Positions 1-24,611 of a DNA stretch of 24,611 nucleotides are shown here, one piece after another. Source of the stretch: a virus; the IMG/VR virus record IMGVR_UViG_3300006224_000037, positions 1 through 24,611 of that record, one strand, 5' to 3'. Made by a program: the position numbers and the translations under genes. How positions within the stretch are numbered: position 1 is the stretch's first letter; the number at the start of each line of letters is the position of its first letter. Under the pieces are notes generated by a model. That model was not told where the DNA came from, did no database searches, and saw only the letters and a program-made list of their open reading frames with translations.

Positions 1-764
1 AGGAGGTTCTTCGTCTGCTCGCGCTCGGTCTTCAGTGCCTCGATGGCCCGCCCTTCGGCGCCGTACTTGGCGCAGAGGCGCTCGGCCTCGGCGTCCTCGA
101 TGATGACGCTGAACCCCGGCTCGGCATGGGCGTACTGGCGCTTGATCGCCTCGCTCGTCGCGGTGTGGCCGTCGATGGCCGGCGGCACCCGCGGCTTGAG
201 GTGCTCGATGTAGAACTCGCGCTCGGCGTCGGTGATCATGGCGATGATCTCGTCGTCGCGCTCGACGCGCAGCCAGACCAACTTCTTGCCGACCAGGGCG
301 ACGGCGTAGGCGGCGAGCCAGCCGGTGCAGGCAAGCTGATGCTGCATCTGGAACCAGTACATCAGCGGCGGCTCGCCTTCCCAGTCGTCGCCGGCGAAGG
401 AGGAGGCGTGCTTGGCCTCCACGATCGCCTGCCCCGAGCTATCGACGGTGATGCCGTCGAGCAGGCAGCCCATCGGGAAGCCCCACTCGTGCGTCTCGAA
501 CCAGAAGTCGGGATCGAAGGCGCGCTTCGGGCGCCGCACCCTGAGCTTCGTCTCGCGCGTGAAGGCGCGGATGATGATGCCCTCCATCTGGCCCCCCAGC
601 CACATGGCGAAGTTCTGCTCGAGCGGCGGCGCCTCACCGATGAGGCGCTGGTAGAGCGCGTAGGGCGAGTCCCACGGGTTCACACCACATACGGTGGCGC
701 TCATCGAGGCGGTGATGCCGCCGAACTCGCGGTGGGCTTTCTCGACGGCGCTCTCACGGCTCAT
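1..764 (-). CDS. YqaJ/lambda-exonuclease-type recombination nuclease (partial, C-terminus off the left edge)
   Basis: At least 254 codons are open from the ATG at 762-764 to the window edge with no stop, so the C-terminal end is missing. The translation fits the YqaJ viral recombinase family (PD-(D/E)XK fold), which resects DNA ends 5' to 3' for phage recombination. Visible marks are an N-terminal substrate-recognition stretch (GITASMSATVCGVNPWDSP), the acidic Glu of the GGQMEG motif near residue 61, Asp103 in LLDG, the E-A-K triad at 116-118 (VEAKH), and the downstream Gln-rich helix YWFQMQHQL near 136-144. Together these give the D...ExK catalytic layout. The start overlaps the stop of the 86-aa gene (ATGA), so translation is probably coupled. 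A single-strand annealing partner would be expected past the left edge. The family call is inference from motifs, but they are all in place. Confidence 0.85.
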   Translation of the reverse strand, partial: MSRESAVEKAHREFGGITASMSATVCGVNPWDSPYALYQRLIGEAPPLEQNFAMWLGGQMEGIIIRAFTRETKLRVRRPKRAFDPDFWFETHEWGFPMGCLLDGITVDSSGQAIVEAKHASSFAGDDWEGEPPLMYWFQMQHQLACTGWLAAYAVALVGKKLVWLRVERDDEIIAMITDAEREFYIEHLKPRVPPAIDGHTATSEAIKRQYAHAEPGFSVIIEDAEAERLCAKYGAEGRAIEALKTEREQTKNL

Positions 765-1021
765 GGCTTCTCTCCCAGCAGACGCTTGGCCTCTCCGATG
801 AACACGCCCAGCGTCTCATGGAGTTCGGACAGACGCTCGAGCGAGACGTAGACCTCGACGTCGCCGCGGTGGAGGACGATCTCGTCGTTGGCGTCGAGCG
901 TGATGTCGAAGAAGAAGGTGCTGCCCACCGAACTCGTGCCGGCGTGGGCGGTGACCTTGTTCTCCAAATGGCTGACGCGCAGCCAGTTCTCGCCGCGCCC
1001 GATGGAGACGCCGACGCTCAT
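761..1021 (-). CDS. hypothetical protein, 86 aa
   Basis: I do not recognise this gene. The protein begins MSVGVSIGRGENWLRVSHLE and has an N-terminal half rich in beta-type residues, including an FFFDITLD strand, followed by a charged helical C-terminal third (SLERLSELHETLGVFIGEAK). It is soluble, with no signal peptide or membrane segment. The ATG at 1019-1021 overlaps the stop of the upstream membrane-protein gene as ATGA, and its own stop overlaps the start of the YqaJ-like nuclease in the same way. The longer in-frame version starting near 1195 would cover the 56-aa membrane protein in another frame and has poor Arg-rich content, so I chose the internal start. Position suggests an early or recombination operon role, but no function can be assigned. 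Confidence 0.7.
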   Translation of the reverse strand: MSVGVSIGRGENWLRVSHLENKVTAHAGTSSVGSTFFFDITLDANDEIVLHRGDVEVYVSLERLSELHETLGVFIGEAKRLLGEKP

Positions 1022-1188
1022 GCCCGAAGCTCGGAGGCGTAGAGCACCACCATCGCCAGCACGAAGAGCGCGACGGCGACCAGCGCCGTGGCGTTGCTGG
1101 CGATCAGGCAGGCGAGGTAGAAGAAGGCGGCGATACAGGCGATGAGCACGGTCGCGGCGAGCCAGTAGGGGGCTCTCTTGCGCTGCAT
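1018..1188 (-). CDS. small two-helix membrane protein, 56 aa
   Basis: The 56-residue product starts MQRKRAPYWL and contains two hydrophobic segments, about residues 9-30 (LAATVLIACIAAFFYLACLI) and 34-50 (ATALVAVALFVLAMVVL), separated by a very short polar turn (ASN). This predicts a hairpin inner-membrane protein with a basic N-terminus. The ATG at 1186-1188 follows a GAGGGAG-type ribosome binding site. It is the first gene after the intergenic promoter-like region and overlaps the next gene as ATGA. Size and hairpin topology would suit a class II holin or antiholin, and the lysis genes lie immediately upstream. It is however separated from them by a hairpin and sits in the recombinase operon, so a superinfection or membrane accessory role is equally possible. 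Confidence 0.65.
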   Translation of the reverse strand: MQRKRAPYWLAATVLIACIAAFFYLACLIASNATALVAVALFVLAMVVLYASELRA

Positions 1189-1285
1189 GATTCACGCTCC
1201 CTCAAGGTGAATGGACACGTAGTGCTTCGTCAGGAGAGAGCGTAATCCTTGCTGCGGACGGAACGCAAGGGAAACTTTAAAGGGG

Positions 1286-1329
1286 GCCGGCCTGACGCGA
1301 AAGGGGACAACCAAACTCGTCAGGCCGGC
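1286..1329 (-). terminator. 12-bp perfect inverted repeat after the holin gene (possible terminator)
   Basis: Arms GCCGGCCTGACG (1286-1297) and CGTCAGGCCGGC (1318-1329) are perfectly complementary around a 20-nt loop. On the minus strand the stem is followed by CCCCCTTTAAAG rather than a clean U-tract, so it could stop the lysis transcript only imperfectly. It lies in the 200-nt gene-free gap 1189-1388. An attenuator or protein-binding site is an alternative. Confidence 0.45.
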
Positions 1330-1361
1330 TGAAGGTGAAGGGGGTAACCATCACCGAGGAC

Positions 1362-1392
1362 AGTATACCCCCGTGTCAACACCCTGTGTCAC
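1362..1392 (-). promoter_or_regulatory. promoter-like/operator-like region ahead of the recombinase operon
   Basis: On the minus strand a TATACT hexamer (1362-1367) is preceded by GTGACA (1387-1392) with a 19-nt spacer, and by an overlapping TTGACA (1374-1379) that is too close to serve it. The TGACA element occurs twice, 13 bp apart, which resembles tandem repressor sites. A short inverted repeat GGGGGTA/TACCCCC (1340-1346 and 1366-1372) overlaps the -10 element. Placement is right for driving the 56-aa, 86-aa and YqaJ-like genes, but the spacer is long, so this is a weak call. Confidence 0.3.
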
Positions 1393-1730
1393 TCAGACGA
1401 TCCCCCCGGCCAGTTGCCGAGGTTCTGCGCCCAGGTCGCGTCCTTGAAGTAGAAGCGATACCACGTCGCGGCGCTGGTGAAGATCAGCGTGGCGAAGGCG
1501 ATGATGTGCTCGACATCGAGCGTCCCGTTGCTGTAGGTGTCGAGGAAGCTGGTGACGTCGCCGCTGAGCCAGAGCGTGGCGATCGCGACCACGATGGCGA
1601 TGACGGCGCTGATGACCAACTTCACCCAACTCGCCCATTTCGCTTGCTTGATGAACTGGACGATGAATGCGGAGAACCAGCCGGCGACGAGCACGGTGGC
1701 GAGTAGCGTGATGACTTCGGTGAGCTTCAT
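1389..1730 (-). CDS. holin-like membrane protein, 113 aa
   Basis: Three hydrophobic segments are visible: residues about 3-26 (EVITLLATVLVAGWFSAFIV), about 36-58 (WVKLVISAVIAIVVAIATLWL) and about 77-97 (HIIAFATLIFTSAATWYRFYF). This is the layout of a class I-type phage holin, a protein that accumulates in the inner membrane and opens holes for endolysin release. The ATG at 1728-1730 follows GGAGGTGAGACAC; an in-frame GTG nine bases upstream would sit on that ribosome binding site and is less likely. The gene lies 18 bases after the lytic transglycosylase gene and is followed by a strong hairpin. There is no sequence-specific holin motif that I recognise, so the name rests on topology, size and neighbourhood. 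Confidence 0.65.
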   Translation of the reverse strand: MKLTEVITLLATVLVAGWFSAFIVQFIKQAKWASWVKLVISAVIAIVVAIATLWLSGDVTSFLDTYSNGTLDVEHIIAFATLIFTSAATWYRFYFKDATWAQNLGNWPGGSSE

Positions 1731-1748
1731 GTGTCTCACCTCCCTCCA

Positions 1749-2411
1749 TCAGTGCGTGACCACCCACGGCGAGAAGGATCCGGCGGGGCGGTACTTCTTC
1801 CAGTAGGCGTACCAGATATTTGTATCAGGATTAGCCCAGCCCGCTGGCGCGGGGTACAACTGGAAGAGGCCGGCGGCGCCCGATGGGTTGCGGGCCAGCG
1901 GGTTGCCGCCGCTCTCGAGCCTCATCACCCAGAGGGCGCGCTCCACGAGGTGAGCCGGCCAGTGCCAGCGCACCAGCGGGCGCCAGCGTTCGACGCCGCC
2001 GGGGCCGGGGTGGCTCATGCGCCAGCGCAGGGCGGCGAAGCGGTCGTGGTAGTCCCGCGCGCGGTCGCGCCAGCGTTCGCCGGCCTGTCCCCACGGCGCC
2101 CGCCACGCGCTGCGCGGCGGTTCCTCCCAGGAGACGCTGAGCCGCGGCAGCGAGAAGCAGGCGCGGGCGCGGTTCAGGCTGGCGAGGTCGCGCACGGCGT
2201 GGCGCTTCCAGGCGCGTGCCCAGGCCACGAGGGATGCCGGGGCCGGGGAGCGATCGAAACGCTTGGCTTTGGTCTGGACGACCGGGGAAGGGTCTGGCGT
2301 CGGAGTGACTACCGTCTCGTTGGCAGCGAGGTCGGGTGTCGCCAGCAGGGCGGCCATGACGATGACCGCGGCGGTGACGACTATGAGTAGAGCCTGTCTC
2401 CCATCTCTCAC
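1749..2411 (-). CDS. membrane-anchored lytic transglycosylase (SLT domain)
   Basis: The 220-aa product starts with a hydrophobic segment (residues about 7-27, ALLIVVTAAVIVMAALLA) that could be a signal-anchor or uncleaved export signal. A Pro/Thr linker and an Arg/Trp-rich helical region follow, then a C-terminal SLT-like lysozyme fold. The catalytic Glu is probably Glu166 in the VMRLESGGNP motif, followed by GAAGLFQLYP (178-187) and the NIWYAYWKKY helix. These are the classic E-S, GLFQ and N-I-A motifs of soluble lytic transglycosylases, which cleave the glycan strand of peptidoglycan. Start is GTG at 2409-2411 behind GAGAGAGGAACCGT. With the amidase at 2666-3280 it gives the phage two different cell-wall cuts. 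The domain is at the short end for the family, lacking a clear C-terminal extension. Confidence 0.75.
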   Translation of the reverse strand: MRDGRQALLIVVTAAVIVMAALLATPDLAANETVVTPTPDPSPVVQTKAKRFDRSPAPASLVAWARAWKRHAVRDLASLNRARACFSLPRLSVSWEEPPRSAWRAPWGQAGERWRDRARDYHDRFAALRWRMSHPGPGGVERWRPLVRWHWPAHLVERALWVMRLESGGNPLARNPSGAAGLFQLYPAPAGWANPDTNIWYAYWKKYRPAGSFSPWVVTH

Positions 2412-2439
2412 ACGGTTCCTCTCTCCCGTTTACAGAGAC

Positions 2440-2477
2440 GGCCACGGGGCTGTCATGCAGCGAGCGGCCCCGTGGCC
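2440..2477 (-). terminator. 11-bp perfect inverted repeat between amidase block and transglycosylase
   Basis: Arms GGCCACGGGGC (2440-2450) and GCCCCGTGGCC (2467-2477) pair perfectly around a 16-nt loop inside a 123-nt gap (2412-2534). On the minus strand it is followed by GTCTCTGTAAAC, not a U-tract. It could be a weak terminator of the upstream late operon or a leader hairpin in the transglycosylase mRNA. Confidence 0.4.
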
Positions 2478-2506
2478 TACGCAGTGAGGGTAGACTGCGC
2501 GTCCCT

Positions 2507-2538
2507 ATTCTAGGTCAGAGAGGGGATTCCTCCGTCAA
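2507..2538 (-). promoter_or_regulatory. possible lysis promoter
   Basis: On the minus strand TTGACG (2533-2538, overlapping the stop of the 42-aa gene) is followed after 20 nt by TAGAAT (2507-2512). The hexamers are good matches to a sigma-70-type promoter but the spacer is 3 nt longer than ideal. It would place the 2440-2477 hairpin in the 5' leader of the transglycosylase/holin transcript. This is pattern matching only. Confidence 0.25.
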
Positions 2539-2663
2539 GTCCTCTTGCTCTTCCACCGTTTCTTGGGCCGCACCTTGCCGCCGTACTTCTTGTCCCACCG
2601 CTTGGCGATGGCGGGCAGGTTGATGTGCATGTAGGCGCGCTGCTTGGCCGAGCGGTAGGGCAT
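2535..2663 (-). CDS. small basic phage protein, 42 aa
   Basis: The product begins MPYRSAKQRAYMHINLPAIA and ends in a dense Lys/Arg tail. The N-terminal pattern M-P-Y-x-S-x-x-Q-x-x-(Y/F)-M-H-x-x-x-P-x-I-A is one I associate with very short conserved proteins found in many phages, usually of unknown function. The KRWDKKYGGK segment also fits that group. The ATG (2661-2663) lies 2 bases after the amidase stop, so it is probably read by coupled translation from the amidase message. It has no membrane segment. The positive charge suggests nucleic-acid or envelope-polymer binding, but that is speculation. It is the last gene before the 123-nt gap. Confidence 0.65.
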   Translation of the reverse strand: MPYRSAKQRAYMHINLPAIAKRWDKKYGGKVRPKKRWKSKRT

Positions 2664-2665
2664 GG

Positions 2666-3280
2666 TCAGTCCCTGACGATCTCGTTGACCTGTCGCTGCG
2701 CCCAGTCGGGGAGGTGCTTGTAGGCGCCGTCAGGCGGGATCGGCGAGCGCGGGTGCAGGATCCACCAGAAGAGCTTCGCCGCCGGGAAGTTGGGGCGCAT
2801 GTCGATCTTGCCGTTGAGGTTGACGGTCTGATGATCGGTGATGTCCTGAAGCTTGAGATTCGGGCACTTGGCGTCCCAGCGCCGGATCAGGGCAGCGACA
2901 GCCTTGATCTGGGCGTCGTGGAAGACGTCCTTGTTGTCGCCCTTGTTCACGATCTCGACGCCGAGCGTGTGGGTGTTGACGTACGCCTCCCAGTCCTCGA
3001 GCTTGCCGTCGCGATCCCAGTCGTAACGCCGGCACTTACCCGCCTGCCATGCCGCCTTCTCCGGCGGGACGCAGTGGTAGACGCGGATGTTGGCGAACTC
3101 CCTGCCATCGTCAACCACGACATGGGCTGCGACCGCGAAGCTCTTGTTCTGGAACATCCTGGCGATCGCCAATCCCGAGCCGTCAGCCGATGCCGTGTGG
3201 TGCAGGATGACGCCCCAGACGTCCCTGAGCCCGTTGGGACGCGGGCTCCAGTTCGGGCTGGAGATGGTCTTCTCGATCAC
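2666..3280 (-). CDS. N-acetylmuramoyl-L-alanine amidase endolysin with an EF-hand-like loop
   Basis: This 204-aa protein fits the zinc-dependent amidase_2 (T7 lysozyme/PGRP-like) family, which cuts the lactyl-amide bond between MurNAc and the peptide stem. The first zinc ligand is in VILHHTASADG (His27/28). The second is His150 in ITDHQTVN. The third is likely Asp160 in GKIDMRPNFP, the place of the usual D/C in KxDPGP. Unusually, residues 87-98 read DWDRDGKLEDWE, a perfect EF-hand calcium loop (D-x-D-x-D-G-x-L-x-x-x-E), located between the AAWQAGKC segment and THTLGVEIVN. No cell-wall binding domain follows and no signal peptide is present, so it would need the holin for export. Start is GTG at 3278-3280 behind AGGAGGAGTC, overlapping the preceding stop as GTGA. 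Confidence 0.88.
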   Translation of the reverse strand: MIEKTISSPNWSPRPNGLRDVWGVILHHTASADGSGLAIARMFQNKSFAVAAHVVVDDGREFANIRVYHCVPPEKAAWQAGKCRRYDWDRDGKLEDWEAYVNTHTLGVEIVNKGDNKDVFHDAQIKAVAALIRRWDAKCPNLKLQDITDHQTVNLNGKIDMRPNFPAAKLFWWILHPRSPIPPDGAYKHLPDWAQRQVNEIVRD

Positions 3281-3465
3281 GACTCCTCCTCTTCCCTCGT
3301 CTCCATGAGACGGATGAGCGGGCTGCCGCCGAGCGGCTGGGCGAGGTTGCAGATATAGATGGCGGCGGCGTCTCCGACGTCCTGGGCGTTGCCGCGGAAG
3401 GCCACCAGCGGGTAGCCCTCGGCGTCGAAGAAGGTCGCGGTCACCTGTGTCCTGCGTGCGGCCAT
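3277..3465 (-). CDS. hypothetical protein, 62 aa
   Basis: I do not recognise this gene. It starts MAARRTQVTATFFDAEGYPL, is predicted to be mainly beta in its first 40 residues (VTATFFDA, LVAFRG, AIYICNLA), and ends in an acidic tail (METREEEES). It has no membrane segment. Its ATG (3463-3465) shares one base with the stop of the 23-aa membrane peptide (TGATG), and its stop overlaps the amidase GTG (GTGA), so it is locked between two lysis-region genes by coupled translation. The longer in-frame reading beginning near 3642 is His/Arg-rich shadow sequence over the 165-aa gene and was rejected as the start. Confidence 0.6.
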   Translation of the reverse strand: MAARRTQVTATFFDAEGYPLVAFRGNAQDVGDAAAIYICNLAQPLGGSPLIRLMETREEEES

Positions 3466-3536
3466 CAGATCATCTTCGCGATGACGATGACGGCGATGAC
3501 GATGCAGAGGATGATGAGCACGGTCGTGAGGTTCAA
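3465..3536 (-). CDS. 23-aa single-helix membrane peptide
   Basis: A TTG start (3534-3536) behind a good AAGGAG ribosome binding site (spacing 5) opens 23 codons, NLTTVLIILCIVIAVIVIAK followed by Met-Ile and TGA. Residues 4-20 are almost purely Val/Ile/Leu/Ala, so it would be a single transmembrane helix with a Lys near its C-terminal end. The ribosome binding site overlaps the TAA of the upstream 165-aa gene, and the stop overlaps the next ATG (TGATG). The tight packing, and the otherwise unexplained 80-base space between two genes, argue that it is translated. A role as a lysis peptide or holin partner is inferred only from size and neighbours. Confidence 0.5.
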   Translation of the reverse strand: MNLTTVLIILCIVIAVIVIAKMI

Positions 3537-3545
3537 GGTGGCTCC

Positions 3546-4043
3546 TTACGGTTCGCCCATGAGCAGGTAGTGGACTCCGAAGTTGAGGGCCGTGATGATG
3601 AGGGCCATGAGGATGTAGCCGACCTTGGAGCCGACCATCCACATCAGCCAGACTTGCTTCGACTCCTCGCGCTCCTTGCGGTAGTCCTTGCTCTCCTTGT
3701 CATCCTTGCGTCGCGGCTTGGCTACAGAGGCGACGTAGGCAGCGTGCGTCTCATGGTGCTCGGTCGTCGACCGCCTGACCGCCTCGCTGATAGCGTTCTC
3801 GATGACGTGCGGGCAGTTGTCCTCGGTGCGCGCGATCTTGTCCTCCACCTTCTGGATGCGGGAGTCGCGTACCGACGCTTCTTTGAGGTGCTTGTTGACG
3901 ATGCCGACCACCTCGTCGTGCTTCTCGTCCATGTCGTCAGCGAGCCCCTGGAGCGCCTCGAGAAGGTCGAGCGGCTTCGGCCCGCCGTTCTCGGCGGTGC
4001 GCCTGAGAATGTCGTCCTTGGCCTTCTCGAAGTGGTCGGCCAT
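3546..4043 (-). CDS. coiled-coil protein with C-terminal membrane helix (XhlA/holin-accessory-like), 165 aa
   Basis: The N-terminal two thirds are highly charged and helical (residues about 5-75 and 85-130), with heptad-like spacing in GLADDMDEKHDEVVGIVNKH and SRIQKVEDKIARTED that suggests a coiled coil. A single hydrophobic segment lies at about 140-160 (SKVGYILMALIITALNFGVH). This order, soluble coiled coil then C-terminal anchor, resembles XhlA-type hemolysin/holin-associated proteins of Gram-positive phages, though it is about twice their usual length. Its position directly after the tail genes and before the lysis genes fits. The ATG (4041-4043) overlaps the preceding TAA by one base. 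No sequence-specific motif confirms the assignment. Confidence 0.5.
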   Translation of the reverse strand: MADHFEKAKDDILRRTAENGGPKPLDLLEALQGLADDMDEKHDEVVGIVNKHLKEASVRDSRIQKVEDKIARTEDNCPHVIENAISEAVRRSTTEHHETHAAYVASVAKPRRKDDKESKDYRKEREESKQVWLMWMVGSKVGYILMALIITALNFGVHYLLMGEP

Positions 4044-5770
4044 TACTTCTTGCTCCTCCAGCCGCGCCGGCGGTGCTTGGCGAGCTTGATCGTCCTGATG
4101 GCGCCGGCGGCCTCGAGTTGCTCGATGAGCGCGTCGGCCCCGAGGCCGAGTTCGAGATCCACCGTCTCGCTATCGACATCGACGTGCGAGCGCACCACGT
4201 AGAGCGGCCCGCAGAGCGACTGCTCGCACCACACCCAGTCGCCGCCCCTGATGTAGGGCACCGGCCTCCACTCCGAGGGCGTGTCCCAGCGGTGGACTTC
4301 AAGCTGCTTCAGTTGACAGGTGCCGCTCGAGAGTCCGGTGCCGAGGTGGCGGGCCAGCCGGTCGGCGTTCCTGCCGGCGGCCTCGACGGAGTAGTTGTGG
4401 CCGCTGAAATCGACCGCAAGGACGCGCGCCGTGGTGCCCATGAAGGGCGAACCCTGGCCCCAGCCGGGAGTCTTGGGACGGATCACCGTGTCGGGGAAGC
4501 CGGCAGGGTAGTTGCTGCGCCCGAGGCGCCCGTACTGGAAGCGCAGCGCCTTGTAGTTGCCCTCCTCGTCGGGATGCTGACGCACGTCCCAGACCGTCCC
4601 CGGCTCGGTGGCGTCGATGGCGTAGCAGTTGTCGAGCACCTGGATGGAGGTCGGGTCGGTGAGCAGCGGTCTGGCAACGAAGCGGAACTTGGAGCCGGCG
4701 CTGTAGTAGCTGAACCAGCCCCACTCGACCAGCACCGAAGCCTGCTGGGCGATCGTGTTCATGGCGCTCACGGGATCGGTCATCGGGCGGGCGACGAGGC
4801 TCTGGAGGACGCTGCCCACGGTCGAGGTCAGTTCGCTGTCGTGGAGGTCGATGAACTGGGCGATGGCGAGCAGCGCCTCATCGACGGTCTTCTCGTTTGT
4901 GCTCGTGTAAAGCTCGACGTTGTCGATGCTGACGAAGCGGTCGGCGGTGACCGTCTGACCTTTGCTGTTCGTCGTCCATAGCTGGAGCGTGATGTAGCCG
5001 GGGTTGTCGCCAACGCCACCTACGGGCTCGTCAAACGGATATCCGTTGAGGACGGTGCCGGCGTCCCAGGTGTGGATCTCGTTGTACGCCGAGTCGGCAG
5101 GGTTGCGCTCGACCGTGTAGTCCGTAGACCACGCCAGCCGCGCCCTCATGTTCTCCTTCAGGTTGCAGGTGATGTTGCCCCTGATGCGCTTGACACCGTT
5201 CATCAGGCCGGTGGGCTTCTTCATGTAGGTGGCGCCCTCGTAGAGCAGGTAGCCGATCATCGCCGCCCGCGGCGTGTCGTCGGGGCCGCGCGGCACCTTG
5301 GTGCCGTCCTCGGCGCGGATCTCGATGACGTCGCTGATGTCGATCGAGGCCCACTTGCCGTTGCGCTTGTTCTCGAACCACTGGTCAGGGTCTGAGTCGG
5401 TGAAGACGAAGCCGCAGTCCTGGCGCCAGCGGGCGACCTCGAGGACGCCGCCGCACTCGATGCCGAGCACCTTCTTCTCGCCGGCGTAGCCGGTGCGCGG
5501 ATCGTTGATGATGAAGCCCTTGTAAAGCTGCGTCGTGACGGCGTCGAGGGTGTGCGTCACATCGATGGTGGCGCCGACCTTGAGTTCCGTCCACTGGGAG
5601 CGCGGGCTGAACGGGTCAGCGGGATCCATCCAGAACGAGGCCGCGCCGTCACCCTGGTTCGTGCTGTCGAACTCGAGCCCGTGGACGACGTCACGGCGCT
5701 CGACGCCGCCGATCTTGACCGAGAGGCCGCCGTCCTTGAGGCCGACGTAGTTGGTGCCGTGGATGCTCAC
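4043..5770 (-). CDS. minor tail protein, probably hub-like, 575 aa
   Basis: The 575-aa protein lies in the tail-tip block after the large fibre. Its start (SVKIGGVERRDVVHGLEF) and its C-terminal segment (IRGGDWVWCEQSLCGPLYVV then VDVDSETVDLELGLGADAL) match the general layout of siphophage hub or tail-associated proteins. There, an N-terminal beta domain and a C-terminal coordinate-transform-like beta domain flank a variable middle. The centre (residues about 180-280) contains a beta-rich insert (ITLQLWTTNSKGQTVTADRF, VSIDNVELYT) resembling a carbohydrate-binding jelly roll. Start is GTG at 5768-5770, overlapping the 48-aa gene as GTGA. The end is basic (KHRRRGWRSKK). No peptidase motif was seen. 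The hub label is inference from position and shape. Confidence 0.6.
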   Translation of the reverse strand: MSIHGTNYVGLKDGGLSVKIGGVERRDVVHGLEFDSTNQGDGAASFWMDPADPFSPRSQWTELKVGATIDVTHTLDAVTTQLYKGFIINDPRTGYAGEKKVLGIECGGVLEVARWRQDCGFVFTDSDPDQWFENKRNGKWASIDISDVIEIRAEDGTKVPRGPDDTPRAAMIGYLLYEGATYMKKPTGLMNGVKRIRGNITCNLKENMRARLAWSTDYTVERNPADSAYNEIHTWDAGTVLNGYPFDEPVGGVGDNPGYITLQLWTTNSKGQTVTADRFVSIDNVELYTSTNEKTVDEALLAIAQFIDLHDSELTSTVGSVLQSLVARPMTDPVSAMNTIAQQASVLVEWGWFSYYSAGSKFRFVARPLLTDPTSIQVLDNCYAIDATEPGTVWDVRQHPDEEGNYKALRFQYGRLGRSNYPAGFPDTVIRPKTPGWGQGSPFMGTTARVLAVDFSGHNYSVEAAGRNADRLARHLGTGLSSGTCQLKQLEVHRWDTPSEWRPVPYIRGGDWVWCEQSLCGPLYVVRSHVDVDSETVDLELGLGADALIEQLEAAGAIRTIKLAKHRRRGWRSKK

Positions 5771-5913
5771 TTGGCGTCCTTGGGCCTCTCTGCGTCGGCC
5801 ACCATCAGCTTGGTCTGCGCCTCTTCGAGGTCTACCGAGAGGGCGGCGTTCTGGACGGTCAGGTCAGCGATGGTCTTCTTCAAGATGTCGATGACCTTCA
5901 TCGCATCAGCCAT
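5767..5913 (-). CDS. 48-aa coiled-coil protein between fibre and hub genes
   Basis: The product MADAMKVIDILKKTIADLTV, continuing QNAALSVDLEEAQTKLMVAD and a charged end, is a single amphipathic helix with hydrophobic residues at heptad positions (I8, I10, L11, I15, L18, V20, L25, V27, L29, L36), so a short parallel coiled coil is likely. The ATG (5911-5913) comes 3 bases after the fibre stop codon, and its TGA overlaps the GTG start of the hub-like gene. It may be a trimerising or chaperone-like partner of the fibre, but only its position suggests this. It is too short for any family call. Confidence 0.55.
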   Translation of the reverse strand: MADAMKVIDILKKTIADLTVQNAALSVDLEEAQTKLMVADAERPKDAK

Positions 5914-5916
5914 GTC

Positions 5917-8900
5917 TTAGCTCCCCAGCGTCATGGTCACGTAGTACCACGTCGAGCCGTTCCGCAGATACAGCCTCGGCGTCGTGTCAGGGCCGAAGTA
6001 CATCTTCCAGCGGCTGCCGACCGTGTCTTTGTCCTGAATCCAGATGCCGTCATCGGAAGTACCGCTCGACCAGTTGTCTCCCGGCTTCAATGCGCCGTAC
6101 GTCTTGACAGTAGTGGTGTCCGCGTCTATGTCAACGCCTATAGTTTCTGAGTTGTTGCCCAGCCAGACACGGTTGGCTCCAGCATCCATGAGCAGATATG
6201 GGTTACTGGTAGAGCCAAGCTTTATTTCTGCGGTCTGAGTCCCGATTAGTTCGATGTAATCGGACTGCGACTTCACCCTTGTGACACCACTCGTGTAGCC
6301 GATTAGCGAAAGGTTCGCTGAAAGCCCGCTCGTATATACGATGGGGCCGCTCAGTGTGAGATACGCTTCCGAAGTTTGCGAGTCGGTGACTATCGTCCCT
6401 TGAGTATCCTCTGAAGCGTGTCCGGTGTAGAAGTCAATCTGACTTCTGTTCGCCGTGAGAATCTCGATGCGCTCGCCGCTCGTCTCGGTCTTGAAGATGC
6501 CGCCAGTGATTGTCTGGCCGTTGATAGTCCCGCCGTCGAGCACGTCGCAGGAGATGCCGGTCGCGTCTAGATGCTCCGTCGTGATGGTGCCGTCAACGAT
6601 GAGTTCCCCGAGAAGCCTGCGGCGCAGGAACATCTCGTCCACGTAGAGGTAGTTCGCGGAGCCGATATCGGTCGTCTCAAGCTGAATCTGGATGTAGGCC
6701 GCGCCGTCCGCTCCGACTGTCGCTGGGATGTCGTACCACGGGTTGTCGCTGCCGTCCTTGACCTTGAAGATGGTCGTCCCGTAGCTCGCCGCCGTGACAT
6801 CGTCAGTGGCGACCGTCTCGATGACCGTAGACTTGTCCTGCTTGTAGCAGAGCAGCTTGACGCGCCCCGAGCCGACCGCGCTGCCGAGGCGGGCGCGGCA
6901 CTCGAAGTAGTAGCTCTCGTCGGGGAGCACCGGGATGAACGGCGTCAGGATGGCGCTCGTCGTGCCCGTGGTCACGCCGATGAGGCGGCGGCACTTGCTG
7001 CCCGCGTAGGCGTTGGTGGTCGTCACGCAGCGGAACTCGTAGTCGCTCGCCGTCGAGGTCGTGTCGCGGTTGCCTGGGTCAAGCTCGCTGTTCGGGTTCG
7101 GCATCAGGTTGTCGAAGGAGCCGATGAACATGCTGCGCGACATCAGGGAGTCGGCGGCAATCTCCGTCGCCCCGATGGCGCCGGCGGCGATCATCCCGGC
7201 GGTGATGCTGTTGCCGATGATGGTGTTGCCGCTGATGACGCCGCTCATCTCGCCGGCATCGACCATCGGTGACCATGCGTCGGCCTCCAGCGACCGCTTC
7301 GTGTTCCAGTGATGGACGAGATCGGTGGCGTAGTAGCCCTCGCCGGTCGGCCCTACCTTGAAGTTCTGCACAATCTGAGCGAGCGTCAGGGCGGCGCTGT
7401 AGACGCGCACGCAGGCGATGTCGCCGTCCCAGTATCCACCACCGGCGCCGACGCCGTGTCGCCCGATGAGACTCGTGTCGGTAGCGTTGAAGGTGCCGCC
7501 CGCCACGGTGTCGGAGTCGGCCAGCACGCCGTCCATGTAGACCTTCTGCGTCGAGCCGTCACAGGTCGCGACGTAGTGGTGCCAGTTGCCGTCGTCGCAG
7601 CCCCAGTCGCCGCTCGGCATCGAGGTCACGGTGGCAGAGGAGTCCTTCTGGATGGTGACGGGACGCAGGCCGCTGGAGGTGCCGAGGCCGCAATACTGCG
7701 TCCCTGAATCCCAACCGTGCCAGATGATGTAGCCGGTATGGGCACAGTCGGTCGTATTACGCGCCCAACCCTCCAGCGTGTAGACCTTGTCGTTCGTCTC
7801 AGTGATAGCCGTGAGGTCTACATGGTCGTCAACGTAGTCGAAGGCGAGGCAGTACGGGTCTGCCCCGGTGCCGGTGCCCTTCCAGCCGCTCGCGGTGGTG
7901 TAGGCGAAGCCGTCGAGGGTGCCGTTGTTGGTGCCGACGAGGTCGTACCACGTACCCTTGTTGGTGTGCGTGTTCGTGTTCGGCCCGCCGCCGCTGTTGC
8001 GGTAGAGCCTCCGGTCGGTGGTCAGGAAGACCATCGTCCCGACTGGGAACTCTTCAGCGGGTGGCGTCTCGGGCAGGGTAGGCAGCGTGTCCACCACGAC
8101 CGGTGGCCTGATACCGGCGGCGAACATCTTCATCGAGTTGATGGCCTCTTCGGCGATCTCGTCGGCCACCGTCATCAGGGCGACACCGGAGACGATGTTG
8201 CTCATCGCGGAGCGGTTGCCGAAGACGTCCACCGTCTTGACGCCGTAGTACTTGGTGCCGTCCGCGTAGTCCTGCTTGATGGTCATCACGGTCGCTCCGG
8301 TGACGGCGATGACTATGGTCGGCGTGGGTGTAGCGCCGCCGTAGACCTCGTAGGTCACGGGGCTGGCCGAGGCGACCTCGTCCCAGAACAAGGTGACGTG
8401 GCCGATGCCGGGGACGATACGCAGGTTGGTCGGCGTGGCGAGGTAGGTGAAATCGTTGCCAGCGCCAGGGTCAGTGGCCGTACCGGAGGGACTGCTGACG
8501 AGGATATCGACGGTATTGTTGGCGACCGGCCCTTCGGGTGCGTAGGCGCGGATCGTCTCGTCACTGAGGACGGTGAAGGCGGCGTCGTAGGACACGACGG
8601 GAGAGCGAGTGTTGAAGGTGACCGAGTTCGCGGTCGCGAAGTAGTCGCCCGTGATGGTGACGATGGTGTTCACCGTGCCGCCCGTGGGCGAGATGCTGGT
8701 GACGACCGGGACGTCCACCTCGGGGTAGGTGAAGTCGTTGGCCGTGCCGGGGTCGGCGCTGCGCCCGTAGGAGTTCTCGACATCGACCTCGACCTCGCCG
8801 CCACCGGGTGGGGCGATTGCCGTGACTTGGGTGTCGGAGTCGATGGTGAACGAGGGTGAGGGCACGTCACCGAACCAGACCACGAAGGTGGTCGCGAACT

Positions 8901-9276
8901 TCGTCCCGGTGATGACGACGCTGTCACCACCGCGCCCGTCCTCGTAGGCACTTTGGGTCGGGACGATGCCCGTGACCGTGGGAGCAGAACCTCCGGTGCC
9001 GCCGGGGCCGCCGATGTAGGTCGCGTAGTCCCAGCCCGAGGTCAGCGTCCCGGTGCCGTCGCCGTTCTTGACCGTGACGTTGAGGTCGGTGCCGGTGCCT
9101 GACGGGACGTAGGCGATGAGATCCGTCTCGGAGACGACGACGAAGTTGGTGCCGACGTCGTAGGTGCCGAACTTGACCTCGTAGACGTCCTCGCCGAAGT
9201 TGCTCCCGGTGATGACGACTTGGGTGCCGGGAGGGCCACTGCCGGGGTTGATGCCGGTGACGGTCGGAGTAGCCAT
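5917..9276 (-). CDS. large tail fibre/receptor-binding protein with IPT/TIG, FN3-like and LamG domains, 1119 aa
   Basis: Domains in order: three IPT/TIG Ig-like domains at about residues 1-87, 99-188 and 190-282, each with the PTVTGI(N/V)P start and VVITGxxF core; an FN3-like domain at about 283-370 (PTNLRIVPGIGHVTLFWDEV); a linker with FPVGTMVFLTTDRRLYRNSG; a LamG/concanavalin-like domain at about 433-655 (YVDDHVDLTAI, DDGNWHHYVATCDGSTQKVY, GDIACVRVYSAALT); a spacer of short repeats of the type found near host-specificity protein ends (ISGNTIIGNSITAGMIAAGA); a second jelly-roll-like domain at about 720-880 (YYFECRARLGS, YIQIQLETTDIGSANYLYVD); and a C-terminal beta-helix-like region. It would form the adhesin of the tail tip and bind surface polysaccharide. 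ATG 9274-9276 overlaps the preceding stop (TGATG). The C-terminal coding DNA is clearly lower in GC than its neighbours. Confidence 0.82.
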   Translation of the reverse strand: MATPTVTGINPGSGPPGTQVVITGSNFGEDVYEVKFGTYDVGTNFVVVSETDLIAYVPSGTGTDLNVTVKNGDGTGTLTSGWDYATYIGGPGGTGGSAPTVTGIVPTQSAYEDGRGGDSVVITGTKFATTFVVWFGDVPSPSFTIDSDTQVTAIAPPGGGEVEVDVENSYGRSADPGTANDFTYPEVDVPVVTSISPTGGTVNTIVTITGDYFATANSVTFNTRSPVVSYDAAFTVLSDETIRAYAPEGPVANNTVDILVSSPSGTATDPGAGNDFTYLATPTNLRIVPGIGHVTLFWDEVASASPVTYEVYGGATPTPTIVIAVTGATVMTIKQDYADGTKYYGVKTVDVFGNRSAMSNIVSGVALMTVADEIAEEAINSMKMFAAGIRPPVVVDTLPTLPETPPAEEFPVGTMVFLTTDRRLYRNSGGGPNTNTHTNKGTWYDLVGTNNGTLDGFAYTTASGWKGTGTGADPYCLAFDYVDDHVDLTAITETNDKVYTLEGWARNTTDCAHTGYIIWHGWDSGTQYCGLGTSSGLRPVTIQKDSSATVTSMPSGDWGCDDGNWHHYVATCDGSTQKVYMDGVLADSDTVAGGTFNATDTSLIGRHGVGAGGGYWDGDIACVRVYSAALTLAQIVQNFKVGPTGEGYYATDLVHHWNTKRSLEADAWSPMVDAGEMSGVISGNTIIGNSITAGMIAAGAIGATEIAADSLMSRSMFIGSFDNLMPNPNSELDPGNRDTTSTASDYEFRCVTTTNAYAGSKCRRLIGVTTGTTSAILTPFIPVLPDESYYFECRARLGSAVGSGRVKLLCYKQDKSTVIETVATDDVTAASYGTTIFKVKDGSDNPWYDIPATVGADGAAYIQIQLETTDIGSANYLYVDEMFLRRRLLGELIVDGTITTEHLDATGISCDVLDGGTINGQTITGGIFKTETSGERIEILTANRSQIDFYTGHASEDTQGTIVTDSQTSEAYLTLSGPIVYTSGLSANLSLIGYTSGVTRVKSQSDYIELIGTQTAEIKLGSTSNPYLLMDAGANRVWLGNNSETIGVDIDADTTTVKTYGALKPGDNWSSGTSDDGIWIQDKDTVGSRWKMYFGPDTTPRLYLRNGSTWYYVTMTLGS

Positions 9277-10889
9277 CAGGGCTCCCTCATCAGGACGAGC
9301 GTGAAGTAGGCGTGGAAGCCAAGCTGGTAGAGCGGATCGCGCTCGATGGTCACGGGCCTCGATGAGCGCACGATGTTGTAGGACTCATCGATGCCGATGG
9401 TCAGCGTGTTCGTCTGCTTGTCCACCTCAGTCCAGAGGTCGAGCAGCTTGGTGTCGAGGTCGGCGAGGTCGGCGCCCTTGACGCGCATCGGGATGGTGAC
9501 CGGCACGAGGCCACTGTGATGCACGTTGACCTGGGCATTGGCGACCGAGGAGGCGTACGAGGGCGCCTCCTCCCAGACCGTCTGGCGCTGGCCGGTGCTG
9601 ACGCCGGTGCCGTCCACGAAGTAGTTGACCTGATCGTTGAGTTCCATGTTGCCGAGTATCACACTTGCGGTGCTCGCTACTGGCTCCTCGCTCTGGAACT
9701 CCCAGATCTCGGTCATCGTCTTCGGCGTGATGCCCTTGCCGTCGATGTAGTCGAGGAGGTCGAGGTAGTCGTCCTCCGTCCAGTCGTAGGCGCCGGGGCT
9801 GGGGATGAGGTCTTCGACCTCGATGAAGAGGGCGCCGCCGCGGGCGACCGCGGTATCGACCGCCGCCTCGGCCGTCGCCAGCGTGACGGTGTTGCCGAGG
9901 AAGAGCACGGGCAGGTTGTAGACCGCGTCGAAGGGCATCGCGTTGGCGGTGTTCTCTGATCCCGAACTGGAGCGCACCGTGAGCAGGATGCGGTGCGCGG
10001 CGAGCACCTCGTGGATCTCGGGGGCCGTCGCCCGCCAGGAGTTGACGCCCAAGAGGAAGCGGAACGGCCCCCAGCCGTAGTAGCCGGCGTAGGTCATGTA
10101 GTAGTCGAGCACGGCGTGCTGGATGCGGCCGTCGTAGCGCGTGTAGGCCGTGTGCGACCACGTCGGATCGAGCAGTTCGAGTTGTGCCAGTTCCCCGAGC
10201 AGTTCCCAGCCCATGTTCCTGAGCATCTCGTACTCGCCGGCCGTCATCCGATCCGCGTCGTCCATGCTGAACAGGTCGATCGGCAGGTTCGCCTTCCAGC
10301 CCTTGTCCTCGAGGGCCGGCAGCGCCGTCAGGGGGCCGTGCTTGGCGTTGCCGAACATCAGCACCACGGCGGGCGTCGTCGTCACGCCGCCCGTGAGCGA
10401 GTCGAAGTAGACCGAGGGCGCGGCGCCCGTCCACTGCGGGGTGAGGCCGACGCGCAGGCGCAGCATCGTGTTGCTCCACGACTCGCTGCCGGTGTTCGTC
10501 CAGTCGGACTCTGCGACGTGGATGCGGTTCCAGCCGTCGTGGAGGTTGGTGACGGTCTGGAACTTGAACGACTTCGAGAAGTCGGTGGTCGAGGACACCT
10601 CGATGGTCACCTTGGAGATGCCGTTCGGCCCCGCGGCGTTGAGGCTCGCGTAGCAGGCGAGTTCGATGCCGCTCTTGTCGCCGCTCATGTCGCGCGAGAT
10701 GGTCTTGGTCGCGTAGTAGGTGGTGCCCGAGGCGCCGGTCGTCCCGAGGGCGAGGCGCAGGGAGAGCTTGCCGACCGTCTCCGACACCCAGGCGAGCGCC
10801 TTGCTCAGGCCGCTGTCGAGCGTCCAGTCGGTGTCGTCGGTGAAGTCCTCGAAGACCGTCCCCTCGGTGATGATGCAAGGAGGGGTCAC
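9276..10889 (-). CDS. enlarged distal-tail paralogue with degenerate polysaccharide-deacetylase-like domain, 537 aa
   Basis: Three parts are visible. Residues about 8-170 are a beta-sandwich with a DGWNRIHVAESDW core and a YFDSL strand, like a carbohydrate-binding module. Residues about 173-400 follow the NodB/polysaccharide deacetylase plan, but the catalytic positions differ: the TFDDG motif is LMFGNAKHG (177-185), the GHExxxH motif is GWELLGEL (227-234), and the late LxHDI motif is LFIEVEDLI. The PFRFLLG and LLDYIDGKGITPKTMTEIWE segments keep the fold's skeleton. Residues about 408-537 are a paralogue of the 129-aa protein encoded just upstream. Deacetylation is therefore unlikely; glycan binding is the better guess. 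The GTG start (10887-10889) directly follows the preceding TAA. Confidence 0.62.
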   Translation of the reverse strand: MTPPCIITEGTVFEDFTDDTDWTLDSGLSKALAWVSETVGKLSLRLALGTTGASGTTYYATKTISRDMSGDKSGIELACYASLNAAGPNGISKVTIEVSSTTDFSKSFKFQTVTNLHDGWNRIHVAESDWTNTGSESWSNTMLRLRVGLTPQWTGAAPSVYFDSLTGGVTTTPAVVLMFGNAKHGPLTALPALEDKGWKANLPIDLFSMDDADRMTAGEYEMLRNMGWELLGELAQLELLDPTWSHTAYTRYDGRIQHAVLDYYMTYAGYYGWGPFRFLLGVNSWRATAPEIHEVLAAHRILLTVRSSSGSENTANAMPFDAVYNLPVLFLGNTVTLATAEAAVDTAVARGGALFIEVEDLIPSPGAYDWTEDDYLDLLDYIDGKGITPKTMTEIWEFQSEEPVASTASVILGNMELNDQVNYFVDGTGVSTGQRQTVWEEAPSYASSVANAQVNVHHSGLVPVTIPMRVKGADLADLDTKLLDLWTEVDKQTNTLTIGIDESYNIVRSSRPVTIERDPLYQLGFHAYFTLVLMREP

Positions 10890-11279
10890 TTACGGCGTCC
10901 TCATCAGCACCAGCGTGAAACGAGCGTAGAAGCCGAGTTGGAACTGGGGATCGCGCTCGATCGTCTCGGGGCGCGTCGAGTAGACGATGTCGAAGCTCTC
11001 GGAGTCCCAGGTGAGGGTGTTCGAGGACTTGTCCACCTCCACCCAGAGCGCCGCCAGCTTGGAGAGCAGATCGGAGACGGAGGAGCCCTTGACCATCATC
11101 GGGATGCTGATCGGGATGAGCGCCTTCTGGACGTGGACGTTGACCTGAGCGTTGGCCGCGCCGGTGTAGTTGGGCACCTCCTCCCAGGTGGTCTGCGGCT
11201 CCGAGAGGTTGACGCCCTCGTTGAGGACGAAGTAGTTGACCTTGTCGTTGAGGCCGAGCGTGCCCAGCGTGATCGCCAT
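10890..11279 (-). CDS. distal tail protein-like (Dit-type), 129 aa
   Basis: This compact protein follows the tape measure gene directly, the usual place of the distal tail component that caps the tube and anchors the tip. It shows the expected plan: an N-terminal strand LGTLGLNDKVNYFV, a central ANAQVNVHV and IPISIPMMVKG region, an amphipathic helix SDLLSKLAALWVEVDK, and a final TIERDPQFQLGFYARFTLVL strand pair. More than half the residues are identical by eye to the C-terminal 130 residues of the 537-aa protein encoded next. The ATG (11277-11279) overlaps the tape measure TGA by one base. Whether this copy or its enlarged neighbour forms the tail-end ring cannot be told from sequence. Confidence 0.65.
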   Translation of the reverse strand: MAITLGTLGLNDKVNYFVLNEGVNLSEPQTTWEEVPNYTGAANAQVNVHVQKALIPISIPMMVKGSSVSDLLSKLAALWVEVDKSSNTLTWDSESFDIVYSTRPETIERDPQFQLGFYARFTLVLMRTP

Positions 11280-14194
11280 CAGAGGTGCGCCCTTCCGCGC
11301 TCACGGCGCCGCTGCGCGAGCCGCGTGCCGTGCTCGATGTAGGGGCGCATCGTGCTCCCGAACCGCTCGAGGTCGCTGACGACGACGCCCTGCGGCAGCG
11401 TCATGTGGTTGTGGTAGTGGACTTCGGCGGGGCCGGCGGCAACGACCGCCTGCCGCGGCTCCTTGACGCCCGAGACGGTGGGCCGCTGCTCGATGTACTT
11501 CGAGAGGCCCGAGGCGGCCAGTAGCTGCGCCGCCCTGTTGGGCTTGGTCAGCGGGATGATGACCTCGGGGCCTTCCTCGCCCACGAGGGTCACCTTCGGC
11601 TTGGTGTAGATGCCGCCCCAGGCGTCTCTATCGATGGGCGTCTTGCTGGTCGTGATGGCGATATTGACCACGCTGGGGATGGACTGGATGCTGCTGATGA
11701 CGCTCTGGACGCCCGCGTCGAAGTCAGTCGTGTCGAGGCCGACCGCCGGCTTGACGGTGCGATCACTGAGCTTCGTGAGTTGCGTGTTGGCGTTCTTGAG
11801 CGCCGCATCGAGCTTGTCCTTCTTGGCCTTGAGTTCGGTAGTCCACCCAGTCCTCTTTGCCCGCGCGCTGATGCGCTCGATCTCGCCCTCGATTTCATTG
11901 ATGCCCTTCTTGACGCGCTCCTTCCTGACCTCGATGGTCAGTTCGCGCGTCCTGGTGACATCGTTGATCCACTTGTTCATGCGGTTGATGTCGCCCTTGA
12001 AGTCCTTGTCGGCGAAGTCGATCTTCGGCGGCTTGACCTTCGGAAGACCCTTCTGGATGAGCCCCCAGTTGAAGAGGATCTGCTGCTTGGGCGTCATGTC
12101 GGCGAGGAACTTCGCCTTCTCGGTGCGTGACATCGCCTTCCAGGTGATGGGGATCTTGGGCGGTGGCATGACCTTCTCGAAGATATCGGTGATCTTCATC
12201 GCCTGAAGCGTGAGTTGTTTCTGCGAGACGTCGGGCATGATGTGCGCCGCGATGGGCAGGCCGATGTCGCCGGCCCCGGTCGCCCCGCTCTTGATCTGAT
12301 CCGCGATGGATTCCCAGTACTCCGCGCCGTGAGCCGGGGCGATGTTGATCTTCCAGCGGTCGTCGTCCTTGACGTAGTCGCTCAGGGAGTAGAGTTCGTA
12401 CCACGCATCGACGGCATCGACGGTCAGCACGATCTTGCCCTCGTCCTTGAGACGATTGATGCGCTCGCGCACCGCAGGGAGGTCAGTGTCCTTGGCGATG
12501 ATCCTGATGGGGATATCGACCTTGCTCTCTTTGGCCGTCTTCTTGATGCGAGCAATCATGTCCTCGAAGGCTGGCGGGCCTTCGTCCATCTGCTGCTTCC
12601 ACTTACGGAAGGCGAGGCCACCGACGAGGCCGACGCCGGCGGCGGCAGCGATGGCACCGAAGGCCGCCACGGCGGTCGTACCGAAGATCTTCGTCGCCAG
12701 ACTGGCGCCACCCACTGCCCCGGTGTACTGCGAGTAGTAGCGCGTCTGGAGGATGCGCTGGAGCGTCGAGGCGGCCATCACGTTGTTGGCCGCCTTGGTC
12801 GCTGCGGCGCGCGTGCCGGTCGCGCCGGCGACCGCAGCCTCTGAGGCCGCGACCGCGCTGTTCGAGGCCACGAGCGTGGCGTTGCTCGCCGTCTCGACCG
12901 CAGATGCCGCGACGGCGGCAGCGCGCTTCACCGCGATGAGGCCGATGGCGCGCATGACCGAGCCGGCGACAGAGAGCAGGGGCATCATCGCCGCCGTGAT
13001 GGCGAGGAAGCCCACCGTCACCTTCTGCATCGTCGGAGAGAGCTTCTCGAAGACGCCGACGAGGTCGCCGAACCACGTCACCAACTTGGTCACCAGCGGC
13101 AGGACGACGGCGCCGACCTCGATGAAGGCGCTTTTCAGCGTATTGAGGGCGCGGTTGAACTTGGCGACGTCGCTCTGGGCGGCCGTCCTGTACGTCTCGT
13201 TGAGCTTGCCCTGCGAGTCGCTGACGCGCTCGATGATCTCCAGGTTCTTCTCGTAGTTCGCCCCGAGGAGGCTCATCACGCCGGTGGTCGCGCGCACGTT
13301 GGGGATGATCTTCCGCAACGAGAGCATGTTGTGGTCGGTCGCCTCCCAGAGCATCTTCAACGTCGGCAGGAGCCCCTTCTCGGCGATCGACTTGGTGACT
13401 TCCTGGTAGGTCAGGCCGAGCGTCTTCAGTTCATCGATGCTCATCTTCGCCGGCGAGACGAGGGCGACCATCGTGCCGCGCAGGGCGGTCACGGCCTCGG
13501 CGCTGGAGAGGCCGCCGAGGGTCAGGGCGGCGACGTTGCCGCCGAGTTCCTCGAGGCCGACCTTGAGTTGGTTGGCGATCGGCATGATGCGCCCGAGCGA
13601 GGAGGCCAGCGCCGTAGGCTCGGCCTTGCCGACCTCGATGGTACGCATGAGGATGTCCATCGCCTGGGTGGCGTTGTACGTCTCGTGGCCGTAGCTGTTC
13701 ATGGCGCTGGTCACGACGTCGGCCAGCGTGGTGATGTCGCCCATGCCGGCGACGCTCGCCTTCATCGAGACGCGCAGGGCGTTCATCGCCTCCTTGGCGT
13801 CGAGGCCCGAGGAGGCGAGGAAGTAGAAGGCTTCAGCCGCGGCCTGCGGCCCGCCGACGTTGCCGATCTCGGCCGACGCGGCGCGGATCTCGTCGCTGAA
13901 GCGTGCCGCCTGATCGGCCGAGAGGCCGGTCAGGTTCTGCACCTGGATCATCGCCTTCTGATACTGGTATGAGGCGTAGGTCGCATACCCAAGACCGGCG
14001 ACGACGGGCAGCGTGTAGTACTGCGTCATCGTGCGGCCGACGTTCTGCATGGCGAGGCCGGTCTTGCCGAGGGTGCGCTCGACACCCTTCGCCATCGAGG
14101 CGGTCTTGGCGTTCGTCTCCGCGACGCCCTTGGACACCCCGGTGGTGTCCATCGTCGTGCGGATGATGAGTTCGCCGTAGAAGCTTGCGGCCAT
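11279..14194 (-). CDS. tape measure protein, 971 aa
   Basis: This is one of the two longest genes in the window and sits directly after the frameshifted chaperone pair, as in other siphophages. Residues about 60-310 fit the TP901-type phage tail tape measure domain (QVQNLTGLSADQAARFSDEI, the LASSLGRIMPIANQLKVGLE segment, and AEAVTALRGTMVAL). Hydrophobic stretches lie at about 390-420 (VGFLAITAAMMPLLSVAGSV) and about 505-525 (AVAAFGAIAAAAGVGLVGGL). The distal third has a charged coiled coil (about 760-830), then a beta-rich tail with GEEGPEVIIPLTKPNRA, a motif common near tape measure ends. The basic C-terminus is QRRRERGRAHL. Using the usual 1.5 angstrom per residue, it predicts a tail of roughly 145 nm. 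No peptidoglycan hydrolase domain was seen. The ATG (14192-14194) overlaps the chaperone stop (TGATG). Confidence 0.92.
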   Translation of the reverse strand: MAASFYGELIIRTTMDTTGVSKGVAETNAKTASMAKGVERTLGKTGLAMQNVGRTMTQYYTLPVVAGLGYATYASYQYQKAMIQVQNLTGLSADQAARFSDEIRAASAEIGNVGGPQAAAEAFYFLASSGLDAKEAMNALRVSMKASVAGMGDITTLADVVTSAMNSYGHETYNATQAMDILMRTIEVGKAEPTALASSLGRIMPIANQLKVGLEELGGNVAALTLGGLSSAEAVTALRGTMVALVSPAKMSIDELKTLGLTYQEVTKSIAEKGLLPTLKMLWEATDHNMLSLRKIIPNVRATTGVMSLLGANYEKNLEIIERVSDSQGKLNETYRTAAQSDVAKFNRALNTLKSAFIEVGAVVLPLVTKLVTWFGDLVGVFEKLSPTMQKVTVGFLAITAAMMPLLSVAGSVMRAIGLIAVKRAAAVAASAVETASNATLVASNSAVAASEAAVAGATGTRAAATKAANNVMAASTLQRILQTRYYSQYTGAVGGASLATKIFGTTAVAAFGAIAAAAGVGLVGGLAFRKWKQQMDEGPPAFEDMIARIKKTAKESKVDIPIRIIAKDTDLPAVRERINRLKDEGKIVLTVDAVDAWYELYSLSDYVKDDDRWKINIAPAHGAEYWESIADQIKSGATGAGDIGLPIAAHIMPDVSQKQLTLQAMKITDIFEKVMPPPKIPITWKAMSRTEKAKFLADMTPKQQILFNWGLIQKGLPKVKPPKIDFADKDFKGDINRMNKWINDVTRTRELTIEVRKERVKKGINEIEGEIERISARAKRTGWTTELKAKKDKLDAALKNANTQLTKLSDRTVKPAVGLDTTDFDAGVQSVISSIQSIPSVVNIAITTSKTPIDRDAWGGIYTKPKVTLVGEEGPEVIIPLTKPNRAAQLLAASGLSKYIEQRPTVSGVKEPRQAVVAAGPAEVHYHNHMTLPQGVVVSDLERFGSTMRPYIEHGTRLAQRRRERGRAHL

Positions 14195-14786
14195 CAGTCG
14201 ATCTCACCCTTCATGCGTGCCTTCTGCACCTCGATGACCTTCTCCAGCGCCCACCCAGTGGTGAGGTTCTTCTGCTCGGTCTTGGCGACGTTGACCTCGT
14301 GCCAGGAGTCGCGGTAGCGGCGCAGTTGCATGATGCGCTTGCAGAGCGCGATGTCCTGGCGCTCCGCGACGTCGGGCGGGACACCGAACTCCTCGCAGAT
14401 GGAACTCGTCATCCACTCAGGCGGCTCCTCCCCGCGGCCTCCGCTCAGGAGTCGGTCGAAGTTGGCCCAGTACTTAAAGGGGCTTCCTGCTCTCCCAGTC
14501 CGATGGCAGCGGTGATCTTGAACATCAGGGTGTAGGGCAGTTCGGCGATGTTCTCGGGGGTCACAGGGGCGGCGTCGCTCCAAGCGACGATGCACGCCTC
14601 GAGCGCGAGCTTGGAAAGCTCGAACCCCTGCGCCTCGTCCTTCTCTTCCCCAGGCGGCACCTCGACACGAGCAGCCGCTTGGCGCATCGCACGAAGAGCG
14701 CCGATGGAGAGCGGGCGAACCTCCACCCACTCACCGCCGTCGAGTTCGACTCTCTTGGTTTGGTTGAGAAGTCCCATTCGGGTCAT
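14194..14786 (-). CDS. tail assembly chaperone, -1 frameshift fusion (GT-type), about 197 aa
   Basis: The upstream frame (start 14786) runs into a second open frame that has no convincing independent start and ends at 14194. Slippage at CCCTTTA (14475-14481) would join them: P-site CCT to CCC and A-site TTA to TTT, giving ...GEQEAP-F-KYWANFDRLL... The downstream part (about 93 residues) is helical and charged (SSICEEFGVPPDVAERQD, LCKRIMQLRRYRDSWHEVNV, LTTGWALEKVIEVQKARMKG) and includes a WMTSSICEEFG segment typical of T-domain extensions. In lambda-like phages the fusion product binds tape measure and tube protein during assembly. Its stop overlaps the tape measure start. Frame arithmetic confirms a -1 shift. 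Confidence 0.82.
14445..14786 (-). CDS. tail assembly chaperone, zero-frame product (G-type), 113 aa
   Basis: This is the unshifted product, starting MTRMGLLNQTKRVELDGGEW. It is a small acidic protein with an N-terminal beta pair (RVELDGGEWVEVRPLSIGAL), a helical middle (LRAMRQAAARVE) and C-terminal helix, typical of gpG-like chaperones upstream of tape measure genes. Ten codons past the slippery heptamer it ends at TGA 14445-14447. ATG 14784-14786 overlaps the tube protein stop as ATGA. A second ATG at 14775-14777 sits 9 bases from GGAGG and may be the true start, giving 110 residues. Most ribosomes are expected to stop here, with a minority making the fusion protein. Confidence 0.82.
   Translation of the reverse strand: MTRMGLLNQTKRVELDGGEWVEVRPLSIGALRAMRQAAARVEVPPGEEKDEAQGFELSKLALEACIVAWSDAAPVTPENIAELPYTLMFKITAAIGLGEQEAPLSTGPTSTDS
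14475..14481 (-). promoter_or_regulatory. programmed -1 ribosomal frameshift heptamer C CCT TTA
   Basis: On the minus strand the zero-frame codons are GCC CCT TTA AGT, giving a perfect X XXY YYZ heptamer (CCCTTTA). Both tRNAs can re-pair after slipping back one base (CCC TTT). The shifted frame stays open to 14194, while the zero frame stops ten codons later. A GC-rich stretch with hairpin potential (CTCC-TGAGC-GGAG) lies about 25 bases downstream. Confidence 0.85.
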
Positions 14787-15208
14787 GCCTCCGTCACGGT
14801 TCCGGTGAACCTCATCGACGCCTCGTAGCCATGATAGTTGCCGACTTCGAGCGTCCTGGTGTACTTCTCGATCCAGACCGTGCCGGCGATCGTCTTGCCG
14901 CTCTTCAGGGTGAGCGTGCAGTTGCGCGGCGCGGTGTGGGTGATGCGGCCGATGTTGAGCACGGCGTCGGGGCCGGTGGTCGCCGTGTCGTCGTAGAAGC
15001 CGCTGATGACCAGCGGATCCCGCTTCTTCATCACGCCGATGATCCACGTCTCGTCCACCACGCCGAAGGGCGTCGCATCGACGGCCTCGCGGTTGACGAC
15101 GACGTCATTTATCTTCGTGATGTAGTTGCTTGCGAAGCCGGTCGAGGTGGCGCCCCCATCGGACACCTGGATTTGGAAATCGACCTCGTTACTCCCTGCC
15201 TTGGCCAT
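14783..15208 (-). CDS. tail tube-type protein, 141 aa
   Basis: The protein has the look of a siphophage tail tube subunit: an N-terminal beta strand with a loop (NEVDFQIQVSDGG), INDVVVNREAVDATPFG, the motif KRDPLVISGFYDDT that resembles the 'xxxISGxxDD' segment in tail tube families, and a final beta strand pair ending GYEASMRFTGTVTEA. It lies directly upstream of the frameshifted chaperone genes, the usual place of the tube gene. ATG 15206-15208 follows AAGGAGCCTTC. It stands next to a second tail-tube-like gene of 251 aa, so which of the two forms the tube is uncertain. The shorter one fits the classical size. Confidence 0.75.
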   Translation of the reverse strand: MAKAGSNEVDFQIQVSDGGATSTGFASNYITKINDVVVNREAVDATPFGVVDETWIIGVMKKRDPLVISGFYDDTATTGPDAVLNIGRITHTAPRNCTLTLKSGKTIAGTVWIEKYTRTLEVGNYHGYEASMRFTGTVTEA

Positions 15209-15223
15209 GAAGGCTCCTTCCTC

Positions 15224-15979
15224 TTATGGTGCTTGGTAGATCGCTACCATGAACGTGCATGACGGACTGGACGGCGTGTTGAACGTCCAGTGGACGGCCC
15301 AGTACTGGTTCATCGTGCTCGTCAGAGCCACGTACTGGCCGGCGTTGGCGCCCCCCGGCACGTCGGCCGGGGCGACGTTGGTGAACGCCTGCTTGAGCGT
15401 GTAGGTGCCGCCATCGGTCGAGTGGTAGGCGCCGATCGTCACAGTGGCGCAGCCGCTCAGGGCGGTGACGTGCAGCACCATCGCGCCACCGTTCGAGGTG
15501 TTGCCGGCGAAGGGGTGGACGTCGAGCGACTCGTTGTCTGAGTCGGCGGTCGTCTCGGTGCCGAGGGCGTGGATGATGTAGGCCGGCTTCTTGCCGTACC
15601 AGATGCCGTACTCGCCGTTGGCCTTGATGATGTCTCCGACATCGAACTGCTTCGTGTAGCCGACGCGCTGCACGCTCTGGTAGACGTCGATCGCGGCGGC
15701 GTTGGTGTTGCCGTGCGGGGCGATGCTCATCGGCAGGGCCAAGACGGGCAGATCCTTGAGCGCCTCGTGGACGCCGTTGGTGGCGTCATCGAAGTAGCCC
15801 TCCTGCGTGACGGTCGTCTTCTTGGCGCCGCTCGTCCAGTACGCCTCGTCGGCGTCACCGAGGACGTACGCCTCGCCGAGCTTCAGTTCGACCACGTCTT
15901 CGATCTTGCTGTCGGAGCCGAGCATGGAGTAGCCACCGAGGAGGTGGAACCCGCAGTCCTTACTTGAGTACTTCGCCAT
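15224..15979 (-). CDS. major tail-type protein with C-terminal beta domain, 251 aa
   Basis: The N-terminal half (MAKYSSKDCGFHLLGGYSML, VTQEGYFDDATNGVHEAL, PMSIAPHG) matches the plan of tail proteins in high-GC siphophages: a tube-like core with the EGYFDDATNG segment corresponding to ISGFYDDT in the neighbour. Residues about 155-251 form a separate beta domain (AMVLHVTALSGCATVTIGAY, HSTDGGTYTLKQAFTNVAP, YWAVHWTFNTPSSPSCTFMV) of a type seen as a decoration module in many phage tail proteins. ATG 15977-15979 follows AGGAGGTGACGA and overlaps the 81-aa gene by 20 bases. It is either the major tail subunit with a surface domain or a second tube component beside the 141-aa protein. Confidence 0.6.
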   Translation of the reverse strand: MAKYSSKDCGFHLLGGYSMLGSDSKIEDVVELKLGEAYVLGDADEAYWTSGAKKTTVTQEGYFDDATNGVHEALKDLPVLALPMSIAPHGNTNAAAIDVYQSVQRVGYTKQFDVGDIIKANGEYGIWYGKKPAYIIHALGTETTADSDNESLDVHPFAGNTSNGGAMVLHVTALSGCATVTIGAYHSTDGGTYTLKQAFTNVAPADVPGGANAGQYVALTSTMNQYWAVHWTFNTPSSPSCTFMVAIYQAP

Positions 15980-16205
15980 TCGTCACCTCCTCTGCCACCC
16001 CGTTGGCGAGCCAGGACTTGGCGATCTCGTCGCTGGGCGCCTCGAAGGGCTTGTCCTTGGGGCCGTGCGTGACCCGCTTGACCTGTGCCTGCAAGGCGAG
16101 CTTCTCGGCGGGATCGTCCGTCTCCCTGGACGCTTTGAGCTTCTTCAGCGAGGCAGCGTCAGCGACGTAGCTGAACTCCACCTTCGCGCGATAGAGCCTC
16201 GTCAT
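15960..16205 (-). CDS. hypothetical protein, 81 aa
   Basis: This short protein starts MTRLYRAKVEFSYVADAASL. It has a charged, helical middle and a C-terminal segment PFEAPSDEIAKSWLANGVAE, which resembles the 'vp.eeAkeLianGvAe' element of small phage proteins often encoded among connector genes. The ATG (16203-16205) follows AGGAGGTAGCAG, a ribosome binding site that contains the TAG stop of the upstream gene. Its end overlaps the 251-aa tail gene by 20 bases. There is no membrane segment. The position suggests a tail or joining role, but I cannot name a function. Confidence 0.6.
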   Translation of the reverse strand: MTRLYRAKVEFSYVADAASLKKLKASRETDDPAEKLALQAQVKRVTHGPKDKPFEAPSDEIAKSWLANGVAEEVTNGEVLK

Positions 16206-16208
16206 CTG

Positions 16209-16442
16209 CTACCTCCTGTACTGGTAGCCACAGTCTTCGCACTCCCAGTGCTCGGCGACGCCGAACGTGCGGAGGTGCTTCTTGTTGTCATGCGAGCAGG
16301 GAGGCGCCTCTGAGGAGGGGGCCACCTTGAGTTCAGAAGGCGCGTCTCCCTGCTCTTGCTGGCCGAGTTCGAGGAGCAGTGCCTCGAGCGCGGCGTGGGC
16401 GGTGAGAGCGGCGGCGATGAGCTTCGTGCGGTTCTCAGACAT
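16209..16442 (-). CDS. small protein with zinc-ribbon-like C-terminus, 77 aa
   Basis: I chose the ATG at 16440-16442 (MSENRTKLIAAALTAHAALE), which overlaps the stop of the terminator gene by eight bases (ATGTCTGA) behind GAGGG. The N-terminal half is an Ala/Leu-rich helix. The C-terminal third carries CSHDNKKHLRTFGVAEHWEC and then EDCGYQYRR, so Cys-x-His and Cys-x-x-Cys pairs are spaced like a zinc knuckle with one His ligand. Small zinc-ribbon proteins occur in many phage late operons, with unknown roles. An in-frame ATG further upstream (16455-16457) would overlap the neighbour more and is less likely. Confidence 0.6.
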   Translation of the reverse strand: MSENRTKLIAAALTAHAALEALLLELGQQEQGDAPSELKVAPSSEAPPCSHDNKKHLRTFGVAEHWECEDCGYQYRR

Positions 16443-16797
16443 GAGGCACCCTCGCATCGACGTCGCGGCGGTAGAGGCCGGTGGTGACGTCGTGGTAGGC
16501 GCGCTCGTCCTCGAAGGTGACCGGACTCTCGAAGCTGACGAGAGCGCCCCGCAGGGCGTCGGCCACCTCGACGCAGTCGTCGTAGTGCTCGCCGTAGATG
16601 GAGTACTGGATGCGCGGCTTGTTGACCTGGACGATGTTGCCGAAGCCCTGCTCGCGCGGGTTGGCGAACTCGTAGTACACCACGAAGGGCAGCGTCGGAT
16701 CCTGCGGTGCGAAGCTCGGGTAGAGCCGCGTGCCGATCTTGGAGGCCAGCGTGCCGTCCGTCGTCAGGTGCGTGAAGAGGTCGGTGATGGCGCTCAT
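16435..16797 (-). CDS. tail terminator/completion protein (DUF3168-like), 120 aa
   Basis: The start MSAITDLFTHLTTDGTLASK, the segment RLYPSFAPQDPTLPFVVYYE and the later QYSIYGEHYDDCVEVADALR with YHDVTTGLYRRDVDARV match the DUF3168/tail completion family. These proteins form a ring that ends tail tube growth and docks the tail to the head. The length is typical. ATG 16795-16797 overlaps the previous stop (ATGA). The order adaptor, head closure, gp10-like, terminator is the standard siphophage one and strengthens the call. A longer in-frame reading starting near 16953 is shadow of the neighbour. Confidence 0.75.
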   Translation of the reverse strand: MSAITDLFTHLTTDGTLASKIGTRLYPSFAPQDPTLPFVVYYEFANPREQGFGNIVQVNKPRIQYSIYGEHYDDCVEVADALRGALVSFESPVTFEDERAYHDVTTGLYRRDVDARVPHV

Positions 16798-17327
16798 CGC
16801 ATCGGGATTCCGAAGGCGGCGGCGATCATGTCGCAGGAGTACCGATAGACTTGAGGCACTGAGCGCATGAAGCCGGTGTAGACGAACCTGTAGGGCCGGT
16901 TTCCGGGATGGTTGACCGAGGGGCCGACGAAGAACATGCCGGCCTTCTCCCACCAGAAGGTGAGGTTCTTGGCGCCGTCTGCTGAGACGAACTTGTAACT
17001 ACCGACGTCGCCACCGAAGACGGCCTGCGTGCTGAAGCCCGCGGTGATCTTGTGCGGCATCGAGCCGAACTCCAGCGGCTGGACGTAGTCCGTCCCCTTG
17101 CCGGTGCCGACGCTGATGCCGTTCTTGGTCTGGTAGAAGACGCGCACCGAGTTGAAGAGGTTGCCGGTACGCTGCTGGAACATCTGCCAGATGGTGTCGC
17201 GGATGTTCATCTGCTCGGCGAGGCCGATCTTGCGGAGCGTGACCGGCTTGCTCGCCTCCATCGTCTTCAGCGAGGCGGCGAACTTGGCGGCCAGCGCCTC
17301 CCTGCCGATGACCTGGACGGTGATCAT
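16794..17327 (-). CDS. HK97 gp10-like head-tail joining protein, 177 aa
   Basis: The N-terminal pattern ITVQVIGREALAAKFAASLK, then an amphipathic helix (KIGLAEQMNIRDTIWQMFQQ) and RTGNLFNSVRVFYQTKNGIS, is that of the gp10/tail-component family. In that family an 'RTGxLxxSI' motif precedes a beta hairpin. The loop YVQPLEFGSMPHKI corresponds to the usual 'YAxxvEfGT..hxI' segment. The C-terminal part (FVSADGAKNLTFWWEKAGMF, VNHPGNRPYRFVYTGF) ends with the typical 'PxRPFxxxA' counterpart NRPYRFVYTGFMRS. I chose ATG 17325-17327, which overlaps the previous stop by one base (TGATG). It is longer than most family members by roughly 30 residues. Confidence 0.75.
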   Translation of the reverse strand: MITVQVIGREALAAKFAASLKTMEASKPVTLRKIGLAEQMNIRDTIWQMFQQRTGNLFNSVRVFYQTKNGISVGTGKGTDYVQPLEFGSMPHKITAGFSTQAVFGGDVGSYKFVSADGAKNLTFWWEKAGMFFVGPSVNHPGNRPYRFVYTGFMRSVPQVYRYSCDMIAAAFGIPMR

Positions 17328-17731
17328 CAGATGGCTCCCGGTTCGATGATCTCGACGCCGAGGATCGTCCACGTCTTGCTGACGTCGTGGACGACGTTGA
17401 TGACGGCCCAGTCGCGGTCATCGAAGCGCACGCGGTGCTCCTGGTCGATGCCGGGGTAGTAGCCCTGCAAGATGATGCGCCGGCGCTCGACCTCGTAGAG
17501 TGCCTGCGAGGTGCGGAACTCCTGTGCCTTGAGACGCAGGGCGGTGGCGTCGAAGGGGCCGATCATGCAGGGGAGGTCGCAGTGGCCGGCGAGCGCCGCC
17601 CAGGTGCTGACCATCTCCCCGTAGGAGTCCTGCGTGCTGGTCGGCTCGAGCACGGTGACGGCGTCGTTGAAGAAGCCCGCGAGGGCTTCCGTCATCGGCA
17701 CGCCGCCTATCGTCGCCAGCCGAACGACCAT
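17327..17731 (-). CDS. head closure protein (SPP1 gp16-like), 134 aa
   Basis: This fits the head-tail joining family in length and layout: an N-terminal strand with FFNDAVTVLEPTSTQDSYGE, followed by a beta barrel (HCDLPCMIGPFDATALRLKA) and the late RVRFDDRDWAVINVVHDVSK segment that corresponds to the 'DRVxxxGxxYxVxxV' signature. These proteins close the portal channel after DNA packaging and form the tail interface. ATG 17729-17731 overlaps the adaptor stop (TGATG). Met13 (MTEALAGF) is an alternative start. Neighbours on both sides agree with the call. Confidence 0.7.
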   Translation of the reverse strand: MVVRLATIGGVPMTEALAGFFNDAVTVLEPTSTQDSYGEMVSTWAALAGHCDLPCMIGPFDATALRLKAQEFRTSQALYEVERRRIILQGYYPGIDQEHRVRFDDRDWAVINVVHDVSKTWTILGVEIIEPGAI

Positions 17732-18123
17732 CAGTAGCTCTCCTCCTCGACCGTCTTGGCGTACTTCTCACGGCGCTGGAGGAAGTCGTCGGCCATCTCG
17801 ATGGACACGAAGCCGGGAGAGGCCGCCGTGACGGTCTGCGCGTCTTCAGCGCGTAGCGTCTCGGCCAGGGCACGGTACTGCTTGGCGGCAGAGGCGGCGT
17901 CAGTGACCACCGCCCCCATCAGATTCACGACCTTCAGACAGAGAAGCTCGTTCATGGCGATCGTCTCACAGGCCATCGCCGCGGCGAGCGGGATCGAGTC
18001 GGAGGCCATCGAGAGGAACGCTGCGATGTCCTCGTCATCGAAGATCGGGCGGGTCATCTCCGTATCACTGATCCGCAGGCGCACCTTCCCGACATCTGTC
18101 GATACGTCGTAAGTCCAGGTCAT
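17731..18123 (-). CDS. head-tail adaptor/connector, 130 aa
   Basis: A helical protein with the adaptor-type start TYDVSTDVGKVRLRISDTEM, followed by the PIFDDEDIAAFLSMASDSIP segment that is highly typical of connector proteins bound under the portal (the 'FxDeEiaaflxxa' pattern), and a run of helices AAAMACETIAMNEL. The C-terminus is helical and acidic (EEESY). The ATG at 18121-18123 overlaps the preceding stop (ATGA). It would form the ring between portal and head closure protein. The length is in the usual range. Confidence 0.75.
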   Translation of the reverse strand: MTWTYDVSTDVGKVRLRISDTEMTRPIFDDEDIAAFLSMASDSIPLAAAMACETIAMNELLCLKVVNLMGAVVTDAASAAKQYRALAETLRAEDAQTVTAASPGFVSIEMADDFLQRREKYAKTVEEESY

Positions 18124-18353
18124 GTCGCCTTCTTCTTACGGGCCGTGGTCTTCTTCTTGGCCGGCGCCCGACGAGCCCGCGGGGCCGCGGCCGGGGCCGG
18201 TTCCGGCACCGCCTCGGCCACGGGCTCCGCAGGCACCGGCGGCTCGGAAGCCGCCGGTGCCAGAGCGTCGCGGATCTCCACGAGCACGTCGAAGATGGCG
18301 ACGAGGACTTCGTCCTTGTCGTCACGCGGGACGATGTCGTGAGGATGCCTCAT
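18120..18353 (-). CDS. small protein with Pro/Ala linker and Lys-rich tail, 77 aa
   Basis: Residues 1-34 (MRHPHDIVPRDDKDEVLVAI and on) form an acidic/hydrophobic helix. Residues about 35-55 are Pro/Ala/Glu-rich, and residues 56-77 are strongly basic (RARRAPAKKKTTARKKKAT), like the C-terminal tails of bacterial H1-like proteins. ATG 18351-18353 overlaps the major capsid stop (TGATG) and the stop overlaps the adaptor start (ATGA). It has no domain I can name. A DNA- or scaffold-binding tail inside the capsid is a reasonable guess given its place between capsid and connector genes, but nothing shows it directly. Confidence 0.6.
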   Translation of the reverse strand: MRHPHDIVPRDDKDEVLVAIFDVLVEIRDALAPAASEPPVPAEPVAEAVPEPAPAAAPRARRAPAKKKTTARKKKAT

Positions 18354-19540
18354 CAGGCACCAGAGCCGTTCGAGGCGACGGTCGCGTACGGGGCCACCTG
18401 GGTGAGCCCGAAGACGTGACGGATGCGGTACTCCTGGGTGTCCGTCTCGAAGGACTCGGCCACCGTGCCGCCGCCGACGCGCGAGGCGTTCGGCGTCTTG
18501 ACGAACAACTCGGGGCGCTCGTGGCCGGCGAGGTAGTCCATCTGGATGGCGGGACGGGCCGCGCCGGTGGAGGCGAACAGGAACCAGCAGGTGGTCGCGT
18601 TGCTGGTGGCGCACATCGAGATGTACGGATCGACCGCGAGGCTGATGCGGTTGGCGATCCAGTTCGCCACGCGGATCTGGTCGGCCGCGTTGTAGGCGCC
18701 GCCGCCGGTGGCCACGGTGACCTCGGTGGCGTTGAGGATGTTGCGCGCCGTGACCTCGAGCGCCGGCGGGACGACGAGGGTGACCGCGTCGATGATCAGC
18801 GGGAACCCGTCGTAGTCGGTGTGCTTGGACATGACGAGGAACGCCTGAGCGAGGTTGGCGAGCGAGAGCGCGGGGTTGTTGGCCGACGCGCCGGCGTGCG
18901 TGTTCACGATGTTGTCGTACGTGTCGCTGTAGAGCGTCGCGTTGAAGCCGGCGCTCGCGGTGCCCACGTACATCTTGCTGGCGGCCAGAGCCTCGGTGCG
19001 GCGGGCCGCCTCGACCAGACGCTGTGGAAGCTCGCGGAGCGCGCCGAGGTCGTCGTTGATGATGCTCTCCCACGAGATGCCGAAACGGCCACCGTACTTG
19101 GCGACCTGACGGGTGATCGGCGTCTCCTCGACGGGGCCACGCTCAGGATACTCAGCGCGCTCCCCGACCGCGTCGAGCACCGAGCCCATGCCCTCGATGC
19201 CGAGCCACTTGGCCTGACGGAAATCGCGGACGGTGCCGGTCTTGATGTACTGCTGCCAAGCGGGCATCGTGGTGCCCCACTGGGCCATGAGCGAACGGTC
19301 GAGCACGTCTCCCATGAGGTACGGGAAGTCGGCGGTGACCATCGCCTCCTTCAACTGGTAGTAGGCGTGGTTGCTGCCCGCGCCGGCGCGGTCGAGCGTC
19401 TCCATGAAGGAGGCGATGATCTCGTCGGAGTACCGCTTGCGCGCGAACCCGCCCTCGCGGCCGAGAACGGTCATCAAGTCACTGCCGCTGGCGGTGGACT
19501 CGACCGTCTCTTCGACCTGGGTGATGACTTCGTCTGCCAT
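18353..19540 (-). CDS. major capsid protein (Mu gpT-like, HK97 fold), 395 aa
   Basis: The 395-aa protein has the pattern of gpT-like major head subunits: WQQYIKTGTVRDFRQAKWLG near residues 95-115, an early protective arm (EYPERGPVEETPITRQVAKY) with GRFGISWESIINDDLGALRE at about 150-172, a central TASAGFNATLYSDTYDNI, the IIDAVTLVVPPALEVTARNI segment, and a late EYRIRHVFGLTQVAPYATVA. This is the HK97-type fold's main shell subunit. The acidic N-terminal 30 residues could be removed by the protease encoded upstream. ATG 19538-19540 follows an excellent ribosome binding site (AGGAGGAAAGGC), consistent with high expression. Confidence 0.87.
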   Translation of the reverse strand: MADEVITQVEETVESTASGSDLMTVLGREGGFARKRYSDEIIASFMETLDRAGAGSNHAYYQLKEAMVTADFPYLMGDVLDRSLMAQWGTTMPAWQQYIKTGTVRDFRQAKWLGIEGMGSVLDAVGERAEYPERGPVEETPITRQVAKYGGRFGISWESIINDDLGALRELPQRLVEAARRTEALAASKMYVGTASAGFNATLYSDTYDNIVNTHAGASANNPALSLANLAQAFLVMSKHTDYDGFPLIIDAVTLVVPPALEVTARNILNATEVTVATGGGAYNAADQIRVANWIANRISLAVDPYISMCATSNATTCWFLFASTGAARPAIQMDYLAGHERPELFVKTPNASRVGGGTVAESFETDTQEYRIRHVFGLTQVAPYATVASNGSGA

Positions 19541-19558
19541 GCCTTTCCTCCTCTCGGC

Positions 19559-20788
19559 TTAGTAGCCGAGCTTGACCCTGATCTTGCGCGAGCCGGGAGC
19601 GGTGGTCACGGTGCCGCCGATGCGCGCGGTGCCGGTGACGACGATGTCCCCGTCGTAGGCCAGGGTGATGGTTCCCGAGTTGTTGGTCGCGGTGAAGCCG
19701 ACGAGGCCATAGACCTTGTCGTTGATGCAGGAGCAGAGTTCGTCGGCGTCCTGCGTGTCCGTCCCCGCGATCGAGAAGGTGCGGGTGGACTTGGTGGTCG
19801 TGTTGGTGTGCGCGGTGAAGGTGATGCCGTTGATGATCACGGTCTGGCTGTTCGTGACCGTGCCCAGCGTGATCTTGCGGTCGTCGGCCTTCTCGAGGGC
19901 GCGGCCGAAGAAGGTCGCTCCTTCGTGCAGGTTGAGCGTCGAAGGCGTCGTCCAGTAGACACTGGCACCCTCGGAGATCGGCATCGTGGAGGTGGCGCCG
20001 TGATCGACCGTGATGGTCGCCCCAGAGGCGGTGCCGGTGACGGCGCTGATCGTCTCGCTCGACTTGAGCGTGATGTCGTTGTCGTTCACGCTGGCGATGA
20101 CGTTCGGAGGCGGCGCGAGCGTCGAGATCGTGATGCCGGCGCCGCTCTTGCTGATGACCGGGGCCGGATAGGCGGCGGTCGGGTAGAGCGTGAACGGCTG
20201 GATGAGGATCTCGGCCGCCGAACTCTGCGTCACCGTGTAGCCCGTGCCGATGCCGTAGGTGCCATCGGTCAGACAGGTCACCAGTTCGGTGGCGTCCTGG
20301 GTGTCGGTGCCGGCGATGCTGAACTCGCGGTTGGCGACCGTGGTGGTCGTGCCGTGAGCGGTGAAGGTCAGGCCGGCGACGGTCACGGTCTGGCCGGCGG
20401 TGACGCCCGAGAGGCTCAGGTACTGACCGCCGTTGATGGCCTTGGCCAGCAGCAGCGCGTCGGCGGCGTCGGTGCCGGCGATGGAGTAGTTGCGCGTTGA
20501 CCACGTCGTGGTCGAGGTGGTCGCCGTGTAGGTGATCGCGTTGAAGATCAGCGTCTGGGTGTTGGTCACCGAGGCCAGCGCGAGGGTGACGGCGTCGCAG
20601 GCGCTGTCTACCGTGAGGTCGCAGACGCCATGGCGCAGCACCGAGGCGATCTCGGTGCCGGTGGATCCGGTTGCCGTGAGGGTCACGCCGGGGATCTTGC
20701 CGACGCAGACCGGGGTGCGGGCCGCGACACTGGCGCCCACCGTGAGCGGGATGATCCACCCACGCTTGTATGCTTCGTTGGTCGCCAT
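19559..20788 (-). CDS. enlarged DUF2190-type capsid decoration protein with three internal repeats, 409 aa
   Basis: The N-terminus (residues 1-63, MATNEAYKRGWIIPLTVGAS and on) and the split C-terminal parts (272-303 and 386-409) match the 118-aa protein encoded next to it, so the core is the same small DUF2190/parvulin-like decoration fold. Three copies of one beta module are inserted: about 66-125, 126-200 and 304-385. Each contains (V/L)xxxxxTFTAHTTTTT and FSIAGTDTQDA-type segments, the last two being identical over FSIAGTDTQDA (156-166 and 338-348). Such modules usually form Ig-like surface domains. ATG 20786-20788 has AGGAGGTAGGAG upstream. It probably coats the outside of the capsid. The insert content is unusually large for the family. 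Confidence 0.72.
   Translation of the reverse strand: MATNEAYKRGWIIPLTVGASVAARTPVCVGKIPGVTLTATGSTGTEIASVLRHGVCDLTVDSACDAVTLALASVTNTQTLIFNAITYTATTSTTTWSTRNYSIAGTDAADALLLAKAINGGQYLSLSGVTAGQTVTVAGLTFTAHGTTTTVANREFSIAGTDTQDATELVTCLTDGTYGIGTGYTVTQSSAAEILIQPFTLYPTAAYPAPVISKSGAGITISTLAPPPNVIASVNDNDITLKSSETISAVTGTASGATITVDHGATSTMPISEGASVYWTTPSTLNLHEGATFFGRALEKADDRKITLGTVTNSQTVIINGITFTAHTNTTTKSTRTFSIAGTDTQDADELCSCINDKVYGLVGFTATNNSGTITLAYDGDIVVTGTARIGGTVTTAPGSRKIRVKLGY
19634..20593 (-). repeat. three diverged beta-module repeats inside the decoration gene
   Basis: Copies lie at about 20414-20593, 20189-20413 and 19634-19879. They are recognised from their protein translation (ThrPheThrAlaHis and SerIleAlaGlyThrAsp segments); the outer two units share the longest identical stretch. 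The span includes the core decoration segment between copies 2 and 3. Boundaries are approximate. Confidence 0.6.
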
Positions 20789-20805
20789 CTCCTACCTCCT
20801 TCGAC

Positions 20806-21162
20806 TCAGTAGCCGACGAGGCACTTGATGGTCGCGGACGTGCCGCTCGCGCTGATGGCCTCCAGGGCGTAGCCCCAGCGGGTGCCGCCCGTGTTGACGT
20901 CGAGGACGGGCGAAGCATTGGTGCCCGACCAGTAGATGATGTCGCCTTGGGCGATGGTGGTGCTGCCACCGTTGTCCGCGTGGACGGAGAGCTTGAAGAC
21001 GCCCTCGGTGGCGACCGTGGCGACCTGGGTGCCCGAAGCAGCCGTTGCGGTCAGCGTGACTCCCGGCACCTTGCCCACCAACACGGGGTTGCGGGCGGCG
21101 ACGGAAGCACCCACGGTCAGCGGGATGTAAGCCGCCTCTTTGTAGACCTCGTTCGTAGCCAC
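20806..21162 (-). CDS. DUF2190-type capsid decoration protein, 118 aa
   Basis: This compact beta protein fits the DUF2190 family: it begins ATNEVYKEAAYIPLTVGASV, contains the ARNPVLVGKVPGVTLTATAA strand, GVFKLSVHADNGGSTTIAQG, the DIIYWSG motif, then GYALEAISASGTSATIKCLV. Such proteins lie next to capsid genes and usually bind the shell as trimers. It starts with GTG (21160-21162) behind AGGAGGTACAA. Its two halves align with the first and last parts of the 409-aa neighbour, which shows that the two genes arose by duplication. It is the uninserted form. Confidence 0.75.
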   Translation of the reverse strand: MATNEVYKEAAYIPLTVGASVAARNPVLVGKVPGVTLTATAASGTQVATVATEGVFKLSVHADNGGSTTIAQGDIIYWSGTNASPVLDVNTGGTRWGYALEAISASGTSATIKCLVGY

Positions 21163-21171
21163 TTGTACCTC

Positions 21172-21624
21172 CTAGCGCCCTTCGACGGCGCGCTTGGCGG
21201 CCTCGCCGTCGAGCCGGAAGAAGCTGCTCAGGCTCTTGGTGAGGCTTTCCTTGACGTCGGTCTTCTCGGCCGTGGGGGCGATGGTGCCCTGATCGGTCAC
21301 CTTGCCCTGCGGTGTCACGGCCTCGATGTACTCGGCCTCGACCTTGACCTCGGCCTCGACCGTCTCCTTGAGCGCCTCGATGTCGAGTTCGCCCTCGTTC
21401 ATCGGCGCGTCCATCGCCAGCTTGCTGACGATGCGCGTCTTCGCGGCGGCCGGGAGTTCGACGTTGTCGAGCATCCCCTTGATGGCCTCCTGGGCCTTGA
21501 GGATCGCCAAGGCGCCCTCGGCGCGCTCGGCACGGGTCTTGAGTTCGTCGTTGACCTTCCGGGCCTCTTCGAGTTCTGTCTCCAGGGTGGAGACGCGCTC
21601 GGTCACTTCCTCGAGTTCGGCCAT
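21172..21624 (-). CDS. probable scaffold-only product from an internal start, 150 aa
   Basis: Within the protease gene the in-frame ATG at 21622-21624 (MAELEEVTERVSTLETELEE) is preceded by AAGGAG with 8 bases of spacing. It begins exactly at the coiled-coil scaffold region, after the Ser/Thr linker. This is the lambda C/Nu3 arrangement, where scaffold is made from an internal start in the same frame as the protease. The product would be acidic, almost all helical, and removed from the procapsid later. The site is seen directly; its use is inferred. Confidence 0.5.
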   Translation of the reverse strand: MAELEEVTERVSTLETELEEARKVNDELKTRAERAEGALAILKAQEAIKGMLDNVELPAAAKTRIVSKLAMDAPMNEGELDIEALKETVEAEVKVEAEYIEAVTPQGKVTDQGTIAPTAEKTDVKESLTKSLSSFFRLDGEAAKRAVEGR

Positions 21625-22317
21625 GCCGTCCTCTCCTTCCTTGGACTGAGTCTCCGACACTGCGGAGGCGTCGTAATGCACCGTCATCGTCTGGGCGGCG
21701 CTGCTGCTGGTCGTCGTTGTCGTTGCGTCGTCCATCGCTTCCGAAGTTGATACCACACTGGAAGGCTCGCTCTGGAACGTGCCGGCCTGACGCAGGCTCT
21801 CCATGACGGCGAGCACCTGACCGCCGGCTCCCGGCTTGGTGACGAAGTCCACCGAGTGCCCCTTGACGAGGCTCTTGATGACCTTGCCGCTCTTGCCCTC
21901 GGCCTCGCCGGCCTCGTACTGGCCGCTGGCGCGGATGGAGACGCCGATGTAGGGCGCCAGCGCCTCGATCGTGTCCTTCCACTGCGGCAGGACGCTGGCC
22001 TTGGCGTAGAGGCCGGGGCCAGCCTTGCCCTGCTCCTGGTACACCGGGGTCGAGATGGTCACCGCGGCCAAGTCGCGCACGCTGCGCTCGGGGCGTTCCT
22101 TCATCTCGCTCTCGGTGGGATGGTCGAGGTACATGTGGGTGCCCGCCGGCCAGACGTTCGGCCCGTCGCGCTCGAGCACCTCCTTGGGGTAGTAGCCGCT
22201 GGCTCCCCACCCCGGCTGGATGAGGCGCATCTCGATGGTGCCGTCGCGCGCCACGGCGCGCTCGGCCAGCGGGATCACCTCCGATTCGAGATCTGGGTCA
22301 CGCAGTTCGTCAGTCAC
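21172..22317 (-). CDS. capsid maturation protease fused to scaffold, 381 aa
   Basis: Residues about 20-180 have the shape of a phage prohead serine protease: MYLDHPTESEMKERPERSVR (His61 and His66 near the active site), LYAKASVLPQWKDTIEALAP, YIGVSIRASGQ with Ser127 as a likely nucleophile, and GHSVDFVTKPGAGGQ, a common end of the fold. A Ser/Thr-rich linker (about 195-230) follows, then a long charged coiled coil (about 232-290, ELEEVTERVSTLETELEEAR) and a helical tail, typical of scaffold. The linker and Met232 carry a strong internal ribosome binding site. Start is GTG 22315-22317 behind AAGGAGAGCAGC, overlapping the upstream stop by 8 bases. The protease would remove the scaffold and the capsid N-terminal region during maturation. 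Confidence 0.77.
   Translation of the reverse strand: MTDELRDPDLESEVIPLAERAVARDGTIEMRLIQPGWGASGYYPKEVLERDGPNVWPAGTHMYLDHPTESEMKERPERSVRDLAAVTISTPVYQEQGKAGPGLYAKASVLPQWKDTIEALAPYIGVSIRASGQYEAGEAEGKSGKVIKSLVKGHSVDFVTKPGAGGQVLAVMESLRQAGTFQSEPSSVVSTSEAMDDATTTTTSSSAAQTMTVHYDASAVSETQSKEGEDGMAELEEVTERVSTLETELEEARKVNDELKTRAERAEGALAILKAQEAIKGMLDNVELPAAAKTRIVSKLAMDAPMNEGELDIEALKETVEAEVKVEAEYIEAVTPQGKVTDQGTIAPTAEKTDVKESLTKSLSSFFRLDGEAAKRAVEGR
21633..21638 (-). promoter_or_regulatory. internal ribosome binding site AAGGAG for scaffold
   Basis: AAGGAG on the minus strand, 8 bases before an in-frame ATG (21622-21624). It lies inside the protease coding sequence and marks the likely scaffold-only start. 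Confidence 0.5.
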
Positions 22318-23182
22318 GCTGCTCTCCTTGGTCGAGTCCGAACCCGAATGGCATCATCGGCGTCTGGCCGATGACTTGGCTGCCCCAAGGCTGTTGGACG
22401 CTGCCATCTGGGTAGGTGATGAGCGAGCAGCCGCAGTTCGGGTGTTGCGGCGGTGCCATGTCCCCGCTCGAGAACGGTCGCTTGAGAGGGATGGCGCCCT
22501 CCTCATGGTTGTGGTCGCAGATGTCGTAGCGCGGGTGCATGGGGCCGAGGAGCCACTCCTTGACCATCGTGTAGCCGGCGCCCTCCATCTCGTAGGCCGA
22601 CTGCATCTCGGCGTAGCTCCACGCCTTGCTCGTCTCGGTGAGGGCGATGCGGCGGGCGCGGTAGGCGCTCATCTCATCGAAGCTCGCGGAGAGCTTGGCG
22701 GCGATCTGCTCGATGGACTCGCCGGCGCGGAAGGAGTCGGCCAGCAGCTTCGCCATGCGCTCGCGGGTGAACTCGTTGATCTGGGTCACGAGTTCGGCGC
22801 CGTGAGAGAGCAGCCACTGCTCGCCGCGGATCGAGTCGAGCCCGCCGGTGATGCCGTACTTGGCGAAGGCGCTCTGCACAAGCGCCGTCCGCAGCGCCTG
22901 GGCGAGCCCCGGCTGGAGGGTGACGACATCGCGCTCGAGGCGGTTCTTCAGGGCGAGCGCGACGGCGGCCATGATGACGGCGACCTTGCGGTCGTCCTCC
23001 TCCTCCTTGCTGGTCGCCTCCTCGAGGTCGGCGTAGAAGAGCGCCAGCAGGACGTCGTACGCCTGCATGGCGAACATCTGGCGGGCGTTGATCTCCATCG
23101 TCCCCACGGCGCCGGCGAGCGCCTCCACGCGGTGCCAGTAGAGCGTCTTCTGGAGCGTGCGGTCGAGTGTCTCGAGGAGCAT
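22310..23182 (-). CDS. head morphogenesis protein (SPP1 gp7/Mu gpF-like), 290 aa
   Basis: The C-terminal half matches the phage Mu F-like head morphogenesis domain: RARRIALTETSKAWSYAE (175-192), KEWLLGPMHPRYDICDHNHE (208-227) with the D-x-C-x-x-H cluster, and PPQHPNCGCSLI (244-255). The Cys and His residues in these segments are the usual conserved set. The N-terminal half is helical (FYADLEEATSKEEEDDRKVA and others), as is common for the portal-adjacent part. Such proteins bind the portal and enter the procapsid in small numbers. ATG 23180-23182 directly follows the TAG of the upstream gene with no gap. The portal gene is expected further to the right, outside the window. Confidence 0.85.
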   Translation of the reverse strand: MLLETLDRTLQKTLYWHRVEALAGAVGTMEINARQMFAMQAYDVLLALFYADLEEATSKEEEDDRKVAVIMAAVALALKNRLERDVVTLQPGLAQALRTALVQSAFAKYGITGGLDSIRGEQWLLSHGAELVTQINEFTRERMAKLLADSFRAGESIEQIAAKLSASFDEMSAYRARRIALTETSKAWSYAEMQSAYEMEGAGYTMVKEWLLGPMHPRYDICDHNHEEGAIPLKRPFSSGDMAPPQHPNCGCSLITYPDGSVQQPWGSQVIGQTPMMPFGFGLDQGEQRD

Positions 23183-23500
23183 CTAGAGCACCTTCAGCCA
23201 GCCGGCCTTCTTGATCGGCGTCTCGGGCGAGTCAACGATCTTGAGCAGCACGAGGTACGCCCCCGGCGAGAGCGTGAAGCCGCTGCCCAGCAGGCACTTG
23301 GCGTAGTGGACGCCGCTGATCGTCTCCCAGATGCCGTTGTGGTAGGTGATGTCGTCGGGCGGGTCGTCGGCCTGTGCCGCGGGGCAGAAGGCGAAGGACA
23401 CCGCGTCGGCGGTCGGATCGTAGGGCACGCCGGCGCGCGTGACGCAGACGCTCGTGCGGATGTACTCGACAGTCTCCTCAAGGACTTCAGTCACTTCCAT
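23183..23500 (-). CDS. small beta-sandwich structural protein, 105 aa
   Basis: The protein shows a pattern found in minor structural genes of high-GC siphophages: an early strand (EYIRTSVCVTRAGVPYDPTA), DAVSFAFCPAAQADDPPDDI, a GIWETISGVHYAKCLLGSGF segment, and LSPGAYLVLLKIVDSPETPI ending in a GWLKVL strand. It is predicted to be an Ig-like beta domain of unknown function. ATG 23498-23500 follows GGGAGGTAGCCG and overlaps the repeat-protein gene by 14 bases. Its stop touches the head morphogenesis start. Three Cys residues could form a disulfide or be fortuitous. Confidence 0.6.
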   Translation of the reverse strand: MEVTEVLEETVEYIRTSVCVTRAGVPYDPTADAVSFAFCPAAQADDPPDDITYHNGIWETISGVHYAKCLLGSGFTLSPGAYLVLLKIVDSPETPIKKAGWLKVL

Positions 23501-24611
23501 CGGCTACCTCCCACTCACTTTCCAGGCCGCCCAGCGTGATGGCGATCTCGGTTTCGGGCTCGAGCCACTCGACCTCGAGGCCGAAGTGGACGTGCCAGTC
23601 GCTGGCGGCGAGTTCGCATTTCCAGAGGTCGGCCCGCGTCAGCCCGACGTGGACGACGACACTCGTCGTGACGTTGACACAGTACGCGACTGCGACGGCC
23701 GTGCTGGAACCTGTCGCCTGCTTGATGGCGGTGAAGGCCGACTCGATGGCGACGCAGGCGCTCGCCTCGGCGGTGGCGCTACGGGTACGCGCCGCCGTGG
23801 CATCAGAGGCGACGACGGCGGCGACGGCGGCGCTGGCGAGCCGGATGCGCTGGCCGCTCGCGGCGATCGCCACGGCGGCGACCGGGGTGGCGCTGGCGAG
23901 GCGCAGGCGCTTGGCTGTAGCGGCGCTGCTGGTGACCGCGACGATCTCGCCGTAGCCCGTGCCGAGGCCGGTCTTGGTGCCGGCGGCGGTGGCGTGGGCG
24001 ACTGCGGCGACGTCGGCCGTGCGGCGCCCGATGAGGGTCTTGTTCGCGGTGGCGACGGCGACCGCCGCGACACTGGCGGTCGCCCCGCGGATGCGCTTCG
24101 CGGTGGCCGCCACGGCGACGGTGGCAACGGGGCTGGCGGTCGCATTGGACAGGCCGCTTCCCGTGGCTGTCGCCGCGACGGCGGCGACGATGTTACCCGT
24201 GCCGGCGGCGGTCTTGCGACCGGAGGCGGCACTGACGGCGACGGCAGCCACCTCAGAGAAGCCGTTGCCGGTGCCCTGACGCTGACCGGCGGCGAGCGCG
24301 GCGGCGACGGCGGCCGTGTCGGCGCTGGCGGCGCGCGTGCGCTTCGCCGTGGCCGTGGCGTCCGCGACGGCGGCGACCTCACTCGTGCGGCTGCGGATCC
24401 TCGAGCCGCTGGCCGTGGCGACCGCGACGGCGACCGCCTCGCTGCTGCGGGCGCGGGTGCGAACTGCCGCGGAGTCGCTGACGGCGACGGCAGCGACCTC
24501 GGAGGTGCGCTGGCGCGTACGGACGGCGGTGCTCGCCGAGTCGGCCACCGCGGCCACATCGGCGGTGCCGTCCTTGGTCTGGCCGCTGAACTTGGAGCCA
24601 TCGGCGTCGCT
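23487..24611 (-). CDS. Ala/Val-rich tandem-repeat protein (partial, N-terminus off the right edge)
   Basis: The frame is open from the window edge to the TGA at 23487-23489 with no stop, so at least 374 residues are present and the true start lies outside. Most of it consists of about 14 imperfect repeats of about 20 residues. Each has a VAAVAVATA-like stretch, then a basic R-x-R or K-R-x-R cluster and a short Ala/Ser/Thr turn (for example SEVAAVADATATAKRTRAAS). Some units carry a Gly-rich variant (GTGNGF, GLGTGYGE). The last 65 residues are different: an acidic beta-type domain (LTRADLWKCELAASDWHVHF, then VEWLEPETEIAITLGGLESE). It lies next to the head genes. I do not recognise the family. 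A filament-like surface protein is possible. Confidence 0.65.
   Translation of the reverse strand, partial: SDADGSKFSGQTKDGTADVAAVADSASTAVRTRQRTSEVAAVAVSDSAAVRTRARSSEAVAVAVATASGSRIRSRTSEVAAVADATATAKRTRAASADTAAVAAALAAGQRQGTGNGFSEVAAVAVSAASGRKTAAGTGNIVAAVAATATGSGLSNATASPVATVAVAATAKRIRGATASVAAVAVATANKTLIGRRTADVAAVAHATAAGTKTGLGTGYGEIVAVTSSAATAKRLRLASATPVAAVAIAASGQRIRLASAAVAAVVASDATAARTRSATAEASACVAIESAFTAIKQATGSSTAVAVAYCVNVTTSVVVHVGLTRADLWKCELAASDWHVHFGLEVEWLEPETEIAITLGGLESEWEVADGSD
23690..24611 (-). repeat. about 60-bp imperfect tandem coding repeat
   Basis: The repeat-bearing DNA is very GC-rich and shows a roughly 60-bp period (57-69 bp), built around GCGGCGACGG-type strings on the plus strand. 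The units vary in length and sequence, so they are diverged repeats inside a gene, not a recent slippage tract. Ends are approximate. Confidence 0.7.

Follow-up and report, generated by a model that had tools for sequence, protein, structure and literature searches.

The window, a stretch of 24,611 nucleotides corresponding to the IMG/VR virus record IMGVR_UViG_3300006224_000037, contains a pair of adjacent minus-strand genes located between a tape measure gene and a gene for a protein with TIG repeats and a lectin domain (Table 1). The first gene of the pair starts with ATG and encodes a protein of 129 aa; the second starts with GTG and encodes a protein of 537 aa whose C-terminal part is a second copy of the first. 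Residues 409-537 of the long protein align with residues 2-129 of the short one with 75 identities over 130 positions (58%, BLASTP E 3e-47), the motifs ANAQVNVH, TIERDP and FTLVLMR are common to both, and the DNA of the two copies is 71.9% identical over 366 bp. This agrees with an earlier, sequence-only reading of the locus, which had judged more than half of these residues to be identical. The same reading had placed a β-sandwich and a NodB-like region as an insertion within the second copy; instead, the module formed by these two domains is fused to the N-terminus of that copy.

Table 1. Features of the tail gene pair and its surroundings, in window coordinates; residue numbers refer to the 537-aa protein.
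Feature	Coordinates	Strand	Evidence or remark
TIG-repeat protein of 1119 aa with a concanavalin-like lectin domain, next gene downstream of the pair	5917..9276	-	PF01833 E 1.5e-27; PF13385 E 5e-17
Long copy, 537 aa: CBM-like jelly roll, motif-lacking CE4/NodB domain, second 129-aa-domain copy	9276..10889	-
Second copy of the 129-aa domain, residues 409-537, presumed virion anchor	9276..9665	-	58% identity to short copy
GATGAGG at the long-copy end, likely ribosome-binding site of the TIG/lectin gene	9285..9291	-	motif read in the sequence
CE4/NodB-fold domain, residues 172-400	9690..10376	-	fold search; profile of active relatives
FIEVEDLI, residues 355-362	9804..9827	-	(F/I/L)HD(L/I) in active relatives; His replaced by Glu359
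GWELLGEL, residues 227-234	10188..10211	-	GW(E)xGxHxxxxxH or GNHTxxH in active relatives; first His lost
MFGNA, residues 178-182	10344..10358	-	(T/S)(F/Y)DD in active relatives; both Asp replaced by Gly-Asn
CBM-like jelly roll, residues 6-171	10377..10874	-	fold match Z 13.1 to CBM11 6r31/6r3m; profile of active phage relatives E 2.5e-15
Short copy, 129 aa, next gene after the tape measure, Dit in a positional sense	10890..11279	-	no family match
GATGAGG within Leu-Met-Arg codons at the short-copy end, likely ribosome-binding site of the long copy	10899..10905	-	motif read in the sequence
Tape measure protein, directly upstream of the pair	11279..14194	-	PHROG 991 E 1e-52 and others; PF10145 E 3e-23

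Over at least 12 kb, the window and the 49-kb contig IMGVR_UViG_3300033485_000021 match at 100%. Moreover, a contig from a second phage (L003) carries the same pair, with a short copy of 141 aa and a long copy of 555 aa that also lacks the catalytic residues. Because the same arrangement recurs in this independent contig, an assembly artefact or a chance similarity can be rejected as the origin of the pair. The two long copies are 41-43% identical end to end (46.5% in the CBM, 35.2% in the NodB domain and 53.5% in the Dit-like domain) and their frames are open; we count this retained similarity in two phages in favour of selection on the non-enzymatic form. A third phage (L005) possesses a single unfused copy, the end of which directly abuts the TIG gene.

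In the window, as in L003 and L005, this locus is the first structural gene position after the tape measure, and it is on this position that the proposal of a distal tail protein (Dit) is based. The 129-aa domain gave no match to Dit or to any other family in Pfam, PHROGs, NCBIfam or the PDB, no similarity by hhalign to lambda gpM, TP901-1 ORF46 or the window's own tail tube protein, and nothing in the phage collection or in bacterial genomes. Since no family, PDB or profile comparison finds a Dit, the name is used here in a positional sense. The long copy could instead be located elsewhere on the virion, the repeated domain being a general virion adaptor and not a Dit. The missing family match fits such an adaptor, as do the relatives of the module, which are found near capsid genes (L039), on a head-tail adaptor (L038) and on the capsid (Haloferax tailed virus 1, HFTV1). 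However, in the window as well as in L003 the gene is flanked by those for the tape measure and the TIG/lectin protein, and the single-copy form of L005 occupies the same place; we consider a location away from the tail tip unlikely.

Searched alone, the 537-aa protein had no significant match in Pfam, PHROGs or PDB sequences, and direct tblastn of the protein against the phage collection gave no match, showing that automated annotation overlooks this cassette. The link to phage deacetylases was found through the L003 relative (E 1e-3 to Arthrobacter phage Gorpy). Profile comparison of the window protein with active phage deacetylases then gives E 1e-13 with hmmsearch and E 1.4e-13 with hhalign, and a NodB-only profile built from the active phage relatives finds the NodB part of the window at E 3.2e-16. 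As the best of 900 shuffles reached E 46 with the same profile, a chance NodB resemblance was rejected. At the structural level, the AlphaFold2 model of the long protein was built from 15 sequences and has a pLDDT of 70.3, with low-confidence stretches at residues 236-251, 271-289 and 305-325 of the NodB part and values of about 70-86 for residues 460-510 in the 129-aa-domain part. In this model, residues ~171-400 match many solved CE4 enzymes with Z scores of 11.8-14.7, and the best solved match to jelly roll and CE4 domain together is the HFTV1 turret head (Z 21.2 over 343 residues, model residues 8-399). Structure and profile thus both match deacetylases for the region 173-400, and the β-sandwich and NodB-like region that had been called from the letters are recovered; on model and profiles, residues 172-400 have a CE4/NodB deacetylase fold.

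This domain has lost the residues that characterise its active relatives. Of the active relatives, 17 of 17 have the Asp-Asp pair together with the first and the late His, whereas all three sequences of the window group lack the first Asp as well as these two His; they are the window, L003 and L039, the last being a motif-lacking module encoded two genes after the major head protein. The counterpart of motif 1 (TFDDG) reads MFGNA in the window, SFYDT in L003 and MSADT in L039, leaving Gly, Tyr and Ala at the first Asp position; the metal Asp position is kept in L003 and L039 and lost in the window. The late catalytic His of the LxH motif is replaced by Glu359 in the window, Gln in L003 and Cys in L039. 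Furthermore, PF01522 above its curated cut-off matches each of the 17 others and none of the three. The losses read earlier in MFGNA, GWELLGEL and FIEVEDLI are therefore real when set against the active relatives, and no intact Asp-His-His metal site was found. In motif 2 (H-x3-5-H) the first His is missing from the window and His246 may be the second: it belongs to an SHT triplet (residues 245-247) common to the window and L003, which aligns with the second His of NHTNSHT in L038, the closest active relative, and might be a leftover metal ligand.

With the catalytic Asp, the metal Asp, the first His and the late His lost, the CE4 domain of the window should not deacetylate. A metal-dependent or other enzymatic activity, kept by means of rearranged ligands such as His246 and others, would be compatible with the SHT alignment and with the metal Asp position retained in L003 and L039, but seems highly improbable given that none of the three sequences retains the catalytic Asp, the first His or the late His, and that the window has lost the metal Asp as well. 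Rather doubtful, and yet less so, is a passive relic or spacer, in which the NodB fold would be kept for packing against a jelly roll that binds by itself. Indeed, the NodB domain is the least conserved of the three between the long copies (35% against 46% and 54%), and the three different replacements of the first Asp fit relaxed constraint. However, a compact phage genome would be expected to shed a domain of about 230 aa that had no function, and the NodB profile match remains strong in all three sequences (E 1e-17 to 3e-16 and 5e-20).

The sequence-only reading ordered the events as duplication, insertion and loss of catalysis. Duplication and loss both stand, but the order is made unlikely by the module tree. 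Since the motif-lacking sequences group together in this tree and L039 adjoins capsid genes, the loss of catalysis probably preceded the fusion to the tail protein or happened independently of it. L039 is supportive of this order and not a proof of it, because the end of its contig truncates the module gene and the test does not reject the alternative tree (p-AU 0.065). A recent acquisition visible as a GC anomaly was rejected, the CBM/NodB part having a GC content of 0.67 against 0.63-0.66 around it. The tree of the repeated domain places both window copies in one group (bootstrap 99), and a topology reflecting a single old duplication is rejected (p-AU 0.0017). Both results speak for independent duplications and fusions in the two phages, as opposed to one old event with later homogenisation. 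Yet the informative sites are few (6, 2 and 3), the long copies have collinear CBM-NodB parts that are each other's closest relatives in the module tree (UFBoot 99-100), and both phages share one fusion point, so that independent events appear possible but doubtful.

The reading that we favour, and hold to be fairly probable, is an evolved-Dit-like arrangement reached by duplication, in which a CBM and pseudo-CE4 module binds host glycans without cutting them. A structural gene following the tape measure, presumably for a tail-tip protein, exists in two tandem copies, the first being the bare structural domain and the second bearing an N-terminal virion cassette made of the carbohydrate-binding jelly roll and the CE4/NodB domain. 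The second-copy domain, probably assembling with the first copy, would most likely anchor the cassette in or on the tail tip, where the jelly roll, perhaps together with the emptied CE4 groove, would grip a host surface polysaccharide at first adsorption. This would amount to evolved-Dit-like adhesion with the cutting step removed, and suggests that a sugar-cutting enzyme was turned into a sugar-gripping part. More tentatively, the CBM and CE4 cassette could be mobile and spread by N-terminal fusion to multimeric virion connectors, such as the head-tail adaptor of L038 and the duplicated tail-tip protein described here, with one lineage becoming a pure glycan-binding pseudoenzyme; bare and cassette-bearing copies might then co-assemble in a mixed ring and evolve in concert, tuning the number of adhesion arms per virion.

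Phage tail parts are often said to come from enzymes, and the transition is seldom visible. In the present case, comparison of the active sister L038 with three motif-lacking modules and with a phage whose single copy is unfused makes it possible to read, and to test, in which order catalysis was lost, the fusion arose and the gene was duplicated. The locus also shows that a CBM-CE4 virion cassette can be retained without its catalytic residues, and it unites the deacetylase "minor tail proteins" of bacterial phages and the turret head of the archaeal virus HFTV1 in a single virion cassette.

Among known systems, the turret head gp31 of HFTV1 (PDB 8QPG) has the same fold and the same CBM-then-CE4 order as the window protein, and has been proposed to bind host glycans with the corresponding CBM (PMC12494034). 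Its CE4 domain has a Zn site, the ligands of which are lost in the window, and it is attached to the capsid through a trimeric stalk (PMC12494034), whereas the presumed anchor in the window is the C-terminal second copy of a tail-gene domain; no N-terminal turret-base stalk is present, the jelly roll beginning near residue 6 and the extra domain being C-terminal. The same two-domain cassette occurs in glucosaminyl deacetylase/minor tail proteins of actinophages (Gorpy gp36, Gordonia phages Eyre gp26 and Forza gp90, and others; 65 records in one search, profile E 1e-13 to the window), often in virion gene clusters. The nine of these proteins that were aligned keep the Asp-Asp, first His and late His that are absent from the window, and none of the actinophage deacetylases has the 129-aa domain, for which the phage collection contains no matching record. 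BA3943 of Bacillus anthracis (PDB 7bkf), a pseudoenzyme according to its title, resembles the CE4 domain of the window by fold match (Z 13.2), but is a bacterial protein devoid of the jelly roll and of the tail-gene domain that the window protein possesses. Finally, the evolved Dits of lactococcal skunaviruses (PMC10688798) and of phage J-1 (CBM2, PDB 5ly8) carry a CBM on the first structural protein after the tape measure, as here, and CBM-carrying evolved Dits promote adsorption to cells bearing exopolysaccharide (PMC10688798). In an evolved Dit the CBM is inserted inside a single Dit, whereas in the window, where Dit membership is presumed from position, the gene is duplicated and a module that includes a CE4 domain is fused to the N-terminus of the second copy.

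The window, a virus record of 24,611 bases, shares at least 12 kb of identical sequence with the 49-kb contig IMGVR_UViG_3300033485_000021. The gene duplication proposed in the sequence-only reading is confirmed here, as the final 130 residues of the 537-aa protein share 58% identity with the 129-aa protein (E 3e-47), and the two copies are 71.9% identical over 366 bp at the DNA level. The motif GATGAGG lies at window positions 9285-9291 and 10899-10905, the end of each repeated-domain copy; CTGATGAGG ends both copies inside Leu-Met-Arg codons, 8-9 bases upstream of the next start codon. Judged from the sequence, CTGATGAGG is probably a ribosome-binding site that lies within the repeated domain and serves the gene behind it; duplication would thus carry its own translation signal for the gene that follows.

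Genes of the window, and cassette or deacetylase-annotated genes of other contigs and phages
Feature	Coordinates	Strand	Remarks
Tape measure gene	11279-14194	minus	PHROG 991, E 1e-52; directly before short copy
Short copy, 129 aa	10890-11279	minus	next after tape measure gene
Long copy, 537 aa	9276-10889	minus	next after short copy
1119-aa gene	5917-9276		after long copy; TIG repeats and lectin-like domain
575-aa gene	4043-5770		past a gap beyond the 1119-aa gene
L039 cassette	3966-5240		motif-lacking
L038 cassette, 596-aa ORF	4056-5846		motif-intact
L012, Arthrobacter phage Phrank15 gp30	4326-5777		annotated 'glucosaminyl deacetylase'

The same gene order is found in the related contig L003 (IMGVR_UViG_3300032053_000212), where part of a tape measure gene is followed by a short copy (141 aa), a long copy (555 aa) and a TIG-protein homologue. 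The two long copies are 41-43% identical over their full length (jelly roll 46.5%, NodB 35.2%, repeated domain 53.5%). A further relative, L005, has a single 131-aa copy that runs directly up to the TIG-gene homologue, the long copy being absent from that place. For the 575-aa protein, which occupies the tail-hub position, searches of Pfam, PHROGs and phage records gave no significant match, and its sole match is in L003. Beyond these contigs, the repeated domain matched nothing in phage records, bacterial genomes, Pfam, PHROGs, NCBIfam or the PDB.

The N-terminal 400 residues of the long copy form a cassette of a CBM-like jelly roll and a CE4/NodB-fold domain. In the structural check that had been suggested, the AlphaFold2 model (15 aligned sequences, pLDDT 70.3) matched the turret head protein of Haloferax tailed virus 1 (HFTV1) best in the PDB, over both domains (Foldseek E 6.6e-15; VIA Z 21.2 over 343 residues), followed by CE4 enzymes (Z 11.8-14.7), the CE4 pseudoenzyme BA3943 (Z 13.2) and CBM11 (Z 13.1). 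At the sequence level, the L003 long copy weakly matches 'glucosaminyl deacetylase' gp36 of Arthrobacter phage Gorpy (tblastn E 1e-3). The cassette type of gp36 is present in 65 phage records; most of these are from Gordonia phages, and minor tail protein is a frequent annotation. A profile of nine cassette proteins, built without the window, retrieved the window protein (E 1e-13) and L003 (9e-10) at a database size set to 1000, and none of 400 shuffles; hhalign against phage cassette proteins gave E 1.4e-13. Profiles of the NodB domain of 17 motif-intact relatives (window E 3e-16, best of 900 shuffles 46) and of the jelly roll (E 2.5e-15) carry a small circularity, since the active rows were taken from an alignment that already included the window; the nine-protein profile is free of it.

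Each of the 17 relatives termed active, that is, motif-intact by sequence, retains the Asp-Asp pair together with the first and the late His. At the pair and the late His, the window reads Gly180-Asn181 and Glu359, L003 Tyr-Asp and Gln, and L039, a third cassette, Ala-Asp and Cys; the first His is absent from all three. Of the 20 aligned proteins, PF01522 recognises 17, and the three it misses are precisely these. With residue roles assigned from established CE4 knowledge (PMC4505593), the window has therefore lost the catalytic base as well as the metal Asp; L003 and L039 still have an Asp at the metal position. We infer from these substitutions that the window CE4 domain lacks deacetylase activity; the fold and loss of catalysis claimed earlier largely hold. 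All three cassettes are motif-lacking. His246, part of a conserved SHT, may be what is left of the second His; the model is low in confidence here. In rival readings of the long copy, the domain would hold a rearranged metal site or act as a spacer. Separately, Phrank15 gp30 reads RIDHG where TFDDG is expected, keeps other His motifs and has its jelly-roll-like part C-terminal.

Cassette relatives sit near or on other virion proteins. The L039 cassette lies two genes past a major head protein (PHROG 1005, E 8e-53), with no tape measure before it; the contig stops inside the gene, so its C-terminal part is missing. The L038 ORF, with nearly the same N-terminus (MTAPCVINAGTIIEDF), carries its CE4 domain intact (PF01522, E 6e-22) and runs in frame into a head-tail adaptor domain (PHROG 442, E 2e-15), a deacetylase cassette fused to a neck protein. 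Together with the tail-gene fusion of the window, this adaptor fusion indicates that the cassette is attached N-terminally to different virion proteins; a non-tail location of the long copy is a rival reading.

The proposed order of duplication, insertion and then catalytic loss is not favoured, given the motif-lacking L039 near a major head protein and a module tree that sets the three motif-lacking sequences apart from every motif-intact one (UFBoot 98, or 97 when the motif columns are removed). L038 is the motif-intact sequence nearest this group, and a tree grouping it with the window and L003 is disfavoured yet not rejected (p-AU 0.065). Catalysis was thus probably lost before, or independently of, joining to the tail gene. 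In the repeated-domain tree, also suggested as a check, the two copies in the window pair as nearest relatives (bootstrap 99), and the topology that one old duplication would give is rejected (p-AU 0.0017) on few informative sites (6, 2 and 3). Independent fusions in the window and L003 lineages may account for this; because the fused modules are homologous, it is simpler to assume that the copies evolved in concert or were converted by one another.

Most likely, by analogy, the long copy is an anchored cassette: a second copy of a tail-tip domain would anchor it, and it would hold host polysaccharide without cutting. Identity of the repeated domain with the distal tail protein (Dit), which gene position fits and sequence does not support, is the weakest link, and the presumed binding to host polysaccharide the second weakest. 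The same pair of domains is present in the HFTV1 turret head, which its authors suggest binds host glycans through the CBM and modifies them with the Zn-bearing CE4 part (PMC12494034), whereas the window CE4 part lacks the catalytic base and metal Asp. Evolved Dit proteins with CBMs aid skunavirus adsorption to exopolysaccharide-bearing cells (PMC10688798). The long copy would combine evolved-Dit-like adhesion with the virion CBM-CE4 cassette on a duplicated gene, with the catalytic residues lost.

Follow-up and report, generated by a model that had tools for sequence, protein, structure and literature searches.

The stretch of DNA analyzed here, referred to as the window, is the whole 24,611-base IMG/VR virus record IMGVR_UViG_3300006224_000037. 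On its minus strand, four genes follow one another in the order of transcription: a head maturation protease/scaffold-type gene (positions 21172-22317; phrog_15531, 4.4e-29), a gene for a 118-aa protein (20806-21162), a gene for a 409-aa protein (19559-20788), and the gene for the major capsid protein (18353-19540; PF25209 Phage_capsid_4, 1.2e-43). The protease/scaffold-type gene lies directly upstream of the pair under study and the capsid gene directly downstream, with gaps of 9, 17, and 18 bases between protease and short gene, short and long gene, and long and capsid gene, respectively. The 118-aa frame starts with GTG and the 409-aa frame with ATG, and the short, long, and capsid genes each have their own AGGAGG-like ribosome-binding site. 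Both open reading frames described in an earlier note on this DNA thus exist and share an N-terminus, in which 40 of 63 residues are identical. The capsid protein and the short protein (window positions 18353-21162) are related to their counterparts in the archaeal methanogen virus Blf4, with identities of 35.5% and 38.1%, respectively, each over 95% of the query; the term 'decoration' is absent from the main text of the Blf4 paper in its available portion (PMC8540584). Elsewhere in the window, a 60-base unit is repeated in tandem in 1.9 copies (23815-23925) within an open frame (23639-24601) that found no match in PHROGs, and a 1119-aa protein encoded at 5917-9276 has a local match to the virion structural protein family phrog_8510.

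The 118-aa protein is an ordinary cement protein of a tailed phage. It scored 49.8 bits against PF09956 (Phage_cement_2), for which the curated cut-off is 24, and is a member by Pfam's criterion; it also matched the head decoration family phrog_122 (2e-10). The AlphaFold2 model predicted from a 16-row alignment had a mean pLDDT of 84.8 (the remaining four models had 64-68) and is all beta, as is the cement fold of the trimeric capsid-stabilization proteins. Foldseek matches of this model in the PDB were weak (best E 1.1e-3), with phage capsid-decoration entries in the top rows. VIA-align, which served as a second look at the Foldseek matches for both the short and the long model, aligned the short model with the phiCD508 decoration protein (9gay_C; Z 10.1, 98 residues, 2.4 A), the HFTV1 CSP (8qsy_JI; Z 9.4, 104 residues), and the proteins of Pam3 (Z 8.6), Pa193 (8.1), E217 (7.9), Sf11 (7.6), and TW1 (7.2). 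When solved structures were searched by sequence, no meaningful match was found for the short or the long protein. The predicted fold is the one of PF09956 and the trimeric capsid-stabilization proteins, namely phiCD508 gp48, HFTV1 gp18 CSP, the TW1 protein, and the base of phi29 gp8.5. According to the available parts of the papers on phiCD508 and HFTV1, the cement protein of the former and the CSP of the latter form trimers on the capsid (PMC11948020, PMC12494034). These parts name one such protein for each of the two viruses, whereas the window encodes two adjoining paralogues, one of which bears domains in two loops.

The 409-aa protein is homologous to the 118-aa protein. When a profile was made exclusively from 16 short forms (alignment A5), it matched residues 1-71 of the 409-aa protein with 73.4 bits (7.8e-24). 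A second, collinear core piece was found at residues 253-301 with a weak score of 6.4 bits, which was matched by 2 of 200 shuffles, and across the seven 409-416-aa forms the second core segment scored 1.1-6.7 bits. In a 318-aa relative (L020), profile positions 1-65 aligned at residues 1-66 (3.9e-23) and positions 65-104 at residues 167-206 (28.7 bits, 5.6e-10; none of 200 shuffles). Because the two core pieces of L020 abut in the short-form profile, the first insert (insert 1) is placed at short-form position ~65. The second (insert 2) lies just before the last core strand, which ends in VKLGY; this stretch is too short to score, and the insert was placed by reading the sequences. The two insertion points proposed in the earlier note are supported, and so is its view of a decoration protein pair with the short form as the uninserted outgroup. 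The C-terminal 'KxxxGY' that the note had ascribed to both proteins fits the short form (KCLVGY) but not the long one (RVKLGY).

In the long form, the core is therefore read as three segments on the minus strand: residues 1-65 (20594-20788), residues 265-303 (19880-19996), and residues 397-409 ending in RVKLGY (19562-19600, excluding the stop codon at 19559-19561), the last being assigned by eye against the KCLVGY end of the short form. With E values of up to 1 allowed, the long form matched no Pfam family, so the PF09956 cut-off was not reached, and nothing credible was found in Pfam, NCBIfam, or PHROGs; on sequence grounds we class it as an insert-bearing paralogue of a cement protein, not as a member of PF09956 by Pfam's rule. 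Its AlphaFold2 model, predicted from an 8-row alignment, had a mean pLDDT of 60.7, and was good only over residues ~81-230 and fair over 311-380. The alignment retained the partial sequence L011 and left out the 317/318-aa relatives L020 and L022, of which MAFFT had split the single domain; single-domain fragments were also tried, were mostly drawn to repeat 3 or split, and were not used. Since pLDDT falls below 50 over residues 1-67, 244-288, and 290-302, leaving the core unfolded, the shared core is argued from the sequence together with the short-form model. Matches of the long model were weak in the PDB (Foldseek; best E 5.4e-3), and a BFVD search gave 13 matches below 1e-3, most with a large rmsd.

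Three copies of one domain of ~94 aa are inserted into this core. A domain profile built from 14 other proteins, which share only this domain with the long form, matched residues 67-131 (49.4 bits), 124-186 (78.0 bits), and 305-393 (101.4 bits), in agreement with the three repeats of the earlier note. No credible family in Pfam or NCBIfam covers the domain. That the inserts are separate domains, as had been supposed, is supported by the single occurrence of the domain in unrelated phage proteins, which belong to at least four other families: phrog_28483 (L012, L013, L014, L040, and L056), the head-tail adaptor phrog_442 (L012 and L042), the major tail protein phrog_885 (L048), and the tail protein phrog_457 (L049 and L054). 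A further carrier, L018, matches phrog_28344, and the carriers L044, L016, and L017 had no match in PHROGs. In all three loci examined (L012, L014, and L056), the phrog_28483-like gene lies directly 3' of a PF05065 capsid gene. L012 and L014 match the phrog_28483 profile ahead of the insert and L013 beyond it, but in L040 and L056 the alignment runs through the insertion point; it is suggestive only that phrog_28483 would represent a second uninserted outgroup. Two nearby genes carry the domain in L012 (5728-6471 and 6764-7627, one phrog_28483-like and one phrog_442 head-tail adaptor) and in L042 (2984-3727 and 4364-5236, again phrog_28483-like and phrog_442, the first placed by alignment only), and this pattern suggests movement of the domain within a genome. 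In L048, three genes carry it (62-871, 3652-4341, and 5506-6642), one being that of the major tail protein phrog_885.

Flagellin_IN (PF07196) was considered as the identity of the inserted domain and was set aside, being unsupported by sequence and weak in fold likeness. The family was not listed for five isolated domains at E up to 10, a search in which the HMMER filters drop most weak matches. VIA-align gave FliD and flagellin rows against repeats 1, 2, and 3 at Z 4.1-6.7, and as a Z below 8 may mean only a common arrangement, we claim no homology to flagellin or FliD.

Repeat 3 (C; residues 304-396, positions 19601-19879; 101.4 bits) occupies insert 2, and the two remaining repeats share insert 1. 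The earlier note had set repeats 1 and 2 side by side there, and the profile, intermediate-form, and predicted-structure evidence points instead to nesting: repeat 2 (A2; residues 122-226, positions 20111-20425) probably splits repeat 1 (A1) into a first half (residues 66-121, positions 20426-20593; domain profile positions 1-64) and a second half (residues 227-264, positions 19997-20110; a weak match to profile positions 60-93). In all seven complete 409-416-aa forms, the match of repeat 1 stops at profile position 53-64. The second half of the domain was found again, weakly, at ~228-261 in the window, L003, L002, L025, and L026 (-0.5 to 5.3 bits), while in L008 the extra domain match among those listed lies elsewhere, at 204-239. 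When residues 227-266 were spliced behind the first half of repeat 1, the score rose by 9.9-18.5 bits in all seven forms, a gain equalled by 0-4 of 200 shuffles, and with the second half added the columns of repeat 1 aligned by hhalign rose from 56 to 75.

The splice test tells what segment 227-266 is and not whose it is, because the segment can also be joined to the first half of repeat 2, with a gain of ~14-21 bits that in most forms is at least as large as the gain behind repeat 1. Residues 181-226, assigned to the second half of repeat 2, gained nothing over shuffles in five of the seven forms. Both observations would suit an un-nested insert 1. On that reading, a partial tandem duplication left repeat 1 as half a domain, and repeat 2 is a full domain interrupted by 46 additional residues (181-226), with 227-264 as its own second half. 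We hold this arrangement to be possible but doubtful, as the predicted structure and the domain tree speak against it. In the long-form model, four strands and a helix (66-119) are followed by a complete repeat 2 (121-224; block pLDDT 73-92) and then by four strands (230-262), and repeat 2 is closed by strands from 184-224 at good confidence. For the strands at 230-262, the block pLDDT falls from 68 to 41, and confidence over 244-264 is low. Repeat 2 aligned as one block (121-226) with the sheath protein of A-1(L) (Z 10.3, 89 residues), and solved sheath domains aligned to 120-226 with 82-89 residues. Had a partial tandem duplication taken place, repeats 1 and 2 should be neighbors in the tree, and they are not.

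Two further observations favor the nested arrangement. The single domain at the same insertion point in L020 and L022 has a second half that matched residues 227-266 in all six comparisons (0-1 of 500 shuffles), whereas against 181-226 it was no better than shuffles in five of six, the sixth being equalled by 17 of 500 shuffles. In addition, 15 of the 50 VIA-align matches listed span the model from residues 60-64 to 262-265 with one solved domain and 73-85 aligned residues, including those of Milano (Z 7.2; 85 residues, 62-264), Agrobacterium phage 7-7-1 (Z 6.9), and Pseudomonas aeruginosa FliD (Z 5.8). Such matches look as a split repeat 1 would, but this is indirect, the Z scores being middling and the first and last residues alone being given. 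Altogether, we regard the nesting, as well as the separate ancestry of repeat 2 considered below, as supported but not proven.

Repeats 2 and 3 share the 11 residues FSIAGTDTQDA exactly, and the earlier note took this identity as the trace of a recent copying event within the long gene. Its proposed check, a comparison at the DNA level, went against the proposal: the codons for the shared residues differ at 7 of 33 bases (counted by eye), including a switch between AGC and TCG for Ser, and over 51 codons the two repeats are 59% identical in amino acids and 65% in nucleotides, below the 63-86% and 67-82%, respectively, between the repeats of the window and the repeats at the same positions in other phages. 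FSIAGTDTQDA occurs also in L012-L015, which are unrelated proteins of other phages. A domain tree of 39 rows and 56 columns, each row a half-domain of ~51-56 residues, placed repeats 2 and 3 in different groups. Recent copying is thus contradicted by codons, identities, and tree, unless gene conversion misleads the tree and the identities, and we consider it very improbable. In the same tree, repeat 2 formed one clade (99/97) beside the domains of other phage proteins, and repeat 1 together with the domain of L020 and L022 at insert 1 (their A domain) grouped with repeat 3 (97/95). Since they group together, repeats 1 and 3 appear to be relatives and were probably already present when the 318- and 409-aa forms diverged. 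Repeat 2 looks, on this short alignment, like a separate arrival of foreign origin; alternatively, L020 and L022 may have lost it.

The best structural matches of repeat 2 are sheath-type domains. After that of A-1(L) come a PhiTE tail protein (Z 9.6) and the T7 tail protein (Z 9.0), which we take to be gp12. Sequence identity in these structural matches is only 13-19%. These matches are tail proteins, whereas the window pair is predicted to be of the head; the tail protein family phrog_457 carries the inserted domain of the window itself, in L049 and L054.

Relatives of the short form were found at 17 loci. The long gene stands beside the short gene at nine of them (L019, L010, and L020-L026; IMG/VR contigs), the sequence examined contains no domain-bearing gene at seven (L027-L029 and L031-L034), and at the remaining one (L030) the contig ends beside the short gene. 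A PF25209 capsid gene follows at all five of the short-only loci that this check covered (L027-L029, L031, and L034). As the uninserted form is the widespread one, we take it as ancestral. Two of the nine pair-bearing contigs (L020 and L022) encode a long form of 317 or 318 aa with exactly one domain per insertion point. In the core tree (25 rows, 120 columns), the long forms made up one group with support of 98/97. The short genes of L025 (6001-6366) and L026 (2556-2921) did not join the group formed by the short genes of the other pair-bearing loci, although their long genes fell inside the long clade, as if the short genes had been exchanged or had evolved unevenly. A tblastn search for long-form relatives among 50,697 phage records found none, and a genome collection of 84,980 species gave two loci only, both with single-domain proteins: L035, which aligns with the phrog_28483-like set, and L036, seen only as a domain match. 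Because the annotated collections gave these single-domain proteins only, we tie the long form to no host or cultured phage.

We propose that the two genes encode head-decoration proteins, the long one derived from a duplicated cement gene of which two loops took up domains, a third domain being nested in the first; we put the probability of this reading at roughly 0.6. A small beta-rich domain would have entered after the fifth strand of the core (short-form position ~65) and a related domain immediately ahead of the final strand. The 409-aa lineage would then have acquired a third domain, of other origin, in the loop that follows the helix of the first domain, producing a nested (Russian-doll) arrangement, and the 118-, 318-, and 409-aa forms of present-day relatives would preserve these steps. 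As to the agent, we lean slightly toward a mobile phage virion domain that invaded two loops of the duplicated cement protein, after which another lineage of this domain invaded the first insert.

If the pair behaves like its solved relatives, the core would attach to the outer face of capsid-protein trimers. The stabilizing coat would then come from the short form. The long form would be held on the capsid by this shared core, probably in trimers of its own or in mixed trimers with the short form, and would add surface arms that point outward. The inserts would serve attachment or the surface properties of the particle rather than the stability of the shell, adhesion or the control of particle aggregation being their likeliest use. 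It is unlikely, in our judgment, that the long paralogue, rather than coating the whole head, serves the virion at a different site or in a different capacity, such as a portal-vertex collar, a turret, or an assembly factor. Such a role would suit two observations: strong conservation between the long and the short form is confined to the N-terminal segment, with a diverged middle core segment, and the inserted domain is present in tail and connector proteins. On the other hand, in the nine contigs read, the long gene comes immediately after the short cement gene and is followed by a capsid-type gene, and the second core segment is well kept in L020 and L022.

A division of labor like that proposed for the window pair is described for T4 Hoc and Sf14 gp20, in which a plain stabilizing coat, made of a trimeric or small cement protein, is accompanied by a second decoration protein displaying extra domains as Ig-like head fibers (available parts of PMC10385173, PMC11821841). 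As far as these parts tell, the two decoration proteins of Sf14 have unrelated capsid-binding folds, whereas the window pair shares one core by sequence; the extra domains of T4 Hoc and Sf14 gp20 are Ig-like, whereas the inserts of the window sit in loops. Among Pfam families at E up to 1, no Ig family matched the long form, and Hoc-like Ig domains were not found in it. In the open-access PMC literature, we found no paralogous decoration or cement pair with domain inserts named. For the nesting, a parallel is offered by the outer D2/D3 domains of flagellin and FliD, in which a middle domain splits the surrounding ones and several are structurally homologous to each other, according to the available part of PMC8306008; the arrangement resembles insert 1, the fold likeness being weak.

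The relatives of the pair form a natural series, with no insert, with one domain per site, and with a nested domain. From it one can read at which loops a widespread phage cement fold accepts entire folded domains. Such knowledge helps to explain how surface functions are gained by phage heads and is of use for capsid display in harmless laboratory phages. The series also draws attention to a small domain, as yet without a name, that is found in proteins of the head, connector, and tail and behaves comparably to the Ig-like domains of phages. If the proposal is true, a nested decoration arm would have been built by the same stepwise logic as the outer domains of flagellin and FliD.
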